Source: Serinicoccus sediminis (GTDB lineage Bacteria > Actinomycetota > Actinomycetes > Actinomycetales > Dermatophilaceae). Taken from it: a stretch of DNA of 64,000 nucleotides. Within the stretch, counting starts at the first letter, position 1; every line of letters starts with the position of its first letter. The DNA lies in the NCBI RefSeq assembly GCF_004153545.1, contig NZ_SDVA01000001.1, positions 186,001-250,000 on the forward strand. The letters are read 5' to 3'. A model generated the notes under the pieces. That model was not told the origin of the DNA, did not search any database, and worked only from the letters and a program-made list of their open reading frames with translations. Shown here piece by piece: positions 1 to 64,000 of the stretch. The translations under genes were made by a program, and so were the position numbers.

Positions 1-664
1 CGTCGTCACCGGGCAGCTGCTCGTCGTGCCACACACCGGTCACGAGGTAGACGACGCGCAGCGCGACCGAGACGGCGTGGTCGGCATACCGCTCGTAGTA
101 GCGCGAGAGGAGCGTGGCGTCGACGGTCACCTGCGCCGGCTGCCGGGTCGAGGGCTCCAGCAGCACCCGGAAGACCTCCCGGTGCAGCCGGTCCATGGTG
201 TCGTCGGCGCGGATGAGCTCGCTGGCCCCCTCGGCGTCCTTGCTGTCGATGATGTCGCCCGCCCGCAGGATCATCGCCTCGGCCGTGGTCGCCATCTCCG
301 CGAAGGTCGGGCGGAGCTCGTCGGGCAGGGCGTGCGCCGGGTAGCGCAGCCGGGTGAGCTTGGCGACGTGCCGCGCGAGGTCCCCGCTGCGCTCGAGGTC
401 CGAGCTCATCCGCAGCGCGGTCACCATCTGCCGCAGGTCGGTCGCGACCGGCTGCTGCCGGGCCAGGACGTCGATGGCCCGGTTGTCCAGCTCCCGGCGC
501 AGGGCGTCGATGAGCTGGTCGTCGGAGATGACCTCCTGGGCCAGGGACAGGTCGGTCTCCATGAGCGACCTCGTCGCGCGCTGCAGCGCCGTCGCCGACA
601 GCCGGCTCATCTGCACCAGCTGCCCGCTGATCAGGTCGAGCTCCTCGATGAACGCGCCTCGCAT
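1..664 (-). CDS. phoU: PhoU-family phosphate regulator, 3' end outside window
   Basis: Reading leftwards from an ATG at 664, an open frame runs off the window edge without a stop (221 codons seen). It starts MRGAFIEELDLISGQL and continues with the helical repeats of PhoU (DLRQMVTALRMSSDLERSGD in the first half, YYERYADHAVSVALRV in the second). An AGGAGG ribosome site lies about 7 bases before the ATG. PhoU proteins bind metal clusters and repress the phosphate regulon through the Pst transporter and a sensor kinase. The gene is divergent from senX3, which fits that role. A minus-strand GAGAAT near 709-714 could be its -10 box. The C-terminus is not visible, so its length cannot be judged. Confidence 0.93.
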   Translation of the reverse strand, partial: MRGAFIEELDLISGQLVQMSRLSATALQRATRSLMETDLSLAQEVISDDQLIDALRRELDNRAIDVLARQQPVATDLRQMVTALRMSSDLERSGDLARHVAKLTRLRYPAHALPDELRPTFAEMATTAEAMILRAGDIIDSKDAEGASELIRADDTMDRLHREVFRVLLEPSTRQPAQVTVDATLLSRYYERYADHAVSVALRVVYLVTGVWHDEQLPGDD

Positions 665-744
665 GCCTGCCTCCTCGGGGTCGGGGGTGGGACGGCCGTC
701 TGCGACCATTCTCGGGCACTGACAGGTGCCACCAGCGTGCGACG

Positions 745-785
745 GTGACAGGCCGACGTGAACGCGGTACGACCCGCAGGTGAAC
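745..785. promoter_or_regulatory. candidate PHO boxes between phoU and senX3
   Basis: GTGAAC occurs at 758-763 and 780-785, exactly 22 bp (two 11-bp steps) apart, with a related GTGACA at 745-750. Actinobacterial PHO boxes bound by RegX3/PhoP are 11-bp direct repeats built on GTTCAC/GTGAAC. The position between divergent phoU and senX3 fits autoregulation. The middle 11-bp unit is degenerate, so this remains a candidate. Confidence 0.45.
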
Positions 786-859
786 ACTCGCCCGGCAGGG
801 CCCCGGACGGACCCCTGTCGTGCACGGGGTGGTCACCGGCAGACCCTAGGCTGGTCACC

Positions 860-2122
860 GTGGACCCCCTCATCGCCGGGCTCCTCGGATTCGTCCTGGG
901 CCTGCTGCTGGCAGCGCTGGTCTGGTCGCTCGCGCGACCGGCCGAGCGCCGCGCCGTCGACCCCGGGGACGCCCAAGAGGCCGACGTCGTGCCCGAGGGG
1001 GCCAAGCAGGTGCTGTCCGTGCTGCGCTCGGGGGCCATCGTCGTCGACGGCTCCGCCCGGGTGCACGTCGCGACCGGGGCGGCCCTGGCCTTCGGGCTGG
1101 TCCGCGGGGACGACCTCGTCAACACCCGGCTGCGCGAGCTGCTCGGCGAGGTCCTCACCACCGGCCAGGTCACCGAGGACGAGCTCGAGTACGTCCGCGG
1201 GCCCCTGTCCACCGGCAAGGTGCTGCTCGCGGTGCGGGTCGCGCCGTTCGGTGAGGGCCTGGCTCTCATCCTCGTCGACGACCGCACCCAGGCCCGACGG
1301 GTCGAGGAGGTCCGCCGCGACTTCGTCGTCAACGTCAGCCACGAGCTCAAGACCCCCGTCGGCGGCCTCGCCCTGCTCGCCGAGGCGATCGCGGACGCGG
1401 CGGACGACGCCGAGGCGGTGAGCCGCTTCGCAGGCCGGATGAAGGTGGAGACCGAGCGGCTGACCCGGCTGGTCACCGAGATCGTCGACCTCTCCCGGCT
1501 CCAGGCCGGTGACCTGCTCGCCGACATGGTCGTCGTGGACGTCGCGGCGTGCGCCGAGGAGGCGGTGGACCAGGCGCGTGTGGTCGCCGGGTCGCGCACC
1601 GTGGTCGCGGCGCCCGCGGGGCGGCCGGAGCACCTGCGCATCTACGGCGACCAGGACCTCGTCACGACCGCCATCCGCAACCTCGTCACCAACGCCATCG
1701 CCTACTCCGACGACAACACCCGGGTCGGGGTGGTCACCCGCCGGGTCGACGACACGGTCGAGGTGTCCGTCTCGGACCAGGGCCGCGGCATCTCGGCCGC
1801 GGACCAGGAGCGGATCTTCGAGCGCTTCTACCGCGTCGACCCAGCCCGGTCCCGCCGCACCGGCGGCACCGGGCTGGGGCTGTCGATCGTCAAGCACATC
1901 AGCGCCGGCCACGGCGGGAGCGTGTCGGTCTGGAGCGAGGAGGGGCAGGGCTCGACCTTCACCCTCCGCTTCCCTGCCGCCGTCGGCGAGACCCGCCCCG
2001 TCGGCACGCCCGCGCCCTACCGCCAGGGGCGACCGGTCCAGGTGCCGGACCCCGCCCACGGCGACACCCCGCCGACCGCCTCGACGGCGGACCGTCCCGA
2101 CCGAGGAAAGGTGACCCGATGA
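860..2122 (+). CDS. senX3: phosphate-sensing histidine kinase SenX3
   Basis: A 420-residue membrane sensor kinase. One N-terminal membrane helix (IAGLLGFVLGLLLAALVW) is followed by a PAS-like segment. The phospho-acceptor helix NVSHELKTP lies near residue 160, and the ATPase lobe shows NLVTNAIAYSD, DQGRGIS and GTGLGLSIVKHI. I chose the GTG at 860 because a CCTAGGCT hexamer sits about 10 bases upstream and the membrane helix begins immediately after. Upstream in-frame codons give unconvincing sequence. The gene overlaps regX3 by ATGA, so the two are translationally coupled. In mycobacteria this pair responds to low phosphate under PhoU control, and phoU is adjacent here. Confidence 0.93.
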   Translation: MDPLIAGLLGFVLGLLLAALVWSLARPAERRAVDPGDAQEADVVPEGAKQVLSVLRSGAIVVDGSARVHVATGAALAFGLVRGDDLVNTRLRELLGEVLTTGQVTEDELEYVRGPLSTGKVLLAVRVAPFGEGLALILVDDRTQARRVEEVRRDFVVNVSHELKTPVGGLALLAEAIADAADDAEAVSRFAGRMKVETERLTRLVTEIVDLSRLQAGDLLADMVVVDVAACAEEAVDQARVVAGSRTVVAAPAGRPEHLRIYGDQDLVTTAIRNLVTNAIAYSDDNTRVGVVTRRVDDTVEVSVSDQGRGISAADQERIFERFYRVDPARSRRTGGTGLGLSIVKHISAGHGGSVSVWSEEGQGSTFTLRFPAAVGETRPVGTPAPYRQGRPVQVPDPAHGDTPPTASTADRPDRGKVTR

Positions 2123-2802
2123 CCCGGATCCTGGTGGTGGAGGACGAGGAGTCCTTCTCCGACCCGCTGGCCTACCTGCTCGAGAAGGAGGGGTATGACG
2201 TGACCGTCACCGAGACGGGCACGGACGGGCTGTCGGAGTTCGAGCGCAACGGCGCCGACCTGGTGCTGCTCGACCTCATGCTGCCGGGCATGTCCGGGGT
2301 CGACGTGTGCCGTGCCCTGCGGCAGCGCTCGAGCGTGCCGGTCATCATGCTGACCGCCAAGGACTCTGAGGTGGACAAGGTGGTCGGCCTCGAGCTCGGC
2401 GCCGACGACTACGTGACCAAGCCGTACTCCGGCCGGGAGCTGCTGGCCCGGATCAAGGCGGTGCTGCGGCGGCAGACCGAGCCGGAGGAGCTCATGCCCT
2501 CGACGGTCGAGTCCGGTCCCGTCCGGATGGACGTCGAGCGGCATACCGTGTCCGTCGACGGGCAGTCCGTGTCGTTGCCGCTCAAGGAGTTCGAGCTGCT
2601 GGAGATGCTCCTGCGCAACGCCGGTCGGGTGCTCACCCGGGGCCAGCTCATCGACCGGGTCTGGGGCAGCGACTACGTCGGGGACACCAAGACCCTCGAC
2701 GTGCACGTCAAGCGGCTGCGGGCCAAGATCGAGCCCGACCCCTCGCAGCCGCGGCACATCGTCACCGTCCGCGGCCTGGGCTACAAGTTCGAGACCAGCT
2801 GA
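2119..2802 (+). CDS. regX3: response regulator RegX3 (OmpR family)
   Basis: A 227-residue two-domain regulator. The receiver carries the acidic pair ED at 8-9, phospho-acceptor Asp52 (LVLLDLMLPGMSG) and the conserved Lys in DDYVTKPYS. A winged-helix DNA-binding domain follows (LPLKEFELLEMLLRNAGRVL ... VDVHVKRLR-type ending, GLGYKFE). It begins inside the senX3 stop (ATGA). Family knowledge makes it the activator of phosphate-starvation genes. It converges with gpmA, leaving only 19 bp between the stops and no clear hairpin there. Confidence 0.94.
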   Translation: MTRILVVEDEESFSDPLAYLLEKEGYDVTVTETGTDGLSEFERNGADLVLLDLMLPGMSGVDVCRALRQRSSVPVIMLTAKDSEVDKVVGLELGADDYVTKPYSGRELLARIKAVLRRQTEPEELMPSTVESGPVRMDVERHTVSVDGQSVSLPLKEFELLEMLLRNAGRVLTRGQLIDRVWGSDYVGDTKTLDVHVKRLRAKIEPDPSQPRHIVTVRGLGYKFETS

Positions 2803-2821
2803 CCGGGGCGCGGTCTGCCGG

Positions 2822-3577
2822 CTACTTCTTGCCCTGGTTCGCCACCGCCTGGATGGCGTCCGCGGCCGCGGCGGCGTCGAGGTAGCGACCGCCGCGGGTC
2901 ACCGGCGTCAGGTCGGCGTCGAGCTCGTAGAGCAGGGGGATGCCGGTGGGGATGTTGAGGCCGGCGATGTCCTCGTCGCTGATGCCGTCGAGGTGCTTGA
3001 CCAGCGCGCGCAGGCTGTTGCCGTGCGCGGCGACCAGCACGGTCTGCCCCTCGCGCAGGTCGGGCACGATCGCGTCGTCCCAGTAGGGCAGCATCCGGGC
3101 GACGACGTCCTTGAGGCACTCCGTGCGCGGCAGGTCCTCGCCGAGGTCGGCGTAGCGCGGGTCGTCGGCCTGGGAGTACTCGGCGTCGTCCTCGATCGGC
3201 GGCGGCGGGGTGTCGAAACCACGGCGCCAGGCCATGAACTGCTCCTCGCCGTACTTCTCCCTGGTCTGCGCCTTGTCCAGGCCCTGCAGCGCGCCGTAGT
3301 GCCGCTCGTTGAGCCGCCAGTGCCGGTGCACCGGGATCCAGTGCCGGTCGGCGACGTCGAGCGCGGTGTTGGCGGTGGTGATGGCGCGGCGCAGCAGGGA
3401 GGTGTGCAGCACGTCGGGCAGCAGGTCCTCCTCGCGCAGCAGCTCACCGGCGCGGCGCGCCTCCTCGTGGCCGGTCGGCGTCAGGTCGACGTCGACCCAC
3501 CCGGTGAAGAGGTTCTTCTCGTTCCACTGGCTCTCGCCGTGGCGCAGCAGGATCAGGGTGTAGGCGGCCTCGCTCAT
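2822..3577 (-). CDS. gpmA: 2,3-bisphosphoglycerate-dependent phosphoglycerate mutase
   Basis: A 251-residue cytosolic glycolytic enzyme interconverting 3- and 2-phosphoglycerate. It shows LLRHGES with catalytic His near residue 13, the substrate-binding [19 protein letters not shown], and the second catalytic His in [13 protein letters not shown]. Length matches the family (about 250). The ATG at 3577 is preceded by TAGGGT with 9 bases between, so the transcript is probably leaderless. The mshA - ybjN-like - gpmA - senX3 - regX3 neighbourhood is the one known from mycobacteria, although here senX3-regX3 is inverted relative to gpmA. Confidence 0.95.
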
Positions 3578-3594
3578 GCCGCCCACCCTACCGA

Positions 3595-4110
3595 TCACGA
3601 CCGACCGGCCTGACCCTCGGTCAAGGACTCCAGCTCGGCCCGGAACGCCGCGAGGTTGGCGGTGGACTCGCCGCGGTCGTTGCGCCAGGCCCACTCACGT
3701 CGGATCGAGGTCCAGAAGCCCAGCCGGAGCAGCTCGTTGAACGGCTCGTCGCAGGCCGCCAGGACCGCCCCCAGCAGCTCGTCGAGCACCTGCTCGTCGA
3801 GCCCGGCCAGCGGGACGCGGCCGGTGAGGTAGACGTCCCCCGTCGCGTCCACGGCATACCCCACGCCGGGGAGGCGCAGGGCCCGCCGCAGGAGGTGGCG
3901 GTAGAACGCCTCGTGGTTCTCGTCGGGGTTGCGGATGACGAAGGCGCGCAGCTCCAGCGCGCGCTCCCCCACGACGAGGGAGACCACGGTGCGCAGCTTG
4001 CGCTCGCCCGGCAGCACGACCGCCGTCTCACCGGGTCGGGTGCCGACCTCCCACGTGACCCCTAGGGCGTCCAGGTGCGTGCGCAGCCTGGTCAGTGCGG
4101 ACTCATCCAT
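3595..4110 (-). CDS. YbjN-domain protein (type III secretion chaperone-like fold)
   Basis: A 171-residue protein starting [17 protein letters not shown], with the pattern of the YbjN fold: [20 protein letters not shown], then [17 protein letters not shown] near the end. Members lie between mshA and gpm in many actinomycetes; the biochemical role is unknown. A GAGGAGG site precedes the ATG at 4110, and the gene overlaps the mshA stop by 8 bp, so it is co-transcribed with mshA. An upstream in-frame start would add MLPRRTPTPVVEEDP, which lies inside mshA and looks unlikely. Confidence 0.8.
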
Positions 4111-5401
4111 GGGGTCCTCCTCGACGACGGGCGTGGGCGTCCTTCGCGGCAGCATAGGCGCGGAGCAGGGCGTCGACCGTGGCCTCCCACGAGTAGCCCC
4201 GGGCGTGCCTCACGCCCTGCGCCGACCAGGCCGCCCGCGCGTCCGGGTCCTCGAGCCGGTGCAGCGCGGCCAGCAGGGCGTCGGCCCAGTCAACGGGGTC
4301 GTGCCCGTCGACGAGGACGCCCGCCTCCCCCACCGCCAGCGGCAGACCCCCGACCCGGGCGGCGACGACCGGGGTGCCGCACGCGAGGGCCTCGACGGCG
4401 ACCAGGCCGAAGGACTCGTTGTGCGAGGGCACGACCACGAGGTCGGCGGCGCGCATGCGCCGGGCCAGCTCCTCCCGGGAGACGGGCGGACCGACGTCGA
4501 CGAGGTCGGCGACGCCCTCGGCCTCGGCCAGCCGGGCCAGCGCCTCGGGCGCGGCCAGGCCCGATCCGGACAACCCCCCGAGCACGGAGACCACGAGCCG
4601 GTCCCGCAGGCCGGGGTCGCGCCGCGCCAGCTCGGCGGCGGCCCGGACGAGCACGTCGGGGCCCTTGAGCGGCTGGATCCGGCCGACGAACAGCAGCACC
4701 CGCGCCTCCGGGGCCAGCCCGAGCTCGCGACGGTCGGCCTCCCGGTCGCCCGGGCGGAAGGTCTCCAGGGCGACCCCGGGCGGGACGACGTGCACCCGGC
4801 CGGGGTCGGCGCCGTAGAGCTCGACGAGGTCGCGGGCCTCGGCCGGCGTGTTGGCGACCAGCGCGTCCGCCCGGTCGACGAGCTCCTGCTCCCCCTGCAC
4901 CCGGGCCTCCGGCTCCGGGGTGTCGCCGGCGGGGAGCGCCGCGTTCTTGACCCGGGCCATCGTGTGCATGGTCTGCACGAGCGGGACGTCGAAGCGGCGG
5001 GCGGTCAGGGCTCCGGCCTGCCCGGAGAGCCAGTAGTGCGCGTGGATCACGTCGTAGTGGCCCTCGGCCAGGCCTGCGACGTGCCGGGACAGGTCGTCGG
5101 AGAAGGCGCACAGGTGGCCCGGCAGCTCGTCCTTGGGCACCCCCTCCAGCGGCCCGGCGGGCACGTGGTGCACGGTGACGTCCAGGCCGGGGGCGAGCTC
5201 GACGCTCGCGGCGGGGGTGCCGCTCGTGGCGCGGGTGAAGATGTCGACCTCGACGCCGCGGCGGGCCAGCCGCGTCGCGGTCTCGACGACGTAGACGTTG
5301 AGACCGCCCGCGTCACCCGTGCCAGGGCGCTGCAGCGGCGACGTGTGGAGGCTGACCATCGCGACCCGGCGGACCGGTGGGTCGGCGGGTGGTGAGGTCA
5401 C
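4103..5401 (-). CDS. mshA: D-inositol-3-phosphate glycosyltransferase MshA
   Basis: A 432-residue GT-B fold, GT4 family enzyme that transfers GlcNAc from UDP-GlcNAc to inositol-3-phosphate, the first step of mycothiol synthesis. Visible signatures are HTSPLQRPGTGDAGGLNVYV at the N-terminus (sugar-phosphate site), DVIHAHYWLSGQAG, LLFVGRIQPLKGPDVL starting the C-terminal domain, and PSHNESFGLVAVEALACGTP (nucleotide-sugar binding). Length and motifs are complete. Another mycothiol gene, mshD, lies 8 kb away. It is followed by the YbjN-like gene with an 8-bp overlap and is divergent from the methyltransferase at 5449. Confidence 0.95.
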   Translation of the reverse strand: MTSPPADPPVRRVAMVSLHTSPLQRPGTGDAGGLNVYVVETATRLARRGVEVDIFTRATSGTPAASVELAPGLDVTVHHVPAGPLEGVPKDELPGHLCAFSDDLSRHVAGLAEGHYDVIHAHYWLSGQAGALTARRFDVPLVQTMHTMARVKNAALPAGDTPEPEARVQGEQELVDRADALVANTPAEARDLVELYGADPGRVHVVPPGVALETFRPGDREADRRELGLAPEARVLLFVGRIQPLKGPDVLVRAAAELARRDPGLRDRLVVSVLGGLSGSGLAAPEALARLAEAEGVADLVDVGPPVSREELARRMRAADLVVVPSHNESFGLVAVEALACGTPVVAARVGGLPLAVGEAGVLVDGHDPVDWADALLAALHRLEDPDARAAWSAQGVRHARGYSWEATVDALLRAYAAAKDAHARRRGGPHG

Positions 5402-5448
5402 GCCAGCAGTGTGGCACGCGGCCCGCAGGGCCGACCTAGGCTGGGCGG

Positions 5449-6315
5449 GTGCCCGACCGCCCCTCCGCCCGCCCCGTCGGCACCGTGACGCGGGGCACGA
5501 CGAACCCCAACCGGCTGCGCAAGGTGGACCGCTGGATGGGGTATGCCCTGGGCGGGCTCCTGCGGGCGGCGCCCGACCCGCCGGTGGTGGTCGACCTGGG
5601 CTTCGGCGCCTCGCCGGTGACGGTGCTGGAGCTGGCGGGGAGGCTCGGCCGGATCCGGCCGGACGTGCGGCTCGTCGGGGTGGAGATCGACCCCGGGCGG
5701 GTGGCCCGGGGACGCGAGCTGGCGGACCCGCCGCGGGTCGACTTCGGGCTCGGCGGCTTCGAGGTGCCGCTGCCGGCCGCCCTCGGTGCGGGGGCCCGCC
5801 CGACGGTGGTGCGGGCGTTCAACGTGCTGCGCCAGTATGCCGAGGCCGAGGTCGCGCCGGCCTGGTCCCAGGTGGTGGACCGGCTGGCGCCGGGCGGGGT
5901 GCTCGTCGAGGGCACCTGCGACGAGCTGGGGCGGCTCGCGAGCTGGGTCGAGGTGCACCGTGGCGGCGACGGGCGGCCGGCGCCGCGCACCCTCACCCTG
6001 TCGCTGCGGCTCGCCGGTCTGGACTCACCCTCGGTCGTCGCCGAGCGGCTGCCCAAGGTGCTCATCCACCGCAATGTGCCGGGCGAGCCCGTCCACCGGT
6101 TCCTGGCGGCGCTGGACGAGGCGTGGGCGCGATCGGCGCCGATGGCGAGCTACGGCGCCCGCCAGCGCTTCGTCACCACCGCCCGCACCCTGCGCGACGG
6201 CGGTTGGCCGCTGCTGGGTGGCGTCGCCCGGTGGCGCCTCGGCGAGCTCACCCTCGACTGGCACGCCGTCGCCCCCACCTCGACGACCTCCACCCCCGCA
6301 CAGGACGCGCGGTAG
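5449..6315 (+). CDS. class I SAM-dependent methyltransferase-like protein
   Basis: A 288-residue protein with a Rossmann glycine motif (VVDLGFGASPVT, residues about 41-52), then RLVGVEIDPGRVARGREL, where the acidic residue would hold the SAM ribose. The substrate is unknown. I chose GTG 5449 because TAGGCT lies at 5437-5442, six bases upstream, the leaderless arrangement used widely here. It is divergent from mshA, a pairing I recall in other Micrococcales, but that is not evidence of a mycothiol role. The stop falls inside the first 22-bp repeat array. Confidence 0.7.
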   Translation: MPDRPSARPVGTVTRGTTNPNRLRKVDRWMGYALGGLLRAAPDPPVVVDLGFGASPVTVLELAGRLGRIRPDVRLVGVEIDPGRVARGRELADPPRVDFGLGGFEVPLPAALGAGARPTVVRAFNVLRQYAEAEVAPAWSQVVDRLAPGGVLVEGTCDELGRLASWVEVHRGGDGRPAPRTLTLSLRLAGLDSPSVVAERLPKVLIHRNVPGEPVHRFLAALDEAWARSAPMASYGARQRFVTTARTLRDGGWPLLGGVARWRLGELTLDWHAVAPTSTTSTPAQDAR

Positions 6316-6518
6316 GCATACACAGGACGCGTCCTCGACACACACAGGACACGTGCTCGGCACACACAGGACACGTGCTCGGCACACACAGGACACGTGC
6401 TCGGCACACACAGGACACGTCCTCGGCATACACAGAACACGTGGCCGGCATACACAGGACGCGTCCTCGGCATACACAGGACGCGCGGTCGGCATACTCC
6501 GGACGTCGCCCCCTGCCG
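6299..6518 (+). repeat. 22-bp-period intergenic array, ten units, sense (+) orientation
   Basis: Units begin at 6299, 6321, 6343, 6365, 6387, 6409, 6431, 6453, 6475 and 6497, every one exactly 22 bp apart. The core is CACAGGACRCGT followed by a G/C-rich decamer usually ending GGCATA or GGCACA. The last unit is degenerate (CTCCGGACGTCG). Three central units are identical. There are no unique spacers, so this is not CRISPR. The array starts within the last codons of the methyltransferase gene and ends about 40 bp before DUF2516. Related arrays lie at 6900, 15136 and 57367. Confidence 0.9.
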
Positions 6519-6555
6519 ACAGGCCGCGTCCAGCCAGGCGGCGTAGGCTGGGAGC

Positions 6556-6885
6556 ATGCCAGCCATCTACGAGGCACAGAACCTGCTGCAGGTCGTCGTG
6601 GGCGTCACGGTCTTCGGGATGATGCTGTGGGCCCTCATCGACTGCGCCCGCACCCGCGGCGACGCGTTCGCCGCGGCCGGCAAGCGCACCAAGCAGTTCT
6701 GGTTGCTCCTCACCGGCGGCGCGGCGCTGATCGGATTCATCTTCATGTTCAGCCCGTTCTCGATCTTCAACGTCATCGCGGTGGTGGCAGCAGGGGTGTA
6801 CCTCGCTGACGTCCGCCCGGCCGTGAAGTCGGTGCAGGGCCGGGGTGGGTCGTCCACGCACATGGGTCCGTACGGCCCCTGGTGA
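6556..6885 (+). CDS. DUF2516-family small membrane protein
   Basis: A 109-residue protein with two or three hydrophobic segments (LLQVVVGVTVFGMMLWALI, FWLLLTGGAALIGFIFMF, IFNVIAVVAAGVYLADV) and the conserved DCARTRGDAF and GKRTKQFWLLL that I associate with DUF2516. The function is unknown. A TAGGCT at 6543-6548 lies seven bases before the ATG, indicating a leaderless transcript. The gene is bracketed by two 22-bp-period arrays in opposite orientation. Confidence 0.8.
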   Translation: MPAIYEAQNLLQVVVGVTVFGMMLWALIDCARTRGDAFAAAGKRTKQFWLLLTGGAALIGFIFMFSPFSIFNVIAVVAAGVYLADVRPAVKSVQGRGGSSTHMGPYGPW

Positions 6886-6899
6886 GCCCCCCCTAGTCG

Positions 6900-7009
6900 G
6901 GGGGTATGCCCGGAGTCGCCTGAGCACGCGTCCGGTGCGTCCAGAGTACGCGTCCTGTGCGGCCTGAGCACGCGTCCGGTGCGGTCTGATCACGCGTCCT
7001 GTGCGGTGG
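6900..7009 (-). repeat. 22-bp-period intergenic array, four units, minus orientation
   Basis: Units begin at 6922, 6944, 6966 and 6988, with a degenerate one at 6900. On the minus strand they read CACMGGACGCGT, the same core as the array at 6299 but inverted. The array lies between the convergent DUF2516 (+) and dtd (-) stops and is in the sense of dtd. Confidence 0.85.
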
Positions 7010-7033
7010 TGGCGGTGACAGGCCCTCGGGCGG

Positions 7034-7459
7034 TCAGGTGTCGACCAGGAGGGTGAAGGGGCCGTCGTTGACGAGCTCGACCTCCATCATCGCGCCGAAG
7101 CGGCCGGTGGCGACCTCGATCCCGCGCTGCCGGAGGGCCTCCACCACGGCATCGACCAGCGGCTCGGCCACCGGCCCCGGCGCCGCGTCGCCCCACGAGG
7201 GGCGCCGGCCCTTGCGGGTGGCGCCGTAGAGCGTGAACTGGCTGACGACCAGCACCGGCGCCCCGGTGTCGGCGACCGAGCGCTCGTCGCGCAGGATCCG
7301 CAGCTCGGCGATCTTGCGGGCCATGGTCTCCACGTCGGCGTCGCCGTCGCCGTGGGTGGCGGCGACCAGGGCCACGAGCCCGGGCCGGTCGATCCGGCCG
7401 ACCACCTCGCCCTCGACGGTCACCGACGCGCGGGTGACCCGCTGCAGCACCGCCCGCAC
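7034..7459 (-). CDS. dtd: D-aminoacyl-tRNA deacylase
   Basis: A 141-residue enzyme that hydrolyses D-aminoacyl-tRNA and so recycles mischarged tRNA. It starts [15 protein letters not shown], carries the catalytic SQFTLYG, and ends with [17 protein letters not shown], holding the cross-subunit Gly-Pro motif. The GTG at 7459 gives the normal family length; longer starts add Gly/Arg-rich low-quality sequence. It lies 49 bp after the asparaginase gene on the same strand and ends beside the array at 6900-7009. Confidence 0.92.
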
Positions 7460-7508
7460 TAGCGGGTCCCCCCGACCGCCGCCCCAGCCCCCGCCGCCCG
7501 CGACCGCA

Positions 7509-8519
7509 TCAGCCCGCCTCGGGCAGGACGGCACGCACCCCGCCGACCCGCTGGCCGTGCCCGCGCACCACGGCCCGGGCGTCCAGCGCGTCCATGACGT
7601 CCGCCGCCCCGGCCGAGGACTCGTCGACCCCCGCCTGCCGCAGGGCGGCGGTCGTCACCACCACCCGGGCCCGCTCCCCGCCGTCGGTGATCTTCACCGA
7701 CAGGCCCCGGCCGTCCGCCAGCCCCACGGCGTAGACCGACTCGGCGCCGTCCTTGGCGATGAGCCCCGGCACCGCACCGATGAGCTCGGTCACGTCCCGA
7801 CCCGTCCCCCCCAGGAACTCCGGGTGGCTGCGGATCGCGTCGGCGACCCGCCCCTCCTCGGTCGACCCGTCGGCCGCGGCGATGCGCCCGAACGCCCGGG
7901 CCAGCCCGAGCGAGGACACCCCCAGCGCCGGGGCGCCGCAGCCGTCGACGGTCGAGACCGTCACCGGCTCGCCGGTGAGCTCCTCGACGACCTCGACGAC
8001 GAGCTGCTGCAGCGGGTGCTCGGGGTCGAGGTAGGTGGAGGTGTCCCACCCGGCCGCCACGCACGCGGCGAGCATGCCGCTGTGCTTGCCGGAGCAGTTC
8101 TGCCCCAGCGAGGTCGCCGGGCTCCCCTCCTGCACCCAGCGCCGGCGCTCGTCCTCGTCGAACGGCAGGTCCGGGGTGTTCAGCAGCGCCGACTCGTCGA
8201 GCCCCACCGAGGCGAGGATGCGCCGCGCCCCGTCCAGGTGCCGCGGCTCGCCGGAGTGGCTGGCGCAGGCCAGCGCGAGCAGCTCGCCCTCCAGGGACGC
8301 CCCCGCCCGCAGCATCGCGACCGCCTGCAGCGGCTTGAGCGAGGAGCGCGGCAGGATCGGCGCCTCCACCGGCCCCAGCGCGAGCTGCGCCGACCCGTCC
8401 GCCGCGGTCAGCACCACCACCCCGTGGTGGACCGACTCGACGAAGCCGTTGCGCACCACCTCGGCGACGACGGGTGCGGCGGCGAACGGCGAGCCGGAGG
8501 TCTGCGTCTGCGAAGGCAT
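7509..8519 (-). CDS. asparaginase II family protein
   Basis: A 336-residue protein of the Asparaginase_II family (pfam06089), distinct from the bacterial AnsA/AnsB type. Features include [27 protein letters not shown] (nucleophile-type Ser/Lys segment), [28 protein letters not shown] and [12 protein letters not shown], all hallmarks of the family. Predicted activity is L-asparagine hydrolysis to aspartate and ammonia, though few members have been tested. The ATG at 8519 has no strong ribosome site. The gene sits in a same-strand run ygfZ - this gene - dtd. Confidence 0.85.
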
Positions 8520-8572
8520 GCGCCCGATCCTGCCAGCCCCCGCGGCGGTCTCCGCACACGGGAGGCGACGGC

Positions 8573-9589
8573 TCAGGCCGAGACGACCACCGTCTGCGCC
8601 GCGGACGCGCCGTCGGCGAGCAACGTCATACCGGGGTCGAGGTTGCGCTTGACGAGCGCCAGCGCGATCGGCCCGTCCTCCGCGTGCCGCGCCACCGTGG
8701 TGAGCTGACCGACCGCGCGCCCGCCGTCGAGCGGAGTGAGGTCCGTCCCCGCCTCGGGTATGACGTGACCCGAGCCGTCGAGGTGCAGGAAGACGAGGCG
8801 ACGGGGCGGGCGCCCGAGGTTCTTGACCCGGGCGACCGTCTCCTGGCCGCGGTAGCAGCCCTTGTGCAGGTGGACGGCCGTCCGCAGCCAGTCCAGCTCG
8901 TGCGGGATGGTGCGGTGGTCGGTGTCGACGCCGGCCCGCGGCCGCCAGGCGGCCACCCGCAGCGCCTCCGCCGCCCAGGTCCCGGCCAGCGGGCGGTCGC
9001 CGACCGCCGCCGCGAGCTCCTCGCGCGGGACGACCAGCTCGCGCCAGGCGCGGTCGTGCCCCGGGTGGTCGGCGCCCTCGGGGCCGTAGCAGAAGGTGTC
9101 CCCGACCGGGCCGGGCCACGGGTCCACCCACGCGACCGGCTCACCGTCGGTCGACTCGCGGGCCACCGGCTCGCCGAGCACGGCATACCGGTCACTGACG
9201 TCGGCGACCTCGACGCGCAGCATGAAGCGCATCGAGTCCAGCCACCCGGCCACGGCCGGGGCCGCCCCCGGCTCGGTCGTGAGCCACGTCGTCTCCCCGT
9301 CGTCGACGACGTGCAGGGCGTGCTCGACGTGGCCCTTGGGCGACAGGACGAGCGTCTCGGCCGAGCGCCGTGCGGGCAGGTCGACGAGCTGCTGGGTGGT
9401 CAGCGAGTGCAGCCAGCTGAGCCGGTCCTGGCCGGTGACGGTGACCACGCCGCGGTGCGAGAGGTCGACGACCGCCAGGCCCTCGGCCAGCAGCCGCTGC
9501 TCGCGGTGCGGGTTGCCGTAGTGCGCCGCGACACCCGCGTCGGTCCCGGTGCCCTCCACGGCGCCAGGCCGCTCCAGCAGCACGCTCAT
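8573..9589 (-). CDS. ygfZ: folate-binding YgfZ/CAF17-like Fe-S cluster protein
   Basis: A 338-residue GcvT-like protein that uses tetrahydrofolate to support Fe-S enzyme maintenance. The diagnostic KGCYRGQE motif is present (here HLHKGCYRGQETVARVKN), as is the N-terminal VVDLSHRGVVTVTGQDRLSWLHSL. The start is ATG 9589 (MSVLLERPG), nine bases after AGGAGG. An alternative ATG three codons upstream abuts that same AGGAGG and is too close. It is divergent from the LCP gene. Confidence 0.9.
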   Translation of the reverse strand: MSVLLERPGAVEGTGTDAGVAAHYGNPHREQRLLAEGLAVVDLSHRGVVTVTGQDRLSWLHSLTTQQLVDLPARRSAETLVLSPKGHVEHALHVVDDGETTWLTTEPGAAPAVAGWLDSMRFMLRVEVADVSDRYAVLGEPVARESTDGEPVAWVDPWPGPVGDTFCYGPEGADHPGHDRAWRELVVPREELAAAVGDRPLAGTWAAEALRVAAWRPRAGVDTDHRTIPHELDWLRTAVHLHKGCYRGQETVARVKNLGRPPRRLVFLHLDGSGHVIPEAGTDLTPLDGGRAVGQLTTVARHAEDGPIALALVKRNLDPGMTLLADGASAAQTVVVSA

Positions 9590-9670
9590 CGTCTCCATCC
9601 TCCTGCTCGCTCGGGCCGGGTCACCCACGGTACGCGCCCGTCGTCAGGGTGAACGCGCAGGTAGCAGGCA

Positions 9671-9676
9671 TACAAT
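9671..9676 (+). promoter_or_regulatory. -10 box TACAAT of the LCP gene (leaderless)
   Basis: TACAAT at 9671-9676 is the best -10 consensus in the window and lies seven bases before the ATG at 9684. Transcription would start at or next to the A of the ATG. No convincing -35 is visible. Confidence 0.6.
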
Positions 9677-9683
9677 CCCGCCC

Positions 9684-10913
9684 ATGCCGGTCGACGACAC
9701 CCCCCGCCACGCCGAGGCCTCCCCCGCCCGCGACCGTCGTCGCCACCCGGTGCGCGCGCTCGTCGTCAGCGTCGGGGTGCTGGCGCTCGTCGGGGTGCTG
9801 GCGCTCGGTGGCTACGCGTTCTTCCTCCAGCGGACCGTCGAGGGCAACATCGAGCGGGAGGACCTCAACGCGGAGGACAACTCCGTGGTGACGATCTCCC
9901 CGGACCGGTCGGGGTCCACCCAGCCCGGTGACGAGGAGGCCACCGCCGACGGCGACGGCGGCTCGGTCGACCTCGACGGGGCGGTCGAGACCGGCGGCGG
10001 GGACGGCGAGGGGCAGGTCGACGAGGACGCCGCCGCCCCCATCGTCGGTGAGGACGGCGAGCAGATCGAGGTGCCGCAGAGCGAGTTCGTCGCCACCACC
10101 CCGCCACGGCCCGCCGAGGCCGGCGAGGCGATGAACTTCCTCATCATCGGCTCGGACAGCCGCGACCTGTCGGTCGAGCGCGGCCGCTCCGACGTCATCG
10201 TGCTCATGCACATCAGCGACGAGCGGGACCGGGTCGACCTCGTGCACTTCCCGCGCGACCTCTTCGTGCCGATCGCCGGGACCGGCGGCTCCTCGAAGAT
10301 CAACGCCGCCTACTCCTACGGCGGGGCGCCGCTGCTCGTGCAGACCCTGCAGCCGCTCATCGACGTGCCCATCGACCACGTCGTCATCGTCAACTTCGAG
10401 AGCTTCCAGGCGATGACCGACGCCATCGGCGGGGTCGACGTCAACGTGGCCGAGGCCTCGACCGGCTTCCCCCAGGGAGTCATGCACATGGACGGCGCCA
10501 CCGGGCTGGAGTTCGTCCGGGAGCGGTACGAGCTGTCCCAGGGCGACATCTCCCGGGGTCAGCGGCAGCAGGCCTTCATCCAGGCCATCATGACCAAGGC
10601 GCTGTCCCGCGAGACCCTGACCAACCCCGCCCGCCTGGCCGGCTTCGTGGACGCCGCGACGACCAACCTCACGGTGGACGCCGACCTGCAGGTGGGCGAG
10701 ATGCGCGACCTCGGGTTCGCCATGCGCGGGGTGCGCGGCGACGACATCCACTTCGAGACCGCGCCGTGGAGCGGCATCGCCGACCACCCGGTGGCCGGCT
10801 CCATCGTCGTCATGGCGGACGAGCAGATGCAGGTCCTGTCCGAGCACCTGCAGAACGACACGATGGAGGACTACACCGACCCGGTGTCCCCGCGCTCCGG
10901 CTTCGGCGGATAG
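9684..10913 (+). CDS. LytR-CpsA-Psr (LCP) family cell-wall glycopolymer transferase
   Basis: A 409-residue membrane-anchored protein: basic N-terminus, one membrane helix (ALVVSVGVLALVGVLALGGY, residues about 22-42), then a roughly 90-residue acidic Gly/Asp/Glu-rich linker and the LCP catalytic domain. Signatures are NFLIIGSDSR, RSDVIVLMHI, FPRDLFVPI, KINAAYSYGG, IGGVDVNV and FVRERYELSQGDISRGQRQQ, with the conserved Asp and Arg residues. LCP enzymes attach teichoic acid, arabinogalactan or capsule to peptidoglycan from a polyprenyl phosphate carrier. No polymer genes are nearby. The ATG follows TACAAT. Confidence 0.92.
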   Translation: MPVDDTPRHAEASPARDRRRHPVRALVVSVGVLALVGVLALGGYAFFLQRTVEGNIEREDLNAEDNSVVTISPDRSGSTQPGDEEATADGDGGSVDLDGAVETGGGDGEGQVDEDAAAPIVGEDGEQIEVPQSEFVATTPPRPAEAGEAMNFLIIGSDSRDLSVERGRSDVIVLMHISDERDRVDLVHFPRDLFVPIAGTGGSSKINAAYSYGGAPLLVQTLQPLIDVPIDHVVIVNFESFQAMTDAIGGVDVNVAEASTGFPQGVMHMDGATGLEFVRERYELSQGDISRGQRQQAFIQAIMTKALSRETLTNPARLAGFVDAATTNLTVDADLQVGEMRDLGFAMRGVRGDDIHFETAPWSGIADHPVAGSIVVMADEQMQVLSEHLQNDTMEDYTDPVSPRSGFGG

Positions 10914-10929
10914 TCCCTACCATGGTCGG

Positions 10930-11424
10930 GTGCCCATCGAACTCGACCCGACCATGCACCCGGACAACGCCCCCCTCGCCTGGCTGCTCGGCACCTGGGC
11001 CGGCGCCGGCGTCGTCGGCTACCCGACGATGCCGTCGCGCAACTTCGGCCAGGAGGTCGAGGTGACCCACGACGGCCGCCCCTTCCTGCACTGGACCTCG
11101 CGGACCTGGTTGCTCGACGACGAGGGCGGCAAGGAGGAGGTCTTCGCCGTCGAGAGCGGCTACTGGCGCCCGCAGCCGGACGGCGACGTCGAGCTGCTGC
11201 TCGCCCACCCGACCGGGGTGGTCGAGATGTACTACGGCAAGGCCGGGCAGGCCAAGGTCGAGGTGGCGACGGACAGCATCGTGCGCAGCCCCAGCTCGCC
11301 GGAGTATGCCGCGGCGCAGCGCCTCTACGGCTACGTCAACGGCAACCTCATGTGGGTCATGGACATGGCCGCGGAGGGGCAGGAGATGCAGTCCTACATG
11401 TCCGCCGAGCTGCGCCGGGCCTGA
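10930..11424 (+). CDS. nitrobindin-like (FABP-fold) protein with altered haem ligand
   Basis: A 164-residue beta-barrel of the nitrobindin/THAP4 family, which binds ferric haem and isomerises peroxynitrite. The family signature GTWAGAG, then GYPT, and VELLLAHPTGVVEMYYG are clear, and the length equals the mycobacterial homologue. At the C-terminus, where that homologue has QDHLAAVL with axial His155, this protein reads QSYMSAEL, so the haem-ligating His is Tyr. The GTG start at 10930 lies seven bases after TACCAT. It is 16 bp after the LCP gene. Confidence 0.82.
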   Translation: MPIELDPTMHPDNAPLAWLLGTWAGAGVVGYPTMPSRNFGQEVEVTHDGRPFLHWTSRTWLLDDEGGKEEVFAVESGYWRPQPDGDVELLLAHPTGVVEMYYGKAGQAKVEVATDSIVRSPSSPEYAAAQRLYGYVNGNLMWVMDMAAEGQEMQSYMSAELRRA

Positions 11425-11431
11425 CCCGCCC

Positions 11432-12235
11432 TCAGCCGGGGAAGGCGCCGGGCATGAAGGCCAGCCCGACCAGGTAGGGCGTGACACCCACCACGAGCAC
11501 CGACAGGATGCCCGTCACCAGCCGGGGCCGCGGGTGGGCCAGCGTCGGCAGCCACACCAGCACCGCCCGCATGGCGTGGCTGAGGACCCCGGAGGCCACA
11601 CCCAGGAGCAGCCACGTCTCCGGGGCCGCGCCCAGCGAGAGCGCCACGCCGACGGAGGCGGCGCCGCCGGCAACCATGGCCAGCGCCGGCAGCCACCCAC
11701 CCACGCCCCGCCAGCCGATCGCGAGGTCGCTCACCGACGACGCCGCGGAGGCCGCGAGCGCACCGAGCAGCAAGCCGATGCCCGCGGCGGTGTGGCTGGC
11801 GGGGACCATGAGGATCCCGCAGCCCACCACGGCCAGCCCGAGGACCACCGCGCTGACCGACTCCACGACGCGCGGGCGACCGTCCCGCCGCAGGATCTGG
11901 TGCAGGAACGCGGCGATCATCGCCAGCGAGAGGGCCGCGGGCGCCCAGCCCAGCCACGGCTCCTCCTGACGGACGCCCACCGACACCACCAGCGCGAGGC
12001 CGCCCACGAGCAGCACCGTGGCGGTGCCCCGCGGTGAGGGCAGGCCCAGGGTGCCCGACCAGCCCCACGCGACCACGGCGGCGCACGCGCCCAGGGTGGC
12101 CGCCAGCAGCCAGGGCGCCGCCACCGCCGACAGGGCCAGCAGCCCGGCCACGACGCACACGACCACGGCCACCGCGCCCACCAGCCGCGGCGTGGGGGCG
12201 TCGGCGACCCGCGCGCTCGGGGTGGGAGACGGCAT
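11432..12235 (-). CDS. multi-pass membrane protein, function unknown
   Basis: A 267-residue hydrophobic protein with about eight to nine predicted membrane segments, such as LVGAVAVVVCVVAGLLALSA, ATVLLVGGLALVVSVGV and ITPYLVGLAFMPG-like sequence near the end. I recognise no permease or enzyme motif. The N-terminus is Pro/Ser-rich and cytosolic. The ATG at 12235 follows a minus-strand CAAGAT at leaderless distance; a GTATGC word spans this start. It converges with the nitrobindin-like gene (7-bp gap) and is divergent from the GlnR-like gene. Confidence 0.65.
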   Translation of the reverse strand: MPSPTPSARVADAPTPRLVGAVAVVVCVVAGLLALSAVAAPWLLAATLGACAAVVAWGWSGTLGLPSPRGTATVLLVGGLALVVSVGVRQEEPWLGWAPAALSLAMIAAFLHQILRRDGRPRVVESVSAVVLGLAVVGCGILMVPASHTAAGIGLLLGALAASAASSVSDLAIGWRGVGGWLPALAMVAGGAASVGVALSLGAAPETWLLLGVASGVLSHAMRAVLVWLPTLAHPRPRLVTGILSVLVVGVTPYLVGLAFMPGAFPG

Positions 12236-12300
12236 ACCCTCCATCTTGCCGCACCGGTGCTGGTGAGGCCCGGAGGCGGGCCGACTCCTATCCTTGGTCC

Positions 12301-13029
12301 GTGGCCGACCTGGTCCTGCTCACCCCACGCCCCGCCGAGGACACCTCGGCGGCGCTGGTGCTGCCCGGGCTGCCGCTGCTGCCGCACCGGGTGTCGGTCG
12401 TCGGGATGGACGTCGGCGCCCTGGTCAGCCGGGGCGACCCCGACCTCGTGCTCGTCGACGCGACCGCCGACCTGGTGCAGGCGCGCGGCGTGCTGCGCTC
12501 GCTGTCCGCCCTCGGGCTGGGGGTGCCGGTGCTGGCCGTGGTGGGTGAGGGCGCGCTCGCGGTGCTCGACGACCAGTGGCCGATGGACGACCTCGTCGTC
12601 TCGACCGCCAGCCCGGCCGAGCTGTCCGCCCGGCTGCGGCTGGCGCTCGGGCGCGGGTCCCGGCACGCCGGGTCGGTGCCGGACGGGGTGAACGGCACCC
12701 GGGCCGCCGAGGAGCCGGAGACCATCCGGGTCGCCGACGTGGTCGTGGACGAGGCGAGCTGGACGGTGCGGGCCGGGGGCCGGGCGCTGGACCTGACCTT
12801 CAAGGAGTTCGAGCTGCTGCGCTACCTCGTGCAGCACCCCGGCCGGGTGGTGACCCGCGACATCCTCCTCCAGCAGGTGTGGGGCGGCGACTACTACGGC
12901 GGCACCCGCACCGTCGACGTCCACATCCGCCGCCTGCGCGCGAAGCTCGGGCCGGAGCGGGAGTCGCTCATCGGGACCATCCGCGGCGTCGGCTACCGCT
13001 TCACCGGGGTGCGGGGCACGGATCGCTGA
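12301..13029 (+). CDS. GlnR-like orphan OmpR-family regulator
   Basis: A 242-residue regulator with a degenerate receiver and an intact winged-helix domain (LTFKEFELLRYLVQHPGRVV, VDVHIRRLRAKLG, IRGVGYRFTG). The receiver keeps an Asp in DLVLVDATAD but has no acidic pair near the N-terminus (VADLVLLTPRPAED), and the phospho-switch Lys position reads VVSTASPAEL. This matches GlnR, the nitrogen regulator that works without phosphorylation. Placement directly before mshD is the arrangement in mycobacteria and many actinomycetes (glnR-mshD). TATCCT at 12290-12295 precedes the GTG by five bases. Assignment as GlnR rests mainly on context. Confidence 0.75.
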   Translation: MADLVLLTPRPAEDTSAALVLPGLPLLPHRVSVVGMDVGALVSRGDPDLVLVDATADLVQARGVLRSLSALGLGVPVLAVVGEGALAVLDDQWPMDDLVVSTASPAELSARLRLALGRGSRHAGSVPDGVNGTRAAEEPETIRVADVVVDEASWTVRAGGRALDLTFKEFELLRYLVQHPGRVVTRDILLQQVWGGDYYGGTRTVDVHIRRLRAKLGPERESLIGTIRGVGYRFTGVRGTDR

Positions 13030-13051
13030 TCTGCGTGCCACACTGACCCCC

Positions 13052-14023
13052 ATGTCCGGAGATCGCCCCCAGCCCGACATCGAGGAACTCCCCGCACTGC
13101 CCGGCCGCGTGTCCGGCGACGTGCTCGCCCTGGCCGTGCGCGCCGCGGGCCACGACGGGGTCCGGCCGCTGTCCGAGCAGACGGTGCTGCAGGCGCGCCG
13201 GCTGCCCGAGACCAGCGCCAGCCACGAGACCGGGGTGCACCTGGTGGTCCGCGACGGGACGCAGGGGCCGGTCATCGGCTACGGCCACGTCGACACCAGC
13301 GACCCGGACGAGCCGTCCGCCGAGCTCGTCGTGGACCCCGACCAGCGGCGGCGCGGGGTGGGCGGGGCGCTGCTCGACCACGTGCTGCAGCGCTGGCCGC
13401 AGGTGCGCCTGTGGAGTCACGGGGACCTCCAGGACGCCCGCACGCTCTACGCCTCGCGTGGGCTGCGGGTCGTCCGCGAGCTGTGGCAGATGGCCCGTCC
13501 GCTCGCCGGCGAGTGGTCCGACCTGCCCGACCAGGTGGAGCTGCCCGACGGTCTGGCCGTCCGGGCCTACCGGGTGGGCGACGACGACGAGGCGTGGCTG
13601 GCGGTCAACGCGCGGGCCTTCGCCGACCACGCCGAGCAGGGCCGCACCAGCCTGGCCGACCTGCAGGACCGGCAGCACGAGCCGTGGTTCGACCCCTCGG
13701 GCTTCCTCGTCGTCGAGGACACCACCGAGGTCGACCCCGACGGCCGGGCCCGGATGGCGGCCTTCCACTGGACCAAGGTGGAGACCGACCACCCGGAGAC
13801 CGGCGAGGTCTACGTCGTCGGGGTGGACCCCGACTACCAAGGCCGGGGGCTGGGGACGGCGGTGACCCTCCTGGGGCTGCAGCACCTGCGCGCCGTCGGG
13901 GTGCAGGAGGCCACGCTCTACGTCGACGGTGACAACGCGGCCGCGATCGCGACCTACCAGCGGCTCGGCTTCGAGCGCTCCGCGGTCGACGTCATGTATG
14001 CCGCGGGCGACACGGAGGCATGA
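13052..14023 (+). CDS. mshD: mycothiol synthase (acetyltransferase) MshD
   Basis: A 323-residue protein of two tandem GNAT domains that acetylates Cys-GlcN-Ins with acetyl-CoA, the last step of mycothiol synthesis. The N-terminal domain carries VDPDQRRRGVGGALL. The C-terminal, active domain carries YVVGVDPDYQGRGLGTAVT, LYVDGDNAAAIATYQRLGF, with the (R/Q)xxGxG/A acetyl-CoA loop in both. Length fits the family. It follows the GlnR-like gene by 22 bp and overlaps the next gene by ATGA, suggesting one transcript of three genes. Confidence 0.93.
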   Translation: MSGDRPQPDIEELPALPGRVSGDVLALAVRAAGHDGVRPLSEQTVLQARRLPETSASHETGVHLVVRDGTQGPVIGYGHVDTSDPDEPSAELVVDPDQRRRGVGGALLDHVLQRWPQVRLWSHGDLQDARTLYASRGLRVVRELWQMARPLAGEWSDLPDQVELPDGLAVRAYRVGDDDEAWLAVNARAFADHAEQGRTSLADLQDRQHEPWFDPSGFLVVEDTTEVDPDGRARMAAFHWTKVETDHPETGEVYVVGVDPDYQGRGLGTAVTLLGLQHLRAVGVQEATLYVDGDNAAAIATYQRLGFERSAVDVMYAAGDTEA

Positions 14024-14970
14024 GCGACGCCGGCCCGTCGGTGGTGCGCGCCGGCGGGGTGCTGCCGGTCCGCGTGCGCGACGGGGTGCTGCAGGTGGCG
14101 CTGGTGCACCGACCGCGCTACGACGACTGGTCCTGGCCCAAGGGCAAGCTGGAGCGCGATGAGGACTTCCCGGTCGCCGCGGTGCGCGAGACCTGGGAGG
14201 AGACCGGGCTGCGGGTGCGGCTGGGGGCGCCGTTGCCGGTGTCGCGATACCGCCTCGCCGGCGGCTCCGACAAGCTCGTGCACTACTGGGTCGGGGAGGT
14301 CGTCGACGGGGACGGGTCGCTGGAGCACGAGGTCGACGAGGTGCGCTGGCTGTCCCCCACGCTCGCCGGGCGCCGCCTGACCTACGACCGGGACCGCGAG
14401 CAGCTGACGGCGGTGACCGACCTGCAGGCGACCGGCAGGCTGTCCACGTGGACCCTGCTCGTCGTGCGGCACGCCCTCGCCGTCCCCCGCGGCGACTGGT
14501 CCGGGCCGGACCCGGTGCGCCCTCTCAACCGGGCAGGGCGGCGGCGCGCCGCCCACCGCCTCACCGACCTGCTGGCGGCCTACGCGCCGGAGGAGCTGCT
14601 CAGCAGCCCCTCGGTCCGCTGCGTCGACACCCTCGCGCCCTTCGCCCGGTCCGCGGGGCTGTCCGTCACGACGAAGCAGGGCCTGTCGGAGGAGGGCTTC
14701 GAACGCGACCCGGGCAAGCTCGGCAAGCACCTGCGGAAGGTGCTGGACCGGGGCGTCTCGACCGCCGTCTGCACCCACGGGCCGCTCCTGCCCGACCTGG
14801 TCGGCACGCTGCTCGGGCGGGCGGCGCCGGACCTGGACCGGTCCGGAGCGCGGATGCTGAGCCACCTCACCGACGCGACGATGGACAAGGGCGAGGTGCT
14901 CGCCTGCACGATGGCCGGCTCCGGGGAGGACGCGCAGGTCCTCGCGGTCGCGCGCTACCGCCCCCACTGA
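14020..14970 (+). CDS. Nudix hydrolase fused to a histidine phosphatase (MutT1-like)
   Basis: A 316-residue bifunctional protein. The N-terminal half has a perfect Nudix box: Gly of GKLERDED, Glu, then RETWEETGL. The C-terminal half is a phosphoglycerate-mutase-like phosphatase domain with VVRHALAVPRGDW and VCTHGPLLPDLV. The order and length match mycobacterial MutT1, which removes 8-oxo-dGTP and Ap4A-type nucleotides, with the second domain dephosphorylating the product. The start overlaps the mshD stop (ATGA). Downstream lies the array at 15136. Confidence 0.88.
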   Translation: MSDAGPSVVRAGGVLPVRVRDGVLQVALVHRPRYDDWSWPKGKLERDEDFPVAAVRETWEETGLRVRLGAPLPVSRYRLAGGSDKLVHYWVGEVVDGDGSLEHEVDEVRWLSPTLAGRRLTYDRDREQLTAVTDLQATGRLSTWTLLVVRHALAVPRGDWSGPDPVRPLNRAGRRRAAHRLTDLLAAYAPEELLSSPSVRCVDTLAPFARSAGLSVTTKQGLSEEGFERDPGKLGKHLRKVLDRGVSTAVCTHGPLLPDLVGTLLGRAAPDLDRSGARMLSHLTDATMDKGEVLACTMAGSGEDAQVLAVARYRPH

Positions 14971-15135
14971 GCACACGGCATACCGAGGTCCCGGGGCGAG
15001 AGAAGTGTGCGTGCCGGGCCGGGAGCGCCTCTCGGCGCGTGGCCGCTCGAAGCGGCGTGTGTTGGAGCCCGGGGCTGCCGCGGCCCGGCACGCACCCGAC
15101 AACGGTACGCCCCTGGCAGATGTTCCCCAAACCTG
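14971..15135. other. intergenic stretch without a gene
   Basis: The 434 bp between the Nudix gene and the convergent gene at 15405 contains no plausible coding frame. This first part has a GGCATACC word near 14976 and no strong hairpin that I can see. The remainder is occupied by the two facing half-arrays described separately. Confidence 0.6.
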
Positions 15136-15396
15136 CACCGGACGCGCGCTCCAGACGCACAGAACTCGTCGTCAGCACACACCGGACGCACGTTTGCGGA
15201 CCCCACCGGAGGACCACGAGGTAGGCACCGTGCCTCGCGCGTACGCCTACCCGCGCCCGCGGGACGGACGCCTTCCCCGTACGTCCAAGACGTGTCCTGC
15301 GCGCTCCCGGGACGCGTCCTGTGTGCTCCCAGCACGAGTCCTGTGCGCTCCCGGGACGCGTCCTGTGCGTGCTGAACACACGTCCGGTGCAGAGGG
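15136..15396. repeat. two facing half-arrays of the 22-bp-period element
   Basis: Plus-oriented units begin at 15136, 15158 and 15180 (CACCGGACGCGC, CACAGAACTCGT, CACCGGACGCAC). Minus-oriented units occupy 22-bp steps beginning at 15287, 15309, 15331, 15353 and 15375 (minus-strand core CACAGGACGCGT). The plus set follows the Nudix gene and the minus set follows the minus-strand gene ending at 15405, so each half is in the sense of the gene it trails. Between them (about 15202-15286) the sequence is G/C-rich and unstructured by eye. Confidence 0.88.
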
Positions 15397-15404
15397 GGCG
15401 CGGG

Positions 15405-16034
15405 TCAGTGCAGGTCGCCGATGCGCCAGAGGCCGGCGCAGGCCGCGAGGTCGTCGGCGGTGTCGCGCAGGCGGGCGGCGCGGGTCACCTGCTCGGACGG
15501 TATGTCGTCGTCCCCCGGGTCGGCGAGACCGACCGCCATGACGTGACAGAAGGCGCTGGCGCGCTCCAGCGCGATGGCGAGGTCGCCGGTGTAGACACCG
15601 CCGAGGATCTGCTCGGTCAGGCGGCGCAGGGCGTCCGGGTCGGGCGGCTCGGCCACCCCGGCGATGGCGCGGTAGACCTCCGTGTGCCCGGCCCCGGCGA
15701 CGAACCGCCGGCCCACCTCCTCGGGCTGGCGCAGCACCCACTCGTGCAGCAGGTAGATCCGCCACAGCGCCCCGGGCAGGCTCCGGGCCGGCCGGTCCGA
15801 CCACAGCTGGGCGACCGTGGCCAGCCCCACCTCGCCCACGAGCCCCACCAGCCGGGAGGCCAGCTCGCTGTCCCCCGAGGACTCGGCGCGTCCACGGCCC
15901 ACCACCAGCTCGGCGCTGCGGTGGGCCGCCTCGGCCACCTCCAAAGGGTCGACCGGGTCGGTGACGTCCTCGAGCCGGTCCGGCGGCCGCAGGGTGGGCC
16001 GGTGGAACCGGCGACGCGAGCCGTCGTCGCTCAT
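15405..16034 (-). CDS. conserved hypothetical protein downstream of treZ
   Basis: A 209-residue, probably helical cytosolic protein, with no signal peptide or membrane helix. Segments such as SELASRLVGLVGEVGLATVA, LPGALWRIYLLHEWVLRQP and GGVYTGDLAIALERASAFCH look conserved in actinomycetes, but I cannot assign a function. It starts in the treZ stop codon (ATGA overlap), so it is translated with the treYZ operon. It ends beside the minus-oriented half-array. Confidence 0.7.
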   Translation of the reverse strand: MSDDGSRRRFHRPTLRPPDRLEDVTDPVDPLEVAEAAHRSAELVVGRGRAESSGDSELASRLVGLVGEVGLATVAQLWSDRPARSLPGALWRIYLLHEWVLRQPEEVGRRFVAGAGHTEVYRAIAGVAEPPDPDALRRLTEQILGGVYTGDLAIALERASAFCHVMAVGLADPGDDDIPSEQVTRAARLRDTADDLAACAGLWRIGDLH

Positions 16035-17824
16035 CGCCGCACCACCACCACGCTGTCCGGACCGAGCCGCAGCTCGGGAGCGCCGTCGGCGACGCTCCCC
16101 GGGAAGGCCGCCACGAGGTCGACCCCCACCGGCTGCTCCCCGCCGTCGGCGGTCGGGACCGGCACGACGACCTCGCCCTCGCCGCCGAGCCGGGCCACGA
16201 GCGCGACCCCGGGCCGCACGACGGTGATGACCTCGCCACCGGTGCCGTCCGGCTCCCGGACCACGTCGCCGACCGTCCCGCGCACCTCCGGCGGCGTGTC
16301 CCGCCGCCAGTGCAGCAGGCTGCGGTAGAACGCCAGCATCTCCGCGTGCCCCGCCTCGTTTACCTCCACCCAGCGCAGGGTCGAGGCCGCGACCGTCCCG
16401 GGGTCCTGCGGGTCCGGCACCTCGCCGGCCCACCCGTGCTCGGCGAACTCCGCCCGGCGCCCCTCGCGGATGGACTGTGCGAGCCACTCCTCCTCGTGGT
16501 CGGTGAAGTACTGCCACGGCGTCGAGGCGCCCCACTCCTCCCCCATGAAGAGCATGGGCGTCCACGGCGCGGTGAGCAGCAGCGCGGCCCCGATCGCGTG
16601 CCGCCCCGCCGGTATGCCGTGGTGCAGCCGGTCCCCGACCGCCCGGTTGCCGACCTGGTCGTGGGTCTGCAGCGAGGCGACGTAGCGCCACGGCTCGGTG
16701 ACGTCGAGGTCGACGGGCCGCCCGTGCACCCGCCCGCGGAACGTCGAGAGCGTGCCGTCGTGGAAGAACGGCGTGGTGCCCAGCACCTTGGGCACGGCGG
16801 CCTCGTCGGCGAAGTCGGCGTAGTAGCCCTGCGCCTCCCCCGACAGCAGCACGTGCAGCGCGTGGTGCACGTCGTCGGCCCACTGGCCGTGCAGCCCGAG
16901 GCCACCGGCCCCGCCCGGCCCCCGCCGGGAGACCGTCGCGGGGTCGTTGCGGTCGGACTCGGCGACGAGCGTGCGCGGCACCCCGGTGCGCTCGGTGACC
17001 TCGTCGGCCAGCGCGGCGAGATCCTCGAGCAGGTGCACGGCGCGCTCGTCGTGGAGGGCGTGGACGGCGTCCAGCCGCAGCCCGTCGAGGTGGTAGTCCT
17101 CGAGCCACATCCGGGTGTTGTCCAGCAGGTAGGCCCGCACCTCGTCGCTGCCCGGCCCGTCGAGGTTGACCGCCTCCCCCCACGGCGTGTGGTGCCGGTC
17201 GGTGAAGTAGGGGCCGGCCTGCCGCAGGTAGTTGCCGCTCGGTCCCAGGTGGTTGTAGACGACGTCCAGCCACACCGCGAGGCCTGCCGCGTGGGCGGCG
17301 TCGACGAACCGGGCCAGCCCCTGCGGTCCGCCGTAGGGGTCGTGCACGGCATACAGCGCGACGCCGTCGTAGCCCCAGCCGTGCCGACCGGGGAAGGCGG
17401 CCACCGGCATCAGCTCGACGACGCTGACCCCCAGCTCGACAAGGTGGCCGAGGCGCTCGGCGGCGGCGTCGAAGGTGCCCTCCTCGGTGAAGGTCCCGAC
17501 GTGCAGCTCGTAGACCGCGGCCCGCTCCATCGGCACCCCGGCCCAGCCCTCGTCGGTCCACGGGAAGGCGCCGGTGTCGACGAGCGCGCTCGCGGCGTGG
17601 ACGCCGTCCGGCTGGTGCCGCGACCGGGGGTCGGGCACCGGGTCGCCGCCGTCGACGGAGAAGGCGTAACGGCCCTCGTGCGCGGCGACGTCGGCGGCGA
17701 CGGACCACCACCCGGCCCCGTCGGCCGACGCCACCATCGGCTCGCGCGCGGCCCCGTCGGCACCGAGCACCAGCTCGACCCGCTCGGCGTCGGGCGCCCA
17801 CAGGCGCACCTGCTGACGGCTCAT
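16031..17824 (-). CDS. treZ: maltooligosyltrehalose trehalohydrolase TreZ
   Basis: A 597-residue GH13 enzyme releasing trehalose from maltooligosyltrehalose, the second step of the TreYZ route from glycogen. It has an N-terminal early-set domain (VRLWAPDAERVELVLG) and the barrel motifs DVVYNHLGPSGNYL, GLRLDAVHAL with the nucleophile Asp, LVAESDRND with the acid Glu, and SLQTHDQVGNRAVGD. It starts at ATG 17824, inside the treY stop (ATGA). TreX is not in the window. Confidence 0.94.
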   Translation of the reverse strand: MSRQQVRLWAPDAERVELVLGADGAAREPMVASADGAGWWSVAADVAAHEGRYAFSVDGGDPVPDPRSRHQPDGVHAASALVDTGAFPWTDEGWAGVPMERAAVYELHVGTFTEEGTFDAAAERLGHLVELGVSVVELMPVAAFPGRHGWGYDGVALYAVHDPYGGPQGLARFVDAAHAAGLAVWLDVVYNHLGPSGNYLRQAGPYFTDRHHTPWGEAVNLDGPGSDEVRAYLLDNTRMWLEDYHLDGLRLDAVHALHDERAVHLLEDLAALADEVTERTGVPRTLVAESDRNDPATVSRRGPGGAGGLGLHGQWADDVHHALHVLLSGEAQGYYADFADEAAVPKVLGTTPFFHDGTLSTFRGRVHGRPVDLDVTEPWRYVASLQTHDQVGNRAVGDRLHHGIPAGRHAIGAALLLTAPWTPMLFMGEEWGASTPWQYFTDHEEEWLAQSIREGRRAEFAEHGWAGEVPDPQDPGTVAASTLRWVEVNEAGHAEMLAFYRSLLHWRRDTPPEVRGTVGDVVREPDGTGGEVITVVRPGVALVARLGGEGEVVVPVPTADGGEQPVGVDLVAAFPGSVADGAPELRLGPDSVVVVRR

Positions 17825-20316
17825 CGGCTCCCCTCCTGGAGGTCGGCGGCGCGCACCAGCAGCGCGACCGGGGCGTGCGCGAAGACGTCGGCGGCGAGCG
17901 GGCCCGCGCCGTCCTCGCCGACAAGGTGCTCCTCGCCGGTGAGCGCGTCGACCCAGCGGTCCGGCGGCAGCGGTATGCGTTGCCCGCCCAGCCCTCCGGC
18001 CGCACCGAGCGCGCGGGGCGCCCGGATGGTGAGGGTCGCGGCGACCCCGCCGCGGAGGAAGCCGAGGACGTGCTCGCCGGCCTCGACGGGGGCGTAGTCG
18101 GCGCCGGGCCCGTAGGCGTGCGGGAGCCACGCCCGCAGCCGCAGCACCCTGGAGGTCACCCAGAGCACCTCGTCGGACAGGTCGCCCGTCCACCCGGTGG
18201 CGTCGATGCGCTGCAGCCGCTCGATCCGCTCGTCGTAGTCGACCGGGCGGCGGTTGTCCGGGTCGACGAGGGACAGGTCGACGACGCCGGCGCCCTGGTA
18301 GGTGTCGGGGACACCGGGCAGGGTCAGCTGCAGGATCTTCTGCGCCAGGGTGAGGGTCCGGATCGTCGGGTCGTTGTCCCGGACGGCGGCCGCGATCGCC
18401 TCCGACACCTCCCCCTCCCCCAGCATCTCGTGCGCCAGCGCGAGCACCCGCTCCTCGTAGTCGGCGTCCGGCTCGGTCCACGTGGAGTGCAGCTTGGCCT
18501 CGCGGACGGCCTTGGTGAGGTAGGCGTCGAGCCGCTCGGTGTCGACGCGGCCGGCGCCGACGAGGGTCTGCCAGATGAGGTGCGCGGTCTCCCCGTCCAC
18601 CCGGTGCCGGGCCGCCGCCTCGAGCGCGGCGCGGGAGACGGACTTCCAGGCCCCGCCGTCCCCGGAGACGGCGAGGATCCGGGCCCGCACGTCCTCGCTG
18701 CGCTTGGTGTCGTGGGTGGACAGGGTGGTCATGCCGACCGGCCAGTGCTCGGCCTGGTGCCGGGCCCAGGCGTGCAGGGTGGCGACCCCGCGGGCGGGGT
18801 CGAGCCCGACCGCCGGGTCGGCGCCCACCTCGTTGAGCGCGACGAGGCGGTGCCAGCGGTAGAACGCGGTGTCCTCGATGCCCTTGGCCATGACCGGGCC
18901 GGTGGTCTGCTGGAAGCGCACGCACAGGTCGGTCGCGGCGGCAGGGTCGGTGGCGCACCCCTGCGGGTCGGCGAGGACGGCCGCGAGCGCGTCGATCTCC
19001 TCGCGCAGCTCGGGGCGGGCCGCGCGGGCCCGCTCGTGCCCGTCGTGCAGCGGCTGCACCATGGACTCGTCGGCCTCGGTCGGGGCGGCGCCGGGCCGCA
19101 CGTAGGCGCGGTAGACGTGCACCGAGACCAGCAGCTCGACGAGGGCCTCGCGCAGCCGCGCCTCGTCGAGCCGCGGCAGGGCCTGGACGGCGCGGCGCAG
19201 GAGCCGGGCGACCTCGGGCTGCAGCAGCTCGGTCGCCGCGAGCCGCTTGCACCGCTCGACCTCCACGTGCAGGTCGGGCTCGCCGCCGGTGCGCTCCCAC
19301 GCGCCGCTGACGGCCTCGGTGGTCGTCGGGTCGACGAGGGCGGCGGACAGGGCCGCGTTCGCGTCGTAGCCGGTGGTGCCCGCGCAGGCCCAGACGTCGG
19401 GGAGGCGCTCGTCGCCCTCGAGGATCTTCTCCACCCAGACCGGGGTGCCGGGCTGCAGGGCGTCGGTGAGCCGCTGGAGGTATGCCGTGGGGTCGGCCAG
19501 CCCGTCCGGGTGGTCGATGCGGAACCCGTCGACGACGCCGCGCCGGTGCAGGTCGAGGAGCAGCGCGTGGGTGTCGGCGAAGACGTCGGCCTGCTCCACC
19601 CGGACCCCGATGAGGCCGTCGACCTCGAAGAACCGGCGGTAGTTGAGCACGTCGGCCGAGTCCAGCCAGCACGCGAGCAGCCAGCGCTGGGCGTCGAGGA
19701 CGGCCCGCAGCGCGGCCGGCGAGCCGGGGCCGTCCGGGTGCTCCTGCGCGATCTGCTCCGTGCCGGGCGCCAGCGGCAGCACGTGCTCGAAGTAGCGGGC
19801 GACCGGCTGGCCGGCCGCCGGGCCCTCGTCCTCCCGGCCGGTGTCCAGGGTGATCTCGCCCCGGTCGAGCACGGCGTCGAGGTCGTCGCCCAGGACCGGC
19901 AGGCCGAAGCGGCCGCCGAGGTGGGCCCAGTCGACGTCGAACCACGCCGCCCGGGCGGCGGTCGGCCCGTCCCGCAGCACCTCCCACACGGGGGCGTTGC
20001 GCCACAGCGGGGCGACCAGCGCCATGTGGTTGGGGACGATGTCGACGACGACCCCCAGGCCCAGCTCGTGAGCGGCGTCGGCGAGCGCCTCGAGCCCGGG
20101 CCGCCCGCCGATCTCGGGGTTGACCTCGGTGTGGTCCAGCACGTCGTAGCCGTGCTCGGAGCCGGGGACGGCGGTGAGCACGGGCGAGAGGTAGACGTGG
20201 CTGACCCCCAGCGCCCGCAGGTAGGGCAGGACCTCCTGCGCGTCGGCGCAGGTGAACCCGGCGTGCAGCTGGAGGCGGTAGGTGGCGGTCAGGGGACGCG
20301 GCGTGGAAGCTGTCAT
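17821..20316 (-). CDS. treY: maltooligosyltrehalose synthase TreY
   Basis: An 831-residue GH13 intramolecular transglucosylase converting the reducing-end alpha-1,4 bond of a maltooligosaccharide to alpha,alpha-1,1. Clear signatures are TATYRLQLHAGFTCADA at the N-terminus, LSPVLTAVPGSEHGYDV, VVDIVPNHMA, VDGFRIDHPDGLADP, VEKILEGDE and LSTHDTKRSEDVRARI. The length is typical. It is the first gene of treY-treZ-hypothetical, all coupled by four-base overlaps. The ATG at 20316 lies about nine bases after a GAGACT, consistent with leaderless transcription. Confidence 0.95.
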   Translation of the reverse strand: MTASTPRPLTATYRLQLHAGFTCADAQEVLPYLRALGVSHVYLSPVLTAVPGSEHGYDVLDHTEVNPEIGGRPGLEALADAAHELGLGVVVDIVPNHMALVAPLWRNAPVWEVLRDGPTAARAAWFDVDWAHLGGRFGLPVLGDDLDAVLDRGEITLDTGREDEGPAAGQPVARYFEHVLPLAPGTEQIAQEHPDGPGSPAALRAVLDAQRWLLACWLDSADVLNYRRFFEVDGLIGVRVEQADVFADTHALLLDLHRRGVVDGFRIDHPDGLADPTAYLQRLTDALQPGTPVWVEKILEGDERLPDVWACAGTTGYDANAALSAALVDPTTTEAVSGAWERTGGEPDLHVEVERCKRLAATELLQPEVARLLRRAVQALPRLDEARLREALVELLVSVHVYRAYVRPGAAPTEADESMVQPLHDGHERARAARPELREEIDALAAVLADPQGCATDPAAATDLCVRFQQTTGPVMAKGIEDTAFYRWHRLVALNEVGADPAVGLDPARGVATLHAWARHQAEHWPVGMTTLSTHDTKRSEDVRARILAVSGDGGAWKSVSRAALEAAARHRVDGETAHLIWQTLVGAGRVDTERLDAYLTKAVREAKLHSTWTEPDADYEERVLALAHEMLGEGEVSEAIAAAVRDNDPTIRTLTLAQKILQLTLPGVPDTYQGAGVVDLSLVDPDNRRPVDYDERIERLQRIDATGWTGDLSDEVLWVTSRVLRLRAWLPHAYGPGADYAPVEAGEHVLGFLRGGVAATLTIRAPRALGAAGGLGGQRIPLPPDRWVDALTGEEHLVGEDGAGPLAADVFAHAPVALLVRAADLQEGSR

Positions 20317-20482
20317 GACCCGCCCAGTCTCTCACCCGCGCGGCCGGGACGGCCCCTGGTCCGGACCCCGCACGGTATGCGGTGCGCCGCGGCTCGGGGC
20401 GCACGTCCTGCGGCCCCCGCACCCCCGCTCCGGCGAGTGCTGGCCCCTCCGGTCGGAATGGGTGAGGTGCGGTGTCCGACCG

Positions 20483-20488
20483 TAGAAT
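20483..20488 (+). promoter_or_regulatory. -10 box TAGAAT of metH
   Basis: TAGAAT lies seven bases before a GTG at 20496 and inside the alternative longer frame beginning at 20472. This favours the shorter start. No cobalamin or SAM riboswitch is seen in the 170 bp upstream, and a leaderless transcript would leave no room for one. Confidence 0.55.
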
Positions 20489-20495
20489 CTTCAGC

Positions 20496-24212
<3,717 letters not shown>

Positions 24213-24214
24213 CG

Positions 24215-24241
24215 GTGGACGCGGCCCCGCGGGCGGTCCAC
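24215..24241 (+). terminator. weak hairpin after metH
   Basis: GTGGAC at 24215-24220 pairs with GTCCAC at 24236-24241 around a G/C-rich 15-base interior. It begins two bases after the metH stop. There is no T-run, as usual at this GC content. Confidence 0.35.
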
Positions 24242-24293
24242 TACCGCATTCCCGCCTCGCTCGCATCGTGACCCGACCGTTGCCTGCATAACA

Positions 24294-24306
24294 TTCGTGT
24301 CACGAA
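24294..24306. promoter_or_regulatory. palindrome TTCGTGTCACGAA upstream of the betaine transporter
   Basis: A perfect 6-1-6 palindrome (TTCGTG, T, CACGAA) lies 90 bp before the opuA-type operon, just downstream of a TAACAT hexamer at 24289-24294 that could be a -10. A repressor bound here would overlap the start point. The binding protein is unknown. Confidence 0.35.
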
Positions 24307-24395
24307 GGGACGCAGAACCCGCTCTGGACCTGCGGTGACGTCCGCGACGTTGCTACTTTCGGGTGAACTAGTGTGCCCCCGATCACAGGAGCCCC

Positions 24396-25637
24396 GTGGC
24401 CTCCATATCTGCCGAGAAGCTCTACAAGGTCTTCGGCCGCCGCCCCCAGCGCGGCGTCGACGCCTTGGAGAGCGGCGCGACCCGCGCCGACCTGCGCAAG
24501 CAGGGTCTGACCCCTGCCGTCATCGACGCCTCCTTCGACGTGAAGGACGGTGAGATCTTCGTCGTCATGGGCCTGTCCGGATCGGGCAAGTCCACCCTCA
24601 TCCGCATGGTCAACGGGCTCCTCGAGCCGACCAGCGGCACGGTCTCCATCGACGGGGACGACGTCACCCGGCTGACCGGCGAGAAGCTGCGCCGCGTGCG
24701 TCGCGAGAAGGTCAGCATGGTCTTCCAGCACTTCGCGCTGCTCCCGCACCGCACCGTGGGCGAGAACGCCGCCTACGCCCTCGAGATCAGCGGCACGAAC
24801 CGCGCGGAGCGCGAGAAGCGCGCCGACCGGGCGCTGGAGATGGTCGGCCTCGGTGGCTGGGGCGGGTCGCTGCCCGGGGAGCTGTCCGGCGGGATGCGGC
24901 AGCGCGTCGGGCTGGCCCGGGCGCTGGCCTCCGGCACCGACATCATGCTCATGGACGAGGCGTTCAGCGCCCTCGACCCGCTCATCCGGCGGGACATGCA
25001 GGACCAGCTCATCGAGCTGCAGCACGAGCTCGGCAAGACGATCCTCTTCATCACCCACGACCTCAACGAGGCCATGCGTCTGGGCGACCGCATCGCGATG
25101 ATGCGCGACGGCCGGATCGAGCAGGTGGGCAGCGCCGAGGAGATCCTCAACAACCCGGTCAACAACTACGTCGCGGAGTTCGTCCAGGACGTCGACCGCA
25201 CCCGGGTGCTGACGGCCGCCAACGTCATGGAGCCCCCGGTCGCCGTCCTCGGCACCGAGCAGGGGCCGCAGACCGCTCACAAGCTCATGCGCGAGCACCA
25301 GACCACCGTCCTGCCCGTGGTCCGCCGCGACCGCACGCTCGCCGGTCTCGTCCACGAGCGCGACGTCGCGACCGCCGTCCGCGACGGGGGCGAGATGAGG
25401 GTCGTGCCGGCCGAGCAGGTCGGTGTCGTCCGGACCGGCGACCACCTGGTCGACCTCTTCGGGCACGCCACCGAGCACTCCCTCCTCGTGGTGCTGGACG
25501 AGCAGGACAAGGTCGCGGGCGTCATCCCCCGCGTCACGCTGCTCGCGGCCCTGCGCAGCGACCCCACGTCGACGAGCGACACCGACCAGCCCACGACCAC
25601 GGACGCCCAGCTGCAGCCGGCCGGAGGTGCCGCATGA
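24396..25637 (+). CDS. glycine betaine/proline ABC transporter ATPase
   Basis: A 413-residue ATPase of the ProV/OpuAA family. It has Walker A GLSGSGKST, Q-loop FQHFALLPHRTV, signature LSGGMRQRVGLARAL, Walker B IMLMDEAFSALDP, and a C-terminal tandem CBS region (about residues 270-385) ending in VVLDEQDKVAGVIPR. The CBS pair in this family senses ionic strength or nucleotides and gates osmotic activation. The GTG start has AGGAG six bases upstream. It overlaps the permease by ATGA. It imports osmoprotectants and could also supply methyl groups. Confidence 0.92.
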   Translation: MASISAEKLYKVFGRRPQRGVDALESGATRADLRKQGLTPAVIDASFDVKDGEIFVVMGLSGSGKSTLIRMVNGLLEPTSGTVSIDGDDVTRLTGEKLRRVRREKVSMVFQHFALLPHRTVGENAAYALEISGTNRAEREKRADRALEMVGLGGWGGSLPGELSGGMRQRVGLARALASGTDIMLMDEAFSALDPLIRRDMQDQLIELQHELGKTILFITHDLNEAMRLGDRIAMMRDGRIEQVGSAEEILNNPVNNYVAEFVQDVDRTRVLTAANVMEPPVAVLGTEQGPQTAHKLMREHQTTVLPVVRRDRTLAGLVHERDVATAVRDGGEMRVVPAEQVGVVRTGDHLVDLFGHATEHSLLVVLDEQDKVAGVIPRVTLLAALRSDPTSTSDTDQPTTTDAQLQPAGGAA

Positions 25638-26617
25638 GCGAGAACGACTCGATCGTCCCCCGCATCCCCGTCGGCGAGTGGGGGGACAGCGCGCTGGACT
25701 GGATCAACGACAACTTCGAGTGGCTGCTCGACTTCCTGGCGACCGTCCTCGACTTCCTGGTCAGCACCCTCACCGACGCCCTGGTCACCGTGCCGGCCCT
25801 GGTCCTGGTCGTGGTCTTCGCCCTCGTCGGGCTGCTGGTGCGCTCGTGGGAGCTGGCCGTCGGCACCGTGATCACCTTCCTGCTCATCATCGCGATGGAC
25901 CAGTGGGTGACGGCGATGCAGACCCTCGCCCTGGTCCTCATCGCGACCCTCGTGGCCATCCTCGTCGCCGTCCCGATCGGCATCCTCGCGGCGCGCAACG
26001 AGCGGGTCAGCGCCGTCGTCCGGCCGGTGCTGGACTTCATGCAGACCATGCCGGCCTTCGTCTACCTCATCCCGGCCGTGGTCTTCTTCGGCATCGGCGT
26101 GGTCCCCGGCATCTTCGCCACGGTCATCTTCGCGCTCCCCCCGGGCGTGCGCCTCACCGAGCTCGGCATCCGCGGGGTGGACTCGGAGACCGTCGAGGCC
26201 GGCCAGGCCTTCGGAGCCACACCGGGCCAGATCCTGCGCGGCATCCAGCTCCCGCTGGCCACGCCGACCATCATGGCCGGCGTCAACCAGGTCATCATGC
26301 TGTCGCTGTCCATGGCGGTCATCGCCGGCATCGCCGGGGCCGACGGGCTCGGCAAGGAGGTCGTGGCCTCCATCTCGACCCTCGACGGACCGCAGGGCAT
26401 CGAGGCCGGCCTGTCCGTCGTCATCATCGCCATCTACCTCGACCGGGTCACCGCTGCGCTGGGCCGTCCCGGCGACTACCCCCACTCGGGGCTGAGCATG
26501 CTGCGCCGCCGCCGGGCCGCCGGCGGCGGGGGCAGTGACGCGGCGCAGGACGAGGCCGACGAGCGGGTCGAGGGCGGCGCCGACCAGGGCCGCGGACTCG
26601 CCCAGGTCGGCAGCTGA
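25634..26617 (+). CDS. glycine betaine/proline ABC transporter permease
   Basis: A 327-residue ProW/OpuAB-type membrane protein with about seven hydrophobic helices. The permease-ATPase coupling loop is visible as GVDSETVEAGQAFGATPGQI, and MQTMPAFVYLIPAVVFFGIG is characteristic of the family. The N-terminus has an amphipathic stretch (WGDSALDWINDNFEWLLDFL). The C-terminal tail is acidic and Gly-rich. It lies between the ATPase (ATGA overlap) and the binding protein, 74 bp further on. Confidence 0.92.
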   Translation: MSENDSIVPRIPVGEWGDSALDWINDNFEWLLDFLATVLDFLVSTLTDALVTVPALVLVVVFALVGLLVRSWELAVGTVITFLLIIAMDQWVTAMQTLALVLIATLVAILVAVPIGILAARNERVSAVVRPVLDFMQTMPAFVYLIPAVVFFGIGVVPGIFATVIFALPPGVRLTELGIRGVDSETVEAGQAFGATPGQILRGIQLPLATPTIMAGVNQVIMLSLSMAVIAGIAGADGLGKEVVASISTLDGPQGIEAGLSVVIIAIYLDRVTAALGRPGDYPHSGLSMLRRRRAAGGGGSDAAQDEADERVEGGADQGRGLAQVGS

Positions 26618-26691
26618 GCCGGCGCACCACCCCACCACCACCTGAACGGACCGTCCCGTGGCGGTCACCATCGAAGAAGGGAACCAGACAG

Positions 26692-27633
26692 ATGACACTG
26701 CGACGCAACCGCACGATGACCCTCGCCGGGGCCGCCCTGGCCACCACCCTCACCCTCGCCGCCTGTGGCGGCGGTGACTCCGGTGGCGGCGAGTCCGAGG
26801 GTGACTCCGGAGAGGCGGCCGCCGGCGGCGCCGAGGGCACGATCACGATGGGCTTCATCCCGTCCTGGACGGACGGGCTGTCCACCGCCTACCTCCTGGA
26901 GGACCAGCTCACCAAGCTCGGCTACGAGGTCGAGATGGAGGAGCTCACCGAGGCCGCCCTGCTCTACACCGGGCTGGCCGAGGGCGACGTCGACATGTAC
27001 CCCTCCGCGTGGCCCGAGGTCACCCACGCGCAGTACATGGAGGAGTACGGCGACCAGATCGAGGACCTCGGCGCCTACTACGACAACGCGAAGCTCACCT
27101 TCGCCGTGCCGAGCTACACCGAGATCGACTCGATCGCCGAGCTCACCGGCAACGCGGACATGTTCAACGGGCAGATCATCGGGATCGAGCCGGGCGCCGG
27201 CCTGACCGCCGCCACCCAGGACTCGGTGATGCCGGAGTACGAGCTGGAGGGCGACTACGAGCTCGTCACCTCCTCCACCTCCGCCATGCTCACCGAGCTG
27301 GAGAGCGCCATCAACGACGAGGAGGACATCGTCGTGACGCTCTGGCAGCCGTTCTGGGCCAACAGCGCCTTCGACGTCAAGACCCTCGAGGACCCGGAGG
27401 GCGCGCTCGGCGAGGCCGAGGCGCTGCACTTCCTCGGCACGGAGGGCTTCTCCGAGGAGTTCCCGGAGGCCGCCGAGCTCATCGCCGGCATCCAGCTGGA
27501 CGACGAGGAGTACGGCGCGCTGGAGGACATGGTCGTCAACGAGTACGGCGAGGGCCAGTACGAGGAGGCGGTCGACGCCTTCCTGGAGGAGTACCCCGAC
27601 GCCTTCGACACGATCGTCACCGAGGAGGGCTGA
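26692..27633 (+). CDS. glycine betaine-binding lipoprotein of the ABC transporter
   Basis: A 313-residue OpuAC-family substrate-binding protein with a lipoprotein signal: basic MTLRRNRTM, hydrophobic core, then lipobox LAAC. After an acidic Gly/Ser linker comes the type II binding domain (ITMGFIPSWTDGLSTAYLLE, DVDMYPSAWPEVTHAQ, VVTLWQPFWANSAFDV). The conserved Trp residues would form the aromatic cage for the quaternary amine. An AAGAAGGGAA site precedes the ATG. A strong hairpin terminates the operon at 27650-27684. Confidence 0.92.
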   Translation: MTLRRNRTMTLAGAALATTLTLAACGGGDSGGGESEGDSGEAAAGGAEGTITMGFIPSWTDGLSTAYLLEDQLTKLGYEVEMEELTEAALLYTGLAEGDVDMYPSAWPEVTHAQYMEEYGDQIEDLGAYYDNAKLTFAVPSYTEIDSIAELTGNADMFNGQIIGIEPGAGLTAATQDSVMPEYELEGDYELVTSSTSAMLTELESAINDEEDIVVTLWQPFWANSAFDVKTLEDPEGALGEAEALHFLGTEGFSEEFPEAAELIAGIQLDDEEYGALEDMVVNEYGEGQYEEAVDAFLEEYPDAFDTIVTEEG

Positions 27634-27649
27634 GCCCCACCGCACGATC

Positions 27650-27684
27650 CGACGGCCCTGCGGCAGCACGCCGCAGGGCCGTCG
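27650..27684 (+). terminator. 15-bp hairpin ending the betaine transporter operon
   Basis: Left arm 27650-27664 and right arm 27670-27684 are perfectly complementary over 15 bp around the loop AGCAC. It is 16 bp after the stop of the binding-protein gene and lacks a T-run. Confidence 0.85.
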
Positions 27685-27736
27685 GCGTGCGCGGCGATTT
27701 CCCGACCCGCGCGACCGCTTGGAAGACTGGACCACC

Positions 27737-28516
27737 ATGTCCCCCGGTCCGACCCGCATCTCCGTCGAGCTCGTCCCCCGCAGCGCCGAGTCCGTCCGCG
27801 GCGAGATGCAGCAGGTGCGCGAGCACCTCACGACCGTGGACACGGTCAACATCCCCGACCTGGTCAAGTTCGACCTGCGCAGCTGGGCGGCCACCCAGGT
27901 CGCCCGGGAGTCGACCACCCGGGGCGACGGAACGGCATACCGGACGATCCCGCACATCCGGGCCGCCGACGTCGACCCGGACGTGCCGCTGCCCATGGCG
28001 CAGGAGGCGCGGCGCACCGGCGAGCTGCTCGTGGTGTCGGGCGACGACGCGGACTACTTCCACTCCTCGACCTACCCGGTGGACGCGGTCGACGTCATCC
28101 GGCGCATGCGGGCCGAGCTGCCCGACGTGACCATCTACGCCGGGCTGGACCCGTACCGGCAGGCGATGACGACGGAGATGCGCTACCTGGACCGCAAGCT
28201 CGCGGCCGGTGCGAGCGGCATCTTCACCCAGCCGTTCTTCGACGTGCACCTCATGGAGGCCTGGGCCTCGGTGCTCCCCTCCGACCTGCCCGTGTGGTGG
28301 GGGGCGACCTCGGTGACGACGGACGGGGCGATGGGCTACTGGCGCCGCCGCAACCGGGTCGTCTTCCCCCGGGGCTTCGACACCTCGATCGGGTGGCAGC
28401 GCGACTTCGCCCGCCGCGTGGTCGACTTCGCCCGCGGCCGCGGGCACCACGCCTACCTCATGCCGGTGCGCGCCCCCCTGCTGGACTACCTCGGCGGTGT
28501 CCTCGACGAGGCCTGA
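27737..28516 (+). CDS. methylenetetrahydrofolate reductase (MetF)-like protein
   Basis: A 259-residue TIM-barrel protein of the MTHFR family, shorter than typical MetF (about 290-300). It begins RISVELVPRSAESVRGEM, with the Glu where MetF has its N-terminal catalytic Glu, and contains NIPDLVKFD, TGELLVVSGDDADYFH (the flavin-adjacent loop), and GASGIFTQPFFDVHLMEAW. It would make 5-methyl-THF for MetH, encoded 3.5 kb upstream. AAGACT at 27723-27728 precedes the ATG by eight bases. Because of its length and divergence, I do not assign the symbol. Confidence 0.72.
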   Translation: MSPGPTRISVELVPRSAESVRGEMQQVREHLTTVDTVNIPDLVKFDLRSWAATQVARESTTRGDGTAYRTIPHIRAADVDPDVPLPMAQEARRTGELLVVSGDDADYFHSSTYPVDAVDVIRRMRAELPDVTIYAGLDPYRQAMTTEMRYLDRKLAAGASGIFTQPFFDVHLMEAWASVLPSDLPVWWGATSVTTDGAMGYWRRRNRVVFPRGFDTSIGWQRDFARRVVDFARGRGHHAYLMPVRAPLLDYLGGVLDEA

Positions 28517-28560
28517 GCGCGACAGGCGGGTATGTCGCACCTCGCTGCCATCGTGCTGCC

Positions 28561-30024
28561 ATGACGACGAGGTGGGGGACGCGCTCCGGTGACCTCCGTG
28601 CTGCGGACGTCCGGCTCGGCGACCCGGCCAGGCCGGTCGCCGGGGAGGGCGACGGACGGGTCCGCCGCGCGGTCGTCCTCATCCACGGGATCGGCGAGCA
28701 GGAGCCGACCGGCACCCTGCGCGGGTTCCTCGACGGCCTGGGCCTCGGTCGCGAGGCCTGGAGCAAGCCGGACCGCGTCAGCGACAACCTCGAGCTGCGC
28801 CGCATGTCCCTCTACGGCCAGGCCACCCGGCGCGCGCCGACCGACCTCTACGAGCTCTACTGGGCGCACCACGCCCCGTCGGCGAGCGGGCCCCAGGTCG
28901 TGGCCTGGCTGGTCCGGCTGCTGCATCGGCGGTCGGGCTGGACGGGCGGGCCGGCCGCTCCCGCCCTCAACGTGCTCACCCTGCTGCTCATGCTCACCGT
29001 GCTCGCGGCGGCGCTCATCGCCGTGCTCATGGTCTCCCGCGAGGGGGTGCGGGCCTGGCTGACCGAGCCACCGTTCTGGGTGGCCGCCGGCCTGGCGGCG
29101 GTGCAGGCCGCGGTCCGACCGCTGCTCACCCGCCGGCTCGCCGACGCCGAGCGCTACCTGACTCCCGACCCGGCCGGGGTGGCGGCCCGGACCGAGATCC
29201 GCAGCGAGGGCCTGGAGCTCATGCGCCGCCTGCACGCCTCGGGGGTCTACGACGAGATCGCCGTCGTCGGCCACTCCCTCGGGTCGGTCATCGGCTACGA
29301 CATCCTGCGGTTGTTCTGGGACGAGGCCAGGCACCCCACCTTCGAACGCGCCGGCCCCCAGCCGGAGGCCGAGCGGCTCGTGCACGACTACAGCGACCCG
29401 CTCGGCCTCGCCCCCGGGGAGGTCGAGGTCTTCCAGCACGTGCAGCGCCGGCTGTGGCGGGAGTGCCGCGACCGTGGCGTGCCGTGGCTCGTCACCGACT
29501 TCGTCACCCTGGGCTCCCCGCTGGCGCACGGCCGCCTGCTGCTCGACACCCGGGCCTCCTCGCTGCAGCGACGCCAGGACGACCTCGAGCTGCCCACGTG
29601 CCCTCCGATGCCCTCGCTAGCACCCTCGGCCGACGCCGACGAGCGCTCGGCGTCCTTCTACCCCGCGGTGCTGCGCAAGGGCGACCTCGAACGGTCGGTG
29701 CTCGTCGGCAACCACGGAGCGCCCTTCGGCCCGACCCGGTGGACCAACCTCTACTTCCCCACCCGCTGGCTCGTCTTCGGCGACCCGGTCGGCGGGCCGT
29801 TGCGCGAGGTGCTGGGCACCGGCATCCGGGACGTGGCGGTGCACCACTCCGGGCGCCACCACCGCTGGTGGCACCGCCTGCTGCCGCTGCACGACCACCT
29901 GCGGTACTGGGCCCGGCTGGACGGCCCGGCCCGGAGCCGGCCCGCCACGGTGGAGTCGGTGCCGCTCATCCGGGCCGTCCTGGGGCTGGAGGCGCAGCAG
30001 GAGCAGGTCGTCAGAGGCGGCTGA
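28561..30024 (+). CDS. alpha/beta-hydrolase-fold protein with two membrane helices inserted
   Basis: A 487-residue protein. AVVLIHGIGEQEPTGTL near residue 38 resembles the oxyanion strand of lipase-like hydrolases, and IAVVGHSLGSVIGYDIL near residue 240 gives the nucleophile elbow GHSLG. Between them are two hydrophobic segments (VLTLLLMLTVLAAALIAVLM and WVAAGLAAVQAAVRPLL), so the fold would be membrane-tethered. A late His lies in VHHSGRHHRWW. The substrate is unknown. The last 14 bp overlap the helicase gene on the other strand, which shares the same stop region. Confidence 0.7.
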   Translation: MTTRWGTRSGDLRAADVRLGDPARPVAGEGDGRVRRAVVLIHGIGEQEPTGTLRGFLDGLGLGREAWSKPDRVSDNLELRRMSLYGQATRRAPTDLYELYWAHHAPSASGPQVVAWLVRLLHRRSGWTGGPAAPALNVLTLLLMLTVLAAALIAVLMVSREGVRAWLTEPPFWVAAGLAAVQAAVRPLLTRRLADAERYLTPDPAGVAARTEIRSEGLELMRRLHASGVYDEIAVVGHSLGSVIGYDILRLFWDEARHPTFERAGPQPEAERLVHDYSDPLGLAPGEVEVFQHVQRRLWRECRDRGVPWLVTDFVTLGSPLAHGRLLLDTRASSLQRRQDDLELPTCPPMPSLAPSADADERSASFYPAVLRKGDLERSVLVGNHGAPFGPTRWTNLYFPTRWLVFGDPVGGPLREVLGTGIRDVAVHHSGRHHRWWHRLLPLHDHLRYWARLDGPARSRPATVESVPLIRAVLGLEAQQEQVVRGG

Positions 30025-32635
30025 AGGCCGTCGCCAGCAGCACCGGCTCCCCGACGCCGTCGCTGGCGTCGAGGTCGCACTCGGCCTCGACCACCCAGTC
30101 GAGGTCCCCGTCGGGGTCGGTGACCGTCTGGCTCACCCGCCACACCCGCTGGGCCGTGCCGTCGCCGATCCGCGCCTGCGCCGGGGGCACCGGCTCGACC
30201 CGCAGGTGCTGGGGGCCGCGCGCGTCCGCGTCGAGGACCACCTGGTCGTGGTCGTCGTAGAACGCCCCCACCGCGTCGTCCCAGTCCTGCCGCGACATGA
30301 GGGGCTCGACGGCCGGCTCGGGCAGGGCCGCGACCTGGGCCTCGAGGTCGCCCAGGGCCTCCCAGGCGTCGTCGGCGACGAGCTCCACCCGACGCCACAT
30401 CGCGTTGCGGACCATGACCCGGAACGCGCGCTCGTTGCCGGTGATCGGGCGGGCCGGTGGCGGCGGCGCCCCGGTGGCCGCCTGGCGGGCGACCTCCGCG
30501 ACGCGGTCCGGGTCGGTGAGCGCCTCCCACTCCTCCAGCAGCGAGGAGTCGGTCTGCCGGATCGTCTCGCCCAGCCAGTGCACCAGGTCGTGCAGCTGCT
30601 CGGTGTAGGCCGACTCGGGGACCGTCTGGCGCAGGGTGCGGTAGGCGTCGGTGAGGTAGCGCAGGACCACGCCCTCGGAGCGGGCGAGCTGGTAGTAGCC
30701 GACGAACTCGGTGAAGCTCATCGCCCGCTCCCACATGTCTCGGACCACGGCCTTGGGCGAGAGGGCGTCCTCGCGCACCCACGGGTTCGACTGGCGGTAG
30801 GTCGCCAGGGTCACCTGCAGCAGCTCGGCCAGCGGCTGCGGCCAGGTGACCTCCTCGAGCCGGGCCATGCGCTCGTCGTACTCCAGCCCGTCGGCCTTCA
30901 TCTGCGCGACCGCCTCGCCGCGGGCGCGGTAGCGCTGCGCGAGGAGCACCGGCATCGGGTCGTCGAGGACGGCCTCGACGACCGAGACCACGTCGAGCGG
31001 GTAGGTGGGCGCGTCCGGGTCGAAGAGGTCCAGCGCGGCGAGCGCGAACGGGGCCAACGGCTGGTTGAGGGCGAAGTTCTCGGCGACGCCCGGCCCCAGG
31101 TCGATGCTGCGGCCACCGTCGCCCGGCGGGTCCAGGCGCACCAGCACCTCGGTGTCGAGCAGCGACCGCCCCAGGCTCACCGCCTGGCGGGCCAGCCGGT
31201 TCTGGGCGGCGGGCGTCTCGTGGTTGTCGCGCAGGAGCCGCGACAGGTGAGCGACCGGGTCACCCCGGCGGGCGACGGTGTTGAGGATGACCGCGTGGTC
31301 GACCTTCATCTTCGACTGCAGGGACTCCGGCTCGGCGCCGACCAGCTTGGCGTAGGTCTGCTCGCTCCAGGAGACGAAGCCCTCCGGCGGCTTCTTGCGC
31401 TGCACCTTCCTCTGCTTCTTCGGGTCGTCCCCGGCCTTGGCCAGGGCGCGGGCGTTCTCGATCGCGTGCTCGGGGGCCTGCACCACGACATACCCGGAGG
31501 TGTCGAAGCCGGCGCGCCCGGCCCGTCCGGCGATCTGGTGGAACTCCCGCGCGCGCAGGACGCGCTGCCGGGAGCCGTCGAACTTGGCGAGCCCGGTGAA
31601 CAGGACGGTGCGGATGGGCACGTTGATGCCCACCCCGAGGGTGTCGGTGCCGCAGATGACCTTGAGCAGGCCGTCCTGGGCGAGCTGCTCGACCAGGCGG
31701 CGGTACCTCGGCAGCATGCCGGCGTGGTGCACCCCGATGCCGTGCCGGACCAGCTGGGACAGGGTCCGGCCGAAGCCCGCGGTGAAACGGAAGGCCCCGA
31801 TCCGGGTCCGGATCGCCTCCTTCTCGGCGGCGTCGACGAGCTGGGGCACCGACAGCAGCGACTGCGCGCGCTCCAGCGCCTCCTTCTGGGTGAAGTGGAC
31901 GACGTAGATCGGCGCCTGGCGCTCCTCCAGCAGCTCGGTGATGGTGTCGGGCAGCGGCGTCATGGCGAGCGACTCGGCGAAGTGCAACGGCACCGGCCGC
32001 TCGGCGCCCGCGACGAGCGCGGTAGGCCGCCCGGTCCGGTGGGTGAGGTCGTCGCTGAAGCGCGTGGTGTCGCCGAGGGTGGCTGACATCAGCACGAACT
32101 GCGCCTGGGGCAGCGTCAGCAGCGGCACCTGCCAGGCCCAACCGCGCTGGCCGTCGCCGTAGTAGTGGAACTCGTCCATGACGACGACCCCGATGTCCGC
32201 GCCCTCGCCCTCCCGCAGCGCGATGTTGGCCAGCACCTCGGCCGTGCACACGACGATCGGGGCGTCCGCGTTGACGGCCGCGTCACCGGTGAGCATGCCG
32301 ACGTTCTCCGCGCCGAAGGTCCGGCACGCGTCGAAGAACTTCTCGCTGACCAGGGCCTTGATCGGCGCGGTGAGGAAGGCCACCTCGTCGCGGGCCAGCG
32401 CCAGGAAGCAGGCCGCCGTCGCCACGAGCGACTTGCCGCTGCCGGTCGGCGTGGCCAGGACGACGTTGCTCCCCTCGAGCAGGTGCAGCAGGGCCTCCTC
32501 CTGGTGGGTGTAGAGCGCGGTGCCGCGGTCGGCCGCCCAGCCGGTGAAGGTGTCGAAGAGGGTGTCGGCGTCGGGCGCGCCGGCACCGGCTCCCGAGGAC
32601 GGGAGACGGTCGGTCAGGGTCTGGTCGGAGGACAT
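30011..32635 (-). CDS. Ski2-like DEAD/DEAH RNA helicase with DUF3516 C-terminus
   Basis: An 874-residue superfamily 2 helicase. N-terminal motor motifs: ATPTGSGKS (Walker A), VVMDEFHYYGD (DEFH box) and LMSATLGDTTRF; second RecA domain: GTDTLGVGINVPI and HQIAGRAGRAGFDTSG (motif VI). The C-terminal half, from about residue 430, matches the all-helical region called DUF3516 in actinobacterial homologues. A role in RNA processing or decay is inferred from the Ski2 family. The ATG at 32635 is seven bases after a minus-strand GACAAT; the ATG three codons upstream would overlap that box. Confidence 0.87.
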   Translation of the reverse strand: MSSDQTLTDRLPSSGAGAGAPDADTLFDTFTGWAADRGTALYTHQEEALLHLLEGSNVVLATPTGSGKSLVATAACFLALARDEVAFLTAPIKALVSEKFFDACRTFGAENVGMLTGDAAVNADAPIVVCTAEVLANIALREGEGADIGVVVMDEFHYYGDGQRGWAWQVPLLTLPQAQFVLMSATLGDTTRFSDDLTHRTGRPTALVAGAERPVPLHFAESLAMTPLPDTITELLEERQAPIYVVHFTQKEALERAQSLLSVPQLVDAAEKEAIRTRIGAFRFTAGFGRTLSQLVRHGIGVHHAGMLPRYRRLVEQLAQDGLLKVICGTDTLGVGINVPIRTVLFTGLAKFDGSRQRVLRAREFHQIAGRAGRAGFDTSGYVVVQAPEHAIENARALAKAGDDPKKQRKVQRKKPPEGFVSWSEQTYAKLVGAEPESLQSKMKVDHAVILNTVARRGDPVAHLSRLLRDNHETPAAQNRLARQAVSLGRSLLDTEVLVRLDPPGDGGRSIDLGPGVAENFALNQPLAPFALAALDLFDPDAPTYPLDVVSVVEAVLDDPMPVLLAQRYRARGEAVAQMKADGLEYDERMARLEEVTWPQPLAELLQVTLATYRQSNPWVREDALSPKAVVRDMWERAMSFTEFVGYYQLARSEGVVLRYLTDAYRTLRQTVPESAYTEQLHDLVHWLGETIRQTDSSLLEEWEALTDPDRVAEVARQAATGAPPPPARPITGNERAFRVMVRNAMWRRVELVADDAWEALGDLEAQVAALPEPAVEPLMSRQDWDDAVGAFYDDHDQVVLDADARGPQHLRVEPVPPAQARIGDGTAQRVWRVSQTVTDPDGDLDWVVEAECDLDASDGVGEPVLLATAFSRL

Positions 32636-32714
32636 CCCCTCCATTGTCGGTGATGGGGCGTCCCCGGCCCGCCTCGCCGCGCGTCGCCCCGGTGGCGTCG
32701 GGCACGATGGGCAG

Positions 32715-33152
32715 ATGCTCAGCGTCGACCTCGCCCGTCAGCTGCACGATGCCGGCCTCATCTGGTCCCCCCTCGCCGGGGACCGCTTCGTGGTGGACCG
32801 CTCCGGGATGACGCACGACGTCTTCTACCTGGCCGACATGACGGTCGAGGTCCACGAGTTCGTCGGGGGCTCGGTCATCGGCTTCAACGGCGTCGCGGAG
32901 TGGGCCCTGGACTCGGTGGCGCTGGACGACACGACCTGGCTGCCCCGGGAGGACCAGCTGCGCGCGGTGCTCGGCCACGACTTCGTCGGGCTGGGGCTGC
33001 GCCGCGGCGACGACGGCGCCACCGACGACCACGGCGGCATCGAGTACGCCGTCGTGACCCTGGTGGAGGGGTCACCCACGACCTTCGCCCACCGGGACGC
33101 CGAGGAGGCCTACGGGCTCGCGACCCTGGCGGTGCTGCGCACCCGCCACTGA
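32715..33152 (+). CDS. conserved hypothetical actinobacterial protein
   Basis: A 145-residue protein starting MLSVDLARQLHDAGLIW and containing GDRFVVDRSGMTHDVFYLADMT-type beta strands. Actinobacterial homologues are sometimes labelled pilus assembly CpaE, but there is no ATPase motif, so I do not use that name. No signal or membrane segment is visible. It is divergent from the helicase with an 79-bp gap. CACGAT at 32703-32708 lies six bases before the ATG. Confidence 0.7.
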   Translation: MLSVDLARQLHDAGLIWSPLAGDRFVVDRSGMTHDVFYLADMTVEVHEFVGGSVIGFNGVAEWALDSVALDDTTWLPREDQLRAVLGHDFVGLGLRRGDDGATDDHGGIEYAVVTLVEGSPTTFAHRDAEEAYGLATLAVLRTRH

Positions 33153-33203
33153 CCCCCCGGCAAGACCGTGGACGTGGCCGACCCGCCGCCTCTAGCCTGA
33201 GGC

Positions 33204-33824
33204 ATGGCGCCCGACGAGACCGAGTTCTTCCACTCCGACCGGGCTCACTACGAGTACCTGCGGCAGCAGCGGGAGGCGGCCGAGGACGCGGCCGCCAGGG
33301 AGCGCTCCGAGCGCTCCGGCTGCGGCGTGCTGTGGCTGCTGCCGGCGCTGCTTGCCGTGGCGTCGGTGGTCGCGCTGGACGACGTGCTGGCCGCCTACCC
33401 CTTCTGGTCCGAGGGGATCTACGAGGCCGTGCCGCGGGACTGGGTGGACGCGGCGGCCGAGCGGTGGTGGGCTGCGGGACTGCTCGCCGTCGGCGTGCTC
33501 ACGCCGCTGTGGCTGCTCGCCTGGGCCGTCGCGGCAGTCCGCCGGCAGGTGGCGGTGAGGATGCGCCGCGGCTGGCTGCTGGGGCCGCTGCGATGGGTCT
33601 GGCTGACCGTGGCCACCGGGGTGCGCGCCCTCCTCACGCTGGCCGGTCTGGTGACCGCCTGGCAGGTCGTCCGGCTCAGCCGGGGGATCCCCCTCCAGGA
33701 CGTCCCGGACCTGCGGACACCTGCGCTGCTCGTGCTCGGTCTCGTCGGTGCGGCGTCGGCGCTGCGCGCCTTGGTCCTGCACCGGCAGCTCCCGGCGGCG
33801 TCCTCGCTCAGCGCACGATGGTGA
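33204..33824 (+). CDS. membrane protein of unknown function
   Basis: A 206-residue protein with a charged, Glu/Arg-rich cytosolic N-terminus (about 40 residues) followed by four or so hydrophobic stretches (GVLWLLPALLAVASVVAL, GLLAVGVLTPLWLLAWAVAA, VWLTVATGVRALLTLAGLV, ALLVLGLVGAASALRAL). I recognise no family. TAGCCT at 33193-33198 sits five bases before the ATG. Its last 17 bp overlap the convergent isochorismatase-like gene. Confidence 0.65.
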   Translation: MAPDETEFFHSDRAHYEYLRQQREAAEDAAARERSERSGCGVLWLLPALLAVASVVALDDVLAAYPFWSEGIYEAVPRDWVDAAAERWWAAGLLAVGVLTPLWLLAWAVAAVRRQVAVRMRRGWLLGPLRWVWLTVATGVRALLTLAGLVTAWQVVRLSRGIPLQDVPDLRTPALLVLGLVGAASALRALVLHRQLPAASSLSARW

Positions 33825-34335
33825 CCTGCGGGGCGTAGAGCTCCATGGCCGCGAGCGCCCGCTCGTGCGCCTCGTCGCTGGAGCCCGCGCAGGCGGCCGC
33901 CGCGATCTCGACCGTGCAGCCGGCGTCCGCCGCCGCCAGCGCGGTGGAGAGGACGCAGCAGTCGGTGGCGACCCCGGCCAGCACCAGGTGGGCGTCCGCA
34001 CCGACGACGTCGCGCAGCCGCTCGCCCCACTTGCCGAAGGTCGGCTCGCTGACGGTGTGCGGCAGCCTCAGGTCGGCGATCTCGTCCACGAGGTCGAAGA
34101 TCGGGTCGTGCTGCTCGCGGTCGGCGAAGGGGAAGCGGTCCAGGTAGGCCACCCACGATCCGTGCTTCACGTGCGGCGGCACCCAGCGGGTCTGGACGAC
34201 GCGACCGCCGTGCTCCTCGACCAGCGCCCGGATCGGCCCCAGGGTCTGGGCGAACCGTGGCGCGCACCACTCGGAGGCCGGGTCGGCGAAGATCCGCTGG
34301 GCGTCGACGACGACCAACCAGGACTCCGGCGTCAT
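33808..34335 (-). CDS. isochorismatase-family cysteine hydrolase
   Basis: A 175-residue enzyme with the family catalytic set: Asp in WLVVVDAQRIF near residue 11, a Lys in TFGKWGERL, and Cys in LAGVATDCCVLSTALAA. Family members include nicotinamidases, ureidoacrylate hydrolases and isochorismatases. The metal-binding residues of nicotinamidase are not obvious, so the substrate is open. It overlaps the upstream NCS1 permease by ATGA, so it likely acts on a nucleobase-type compound imported by that permease (inference). Confidence 0.8.
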   Translation of the reverse strand: MTPESWLVVVDAQRIFADPASEWCAPRFAQTLGPIRALVEEHGGRVVQTRWVPPHVKHGSWVAYLDRFPFADREQHDPIFDLVDEIADLRLPHTVSEPTFGKWGERLRDVVGADAHLVLAGVATDCCVLSTALAAADAGCTVEIAAAACAGSSDEAHERALAAMELYAPQVTIVR

Positions 34336-35813
34336 ACCCCCTCCTCCTGCCGGCGGACGATGCCGCGGCCGAGCACCAGCCATCCGACGAAGCCGATGGC
34401 GAGGGCGACCAGCACGCCCAAATTGGCCCACGCCCAGGTGCCCTCCTTGCCGCCGAGCCCGAGCGGGCCGAGGAGGTAGCCCTGCCAGTTGTTCCAGGCG
34501 GCGGCGTCGGCGAAGGTGTTGATGACCAGCCCCCAGCCGACGACGGCGGCGAGCACCATGATGCCGACGGCGGTCCAGTTCCAGTCGCCGTAGCGGCCCC
34601 GCGGGTCGAACAGCGCCTGCTCGTCGTAGTCCTTGCGCCGCAGCGCCACGTCGGCCATGAGGATGCCCGCCCACGCGGCGATGGGCACCCCCAGGGTGAT
34701 GAGGAAGCTCTGGAAGGGGGCGAGGAAGCTCTGCGCGAAGAAGACGACCCAGATGGTGCCCAGGGTAAGGATGGTGCCGTCGATGAGCGCGGCCGCCGGC
34801 CGGGGGATGTCGACCCCCAGGGAGAGCAGGGTCAGGCCCGAGGAGTAGATCCCGAGGACCGCGCCGCTGACGAGGGCGAGGACGGCGGCCAGCAGGAACG
34901 GGACGAGGAACCAGATCGGCAGGATCGTCGCCAGGGTGCCGATGGGGTCGTTGACGATGCCCTCCTCCAGCTCGGGCTGCGAGCCGATGAGCAGCAGCCC
35001 GTAGAGGACCAGCAGCGTCGGCGCGAGGGCGCCCCCGAGGGTGTTCCACAGGACGATCGCCGCCCCGCTCGCGTCCCGGCGCTGGTAGCGCGACCAGTCC
35101 GCGGCGATGTTGATCCACCCCAGGCCGAACCCGGTCATGAGCATGACCAGGGCGCCGATGACCGCCTCGGTCGGGCCCGCCTCGCGCGAGGTCACGGCGG
35201 CGAGGTCGATGCGGTCCAGGGTCATGAGGATGTAGGCGACCGTGGCCGCGCCGGTGACCCAGGTGAGGACCGACTGGAGCCGGATGATCGTGTGGTAGCC
35301 GGCGACCGAGGCACCGACGATGAGCGCGGCGATGACCGCGCACGCCAGCACCGAGGTGGTGGTGCCGCCGCCCCAGCCGAGCTGGGTGAAGACGGTGGCG
35401 GTGGCCAGCACGGCCATGATGGCGAGGAAGGTCTCCCAGCCCATGGAGATGAGCCAGGAGAAGACGCCGGGCACCTTCTGCCCCTGGACCCCGAAGGCGG
35501 CGCGGGACAGCACCATGGTGGGCGCCGAGCCGCGCTTGCCGGCGATGGCGATGATGCCGCAGGCCAGGAACGAGGCGACGACGCCCAGGAGGGTGACGAG
35601 CAGAGCCTGGGTGAAGTTGATGCCGAAGCCGAAGACGTAGCTCGCGTAGCTGATCCCGAAGACCGAGACGTTCGCGGCGAACCACGGCCAGAAGAGGTCG
35701 TGCGGGCGGGCCGTCCGCTCGGCCTCGGCGATGATCTCGATGCCGTTGGTCTCGACCAGGCGCCGTTCGGTCTCGCTGAGCCGCGGCGCCGCTGCCGGAG
35801 GGGTCTGCGTCAT
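34332..35813 (-). CDS. NCS1-family nucleobase/cation symporter
   Basis: A 493-residue transporter with about twelve hydrophobic helices. Family features include WPWFAANVSVFGISYASYVFG-type helix 1, GKRGSAPTMVLSRAAFGVQG, GWINIAADWSRYQ, and LITLGVPIAAWAGILMADV. NCS1 members import cytosine, purines, allantoin, hydantoin or thiamine. The specificity cannot be read here; coupling to a cysteine hydrolase suggests catabolic uptake. Minus-strand GACAGT lies six bases before the ATG at 35813. Confidence 0.87.
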   Translation of the reverse strand: MTQTPPAAAPRLSETERRLVETNGIEIIAEAERTARPHDLFWPWFAANVSVFGISYASYVFGFGINFTQALLVTLLGVVASFLACGIIAIAGKRGSAPTMVLSRAAFGVQGQKVPGVFSWLISMGWETFLAIMAVLATATVFTQLGWGGGTTTSVLACAVIAALIVGASVAGYHTIIRLQSVLTWVTGAATVAYILMTLDRIDLAAVTSREAGPTEAVIGALVMLMTGFGLGWINIAADWSRYQRRDASGAAIVLWNTLGGALAPTLLVLYGLLLIGSQPELEEGIVNDPIGTLATILPIWFLVPFLLAAVLALVSGAVLGIYSSGLTLLSLGVDIPRPAAALIDGTILTLGTIWVVFFAQSFLAPFQSFLITLGVPIAAWAGILMADVALRRKDYDEQALFDPRGRYGDWNWTAVGIMVLAAVVGWGLVINTFADAAAWNNWQGYLLGPLGLGGKEGTWAWANLGVLVALAIGFVGWLVLGRGIVRRQEEGV

Positions 35814-35883
35814 GGGCCCACTGTCCCACAGGGCACGGCCGCCGGCTGGCGGTCTGTCGGTGCCACCCCCTACCGTGGAGGGT

Positions 35884-37107
35884 ATGACGAAGCGTGCGAC
35901 ATACATCCCCGTCCTGGCGGCGGCTGCCCTGGTCGGCGGCACGCTGGCCGCGCCCGCCGTGGCCGCTCCCCCGCACGACCGGGACCGGCCGGTGGAGCTG
36001 GACGTCCGCTTCGCCACCTTCAACGCCTCGCTCAACCGCGCGGCCGAGGGCGAGCTCACCGCCGACCTCTCCACCGGTGAGGACCAGCAGGCCCGCAACG
36101 TGGCCGAGACGATCCAGCGGGCCGCGCCCGACGTGGTGCTGATCAACGAGTTCGACTACGCACCGGACCACGTCGACCTCTTCCGCGACAACTACCTCGA
36201 GGTCGGGCAGGACGGCGCGGAGCCCGTCGACTACCCCTACGCCTACATCGCCCCGTCCAACACCGGCGTCCCCAGCGGGCTCGACCTCAACGACGACGGC
36301 CAGGTCGGCGGGCCGGACGACGCCTACGGCTTCGGCTTCTTCCCCGGCCAGTACGGCATGGTCGTCTACTCGCGCTTCCCCATCGACACCGAGGCCGTCC
36401 GCACCTTCCAGCGCTTCCGGTGGGCCGACATGCCGGGCAACCTGATCCCGACCGGCTTCTACGACGCGCAGGAGCGTGAGGCCCTGCGGCTGTCGAGCAA
36501 GTCGCACTGGGACGTGCCGATCGTGGTCGGTCGGCAGACGGTGCACCTGCTCGCCGCGCACCCCACGCCTCCCACCTTCGACGGCCCGGAGGACCGCAAC
36601 GGGCGGCGCAACCACGACGAGATCCGGTTCTGGGCCGACTACGTGGCCGGGCCGCAGCACTCGCGCTACATCTACGACGACCGCGGTCGGACCGGCGGGC
36701 TCGCACCCGGTGAGCGCTTCGTCATCGCGGGCGACTACAACGCCGACCCCCACGACGGCGACTCCCGGGACGGCGCGATCAACCAGCTGCTCGACCACCC
36801 CCGCGTCAGCACCCAGGTCGTCCCCGACAGCGAGGGCGCCGTCGAGGCCGCCGAGGTGCAGGGCGGGGCCAACGAGTCGCACGTGGGTGACCCGGCCCAC
36901 GACACCGCGGACTTCAACGACAACCCCGAGCCGGGCAACCTGCGGGTGGACTACGTCCTGCCCAGCCGCTCCCTGCCGGTGCGGGACGCCGGGGTCTTCT
37001 GGCCGACCAGCGACGACCCGCTCTTCGACCTCGTCGGAACCTTCCCGTTCCCCACGAGCGACCACCGCCTCGTCTGGACCGACGTCCGGCTGCCGCACCG
37101 ACGGTGA
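35884..37107 (+). CDS. secreted endonuclease/exonuclease/phosphatase family protein
   Basis: A 407-residue exported protein: signal peptide with basic MTKRATY, hydrophobic core and an AVA-AP-like cleavage site near residue 28. The EEP fold follows, with FATFNASL, VVLINEFDYAPDHVDLF (metal Glu), VVYSRFPI, LLAAHPTPPTFDG, ERFVIAGDYNADPHDGDS (catalytic Asp/Asn) and FPTSDHRLVWTDV (catalytic Asp-His). It may be a secreted nuclease or phosphoesterase. TACCGT at 35872-35877 precedes the ATG by six bases. Confidence 0.87.
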   Translation: MTKRATYIPVLAAAALVGGTLAAPAVAAPPHDRDRPVELDVRFATFNASLNRAAEGELTADLSTGEDQQARNVAETIQRAAPDVVLINEFDYAPDHVDLFRDNYLEVGQDGAEPVDYPYAYIAPSNTGVPSGLDLNDDGQVGGPDDAYGFGFFPGQYGMVVYSRFPIDTEAVRTFQRFRWADMPGNLIPTGFYDAQEREALRLSSKSHWDVPIVVGRQTVHLLAAHPTPPTFDGPEDRNGRRNHDEIRFWADYVAGPQHSRYIYDDRGRTGGLAPGERFVIAGDYNADPHDGDSRDGAINQLLDHPRVSTQVVPDSEGAVEAAEVQGGANESHVGDPAHDTADFNDNPEPGNLRVDYVLPSRSLPVRDAGVFWPTSDDPLFDLVGTFPFPTSDHRLVWTDVRLPHRR

Positions 37108-37131
37108 CCCGGCCCCGGATACGGTGGAGAC

Positions 37132-37737
37132 ATGACGGACGGAGCACAGCCGCACGGAGCCAGGCAGCCCCACCGCACCGGTGACGACCCGGTGCCACCG
37201 CTGCCCGGACCGCCCGCTCCCGGGCCCCGCGAGGACGTCGACCCGCCGATGACGATCATCGGCGGTCCGGCCGCCCAGGACTCGCCCGACTGGCGCCCGG
37301 ACCGCAGCGGCGAGCAGGCCGGCGGCCTGCAGTCGCAGGGGACCGATCTCCCCACCCCGGCCCCTGCCCGCATCACGACCTTCTTCAGCTCCACCCAGCG
37401 GACCGGCCGGTGGCAGGTGCCTGCGGTGCTCACCGTGTCCGGCGGGTTCTCCGAGACCGTGCTGGACCTGCGGGAGGCAGTCGTCACGACCCCCGTGGTG
37501 GAGCTGCGGCTGAACGACGTCTTCTCCAGCTGCAAGGTGATCGTGCCGCGCGGTGTCGGCGTCGACGTCCAGGGCGGCAGCGCGCTCTTCAGCGAGCTCA
37601 AGGGCGACTACGAAGGCATCTCCGACCCCGGACGGTGGCGGCTCACCATCGCGCACCACGGCGCCTTCAGCAGCGTGCGCATCCTCACCCTCGACCCGGG
37701 CGAGCCCGAGCCGAAGTGGTGGCGCAAGCTCCTCTGA
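37132..37737 (+). CDS. hypothetical protein with LiaF-like C-terminal beta domain
   Basis: A 201-residue protein. The first 75 residues are Pro/Gly/Asp-rich and probably disordered. The rest (TFFSSTQRTGRWQVPAVLTV, VLDLREAVVTTPVVELRLND, KVIVPRGVGVDVQGGSALFS) resembles the C-terminal beta-helix-like domain of LiaF/YvqF cell-envelope stress proteins, without the membrane helices. The function is unknown. A TACGGT hexamer lies seven bases before the ATG. It is followed by tRNA-Lys. Confidence 0.65.
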   Translation: MTDGAQPHGARQPHRTGDDPVPPLPGPPAPGPREDVDPPMTIIGGPAAQDSPDWRPDRSGEQAGGLQSQGTDLPTPAPARITTFFSSTQRTGRWQVPAVLTVSGGFSETVLDLREAVVTTPVVELRLNDVFSSCKVIVPRGVGVDVQGGSALFSELKGDYEGISDPGRWRLTIAHHGAFSSVRILTLDPGEPEPKWWRKLL

Positions 37738-37826
37738 GCCGACGGAGGAGCGACCGCGCTCCCGTCGCCGTGCGTCGACGGCTAGCCTGGAGCGCCGGAG
37801 CCGCCGGACGTCGGTCCACGGCTCCT

Positions 37827-37899
37827 GGGCCTCTAGCTCAATTGGCAGAGCTGCGGACTTTTAATCCGTAGGTTGTGGGTTCGAGCCCCACGGGGCCCA
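37827..37899 (+). tRNA. tRNA-Lys (anticodon TTT)
   Basis: A 73-nt cloverleaf: acceptor arm GGGCCTC pairs with GGGGCCC (one G-T pair), D-arm GCTC...GAGC, anticodon stem GCGGA/TCCGT with loop CTTTTAA giving TTT, and T-arm GTGGG TTCGAGC CCCAC. The discriminator is A. The CCA end is not encoded. Confidence 0.95.
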
Positions 37900-37924
37900 C
37901 TCGCGCGTGTGCTGCCCGTCCCTC

Positions 37925-37983
37925 GGACGGGCCGGCGCTGCAGCACACACGCACGGTGTCGGGGCGCTGCAGCGCCGCCGTCC
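37925..37983. terminator. 17-bp hairpin after tRNA-Lys, shared with the convergent hemerythrin gene
   Basis: The left arm 37925-37943 (two-base bulge GC at 37931-37932) pairs with the right arm 37967-37983. The structure includes a CTGCAG in each arm. It sits between the tRNA and the stop of the minus-strand gene at 37985 and could terminate both. Confidence 0.65.
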
Positions 37984-37984
37984 C

Positions 37985-38701
37985 TCAGCAGTAGGCGAAG
38001 GCGCGTCGATCCAGGCGCGTATAGCGGCGCCGTCCCAGGGCGAGCAGCCATCGGACCGGCGCGGGAGCACCCGTCAAGAGACGGTCGACACCGGCTCGTG
38101 GCAGCTCGTCGACCACCCAGGGCAGCATGAAGAGCATCTGCCCCGGGGAGGGCTTGCCGCGCAGGACCGTGGCCTCGAGGTGCTCCCACTCGGCAGCGGT
38201 GATGTGCTGCTGGATCAGCCGGATGGCGTCGACCTCCTCGTGCGCCAGGTGGGCGTCGAGCACCTCGCCGAGGGTGACCACGGCTCGCCGCAGGTCGGTG
38301 CGGGTGGCATCGGCGCCCCCGTCGGCCCTACGGTTCGCCAGGAGGCACAGACCTTCTCGGACCTGGTCCAGGAGCGGGTCGATCGAGCCGTGCTCGGCCT
38401 CCATCGCCTCGAGGACCACACGGCCGGGGTCATCTGCCCGCTCGAGCAGCAGGGGCCAGATGCCCTCGTCCTCCTTGGTGTGGTGGTGGTGGAGCTCGCG
38501 TGCGAAGAGGTCCCACCGGGTCAGGAGGGCCTCCCAGGTAGGACGCGATGCCACGGGGGTGGCGTGGACCGCGGAGGCGAACCGTGCGAGGTCACGTCGG
38601 AAGGCGTGGTGCATGACATACATGCCGGTCATGTCGCACGGCCCGGGCGGGGCGGCGGCCTGTCCCGGGAGCAGCAGGGGTTCGGTGGGGAGGGACGTCA
38701 T
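37985..38701 (-). CDS. hemerythrin HHE-domain protein
   Basis: A 238-residue protein with a four-helix HHE domain binding a di-iron centre. Ligand candidates are His in MYVMHHAFRRDL, the HHHHTKEDEGIW segment, EAEHGSIDPLLD and LDAHLAHEEVDA. An ~80-residue basic C-terminal extension (LGRRRYTRLDRR) follows. Such proteins sense oxygen or nitric oxide or store oxygen. It starts in the stop of the PCMH fragment (ATGA overlap). Confidence 0.85.
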   Translation of the reverse strand: MTSLPTEPLLLPGQAAAPPGPCDMTGMYVMHHAFRRDLARFASAVHATPVASRPTWEALLTRWDLFARELHHHHTKEDEGIWPLLLERADDPGRVVLEAMEAEHGSIDPLLDQVREGLCLLANRRADGGADATRTDLRRAVVTLGEVLDAHLAHEEVDAIRLIQQHITAAEWEHLEATVLRGKPSPGQMLFMLPWVVDELPRAGVDRLLTGAPAPVRWLLALGRRRYTRLDRRAFAYC

Positions 38702-39306
38702 GACGGGATTCCTTCGGTCAGGCGGAGGGTGGTGAGGTGGAGCGCGACGACGACGGCGGTGACGATCCACGGGCCCGTCTCGCCAGAGGGAGGCAGCGGG
38801 TCTCGGACGACGTGGACGAAGCCGTCGGTGCGGACGACGTGAGCCATGCGGACGGGCGTGGTACCGGCGAGCGCCGAGTCGAGGACCGTGGCCGCGCGGC
38901 CGGGTGAGGTGACGGCCAGCCCCCGCGCCCGGGCGTGCGCCGTGAGGGAGGCCCAGCTGGCGCCGGCCCCGACCGTGGCGGTCAGCTCGCGCCGGTCCAC
39001 GAGGACGCTGTCCAGCCGATGGGTCAGCACCATCATCGCGGGACGACCGTCGCTGCCCGCCGCACGGCCCGTGCCGGTGTGAGGCCCGATCAGCCGCAGG
39101 CCGTGGACCCGTGCGACATCGACCGCTGCCCGCACGGCTGCCTCGGACGCCGGGACGACCAGGACGTCCGGCCGGGCCTCGAGCTCCGGGTGGACGGCGG
39201 CCGCCAGGTCGTAGGCCGGGTCGGTGGGATAGGCCACCAGCCCGTCAACGGTGCGGCGCAGCGCGTCGACGGCGGCGGGCGGGACGGGAGAGCTTCGTGA
39301 TCGCAT
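38698..39306 (-). CDS. short FAD-binding (PCMH-like) domain protein, possibly truncated
   Basis: A 202-residue protein resembling only the N-terminal PCMH FAD-binding half of berberine-bridge-type oxidases (VLVVPASEAAVRAAVDVARVHGLRL, GAGASWASLTAHARARGLAV). Complete family members are about 450 residues. The usual GGHS loop that carries the FAD-linking His is replaced by GPHTGTG, and the glycine-rich segment after GAGASW is missing. It could be a degenerate remnant or an adapted small flavoprotein. It overlaps the hemerythrin start by ATGA. A GTG five codons upstream is an alternative start. Confidence 0.55.
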   Translation of the reverse strand: MRSRSSPVPPAAVDALRRTVDGLVAYPTDPAYDLAAAVHPELEARPDVLVVPASEAAVRAAVDVARVHGLRLIGPHTGTGRAAGSDGRPAMMVLTHRLDSVLVDRRELTATVGAGASWASLTAHARARGLAVTSPGRAATVLDSALAGTTPVRMAHVVRTDGFVHVVRDPLPPSGETGPWIVTAVVVALHLTTLRLTEGIPS

Positions 39307-39364
39307 GCACGGCAGGTTCACGTGACCCGCTTGTCGACGACTTGCGGCCGACCTGCAGTCGGCC

Positions 39365-42300
39365 TCAGGCCCGGAGGTGCTCCGGGGTGCGGACCCACGT
39401 GCGGTCCCACGTGGTCGCCCGGCCGGGGCCGGTCAGCCGTAGGGCGTCGTCGAAGTGGTACGCGGCCCTCTGCGGGTCGCCGAGCAGCGTCGCGAGGAGG
39501 CCCAGGTAGTGGTCGACCGGTCCCATCGCGAGGGCTCCGTTGAGGGAGCGGGCCAGGTGACCGGCCCACGGAAGCATCTGCTCGTAGACCACGTGAGCAT
39601 GGTCGACGTCACCCAGCTCGGTCACGACGTGAGCCCGCACAGCGATGTCGAAGAGCCAGGTCGCGTCGTGCTGCATGGGGCTGGGACTCCACATGGCGCG
39701 GGCCCCCTCGACGTCGCCGGCGTCGAGGAGCGTCACGACGACGAGGTCCGTCGAGTGCCAGGGCATGAGCTCGGTCATCCGTACCGCGTGCTCGTGCAGC
39801 CCGGAGGTGTCGCCCGCGGCGAACTCGACGGCGAACATCACCCAGAGCCAGATGAGGTAGCCGTTGGGGTCGCCGGAGGACGTGATGGCCTCGCAGATCG
39901 TCGCGAAAGAGGCACGGGCACCGTCGAGGTCGCTCTGCAGGAGCATGGTGGTGGCCTCGAAGATCGACGAGAGCAGCAGCAGCTCGGGCAGCTGTCCGCT
40001 GGTCCCGGCACGGACGGCGGACTCGATGTGGTCCGCGGCGGTGCTGAGGTCGGCCCGTGCGACGGCAGCCGAGTGGAGGAACATGTGGGCGACCGCGAGG
40101 TACCCGTGCAGCCCGGCGCGTTCCGCAGCCACTCGCATCCGCTCACCCAGACGGTCCAGGACCCCGGGGTCGCTGGACGCCAGGACGCCGAAGTAGGCCG
40201 CGTTGAGGGCGCGGCACGTCAGCTCCGGGTCCCCCAGCTCCTCGGAGAGCGCCACAGCCTCGGTCGCCGCCTCCACGACGACGTCGATGTTCCACGGGTC
40301 CGCCTCGATGACGAGAGCGTTGAGGAGCTCCAGGCGCAGCACCAGGTCCTCGTCCCGGAGGTCGCCGAGGAGCTGACGCAGCTCCTCGATGGCGCACTCG
40401 TCGACCTGGCTGGCCGCGCGGCGCGTCCACATCATCGGCGCCTGCCAGCGCCACGCCCGGGCGACGTCGTACGTCGTGCCGTGCGCCCTGGCCTGCGCGA
40501 TGGCCGCCTGGCGCTCGGCCGCCGCGGCGACCGTGTCACCCCCACGGGCCAGCGCGTCGACGAGGTCCAGCCGGACGGGGAACGACGCCCGCGGATCAGC
40601 ATCCGCCAGCTCGTACGCGCGCAGCGCGGCCCGCAGGTGAGGCACGGCGTTCGCCGGGCTCGTCCGACCGGCGGCCGCGAGCAGGAGGGGGACCGAGGTG
40701 GCTGCCGATCGCCGGTCGAGGCACGCGGCCGCATGATGGGCGATCTCGTCCACACGGTCGGGGCGCCGGGCCAGGTAGGCCGCGAGCGCGGCCCTGTGCA
40801 ACCGGGTGCGGCGCAGCGGTGGAAGCCGCCCGTAGAACGTGTCCCGGACCAGGGCGTGGGTAAAGCGCAGCTCCGAGGGCCGTGGGCTGTCCAGCAGCCC
40901 TGCCACGAGCCCCGCGTCGAGGTGGTCGGCGACGGTGTCCTCGTCGCCGCCACCCCAGTGCTCCTCGAGGGCGACGACGAGGTCGAAGTCGATGTCACGG
41001 CCCAGGACGGACGCGCGGGCCAGGACGTCGACCGTCGCCTCGGGCAGGCGCTCGATGCGACGCAGGAGCAGGTCACGGATGGCGGCCGGGAGCCCGTCCA
41101 CGGCACGGACTCCCTCAGACCTGACGAGCTGGGCGAGCTGGCGCAGGAACAGCGGGCTGCCGTCGGCGCGGTCCAGCAGACGGGCCAGGGCCGGGGGTGG
41201 GAGCGTCCGTCCGAGGTGCTGGGCCAGGACCTCCTTCGCCGCCCGGTCGTCCAGGCCGCTGAGCCTGAGCCGGTCCAGGGTGCGTTCCGTGGTGAGCGCC
41301 AGCGCGGCGGCGAGGTCGCGACCGATCTCGTCGCTGCGGAAGGTCGCCACGACCAGGAGCGGCACGGTGCTCGACTCGACGACGTGCCAGAGCACCTGCA
41401 GGGTCTCGTCGTCGGCCCGGTGCAGGTCCTCGAGCACGACCATGGAGCGCCCACCTCGACCCACGAGGCGGTCCACCAGCGTGTCGGCGAGGACGAACGC
41501 GCTCCCCTCGTCCGGCACTGGCACGCCCAGACCCTCCAGGACCTCGAGCCAGGCGTGCCCGGCCGGGGCGCCCTCGACCTCGGGGCAGTGGCCACGCACG
41601 ACTGACCACCGACCTACCGACATGTCTGCGAAGCGGGACACCAGCGCCGACTTGCCGGACCCGGCATCTCCCTCGACCCACACCAGGCACCCGCGGTGGC
41701 GGACCGACGCCGCCGCGGCGTCGAGCCTGGCCAGCTCGTCCTCGCGGCCCGCCAGGAACGGGGAGTCGTCCGTCGAGGCCTCGGGCCCAGGCGCGGCCGC
41801 GGCGGTCACCGAGGAGCGCTCGGGCGGCGCGAGGTGCTGGGCGTGGTTGAGGATGTCGTGCTCGAGGGAGCGGACCTCGGGGCCGGGGTCCACACCGAGG
41901 TCGTCCACGAGTCGGGCACGCAACGCAGCCAGCGCGGCGAGCGCCTCGGCCTGCCGGCCCGCCCCGTAGTAGGCCCGGGCCAGCAGTCCGACAGGCTGCT
42001 CTCGCAGCGGGTACTCACGGACGTGCTGCTCGAGCGCGGACAGGGCCTCGTCTCCGCGCCCGAGCCGGAGCAGCGCGCCGGCCCAGGCCTCCGTGGCGCC
42101 GGCCCGCAGCTCGTGCAGTCTCGTGGCCTCGGTCGCCGCCCACTCCTGCTCGAGGTACTCGGCGAAGGGCTCGTCGGTCCACAGCTCGCGTGCTGCGTCC
42201 AGGGCTCCGACGGCCGCGGCGTCGTCCAGCTCCGCCGCGCTGCGGACGAGCGCGGCGAAGCGCCAGGTGTCGACGGCCTCGTCGGGCCGGGACAGGGCGT

Positions 42301-42580
42301 ACCCGGGCGGGCTGCTGACGAGGACCGACGCCGGGCGGCGTCTCTCCCGGTCAGGCTCGAGCGCCGACCGCAGCCTCGAGACGTAGGCCTGCAACGCGCC
42401 GGTCGCGCTCGGTGGGGGCTCGCCGCTCCACAGCTCCTCGAGAAATCGGTCGGTCGAGACCCGGCGCCGACCGGCCGCGACCAGCATCCCCAGGACGGCG
42501 CGCTGGCGCGGCCCACCGAGGTCGACGGGCTCCCCGTCGAGGTAGGCGCGCACGCGGCCGAAGGCGCAGACCTCGAGCAT
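39365..42580 (-). CDS. BTAD/SARP-type transcriptional regulator with AAA ATPase and TPR-like domains
   Basis: A 1071-residue regulator. Residues 1-95 form an OmpR-type winged helix (LDGEPVDLGGPRQRAVLGML, LWSGEPPPSATGALQAYVSR), then a bacterial transcriptional activator domain to about 245 (PLREQPVGLLARAYYGAGRQ, LGVDPGPEVR). An AAA module follows from about 275 with Walker A EGDAGSGKSALVSR and MVVLEDLHRADDETL, and the C-terminal half is helical TPR-like. This SARP-LAL layout activates secondary-metabolite or catabolic genes. Minus-strand TAGGAT, six bases before the ATG, marks a leaderless start. Confidence 0.85.
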   Translation of the reverse strand: MLEVCAFGRVRAYLDGEPVDLGGPRQRAVLGMLVAAGRRRVSTDRFLEELWSGEPPPSATGALQAYVSRLRSALEPDRERRRPASVLVSSPPGYALSRPDEAVDTWRFAALVRSAAELDDAAAVGALDAARELWTDEPFAEYLEQEWAATEATRLHELRAGATEAWAGALLRLGRGDEALSALEQHVREYPLREQPVGLLARAYYGAGRQAEALAALAALRARLVDDLGVDPGPEVRSLEHDILNHAQHLAPPERSSVTAAAAPGPEASTDDSPFLAGREDELARLDAAAASVRHRGCLVWVEGDAGSGKSALVSRFADMSVGRWSVVRGHCPEVEGAPAGHAWLEVLEGLGVPVPDEGSAFVLADTLVDRLVGRGGRSMVVLEDLHRADDETLQVLWHVVESSTVPLLVVATFRSDEIGRDLAAALALTTERTLDRLRLSGLDDRAAKEVLAQHLGRTLPPPALARLLDRADGSPLFLRQLAQLVRSEGVRAVDGLPAAIRDLLLRRIERLPEATVDVLARASVLGRDIDFDLVVALEEHWGGGDEDTVADHLDAGLVAGLLDSPRPSELRFTHALVRDTFYGRLPPLRRTRLHRAALAAYLARRPDRVDEIAHHAAACLDRRSAATSVPLLLAAAGRTSPANAVPHLRAALRAYELADADPRASFPVRLDLVDALARGGDTVAAAAERQAAIAQARAHGTTYDVARAWRWQAPMMWTRRAASQVDECAIEELRQLLGDLRDEDLVLRLELLNALVIEADPWNIDVVVEAATEAVALSEELGDPELTCRALNAAYFGVLASSDPGVLDRLGERMRVAAERAGLHGYLAVAHMFLHSAAVARADLSTAADHIESAVRAGTSGQLPELLLLSSIFEATTMLLQSDLDGARASFATICEAITSSGDPNGYLIWLWVMFAVEFAAGDTSGLHEHAVRMTELMPWHSTDLVVVTLLDAGDVEGARAMWSPSPMQHDATWLFDIAVRAHVVTELGDVDHAHVVYEQMLPWAGHLARSLNGALAMGPVDHYLGLLATLLGDPQRAAYHFDDALRLTGPGRATTWDRTWVRTPEHLRA

Positions 42581-42600
42581 GGACTGATCCTAGGGACGAA

Positions 42601-42633
42601 GGGACGGCTGACGAGGTCATCGTCAGCCGTCCC
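42601..42633 (-). terminator. 14-bp hairpin between the membrane-protein gene and the BTAD regulator
   Basis: Arms 42601-42614 and 42620-42633 are perfectly complementary with loop GGTCA. It lies 40 bp after the stop of the upstream gene and 9 bp upstream of the TAGGAT box of the regulator. It could terminate the former or act as an operator for the latter. Confidence 0.65.
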
Positions 42634-42672
42634 GCTTGCAGTCGACTAGCACGAAGGACGGGCAGGGACCCG

Positions 42673-43335
42673 TCAGGCGTCGACCAGCTCCCTAACGTCA
42701 TCTCGACGGGCGCTCGTCCGCCGCAGCATCAGCACCCCGAGCGAGGCGACCATGAGACCACGAGGCAGCTCCACTACCACCCCGGTCAGACCAGGCAGCT
42801 CGGGGAACGGGACGAGGAGCGGCAGCGTGCCCACGAAGAGGAAGACGCCGATCCAGGTCGGTATGCCCTGCGCCCTGATCAGCGCGACGCCGATGATGAG
42901 CAGGCTCAGGACGAAGATCAGGCCACCCACCACCTGCAGGGTGACGAAGGCGCTGCCGTCGAAGATCTCGCCCTGGTCGGAGATCAGGCGACGCCCGTCG
43001 GGGTCGGCGGCGAGCGTCGGCGCGACGAAGGCCTCGACGACCAGGTGGGACATGGCGCTGAGGGCGTTGCCCAGCATGTAGCCCACGAACCCGACGAACC
43101 CCAGGCGGCCCAGCTCTTCGCGGAAGAAGAGGTAGGCGCCCGGCAGACCGAGCATGAGGAACAGCGCGCCGAGGTAGATCAGGTACTGGGCCTCGGGAGA
43201 GCGTGGGGCGAGGAACACCTCGATGGAGTGCGACTGCCCGTCGATCACGGGGTGCAGCACCCCGCCCAGCAGGCTGGTGACGAAGGACAGGACCAGGGCG
43301 GCCGCGCTGAGGCGGTAGAGCGTGGTGGGAGTCAT
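42673..43335 (-). CDS. six-helix membrane protein (DUF4386-like), function unknown
   Basis: A 220-residue protein with about six hydrophobic segments (LSAAALVLSFVTSLLGGVLH, YLIYLGALFLMLGLPGAYLF, VGFVGYMLGNALSAM, VVGGLIFVLSLLIIGVALI). The layout resembles DUF4386-type integral membrane proteins, but I am unsure of the family. It lies upstream of the BTAD regulator on the same strand and is divergent from the alcohol dehydrogenase; the 203-bp gap holds an AT-rich dyad. Confidence 0.6.
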   Translation of the reverse strand: MTPTTLYRLSAAALVLSFVTSLLGGVLHPVIDGQSHSIEVFLAPRSPEAQYLIYLGALFLMLGLPGAYLFFREELGRLGFVGFVGYMLGNALSAMSHLVVEAFVAPTLAADPDGRRLISDQGEIFDGSAFVTLQVVGGLIFVLSLLIIGVALIRAQGIPTWIGVFLFVGTLPLLVPFPELPGLTGVVVELPRGLMVASLGVLMLRRTSARRDDVRELVDA

Positions 43336-43467
43336 GGGAAGACCGTCGGCCGTCCCGCTTGCGACGCGGTTGCAGGCGCCTGCACCTCGCCATACGCCAG
43401 GTGCCGTGGGGGGAGCCGGCTGGCACGTCCGCGTCGCCCGCATCCGGTGGCCCGATGGACGCATTCT

Positions 43468-43484
43468 TACTACATACCGTAGTA
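43468..43484. promoter_or_regulatory. AT-rich dyad TACTACATACCGTAGTA upstream of the alcohol dehydrogenase
   Basis: A perfect inverted repeat, TACTAC and GTAGTA around ATACC, lies 55 bp before the alcohol dehydrogenase start. It is strikingly AT-rich for this genome. It could be a repressor or activator site for the divergent pair; the BTAD regulator one gene away is a candidate binder. Confidence 0.5.
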
Positions 43485-43538
43485 TCAAGGGGTCGCGTCC
43501 ACCTGGACGCCGCACCTCACACGACCGGAAGGCTGGAC

Positions 43539-44557
43539 ATGAAGGCTGCCGTGGTTCCCACGATCGGAGCACCCCTGGAGATCCGCGAGATCCCCGTCCT
43601 CGAGCCCGGCCCCGGGCAGGTCCTGGTGCGCGTCGAGGCGTCCGGCCTGTGCCACACCGACATCCACGCCGCCCGCGGCGAGTGGCCGGTCAAGCCCACG
43701 ATGCCGCTCGTGCCCGGCCACGAGGGCGTCGGCACGGTGGTCGCCCGCGGTGAGGGCGACTCCCCCGTGCAGGAGGGCGACCGGGTGGCGGTCCCCTGGC
43801 TCGGCCACGCCTGCGGCCACTGCCGGTACTGCGTCGGCGGCTGGGAGACGTACTGCCTCAGCCCGCAGTACACCGGCTACACCATGGACGGCGGGTATGC
43901 AGAGTACGTGCTGGCCTACGCCTCCCACGTGGTCGCGGTGCCCGACGGCGTCACCTCCTTCGACGCGGCGCCGCTCACGTGCGCCGGTGTGACCACCTAC
44001 AAGGCGCTCAAGGTCGCCCGTCCCCAGCCGGACGAGACCGTGATGGTCGTCGGCGTCGGTGGACTGGGCCACCTGGGCCTGCAGTACGCCACGGTGTTCG
44101 GTGCCAGGACGGTGGCGGTCGACGTCGAGGACGAGAAGCTGCAGCTGGCCACGGAGCTGGGGGCCGACCACACCGTCGACGCCCGGTCCGGTCGTCAGGA
44201 GGAGGAGCTGGCCGCCCTGGGTGGGGTCGACGTGGCGCTGGTCACCGTGCCCTCGCCCGCGGCGATGCGCGCGGCGCACGCCTCGCTCAACCCGAACGGC
44301 CGGCTGGTGCTCGTCGGCCTCCCGGCGGACAACCGGCTGGAGCTGCCGGTCTTCGAGACCGTGCTGAGAGGGATCTCGGTGATCGGCTCGCTCGTGGGCA
44401 CGCGCAACGACCTGGCCGACTGCTTCGCCCTGCACGCCCGGGGGCGCACCCGCGTCATCGCCGAGCCGCGGCACCTCGAGGACGTCAACGAATGCTTCGA
44501 GGAGGTCCTGTCCGGCCGCGTCCCGGCACGGCTCGTCTTCGACCTGTCCGAGGGCGC

Positions 44558-44561
<4 letters not shown>
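43539..44561 (+). CDS. zinc-dependent alcohol dehydrogenase
   Basis: A 340-residue MDR enzyme oxidising alcohols with NAD. Catalytic zinc ligands appear in GLCHTDIHAARGEWP (Cys) and PGHEGVG (His-Glu). The structural-zinc cysteines lie in HACGHCRYCVGGWETYC (four Cys), and the NAD-binding loop is VGVGGLGHLGLQ. The length and the ISVIGSLVGTRNDL segment resemble the AdhP/AdhA type with broad primary-alcohol use. GGAAGG precedes the ATG at 43539. It converges with the formylglycine-enzyme gene, overlapping by 4 bp. Confidence 0.92.
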
Positions 44562-45508
<947 letters not shown>

Positions 45509-45533
45509 GGCCCTCCTCGTGGACGCGGCCACG

Positions 45534-46325
45534 CTATCCGACGCGACGCCGGAACAGCAGGACGGCACCCGCCTGACCCAGCACGAGGACGCCCGCGCAC
45601 CAGGCGAGCGCCACCCAGATCTCCGCGCCGACCGGTTGCCCGGACAGCAGGGCGCGCAGACTGTCGACCACGGGGGTGACCGGCTGGTGCTCGGCGAACC
45701 ACCGGACCGGCCCGGGCATGGTGGCGGTCGGCACGAAGGCCGAGCTGAGGAAGGGCAGGAAGATCAGCGGGTAGGAGAACGCGGTGGCGCCGTCCAGCGA
45801 GCGGGCGGACAGCCCGGCGACGACCGCCCACCACGTCAGCGCCAGCGTCACCAGGAGCAGGATCCCGGTCACGGCGAGCCAGGCGAGCGGGCCGGCGGGG
45901 CTGCGGAAGCCCATGAGCAGGGCCGCGACGACCACGACGGCGAGCGAGACCAGGGTGGCCGCCAGCGAGGTCAGCACGTGCGCCCACAGGACCGGTGCCC
46001 GGGAGATGGGCATCGAGCGCAGACGTTCGACGATCCCTCCCTGCAGGTCCGTGAACAACCGGTATGCCGTGTAGGCCAGACCTGTGGCGACGGTGATGAG
46101 CAGGATGCCCGGCAGCAGGTAGTCGACGTAGGACGTCCCGGGCACCGACCCCGCTGCCACTGCCCCCGCACCGGCCTGGATCGCGCCGCCGAAGACGTAG
46201 ACGAAGAGCAGCAGGAAGGCGATCGGCATGACCGCCGTCGTGACGACCGTGTCCGGGCTGCGCAGGACGTGCCGCAGCGAGCGGCGGGTCAGTGCCGCGG
46301 TCTCGTGCAGGGTGTGTGTGCTCAT
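45534..46325 (-). CDS. ABC-2 type exporter permease (DrrB-like)
   Basis: A 263-residue membrane protein with six helices of the ABC2_membrane family. HVLRSPDTVVTTAVMPIAFL, GIVERLRSMPISRAPVLWAH (coupling helix) and LSSAFVPTATMPGPVRWFAE are typical of daunorubicin-resistance DrrB-type permeases. It pairs with the ATPase (ATGA overlap). The exported compound is unknown. Confidence 0.88.
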   Translation of the reverse strand: MSTHTLHETAALTRRSLRHVLRSPDTVVTTAVMPIAFLLLFVYVFGGAIQAGAGAVAAGSVPGTSYVDYLLPGILLITVATGLAYTAYRLFTDLQGGIVERLRSMPISRAPVLWAHVLTSLAATLVSLAVVVVAALLMGFRSPAGPLAWLAVTGILLLVTLALTWWAVVAGLSARSLDGATAFSYPLIFLPFLSSAFVPTATMPGPVRWFAEHQPVTPVVDSLRALLSGQPVGAEIWVALAWCAGVLVLGQAGAVLLFRRRVG

Positions 46326-47119
46326 CGTCCGTCCTCCGCGTGCTCGCCGGCGTCGGACGGGTCGTCCCCGACCAGCGCCAGGAAGATCTCCTCCAGGGTG
46401 GGCTGCTTCTCCACGTACTCGACCGTGGTGGGAGGCAGCAGCGCGCGCAGCTCGGCCAGGGTGCCCTCGACGAGGACCCGGCCGCGGTGCAGGATGGCGA
46501 TGCGGTCCGCGAGCTTCTCCGCCTCCTCGAGGTACTGGGTCGTGAGCAGCACGGTCGTGCCGGCCGCGGCGAGGGTGCGGACCGCCCCCCACACCTCGAG
46601 CCGTCCCTGCGGGTCCAGGCCGGTCGTCGGCTCGTCGAGGAAGACCACCGGCGGGCTGCCCGTGAGGCTCATGGCGATGTCGAGGCGCCGCCGCATCCCT
46701 CCCGACCAGGTCACCACCCGCCGGCCACCCGCCTCGGCGAGGGAGAACTGCTCGAGCAGCTCGTCGGCGCGCGCTCCCGGGTCCGCGAGGTGCCACAGCT
46801 GCGCCATGAGCACGAGGTTCTCCCGTCCGGTGAGGACCTCGTCGACGGCGGCGAACTGACCGGTGAGGCTGATCGAGCCGCGCACCTGCGCGGCCCGGGT
46901 CGCCACGTCGAGGTCGCAGACCGTGGCGGTGCCGGCGTCCGGGGGCAGGAGCGTGGACAGGATGCGCACGAGGGTGGTCTTGCCGGCGCCGTTCGCGCCG
47001 AGGAGGGCGTAGATGCTGCCGCGCTCGACCAGCAGGTCGACGCCGCGGAGCACGTCGACGTCGGCGAACGACTTCCGCAGGCCGCGCACCTGGATCGCGG
47101 GACCGGTGGTCGTGCTCAT
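46322..47119 (-). CDS. ABC exporter ATPase (DrrA-like)
   Basis: A 265-residue ATPase: Walker A GANGAGKTT, SISLTGQFAAVDEVLTGREN (Q-loop), VVTWSGGMRRRLDIAMSL (signature, first residue Trp-Ser-Gly), VVFLDEPTTGLDP (Walker B), and the DrrA C-terminal TLEEIFLAL. Such pairs export anthracyclines and similar hydrophobic compounds. Its start overlaps the DUF1048 stop, making a PadR-DUF1048-ATPase-permease operon. Confidence 0.92.
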   Translation of the reverse strand: MSTTTGPAIQVRGLRKSFADVDVLRGVDLLVERGSIYALLGANGAGKTTLVRILSTLLPPDAGTATVCDLDVATRAAQVRGSISLTGQFAAVDEVLTGRENLVLMAQLWHLADPGARADELLEQFSLAEAGGRRVVTWSGGMRRRLDIAMSLTGSPPVVFLDEPTTGLDPQGRLEVWGAVRTLAAAGTTVLLTTQYLEEAEKLADRIAILHRGRVLVEGTLAELRALLPPTTVEYVEKQPTLEEIFLALVGDDPSDAGEHAEDGR

Positions 47120-47502
47120 CCCCGGGCTCCGTGCTGCTCGATCGAGGTGGCCCGGGCGATGGTCTCGCCCAGCCGTCGCCGCTCGTGGGTGACCCAGCGG
47201 GCCTCGTCGTAGCTGGCGAGGAAGGTCTCGGCGAACTCGACCGGGTCCTCGCCCACGACGTCCGCGACCGAGAGCCCGTCGGCGGCGCTCTGCTCGAAGA
47301 GATCGACGAGGTCCTCCAGCATCTGCACCAGCACGCCACCGTCGGCGATGCCACCCGCCACCATGACATACCGGTCGAGGCCCTCCACCGCCGTGCGGTG
47401 GTGGGCCGGCAGAGCCCGACGCCTGGCCTTGTACCTCCAGTAGCGCCGCTTCTGCGACCACGGGCCGGTCACCGCCTCGATCCACCGTGCCGCCATGCTC
47501 AC
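47116..47502 (-). CDS. DUF1048-family protein
   Basis: A 128-residue helical protein matching DUF1048 (LFEQSAADGLSVADVVGEDPVEFAETFLASY). Members commonly lie between a PadR regulator and an ABC exporter, as here; the function is unknown. The preferred GTG at 47502 overlaps the PadR stop (GTGA), with AGGAAGG upstream; ATG 47496 is possible. The protein begins WIEAVTGPWSQKRRYW after the initial residues. Confidence 0.82.
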   Translation of the reverse strand: MSMAARWIEAVTGPWSQKRRYWRYKARRRALPAHHRTAVEGLDRYVMVAGGIADGGVLVQMLEDLVDLFEQSAADGLSVADVVGEDPVEFAETFLASYDEARWVTHERRRLGETIARATSIEQHGARG

Positions 47503-47828
47503 GCACCTTCCTCTCGGAGCTGGTCCAGCCGTTCGGTGAGGAAGCTCCAGGTCCTCCAGAACTCGGTGAGGTACTCGCGCCCGTGGGCGTTGAGGGTGAA
47601 GACCTTGCGCGGGGGCCCCTTCTCCGAGGCCACCTTCTCGACGTGGACCAGGCCGCGCTGCTCGATGCGGATGAGCAGCGCGTACACCGTCCCCTCGGCG
47701 AGGTCGGTGAAGCCCTGGTCGCGCAGCCGCGCGGTGATCTCGTAGCCGTAGGCGGGCCGCGACGACAGCAGCGTCAGGACGATGCCCTCGAGCACGCCCT
47801 TGAGCATCTCCGTCGACTGTCTGCCCAC
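47499..47828 (-). CDS. PadR-family transcriptional regulator
   Basis: A 109-residue winged-helix protein: GVLEGIVLTLLSSRPAYGYEI, then LAEGTVYALLIRIEQRGLV (recognition helix) and KVFTLNAHGREYLTEFWRTW. It probably represses the downstream ABC exporter until a drug binds (LmrR/PadR model). The GTG at 47828 was chosen because minus-strand TAGATC lies nine bases before it. An ATG seven codons in is an alternative. Confidence 0.9.
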   Translation of the reverse strand: MGRQSTEMLKGVLEGIVLTLLSSRPAYGYEITARLRDQGFTDLAEGTVYALLIRIEQRGLVHVEKVASEKGPPRKVFTLNAHGREYLTEFWRTWSFLTERLDQLREEGA

Positions 47829-47837
47829 CGCGGGTCC

Positions 47838-47878
47838 GATCTACTCAGTGTTGCTGACTACCTGGTACACAGTAACGC
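47838..47878 (-). promoter_or_regulatory. AT-rich promoter region of the PadR exporter operon with gapped dyad
   Basis: The minus strand carries TTACTG, 17 bases, then AACACT, a plausible promoter. It also carries a gapped inverted repeat, TACT-GTGT and ACAC-TG-AGTA, about 30 bp across. PadR repressors usually bind such dyads in their own promoter. The fit to known PadR sites is loose. Confidence 0.35.
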
Positions 47879-47964
47879 TAGGTACCGCCCGCCGCAAGCA
47901 CCTTCCACCCTGTCGGACCTGGCGCCCATACTGGGTCCGACCCGAGCGACGGAGGAGACATCCC

Positions 47965-48330
47965 GTGACACCGACCCTCGACCCCGAGCAGGCACGTCAG
48001 GTCCCCGGCCTGGTGCGCGCCTACCTCACCGCCCGCGACGCCGGCCGGTATGCCGACGCTGCCGCCCTCTTCGCCCCTGACGCGGTGGTGGTCGACGACG
48101 GCAGGACGTATACCGGCATCGACGCCGTCTCCGACTGGATCGTCGAGTCCGCGACGGCGGTGGAGCACACCACGACCCTGCTGGGCCACACGGTCGAGGA
48201 CCAGGCCGTGGACCTGCGCGTCCGCGTCGACGGGGACTTCGCCGGGGGGACGGTGACCGTGTGCCAGCGCTTCACCCTCGACTACGGGGTCATCCGCCGC
48301 CTCACGATCGAGCCGGAGCCCGCGCCCTGA
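47965..48330 (+). CDS. SnoaL-like (NTF2-fold) protein
   Basis: A 121-residue single-domain protein with the NTF2-like pattern: VRAYLTARDAGRYADAAALF, DAVVVDDGRTYTGIDAVSDW, and VTVCQRFTLDYGVIRRLTIE. Members range from polyketide cyclases and dehydratases to ketosteroid isomerases and non-enzymatic binders; no catalytic Asp/His can be assigned. GGAGGAG lies eight bases before GTG 47965. It is divergent from PadR. Confidence 0.75.
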   Translation: MTPTLDPEQARQVPGLVRAYLTARDAGRYADAAALFAPDAVVVDDGRTYTGIDAVSDWIVESATAVEHTTTLLGHTVEDQAVDLRVRVDGDFAGGTVTVCQRFTLDYGVIRRLTIEPEPAP

Positions 48331-48386
48331 CCACCGGGGCGAGCCCCCACGACCCTTCGCTGCGGCGTCGTGCGCCCGTGGACCGG

Positions 48387-48851
48387 TCAGGCCGGGGCGA
48401 GCCGCTCCAGCACGGTGTGCAGCACCCGGAGCAGCACCGCCTGCTCGTCCGCGTCGACGCCGTCCAGGAACAGCCGCCGCACGGTCCGGACGTGGTCCGG
48501 GGCCGCCCCCTCCAGCGCCTCACGACCGGCCTGCGTCAGCACGACGAACGACCCCCGACCGTCCTCCGGACACTCGACCTTCTGCACGAGGCCCCGGGTG
48601 CCCATCCTGCGCAGGTGGTGGGAGAGCCGCGAGCGCTCCCAGTGCATCTGCTCGGCGAGCGCGGAGACGCGCAGCCGCCCCTCCTCCGACTCCGAGAGCC
48701 GGACCAGCGTCTCGAAGTCCTGCAGGGACAGCTCGCTGTCCTCGTGCAGCGCCCGGCCCAGCGCGGCCGGCAGCTCGGTCTGGACCCGCAGCCAGGCGCG
48801 CCACAGCTGCATCTCGTCGTCGTCGAGCCAGGGGGTGGTGGCACTGGGCAT
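48387..48851 (-). CDS. MarR-family transcriptional regulator
   Basis: A 154-residue winged-helix regulator: LSLQDFETLVRLSESEEGRL, LAEQMHWERSRLSHHLRRM (recognition helix), GLVQKVECPEDGRGSFVVLT (wing). The ATG at 48851 is seven bases after a minus-strand TATCCT with TTGGTG 17 bp further upstream. It is divergent from yceI, with palindromes between, so it is likely the repressor of both genes. No redox-sensing Cys pair is visible. Confidence 0.9.
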   Translation of the reverse strand: MPSATTPWLDDDEMQLWRAWLRVQTELPAALGRALHEDSELSLQDFETLVRLSESEEGRLRVSALAEQMHWERSRLSHHLRRMGTRGLVQKVECPEDGRGSFVVLTQAGREALEGAAPDHVRTVRRLFLDGVDADEQAVLLRVLHTVLERLAPA

Positions 48852-48858
48852 GCCCCCG

Positions 48859-48915
48859 AGGATAGCAGTTGCGTGACACGTCACCAAGATCTAGAGTGGA
48901 GGTTGACAGTTCAAC
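48859..48915. promoter_or_regulatory. divergent marR/yceI promoters with two palindromic operators
   Basis: Plus promoter: TTGCGT 48869-48874, 17-bp spacer, TAGAGT 48892-48897. Minus promoter: TTGGTG, 17 bp, TATCCT (complement of 48859-48864). The palindrome GTGACACGTCAC (48873-48884) overlaps both -35 regions. A second, GTTGACAGTTCAAC with arms GTTGA/TCAAC (48902-48915), overlaps the plus start point. This is a textbook layout for MarR autoregulation. Confidence 0.7.
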
Positions 48916-48937
48916 CACATCCCGAGAGGACCCCACC

Positions 48938-49504
48938 ATGACCGACGTCGCCCCGACCACCACCTCCCTGCACGACCTGGACGGCACCTACGCCATCGAC
49001 GCCTCGCACAGCCGCGTCGGCTTCTCCACCCGGCACGCCATGGTCACCAAGGTCCGCGGCGCCTTCAACGACATCGAGGGCAGCGCGAGCACCGGCACCG
49101 GCCTGCAGGACGCCTCCATCCGGCTGACCATCCAGGTCGGCTCGGTCGACACCCGCTCCGCTGACCGCGACGGGCACCTCCGGTCCCCCGACTTCTTCGA
49201 CGTCGAGACCTACCCGACGATGACGTTCACCTCCACCGAGGTCACCGCGGTCGACGACGAGACGCTGCGGGTGACCGGCGACCTCACCATCAAGGACGTC
49301 ACCCGCCCCGTGACGGTCGATTTCGAGTACGCTGGGGCCGCGACCGATCCGTTCGGCAACCAGCGCATCGGCTTCGAGGGCTCTACCGTCGTCAACCGCA
49401 AGGACTTCGGTCTCACCTGGAACGCCGCGCTGGAGACGGGTGGTGTGCTGGTCGCGGAGAAGGTTACCCTGGAGTTCGAGATCTCGGCCATCAAGTCCGT
49501 CTGA
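48938..49504 (+). CDS. YceI-family lipocalin-like isoprenoid-binding protein
   Basis: A 188-residue protein of the YceI beta-barrel family, which binds polyisoprenoid or amphiphilic lipids. Signatures are YAIDASHSRVGFSTRHAMVT, SADRDGHLRSPDFFDVETYP, VTGDLTIKDVTRPVTVDFEY and GFEGSTVVNRKDFGLTWN. There is no signal peptide, so it is cytosolic. GAGAGGA precedes the ATG at 48938. It is likely controlled by the divergent MarR protein and ends with a hairpin. Confidence 0.92.
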   Translation: MTDVAPTTTSLHDLDGTYAIDASHSRVGFSTRHAMVTKVRGAFNDIEGSASTGTGLQDASIRLTIQVGSVDTRSADRDGHLRSPDFFDVETYPTMTFTSTEVTAVDDETLRVTGDLTIKDVTRPVTVDFEYAGAATDPFGNQRIGFEGSTVVNRKDFGLTWNAALETGGVLVAEKVTLEFEISAIKSV

Positions 49505-49554
49505 TCTCGCACACACTCCCCCGGGCCGTGCCTGCAACCGGCCTGGGGTGAGCG

Positions 49555-49587
49555 CGGCCCCGCTGGACCTGTGACCCGGCGGGGCCG
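49555..49587 (+). terminator. hairpin after yceI
   Basis: CGGCCCCGC at 49555-49563 pairs with GCGGGGCCG at 49579-49587 (9 bp, with further GG/CC pairing inside the loop), 50 bp after the yceI stop. No T-run. Confidence 0.6.
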
Positions 49588-49713
49588 TCGTCATGTCCGG
49601 AGCCGCCTCGTGCCTGCGAGAGACCGGGGCCTGCGTGGTCGGTGCCGGCGTGGCTCGGCGGTGGTGGAGCCGACTCGTCCTGCCGCCCAGGGCGCGTCGT
49701 GCAGACTGGGGCC

Positions 49714-50094
49714 ATGGCATGGGACGACCTGCCCGGCGACCCGGAGCGGGAGCGGTGGGACCGCCGGGACGAGGCGGCGGCCCAGCTGCGCCTCAGCCGG
49801 CACCTGCAGCTGCAGCTGCCGAGCCTCGTCGCGCGCCGGGTCCCCGTCCGAGGGATCACCCCGGGCCCGATCCAGGGCGTCGGCCGCCTGCGGCTGGCCG
49901 ACTCCACGACCTTCCTCGTCGGCGGGGTCGTCCCCGGCGGCCTCGGCCGGGTCCTGCGGGCCCTGCACGACCACCACGCCGTGACGATCGCCGCCTGGGA
50001 GCAGCGCGACGACGGCCTGCAGCTCACCCTCCGGGGCGTGCCCGGCCGGGAGCCGGTGCGCATCTGGCTCATCGGACCGGACCAGCCGGACTGA
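49714..50094 (+). CDS. small hypothetical protein
   Basis: A 126-residue soluble protein of unknown function. The N-terminus is charged (GDPERERWDRRDEAAAQLRL), followed by predicted beta strands with many glycines (FLVGGVVPGGLGRVLRAL, VTIAAWEQRDDGLQLTLRGV). CAGACT at 49702-49707 lies six bases before the ATG, as in its neighbours. It converges with pabAB, 2 bp between stops. Confidence 0.6.
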   Translation: MAWDDLPGDPERERWDRRDEAAAQLRLSRHLQLQLPSLVARRVPVRGITPGPIQGVGRLRLADSTTFLVGGVVPGGLGRVLRALHDHHAVTIAAWEQRDDGLQLTLRGVPGREPVRIWLIGPDQPD

Positions 50095-50096
50095 CC

Positions 50097-52217
<2,121 letters not shown>

Positions 52218-52220
52218 CGG

Positions 52221-53216
52221 TCAGCCCCGGGGGCGCAGCCGGACCTGCGGCAGCTCCGGTGCCGGGAGCGACTCCCCGCCGGGGTAGTCGAAGGCGCCGA
52301 ACCGGCCCTGGGGGTCGTGGCCCAGCTCGGCCTGCCACTGCTCGCGCGCCCGCACGACCTCCTCGTGGGAACGGCCGATGAAGTTCCACCACATGACGAT
52401 CTGCTCGCCGAAGGGCGGGCCTCCCAGCAGCAGCACCCGGGCCCCCTCGTCGCCGGCGGCGAGCTCGAGCACGTCGCGGCCCGGCGCGAGGTAGGCCAGC
52501 TCGGCCGCCTCGACCGCCGCGTCACCGACACCCACCTGTCCGTGGTCGACGAGCACGCCGTGCTCGTGCTCGCGCTCGACGGACAGCCGGACCCGCGCCC
52601 GGGGGTCCAGCACGACCTCCGCGCCGAGCAGCGGGGTGTACGTCGGCACCGGCGATCGCGCCTGCTCGCCGTCGACCCCGAGACCGCCGAGGAACACGCT
52701 GACCCGCCCGCCCCGGACGGGCACCGGGTCCGGCACGTGGTGCTGGAACTGCGGGTCCACGCCCGCGTCGGCCGCGGGCAGCGCGACCCACAGCTGCGCC
52801 CCGTGCAGCACCTGCAGCTCCGGCGCGTCGCCGGTCACCGACACCTCGGAGTGGCAGACACCGCGGCCGGCGGTCATGAGGTTGAGCTCGCCCGGCCGGA
52901 CGACCGCGTGCACGCCGGTCGAGTCGCGGTGCTCGACCTGCCCGCTGAACAGCCACGACACGGTCTGCAGGGCCGTGTGCGGGTGCGGCGGCACCACCAT
53001 GCCGCCGGACCTGCCGACCTCCTCCGGGCCGTAGTGGTCGACGAAGCACCACGCCCCGATCATCGTCCGCCCACGCGCCGGGAGTGTGCGGCGCACCCGC
53101 ATGGCCCGCGGCCCACCCAGCGGCACCTCGCGCGGCGCGAGGACGGTGACCGCACCCTCGGGGGCCGCGCCGTCCCCGCAGGTCACCTCGTCGGGGCGCT
53201 TCTCCAGGGTGCTCAT
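52221..53216 (-). CDS. pirin-family cupin protein
   Basis: A 331-residue bicupin. The N-terminal cupin carries the metal-binding His residues in GAWCFVDHYGPE and VPPHPHTALQTVSWLFSGQV. The C-terminal half has the RREHEHG-like ERVREHEHGVLVD segment and GPPFGEQIVMWWNFIGRS. Pirins include quercetin 2,4-dioxygenases and transcription cofactors; the role here is unknown. Minus-strand GAGAAT lies six bases before the ATG 53216. It is cotranscribed with pabAB (gap 3 bp). Confidence 0.88.
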   Translation of the reverse strand: MSTLEKRPDEVTCGDGAAPEGAVTVLAPREVPLGGPRAMRVRRTLPARGRTMIGAWCFVDHYGPEEVGRSGGMVVPPHPHTALQTVSWLFSGQVEHRDSTGVHAVVRPGELNLMTAGRGVCHSEVSVTGDAPELQVLHGAQLWVALPAADAGVDPQFQHHVPDPVPVRGGRVSVFLGGLGVDGEQARSPVPTYTPLLGAEVVLDPRARVRLSVEREHEHGVLVDHGQVGVGDAAVEAAELAYLAPGRDVLELAAGDEGARVLLLGGPPFGEQIVMWWNFIGRSHEEVVRAREQWQAELGHDPQGRFGAFDYPGGESLPAPELPQVRLRPRG

Positions 53217-53314
53217 GCGCTCATTCTCCCACCGCACCCGGCGCCCCGTCGGCGTGCGCCCCGGTGGTGGCCGCGACGGAATCTTCCGGTCCGGATGTGT
53301 TGTTCACTAGGGGT

Positions 53315-54700
53315 ATGAGCGCACCCCAGCCGTCCGTCTCCGCCCCCCAGCCGGCCGCCACCCGGCCCCACCGCGTCCTCGTCATCGGCTCCGGCTTCGG
53401 CGGGCTGTTCGCCACCAAGGCGCTGTCCGACCCGGCCGTGCAGGTGCTCATGGTGGCCCGCACCGGGCACCACCTCTTCCAGCCGCTGCTCTACCAGGTG
53501 GCCACCGGCATCCTCTCCGAGGGCGTCATCGCGCCCCCGACCCGGGACGTGCTCGCCAGCCAGGACAACGTGACGGTGATGCTCGGCGACGTCAAGAGCA
53601 TCGACATCGACGAGCGCTCGGTGACCGCGGTGACGGCCGGCGAGGACATGGTCTACGACTACGACAGCCTCATCCTCGCGGCCGGGGCCAACCAGTCGTG
53701 GTTCGGCAGCCCGCACTTCGCGGAGTACGCCCCCGGCATGAAGTCCATCGACGACGCCCTGGAGCTGCGCGGCCGCATCTACGGCGCCTTCGAGCTCGCC
53801 GAGCTGGCGGCCGCCTCCGGCCGCACCGACGACGTGCGTCGCCTGCTCACCTTCGTGGTCGTCGGCGCCGGGCCCACCGGTGTCGAGATGGCCGGGCAGC
53901 TGGCCGAGCTCAGCAAGCGCACGCTGCGCAAGGAGTTCCGGCACATCGACCCGACGCAGGCCCGGATCATCCTCGTGGACGCCGTCGACAAGGTGCTCGC
54001 GCCGTTCGGTGACAGCCTGGCCGAGAAGACCGAGCGCAGCCTCACCGACCTCGGCATCGAGGTCAAGCTCGGCCGCAAGGTCGTCGACGTCGACGAGGGC
54101 GGGGTCGTCCTGGAGTCGACCGAGGACGGCAGCCACGAGCGGATCGAGGCACAGACCAAGGTGTGGGCCGCCGGTGTGCAGGGCAACCCGCTCGGGCGCA
54201 AGGTGGCCGAGCAGGCCGGCGCCGAGCTCGACCGCTCCGGACGCGTCAAGGTGCAGCCCGACCTCACCCTGCCGGGGCACCCGGAGGTCTTCGTCATCGG
54301 TGACCTCGCCGCGGTCGACGGCGTTCCCGGGGTGGCCCAGGGCGCGATCCAGGAGGCCCGGCACGCCGCCGACCAGATCCTGCGACGGCTGCGCGGGGAG
54401 GAGACCGGCCAGGCGTTCGAGTACTTCGACAAGGGGTCGATGGCCACCATCTCGCGCTTCCGCGCCGTGATGAAGCGGGGCCGGATCGAGCTCACCGGCT
54501 ACCCCGCCTGGGTCGCCTGGCTGGCGGTGCACCTCTTCTACATCATCGGCTTCAAGAGCCAGCTGGCGACGCTGCTGCACTGGGCGGTGAGCTTCGTGGG
54601 CCGGGACCGCTCCGAGCGGACGGTCACCGAGCAGCAGGTCTACGCCCGCCTGGCGCTGGAGTACCTCGGCGAGGACTTCCGCAAGCAGCCCAAGCGCTGA
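53315..54700 (+). CDS. ndh: type II NADH dehydrogenase
   Basis: A 461-residue peripheral membrane flavoprotein passing electrons from NADH to quinone without proton pumping. FAD motif VLVIGSGFGGLFATKAL, quinone-site AxxYQxAxG-like LYQVATGIL, NADH motif VVVGAGPTGVEMAGQLAEL, and VIGDLAAVDGVPGVAQGAIQ are present. The C-terminal amphipathic helix (WVAWLAVHLFYIIGFKSQLA) anchors it to the membrane. The ATG 53315 follows CACTAGGGGT. It is divergent from pirin. Confidence 0.94.
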   Translation: MSAPQPSVSAPQPAATRPHRVLVIGSGFGGLFATKALSDPAVQVLMVARTGHHLFQPLLYQVATGILSEGVIAPPTRDVLASQDNVTVMLGDVKSIDIDERSVTAVTAGEDMVYDYDSLILAAGANQSWFGSPHFAEYAPGMKSIDDALELRGRIYGAFELAELAAASGRTDDVRRLLTFVVVGAGPTGVEMAGQLAELSKRTLRKEFRHIDPTQARIILVDAVDKVLAPFGDSLAEKTERSLTDLGIEVKLGRKVVDVDEGGVVLESTEDGSHERIEAQTKVWAAGVQGNPLGRKVAEQAGAELDRSGRVKVQPDLTLPGHPEVFVIGDLAAVDGVPGVAQGAIQEARHAADQILRRLRGEETGQAFEYFDKGSMATISRFRAVMKRGRIELTGYPAWVAWLAVHLFYIIGFKSQLATLLHWAVSFVGRDRSERTVTEQQVYARLALEYLGEDFRKQPKR

Positions 54701-54712
54701 GACGCCGCCGCG

Positions 54713-54750
54713 GCCCGGGGCGGGTCCGGACGGCGGGCCCGGCCCCGGGC
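54713..54750. terminator. hairpin between convergent ndh and GNAT genes
   Basis: GCCCGGGGC at 54713-54721 pairs with GCCCCGGGC at 54742-54750, between the ndh stop (54700) and the GNAT stop (54758). It could serve both directions. Confidence 0.6.
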
Positions 54751-54757
54751 GTCCGGC

Positions 54758-55189
54758 TCAGCCCCGGGTCATCGGCAGGTGCGGTATGCCGTCCTCCAGG
54801 TAGTCCGGTCCGCTGCGGGTGAACCCCAGCCGGGCGTACCAGTCGGCCAGGTAGGCCTGGGCCCCGATGTGCACCGGGCCCTCCCCCAGCCGGCGCAGAC
54901 CCTCACGGACCAGCTGCGCGGCATACCCGTGACCCCGGTGGTCGCGGTGCGTCGCCACCCGCCCCAGCCGCCGCGTGCCGTCCGGGTCGACGAGCGTGCG
55001 CACCGTCGCCACGACCTCACCGTCCACGTCCATCCACAGGTGCTCGGCACCGGCCTCGACATCCCGGCCGTCGATCTCGGGGTAGGGGCAGCGCTGCTCG
55101 ACGACGAACACGTCCACCCGCAGCCGCAGCAGGTCGTGCAGGACACGGGGGTCGAGGTCGGCGAAGCGCGCCGCGTGCAGGGTCGCCAT
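54758..55189 (-). CDS. ElaA-type GNAT acetyltransferase
   Basis: A 143-residue GNAT protein. LRVDVFVVEQRCPYPEIDG and LGRVATHRDHRGHGYAAQLV (acetyl-CoA loop RGHGYA) match the ElaA subgroup, as does AYLADWYARLGFTRSG with PHLPM near the end. The substrate is unknown. Minus-strand TACCCT lies six bases before the ATG. Confidence 0.85.
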   Translation of the reverse strand: MATLHAARFADLDPRVLHDLLRLRVDVFVVEQRCPYPEIDGRDVEAGAEHLWMDVDGEVVATVRTLVDPDGTRRLGRVATHRDHRGHGYAAQLVREGLRRLGEGPVHIGAQAYLADWYARLGFTRSGPDYLEDGIPHLPMTRG

Positions 55190-55285
55190 GGCTCGAGGGT
55201 AGGCCGGGGCGGGCCGGGCGCGGCACCCCGGTCGCGCGGGTCCGATCCGCGGGAGGGCCGGGCCGGGGGTGCGTAGGGTGGGTGC

Positions 55286-56365
55286 ATGACCGACGCACCC
55301 GGCGGCCCGGAGCCGGTGGACGTGCTGCGCCGCATCGCCTTCCTGCTCGAGCGCGAGCGCGCCGAGACCCGGCGGGTGGAGGCCTATCGCAAGGCCGCGG
55401 CCGTGCTCCTGCCCCTGGGCGAGGCGGAGGTCCGCGAGCGGGTCGCCGCCGGCACCCTGCGCGACCTGCCCGGCATCGGTCCCTCCACCTCCGCCGTGGT
55501 CGAGGCCGTCGTGCGCGGGGAGACGCCGGACAAGCTGGCCGACCTGGAGTCCCGCGCCGGCACCCCGCTGGCCACCGGCGGGGAGTCGCTGCGCGAGCTG
55601 CTGCGCGGCGACCTGCACAGCCACTCGGACTGGTCCGACGGCGGCAGCCCGATCGAGGAGATGGTGGCCAGCGCGATGGAGCTGGGGCACGACTACCTCG
55701 CGCTCACCGACCACTCGCCCCGGCTCACCGTGGCCCGCGGGCTGACGGCCGACCGGTTGCGCCGCCAGCTGGAGGTCGTGGACGCCGTCAACGCCCACAC
55801 GGCGCCCGGCTTCACCCTGCTCAAGGCCATCGAGGTGGACATCCTCGACGACGGCGCGCTGGACCAGGACGAGGACCTGCTCGGCGAGCTCGACGTGCGG
55901 GTGGCCTCGGTGCACTCCAAGCTCACCATGGCGAGCGCGGCGATGACCCGCCGCATGGTCGCGGCGGTGGAGAACCCGCTCACCAGCGTCCTGGGCCACT
56001 GCACCGGCCGCCGGGTCATGCCACGGCAGGGCGACCGCGGTGCGCGCAGCGGCTCCCGGGCCCGGCCCCCCAGCGACTTCGACGCCGCCGCCGTCTTCGA
56101 CGCCTGCGCCCGGACCGGCACCGCCGTGGAGGTCAACTCCCGCCCCGAGCGTCAGGACCCACCCGGTGCGCTGCTGCGGATGGCCGTCGAGGCCGGGTGC
56201 CTCTTCGCCGTCTCCACCGACGCCCACGCGCCCGGCCAGCTCGACTTCCTCGACTACGGCTGCGAGCGCGCGGTGCGCCACGGCGTGCCCGCCGGACGGG
56301 TCGTCAACACCTGGCCGCTGGAGCGCCTGCGGGAGTGGGCGCGCGACCCCGCGTCGGCGGTCTGA
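55286..56365 (+). CDS. PHP-domain protein with N-terminal HhH region (PolX-like C-terminus)
   Basis: A 359-residue protein. The N-terminus (about 100 residues) is helical with a helix-hairpin-helix motif, LRDLPGIGPSTSAVVEAVV. From residue 105 there is a PHP phosphoesterase domain: GDLHSHSDWSDG, YLALTDHSPRLTVARGL, KAIEVDILDDG, VASVHSKL, VLGHCTGR, and FAVSTDAHAPGQLDFL. The arrangement matches the 3' half of bacterial family X DNA polymerases without the polymerase, so it may be a 3'-5' exonuclease or phosphatase. TAGGGT lies seven bases upstream of the ATG. Confidence 0.85.
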   Translation: MTDAPGGPEPVDVLRRIAFLLERERAETRRVEAYRKAAAVLLPLGEAEVRERVAAGTLRDLPGIGPSTSAVVEAVVRGETPDKLADLESRAGTPLATGGESLRELLRGDLHSHSDWSDGGSPIEEMVASAMELGHDYLALTDHSPRLTVARGLTADRLRRQLEVVDAVNAHTAPGFTLLKAIEVDILDDGALDQDEDLLGELDVRVASVHSKLTMASAAMTRRMVAAVENPLTSVLGHCTGRRVMPRQGDRGARSGSRARPPSDFDAAAVFDACARTGTAVEVNSRPERQDPPGALLRMAVEAGCLFAVSTDAHAPGQLDFLDYGCERAVRHGVPAGRVVNTWPLERLREWARDPASAV

Positions 56366-56447
56366 GCTGCTGCCACGCGGGCGCCGCCGACCGTTTTGGT
56401 CCATCCCGGAGGCATCACGTATGCTCATCGTCGTCCTCAACGGATAG

Positions 56448-56520
56448 GTCCCCATCGTCTAGTGGCCTAGGACCCCGCCCTTTCACGGCGGTAACACGGG
56501 TTCGAATCCCGTTGGGGATG
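56448..56520 (+). tRNA. tRNA-Glu (anticodon TTC)
   Basis: A 73-nt cloverleaf. Acceptor GTCCCCA pairs with TGGGGAT, the anticodon stem CCGCC/GGCGG encloses CTTTCAC giving TTC, and the T-arm is CGGG TTCGAAT CCCG. First of a tRNA-Glu-Asp-Phe cluster. Confidence 0.95.
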
Positions 56521-56544
56521 CACCAGGTCTCGACCTGAAATCGA

Positions 56545-56618
56545 GGCCCCGTGGCGCAGTTGGTTAGCGCGCCGCCCTGTCACGGCGGAGGTCGCGGGTT
56601 CGAGTCCCGTCGGGGTCG
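56545..56618 (+). tRNA. tRNA-Asp (anticodon GTC)
   Basis: A 74-nt cloverleaf. Acceptor GGCCCCG pairs with CGGGGTC, the anticodon stem CCGCC/GGCGG encloses CTGTCAC giving GTC, and the T-arm is GCGGG TTCGAGT CCCGT. It lies 24 bp after tRNA-Glu. Confidence 0.95.
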
Positions 56619-56683
56619 CAGAGTAGGAGCGGCGTGGTCACCGGAGAGATCCGGGGGCCACGCCGGATCACTACTCGTGCCTA

Positions 56684-56757
56684 GGCCAGGTAGCTCAGTT
56701 GGTACGAGCGTTCGACTGAAAATCGAAAGGTCGGCGGTTCGACCCCGCCCCTGGCCA
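56684..56757 (+). tRNA. tRNA-Phe (anticodon GAA)
   Basis: A 74-nt cloverleaf. Acceptor GGCCAGG pairs with CCTGGCC, the anticodon stem TTCGA/TCGAA encloses CTGAAAA giving GAA, and the T-arm is GGCGG TTCGACC CCGCC. The discriminator is A. It lies 65 bp after tRNA-Asp. Confidence 0.95.
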
Positions 56758-56764
56758 CGCGACG

Positions 56765-56797
56765 AGCCGCGGGTCTGCCCTGATGACACCCGCGGCT
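56765..56797 (+). terminator. hairpin ending the tRNA cluster
   Basis: AGCCGCGGGT at 56765-56774 pairs perfectly with ACCCGCGGCT at 56788-56797 (10 bp) and is followed by TTC, seven bases after tRNA-Phe. Confidence 0.75.
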
Positions 56798-56840
56798 TTC
56801 GCATGTCGGGGGTCGGGCGGGGACGGCATACAGTGTGCCG

Positions 56841-57350
56841 GTGAGCGGACCCCCCACCCACGCCCGTCCGCCGCAGCGGGTCGGCCGGCTCAAGGCCCTG
56901 GCCACCTCCCCCCGCGCGCTCCGGCTGGCCATGAACCTCTGGCCGCCCTTCCTCTGCTCCGGGATCCGGGTGGAGTCGATGGCCGAGGACCTGCGCCATG
57001 TGCGGGTACGACTGGCCCACAGCCCGCTGACCAGCAACTACGTCGGGACGCTCTTCGGTGGTTCGCTGTTCGCGATGACCGACCCCTTCTGGATGATGAT
57101 GGTGCTGCGCGGACTCGGACCGGGGTATGTCGTGTGGGACCAGGCGGCCGAGGTCACCTTCGTGGCGCCGGGCCGCGGCGCGGTGAGCGCGACCTTCGAG
57201 CTGGAGGAGCAGGTGCTCGACGAGCTGCGGGCGGCCGCGTCGGACGGGACGCCCGTGCGGCGCTGGTTCACCACCGAGGTCGTGGCCGCCGACGGCACGG
57301 GCACGGTGGTGGCACGGGTGCGCAAGCTCCTCTACGTGCGCCGACGCTGA
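56841..57350 (+). CDS. DUF4442 hotdog-fold thioesterase-like protein
   Basis: A 169-residue hotdog-fold protein matching DUF4442 (LTSNYVGTLFGGSLFAMTDP, the acyl-thioester binding helix, then YVVWDQAAEVTFVAPGRGAV). Predicted to hydrolyse or bind acyl-CoA; unproven. GTG 56841 is preceded by TACAGT (56829-56834) at six bases. Its stop is followed by two minus-oriented 22-bp units belonging to the convergent gene. Confidence 0.8.
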   Translation: MSGPPTHARPPQRVGRLKALATSPRALRLAMNLWPPFLCSGIRVESMAEDLRHVRVRLAHSPLTSNYVGTLFGGSLFAMTDPFWMMMVLRGLGPGYVVWDQAAEVTFVAPGRGAVSATFELEEQVLDELRAAASDGTPVRRWFTTEVVAADGTGTVVARVRKLLYVRRR

Positions 57351-57366
57351 CCCCGGCGGGGTCGCC

Positions 57367-57410
57367 TACCGCGCGTCCGGTGCGTTTCTACGGCGCGTCC
57401 GGTGCGGGCG
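57367..57410 (-). repeat. 22-bp-period element, two units, minus orientation
   Basis: Units begin at 57367 and 57389, 22 bp apart. The minus-strand core is CACCGGACGCGC. They lie 8 bp after the stop of the minus-strand PhzE-like gene (57418), in its sense, like the arrays at 6900 and 15287. Confidence 0.75.
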
Positions 57411-57417
57411 CCGGCGG

Positions 57418-59286
57418 TCAGGCCAGGGCGTGCCGGACGAGGGCGTGCAGGGCGCGCATGCCGTCACGGGACAGGACCGACTCCGCGTGGCCCTGGATGC
57501 TGGCCACCCGCTCGCCGCGCAGCCCGACGACCGCGTCGTCCGGCTCGTGCACCGCCGTCTCCAGCGGGCGCCCGAGCAGCTCCGCCGGCCCCGGACGGGC
57601 CACGAAGGTGTTGTAGAAGCCGATCCGGTGCACCTCGCCCCACAGGTCCACCGGGATCTGGACCCCCTGGTTGGGGGTGGGGAGCTTGGTGACCGCGAGC
57701 CCGGCCATCGAGGCCAGCACCTGGTGGGACAGGCAGACCGCCAGGACCGGCAGCCCCGCCTCCAGGCGGGTCCCGACCAGCTCGTGCAGCCGGGCGATCC
57801 GGGGGTCCTCCAGGTCGGTGGGGTCCCCGGGGCCGGGGCCGAAGAGCACGAGGTCGTGCCGCACCCCCTCCCCCGCGACGTCCGTGACACCGACCGTCTC
57901 CCAGCGGCGGACCTCCGGCACCATCCCCAGGTGGCGCACCATGTGGGCGAGCATCTGGGTCCAGGTGTCCTCCGCGTCGACGACGAGCACGCGGCGACCC
58001 AGCAGGTCGGGGTCCGGGCGCGCCCCCTGGGGGCTGAGCCAGAAGGGCGCGAGGGAGTCGTTGCGGGCGGCCAGGTCGTCGGCGACGCCCGGCAGCGAGC
58101 CGAGGTCCACGGCATACCCGAGGTCGCGGCGCGGCCGCAGCCCGAGCGCCGCCAGGACGCCCCTGGCCTTGGCGGAGGTCTCGGCGCACTCCGACACCGG
58201 GTCGCTGTGCCGCACCAGGGTGGCGCCGGCACTGACCGTCACGCTGCCGTCCCCGCGCAGGTGCGCGGTCCGGATGAGGATGGGCGCGTCCAGGGTCTCC
58301 CCGCCCTCGTCGTCCTCCTCCAGCAGCGCGAGCACGCCGGAGTAGTAACCCCGACCGGTCTCCTCGTGCCGGGCGATGACGGTGCAGGCGTTCTCCATCG
58401 GGGAGCCGGTGACCGTGGGGGCGAACATCGTCGTGCGCAGCACGTCGCGGACGTCGGCGTCGCTGCGCCCGTCCAGCAGGTACTCGGTGTGGGTGAGGTG
58501 CGCCATCTGCTTGAGGTAGGGCCCGGTGATCCGCCCGCCGTCGGAGCAGATCTGGGCCATCATCTTCATCTCCTCGTCGACGACCATGAAGAGCTCCTCG
58601 GTCTCCTTGGTGTCCTTGACGAAGGCCCTGAACTCCGGCTCCACCTCGGCCTCGTCCGCCGGGTGCCGGAAGGTGCCGGAGATGGGGTTCATCCAGACCC
58701 GGCCGTCGCGCACGCTGACGTGCCGCTCCGGCGTCGCCCCGACGAGGGCGTGCCCGGGCGTGTGCACCGCGAAGGTCCAGTAGGCGCCGCGCTCGTCGAC
58801 GAGCAGCGACCGCAGCCAGGTGAGGGCGGCGACGGCGTGGTCGCCGGCGCACCGCGCGAGCACGTCGCGCCGGATGACGAAGTTGGCGCCCTCGCCCTCG
58901 CCGATCTCCTCCTCGATGACCCTCCCGACGGTGCGGGCGTAGTCGTCGTCCTCGACGCTGAAGTGCTCGCCGGTCAGCTCCACCGGGTCCTGCGGCAGCG
59001 CCGCGACCAGCTCGTCCAGCCCGACCCGAGCGGTACGGGTGGGTTGCAGCACGCGCAGCGGGGTGTCGTCCTGCCGGGCGTCGAAGCCCCGCTCGGCGAT
59101 CTGCCGGAACGGCACCATCGCGAGGACCGGCGCGCCGCCCCGCGGCCGCGGGATCTGGCTGAGCAGGTCGAGGTCCACCACGTCGCCCAGCAGGATCTCG
59201 GCCTCGTCCTGGCCGTCCCGCCACAGGACCGCCCAGGCCTGCCCGGCGGGGTCGGCGAGGATCTCGTCCAGCAGGCGCGGCGGCAT
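57418..59286 (-). CDS. PhzE-like fused chorismate aminating enzyme (TrpE-GATase order)
   Basis: A 622-residue fusion: chorismate-binding domain first (TPERHVSVRDGRVWMNPISG, TVTGSPMENACTVI, YYSGVLALLEED, TAHLRGDGSVTVSAGATLV), then a glutamine amidotransferase (DLVLFGPGPGDPTD, VLAVCLSHQVLASM with Cys, QGHAESVLSRDG with His). This length and order fit 2-amino-2-deoxyisochorismate (ADIC) synthases such as PhzE, and less well anthranilate synthase fusions. It differs from PabA-PabB at 50097, which has the opposite order. ATG 59286 follows a minus-strand CAGACT. It is divergent from the siderophore-interacting protein. Confidence 0.8.
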   Translation of the reverse strand: MPPRLLDEILADPAGQAWAVLWRDGQDEAEILLGDVVDLDLLSQIPRPRGGAPVLAMVPFRQIAERGFDARQDDTPLRVLQPTRTARVGLDELVAALPQDPVELTGEHFSVEDDDYARTVGRVIEEEIGEGEGANFVIRRDVLARCAGDHAVAALTWLRSLLVDERGAYWTFAVHTPGHALVGATPERHVSVRDGRVWMNPISGTFRHPADEAEVEPEFRAFVKDTKETEELFMVVDEEMKMMAQICSDGGRITGPYLKQMAHLTHTEYLLDGRSDADVRDVLRTTMFAPTVTGSPMENACTVIARHEETGRGYYSGVLALLEEDDEGGETLDAPILIRTAHLRGDGSVTVSAGATLVRHSDPVSECAETSAKARGVLAALGLRPRRDLGYAVDLGSLPGVADDLAARNDSLAPFWLSPQGARPDPDLLGRRVLVVDAEDTWTQMLAHMVRHLGMVPEVRRWETVGVTDVAGEGVRHDLVLFGPGPGDPTDLEDPRIARLHELVGTRLEAGLPVLAVCLSHQVLASMAGLAVTKLPTPNQGVQIPVDLWGEVHRIGFYNTFVARPGPAELLGRPLETAVHEPDDAVVGLRGERVASIQGHAESVLSRDGMRALHALVRHALA

Positions 59287-59350
59287 GGGCGAGAGTCTGT
59301 CATGCCCACCGGCAGCCCCCGTATCCGTCCGGGGCCGACCTCCGCCAGAT

Positions 59351-59369
59351 TTTGGTGAGGGTATCCTTA
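59351..59369. promoter_or_regulatory. candidate iron box (DtxR/IdeR site)
   Basis: The 19 bp at 59351-59369 (TTTGGTGAGGGTATCCTTA) match the DtxR/IdeR consensus TWAGGTWAGSCTWACCTWA at 15 of 19 positions. It lies just upstream of the siderophore-interacting-protein start and overlaps its probable -10 region, between two divergent genes. Iron-loaded regulator here would repress at least the rightward gene. Confidence 0.6.
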
Positions 59370-59394
59370 TCTTATTCCGATGGAAGGAGAACCC

Positions 59395-60192
59395 GTGTAC
59401 GGCACCGTCGTCCGCACCGAAGAGCTCACCCCGCACCTGCGCCGCGTCGTCCTCGGCGGAGACGGTCTCGACGGCTTCGCCGACCCCGGGTTCGCCGACT
59501 CCTACGTCAACATGTTCTTCCTGCCCGAGGGGGCGGACTACCTCCCGCCCTTCGACGCCGAGGCGGTGCGGGACCTGCCCCGCGAGCAGCGGCCCTACCC
59601 CCGCCGCATCACGGTGCGCTCCTGGGACCGGGACCGCCGCGAGCTCGCCGTGGACCTCGCCGTGCACGGCGACGAGGGGTATGCCGGTCGCTGGGCCCGG
59701 CACGCCCGCCCCGGTGACCGGGTGCAGCTGCGGGGCCCGGCGGGTGACTACTCGCCCCCGGCGGACGCCGAGGCATACCTCCTGGTCGGTGACGAGAGCG
59801 CCCTGCCGGCCATCGCCGCGTGCCTCGAGGCGGTCCCCGAGGGACGGCCGGTCGTGGCCCTCGTGGAGGTCGACGGTCCCGACGACGAGCTGGCCCTGCA
59901 CTCCCCCGGCGACCTGCGGGTGACCTACGTCCACCGGGCCGGGCACGCCGAGCCCACCCGACTGCTCGTGGACACGCTGGCGGCCACCCGCCTGCCCGTG
60001 GGCCGGCTGAGCGCGTTCGTGCACGGCGAGGCGGAGTCGATCCGCGCAGTACGCCGCCACCTGCTCGGCCGGTCGCTGACCGAGCCCGCGCTGCTCTCCT
60101 GCTCGCCCTACTGGCGCCGTGGCCACACCGACGAGCAGTGGCGGTCGGTCAAGAGCGACTGGGTCCGGGCCATGCACGCCGAGACCCCCTGA
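59395..60192 (+). CDS. siderophore-interacting protein (ferric reductase, ViuB type)
   Basis: A 265-residue flavin reductase of the SIP family that releases iron from ferric siderophores. YGTVVRTEELTPHLRRVVLG, YPRRITVRSWDRD (FAD-binding RxYT-like site), GYAGRWARHARPGDRVQLRG, LLVGDESALPAIAACLEAV and the C-terminal SCSPYWRRGHTDEQW are characteristic. GTG 59395 has GAAGGAG five bases upstream and is preferred over ATG 59380, which would be leaderless. The iron box at 59351 predicts derepression under iron limitation. Confidence 0.88.
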   Translation: MYGTVVRTEELTPHLRRVVLGGDGLDGFADPGFADSYVNMFFLPEGADYLPPFDAEAVRDLPREQRPYPRRITVRSWDRDRRELAVDLAVHGDEGYAGRWARHARPGDRVQLRGPAGDYSPPADAEAYLLVGDESALPAIAACLEAVPEGRPVVALVEVDGPDDELALHSPGDLRVTYVHRAGHAEPTRLLVDTLAATRLPVGRLSAFVHGEAESIRAVRRHLLGRSLTEPALLSCSPYWRRGHTDEQWRSVKSDWVRAMHAETP

Positions 60193-60273
60193 GCCGCAAC
60201 GGTCCCGCGCCATCCGCCGACGCTTCACCTCGGCGTCACCTCACCGACACCGCGGGGTGACAGAGTGCGGCCC

Positions 60274-60492
60274 ATGTCCACGCTCGCCCCGGCCGCCGTC
60301 GCCGCGGTCGTCGACGAGCTGGTGGTCGCGTTCACGGGGATCTTCAGCCGGGAGGAGGTCGCGTTCGTGGTCGAGGACAGCTGGCACGACCTCGAGGCGC
60401 GCTCACGGACCCCGCACTTCCTCACCGCCCTGCTGCGCAAGGACGCCCGGGACCGGCTGACCCAGATGGCCCGCTACCGGGGGCTGCGCTGA
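60274..60492 (+). CDS. small three-helix protein (DUF3562-like)
   Basis: A 72-residue helical protein (VDELVVAFTGIFSREEVAFV, LEARSRTPHFLTALLRKDAR). It resembles the three-helix domain that precedes arsenate-reductase/low-molecular-weight phosphatase domains in other actinomycetes. Here it is a separate gene, 88 bp upstream of such a domain. ATG 60274 was chosen over the ATG three codons earlier because it is closer to the usual length. Confidence 0.65.
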   Translation: MSTLAPAAVAAVVDELVVAFTGIFSREEVAFVVEDSWHDLEARSRTPHFLTALLRKDARDRLTQMARYRGLR

Positions 60493-60580
60493 CCTGCTGA
60501 CGCGCGTTCGTCGGCCAGGGTCCGCCCGCCGGTCACCCGCGCGTCACGCTGCGGTCGCCGGGAGGACGTTGGCTGGCCCC

Positions 60581-61291
60581 ATGGCCGAGGCAGACCAGCA
60601 CGAGATCCAGATGCTCCACCGCGCCCTCGTGGGCAAGTACGACGGGACCCTGTCCTCCGAGGACATCACCGACGCGATCGACCAGGCACGCGCGGAGCTG
60701 GAGCGGGAGGCGAGGATCGACGAGTTCCTCACCGTCTTCGTCCAGCGTCGGGCCGAGGAGCTGCTGGCGCAGCGCGCCCGCGACCGGGGCATCGACCTGG
60801 CCCACGTCACGCAGGTGCTCTTCGTCGACGACGCCAACACCGGCCGCAGCCACATCGCCGCCGTCATCGCCAACGGCCGCGGGGAGGGCCTCGTCCGGGC
60901 CCGCTCGGGAGGCGTCGTCCCCGGGGAGCAGATCCGTCCCGAGATCCAGGACCTGCTGCGGCACCACGGGTTCGACCCCGACGAGTTCACCGTGACCCCT
61001 ATGACGGGCAAGCTCGTCCTCACCTCCGACCTCGTGGTGACCATGGGCCTCAGCGAGGAGGAGAAGGTGCAGATGCCCACCCACGGGCTGCACCAGGTCG
61101 ACTGGGACGACCTGACCTCCCTGCAGGGCCGGGAGGACCTCGACGTGGCCTTCGACGAGATCGAGGCCCGGGTGTCCGAGCTGGTCGACGCGCTCCTGGA
61201 GAAGGACCTGGCCGCCCGCGAGGTCGACCCGGAGGTCGAGGAGGAGCTGCGCCGGGTCATCGCCGAGCTGCACGACCCCGGGCGCAGCTGA
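60581..61291 (+). CDS. low-molecular-weight phosphatase/arsenate-reductase-like protein lacking catalytic residues
   Basis: A 236-residue protein with a helical N-terminal domain (about 70 residues) and an LMW-PTPase/ArsC fold. At the phosphate loop, where active enzymes have VLFVCVHNAGRS, it reads VLFVDDANTGRS: nucleophile Cys to Asp83, Arg89 kept. The DPxxW-like general-acid loop reads DWDDLTSLQG rather than DWDLPDP, and the buried MGC motif is MGLSEEEK. It is therefore a probable pseudo-enzyme, perhaps a regulator or binding protein with the small helical neighbour at 60274. Confidence 0.78.
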   Translation: MAEADQHEIQMLHRALVGKYDGTLSSEDITDAIDQARAELEREARIDEFLTVFVQRRAEELLAQRARDRGIDLAHVTQVLFVDDANTGRSHIAAVIANGRGEGLVRARSGGVVPGEQIRPEIQDLLRHHGFDPDEFTVTPMTGKLVLTSDLVVTMGLSEEEKVQMPTHGLHQVDWDDLTSLQGREDLDVAFDEIEARVSELVDALLEKDLAAREVDPEVEEELRRVIAELHDPGRS

Positions 61292-61322
61292 GCACCGGCA
61301 CCTCTGAGCACCGGCACCTCTG
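61291..61322 (+). repeat. 16-bp tandem duplication
   Basis: GAGCACCGGCACCTCT occurs twice in direct succession (61291-61306 and 61307-61322 approximately), beginning at the stop of the pseudo-phosphatase gene. It has no apparent relation to the 22-bp arrays. Confidence 0.6.
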
Positions 61323-61329
61323 GTCCCGG

Positions 61330-61377
61330 ACGCACCGACGGCCGGCCCCGGCGATCCGGGGCCGGCCGTCGGTGCGT
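61330..61377. terminator. perfect 22-bp hairpin between convergent genes
   Basis: Arms 61330-61351 and 61356-61377 are perfectly complementary over 22 bp with loop CGAT. The hairpin lies between the pseudo-phosphatase stop (61291) and the ilvD stop (61389) and should terminate both directions. It is the longest perfect hairpin I saw. Confidence 0.85.
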
Positions 61378-61388
61378 CGTCGACCGCG

Positions 61389-64000
<2,612 letters not shown>

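Follow-up and report, generated by a model that had tools for sequence, protein, structure and literature searches.

The window analysed here is a 64-kb stretch (64,000 nucleotides) of the genome of Serinicoccus sediminis (G000). A gene encoding 288 amino acids (5449–6315, + strand) carries at its 3' end a tandem array of 22-bp units (array 1, 6299–6496, +), detected both by TRF (6299–6504, period 22, 9.4 copies, 0% indels) and by a matrix of the unit, which placed nine units, all on the + strand, at 6299, 6321 and onward to 6475 (scores 19.9 to 26.8). The first-pass annotation of this DNA had counted ten units from 6299 to 6497; nine are clear and in phase, but the tenth (6497–6518, +), also in phase, has decayed below the matrix threshold. 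The array begins in the last codons of the gene, as had been noted: unit 1 overlaps the final 17 nt, and the TAG stop (6313–6315, +) occupies unit positions 15–17 and closes the protein tail AQDAR*. For this gene, earlier named a methyltransferase, a Pfam scan returned no match at E ≤ 1e-5. A DUF2516 gene (6556–6885, +) has array 1 on one side and array 2 (6916–7003, −) on the other; the four units of array 2 are sense to the D-Tyr-tRNA deacylase gene ahead of it (7034–7459, −; its start is the gene caller's provisional pick among ATG and GTG codons). Array 3 (15136–15179, +; two units) lies in a convergent region opposite array 4 (15280–15389, −; four units at 15302–15389 and a weak fifth at 15280), which is sense to gene 15405–16034. 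Array 5 (57361–57404, −; two units) is sense to a chorismate-binding/GATase gene (57418–59286). The three further places that the first pass had listed in the window therefore all hold arrays, each sense to the preceding gene, but array 3 begins 165 nt past the stop of its gene.

All 21 matrix matches above 12 in the window fell within the five arrays, and five windows simulated with a Markov-3 model gave 1, 0, 2, 1 and 0 such matches; the arrays are hence not a chance product, on a matrix trained on the same arrays that it scores. Genes were called, here and throughout, with a codon-usage caller made for this analysis instead of a standard annotator, and by these calls (58 gene pairs in the window) arrays occupy three of the 13 convergent regions, one of the 32 tandem regions and none of the 13 divergent ones. 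An Rfam scan of the window at the gathering score returned only four tRNA genes (37827–37899 and 56448–56757).

The unit has the consensus CACMGGACGCGYGSTCAGNCCG (logo of 209 units). Positions 1–12 form an asymmetric core, CACMGGACGCGY, which is near-invariant except for A or C at position 4, where C is slightly commoner across the family, and C or T at position 12; weaker preferences follow for T15, C16, G18 and C21. Units are direct, non-palindromic repeats, and those within a single array resemble one another. The palindromic GGACGCGTCC and the CACGTG pointed out earlier do occur, as variants of some units and not as conserved features. OmpR-type regulators use two half-sites; we rejected a unit built from two 11-bp half-sites, none being visible by eye in the logo.

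The spaced motif is abundant outside the window, as the first pass had expected. Briefly, we searched G000 with BLAST and with a covariance model built from three units on sequence alone, fetched the better matches, and counted at least 61 arrays of two or more units (277 units). Arrays contain 2–11 units at a fixed 22 bp. The complete genome G012 has 48 arrays, and Serinicoccus chungangensis, classed in Ornithinimicrobiaceae, and an uncultured Serinicoccus together have 58 in 46 loci, which were chosen with a strict pattern; from contig numbers and matches, these two are probably G028 and G029. Across the genomes of 84,980 species, a collection that may not include the genome the window comes from, a strict two-unit pattern matched only these same two. 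With the covariance model at E ≤ 0.01, 21 of 58 searched genomes matched; 18 of them belong to the window's genus, and the three outside it gave one weak match apiece (E 0.005–0.009).

Spacing within the arrays is rigid. When spacing was left unconstrained in four related genomes, units and their neighbours gave 560 distances of at most 120 bp, and 546 of these were exactly 22; the remaining 14 were 44 (nine), 66 (two), 43 (two) and 13 (one), so that only three were out of phase. Detection by the 12-nt core alone gave 673 distinct pairs of neighbours no more than 60 bp apart, of which 608 were at 22; the pairs at other distances include likely chance core matches. There are no unique spacers, as first described: the spacer belongs to the repeat, and neighbours share an identical spacer in 137 of the 608 pairs, which sets the arrays apart from CRISPR. 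At the other extreme, 156 of the 608 differ at five or more of the 10 spacer bases. As a yardstick we compared the interval from stop codon to array (both ≤44 nt) in 50 pairs of orthologous sites, which are not independent because one site can enter several pairs; in 36 of them the change in length was not divisible by 22. Pairs held at 22 despite differing spacers, taken with this yardstick, argue that spacer length is kept while spacer sequence drifts. Unit number varies between orthologous sites, so turnover by unequal exchange can add to the upkeep of the period, and unit turnover inside arrays can by itself help maintain one. At the textbook value of 10.5 bp per helical turn, 22 bp is 2.1 turns, and 32 bp, a second period described below, is 3.05 turns. 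The first pass had ascribed the spacing to DNA or RNA rather than to protein. The constraint indeed fits DNA better than protein; it also fits DNA better than RNA, for which there is little fold signal.

We classified arrays by flanking genes in three sets: G000 (convergent 33, tandem-sense 17, tandem-antisense 7, divergent 4), G012 (26, 11, 7 and 4, respectively) and the Serinicoccus loci (31, 18, 7 and 1, plus one array with no gene called upstream). The pooled 167 arrays, which related genomes share by descent and which are thus not independent, include 90 between convergent and 9 between divergent genes. A gene in sense precedes 136 of the 167; 30 lack one, and 1 lacks an upstream gene call. 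The proposed link to stop codons was borne out, as the first base of 110 of the 136 sense arrays falls from −17 to +30 nt relative to the stop, 22 begin farther off and 4 overlap the called gene more deeply. In convergent regions the nearer stop is that of the sense gene in 61 of 90 cases and that of the other gene in 27, with 2 ties. Tandem regions gave a sense:antisense ratio of 46:21 pooled over the three related, non-independent sets, and 17:7 in G000 alone (p = 0.06). Orientation relative to flanking genes is therefore not random, but weaker than first claimed: it is a bias, not a rule, and by these counts a position behind a stop codon is the stricter regularity and sense orientation the looser one. 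Many of the exceptions, antisense arrays included, reappear at orthologous sites, for example antisense arrays 28–61 nt from the start of the following gene. The proteins encoded ahead of the arrays belong to many families (19 of 50 sense owners in G000 scanned, two without a match). We note a 22-bp array that separates two divergent genes, one for a PAPS reductase and one for a short GntR-type regulator (L166:1679–2148; G000 C27, about 124,580–125,050); G012 also has an array between PAPS-reductase and GntR-type genes, a possible lead to a regulator.

The preponderance of convergent regions (90 of 167) and the helical phasing could suit a topological or nucleoid element, a seat for a topoisomerase helper or nucleoid-associated protein that would take up supercoils or order the DNA between transcription units without stopping RNA polymerase; REP sequences have likewise been hypothesised to act on supercoiling (PMC3733652). 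The sites, however, are asymmetric, lean to one orientation and also follow tandem genes, and we regard this explanation as unlikely. Asymmetric, dispersed sites also bring to mind polar replication-fork or segregation signals of the Tus or KOPS kind. Replication polarity gave no such pattern: with the origin assumed at coordinate 1 and the terminus at half the length, 26 arrays of G012 are codirectional and 22 head-on, which leaves that idea scarcely credible.

Units also supply stop codons. In 32 of the 136 sense arrays the first unit begins 17 nt ahead of the gene end, and all 32 use the TAG at unit positions 15–17; the next commonest stop-to-array distances are 3–5 nt. Ten different proteins of G000 receive their tail and stop from unit 1 (APDAR in five; AQDAR, AQDVR, APDAS, APDAT and APDAP in one each). 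Ten genes read on the opposite strand stop 8 nt into an array; the stop codon is TGA in every case, which is the TCA at unit positions 15–17 read in reverse. In relatives lacking the 22-bp array, the malQ product has other C-termini (e.g., SREA, SRRS or NRGD), so that the malQ tail was probably acquired with the array. Near-identical tails in ten different genes and a probably acquired one speak for an interspersed repeat of a minisatellite kind, selfish or neutral, that would spread by copying and survive mainly where it is least harmful, just past stop codons and off promoters; unit 1 may bring its own stop codon, so that an insertion would end the host protein cleanly.

Comparison between genomes bears on this explanation from both sides. 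For 38 of the 61 G000 arrays, G012 has an array between the same two orthologous neighbours, and 31 of the 61 have a counterpart between orthologous neighbours in the Serinicoccus loci. The malQ gene was found in 30 of 31 genomes, and its array is common to G000, G012, G028 and G029. Other genomes have at the malQ end a different repeat every 22 bp (GACAGGACACGYG, G002 and G025), a repeat every 32 bp (GACCGGGGACGTGGTGTG in G001, GAAACCTCCCT-type in G010 and G006) or, in many cases, no repeat. Behind the XPB helicase gene, arrays occur only in the same four genomes; 0 of 24 readable orthologs beyond the near relatives has one (the G024 sequence ends at its contig end), and in G011, G026 and G007 the gene order is conserved and the short gap is free of arrays. 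TRF found arrays at 3 of 25 S9 peptidase orthologs (G008, G019 and G010), all 32-bp and of another family; G018 has a two-unit 32-bp repeat by eye, and no array was seen in the remaining 21 genomes. In G030, nothing more than remnants is left at malQ, XPB and S9. Among 15 other species, in samples partly centred on malQ or known matches, 15 of 39 orthologs of G000 array-bearing genes had a 22-, 32-, 33- or 44-bp array within 120 nt, compared with 35 of 1,028 gene ends, some of the TRF matches (e.g., G011 malQ) being possibly unrelated repeats. Because sampling centred around malQ, 30 of the 39 are malQ and its neighbour C20:32586 (7 of 15 each with an array); outside that pair the figure is 1 of 9. 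We make no general claim of site conservation beyond the four close relatives. Absence at many orthologous gene ends indicates that, over long times, a single array can be done without.

The patchy presence among species, the varying unit number at orthologous sites and the likeness of units within one array all favour a selfish repeat. Weighing against it are the arrays retained between orthologous neighbours in G012, the spacing that remains 22 between neighbours with widely different spacers, the sense bias, the use of period 22 or 32 by different sequence families, and a search for the RAYT (Y1_Tnp) transposase (PF01797) that found it in 0 of 31 genomes, with positive controls detected. 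We consider a selfish extragenic repeat a serious rival, and give it a substantial minority of our belief.

Further repeat families occur in the genus. In 1.26 Mb from 16 of its genomes, non-coding tandem arrays with periods of at least 18 bp peaked at 22 (11 arrays) and 32 (16 arrays), with period 33 in two and other lengths scattered; coding arrays in this sample had periods that are multiples of three in 78 of 82 cases. Neither peak appeared among 24 non-coding arrays in 0.34 Mb from seven genomes of other genera, a sample that left out two short pieces (G032 and G039). Paired GACCGAGCG words, allowed at 18–45 bp, matched 252 times across 20 of 31 genomes (12 in G000), and reversed-pattern controls gave 0 or 1 per genome. 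Among the 150 of these pairs listed, which include none of the 12 from G000, the distance was exactly 32 in 141 and 33 in four, and the values 21, 30, 36, 39 and 45 occurred once each. By unit, the array types are 22-bp CACMGGACGCG, 22-bp GACAGGACACG and 32-bp GACCGAGCG. The cores CACMGGACGCG, GACAGGACACG, GACCGGACAGG, CACCGGGCGTC and GACCGAGCGCG share AC(C/A)G and on that account may be versions of one site; TGCGAGGGAGTCTGC (G016) and GTACGARACC (G010) have no obvious fit to it. G000 itself also has a four-unit, 33-bp GACCGAGCGCCGC array (C55:79911–80041, L013). A second family, (G/C)ACCGAGCGCCGCGAATGGTTG-like with period 33 or 32, coexists with the 22-bp family in the same genomes, and a 32-bp copy at L145:6766–7084 sits between divergent genes. 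The GACCGAGCG core is sense to the preceding gene in 1 of 9 non-coding matches in G011, which, with the divergent L145 array, indicates that this family need not mark gene ends everywhere.

Several neighbouring repeats came up in the same material. At L253:13440–13760 (G010), two opposed 32-bp arrays surround a long perfect palindrome, GTATGCCGAGGCGCGCCTCGGCATAC, the arms of which contain part of the octamer GGTATGCC (GGCATACC). This octamer has 22 copies in the 64-kb window, 3–8 per 20-kb sample of the same genus (L252, L262, L277 and L286) and 0 in three 20-kb samples of other genera (L320, L323 and L326). In G036, from another family of the order, a 19-nt intergenic word, GGCGGGATTGCATGATCAC, recurs with periods 37 and 42 (L321:10196–10314 and L322:2075–2192), so other genera may own comparable, differently spaced repeats.

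The periods of 22 and 32 bp and the species-specific units could be accommodated by a genus-wide chromosomal gene-end system, in which a putative protein on phased asymmetric sites would form a polar roadblock terminator. Protein and sites would co-evolve, which would account for the species-specific unit sequences, and spacing would switch by one helical turn (22 to 32 bp). In this full form we find the proposal rather doubtful.

High-GC actinobacteria have few recognisable terminators, and in the fetched loci a hairpin followed by T residues was found at 7 of 238 convergent gene ends and at 5 of 96 sense-array ends. We rejected intrinsic terminators, there being no G+C hairpin with a T run at array 1 (0 between positions 6000 and 7200) and few at array ends. 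Nor did RNA structure gain good support across 25 arrays: the sense-strand fold z-score averaged −0.67 against first-order Markov sequences (array 1, −1.09), the consensus fold has 4 pairs, and Rfam gave no match at the arrays. The antisense strand of array 1 folds better than shuffles (z −2.65), yet the antisense mean over 25 arrays is −0.49. A repeated RNA that guards 3' ends or binds an RNA-binding protein would agree with the position at likely transcript ends and with the core, which we take to resemble the CAGGANG repeat of CsrB RNA. The weak folds argue otherwise, an RNA need not hold 22 or 32 nt, and a CsrA/CsrB sponge was dismissed after CsrA (PF02599) was found in 0 of 31 genomes, with positive controls detected. 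We judge an RNA element very unlikely.

We tentatively favour, with somewhat less than even confidence, a different reading: the arrays would be same-face DNA platforms for a putative protein that, where genes end, would block transcription or insulate it, in the manner of stoperators. The asymmetry of the sites, their fixed helical phase, their place behind genes and the scarcity of RNA structure together point to a protein along one DNA face. The sites, their phase, the gene-end placement, the sense bias and the species turnover are directly observed, whereas protein binding, its being one protein, and its action on transcription are what we infer. Each unit would be an asymmetric sequence-specific DNA site, read through the core and the weaker spacer preferences. 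A row of the putative protein at a gene 3' end would pause or halt RNA polymerase; alternatively, the bound row might shield the neighbour from read-through and antisense transcription. Antisense arrays near the start of a following gene might, as a guess, stop backward transcription from that promoter. Counting against the platform reading are the tandem orientation of 46:21, the 31 of 167 arrays without a preceding sense gene, the G011 and L145 placements of the GACCGAGCG family, the interspecies turnover and the lack of any binder among the results. The first-pass reading as a whole is partly supported.

Of proteins known to work in such a way, the repressors of Cluster A mycobacteriophages are the nearest. 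Stoperators of these phages (L5, Bxb1) are asymmetric 13-bp sites in short intergenic spaces, mostly aligned with transcription, varying slightly from one related phage to another and proposed to stop elongation; the repressors bind the 13-mers as monomers, and site reversal abolishes the block (PMC9283540 and PMC6550527). The cognate repressor has an HTH and a stoperator domain. The arrays here share an asymmetric core (12 nt) and intergenic sites; as to orientation, 136 of 167 follow a sense gene, but tandem regions give 46:21. They differ in lying on a bacterial chromosome as tandem arrays of 2–11 units at a fixed 22 bp. A search of 31 genomes for relatives of the Bxb1 repressor gp69 (E ≤ 0.01, run without a positive control) found none, so the tie is one of likeness in working and not of membership.

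Other known elements are more distant. MIRU/VNTR of mycobacteria are intergenic tandem units of variable number, transcription-oriented, some touching stop codons; MIRU units are 46–100 bp and lie inside operons. The present arrays resemble them in having tandem units of variable number between genes, but we rejected MIRU because the unit is 22 bp, not a multiple of three, and often lies between convergent genes (90 of 167). REPs are 20–40 bp palindromes (PMC3733652 and PMC2817692) for which effects on supercoiling, termination and mRNA stability are hypothesised (PMC3733652). Many short, clade-specific extragenic copies recall REP/BIME, whereas the direct, non-palindromic units and the missing RAYT (0 of 31) set them apart from that class. 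Behind mammalian rRNA genes, TTF-I bound to a row of oriented Sal-box sites ends transcription; this resembles the row of oriented sites behind a gene seen here, but is eukaryotic and confined to a single type of locus. TTF1 is associated with both Pol I termination and polar fork arrest (PMC11358750).

In the titles and abstract openings of the open literature, outside which lie most subscription journals and all bioRxiv preprints, we found no description of these arrays and none of tandem repeats in Serinicoccus, in line with their having been called undescribed. If the platform reading is true, a phased two- or three-turn repeat at stop codons, replaced between species, would be a testable answer to how genes of high-GC actinobacteria end. 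If the arrays are instead selfish, they would be unusual in furnishing stop codons and in holding to a helical period with no RAYT transposase in the genome.
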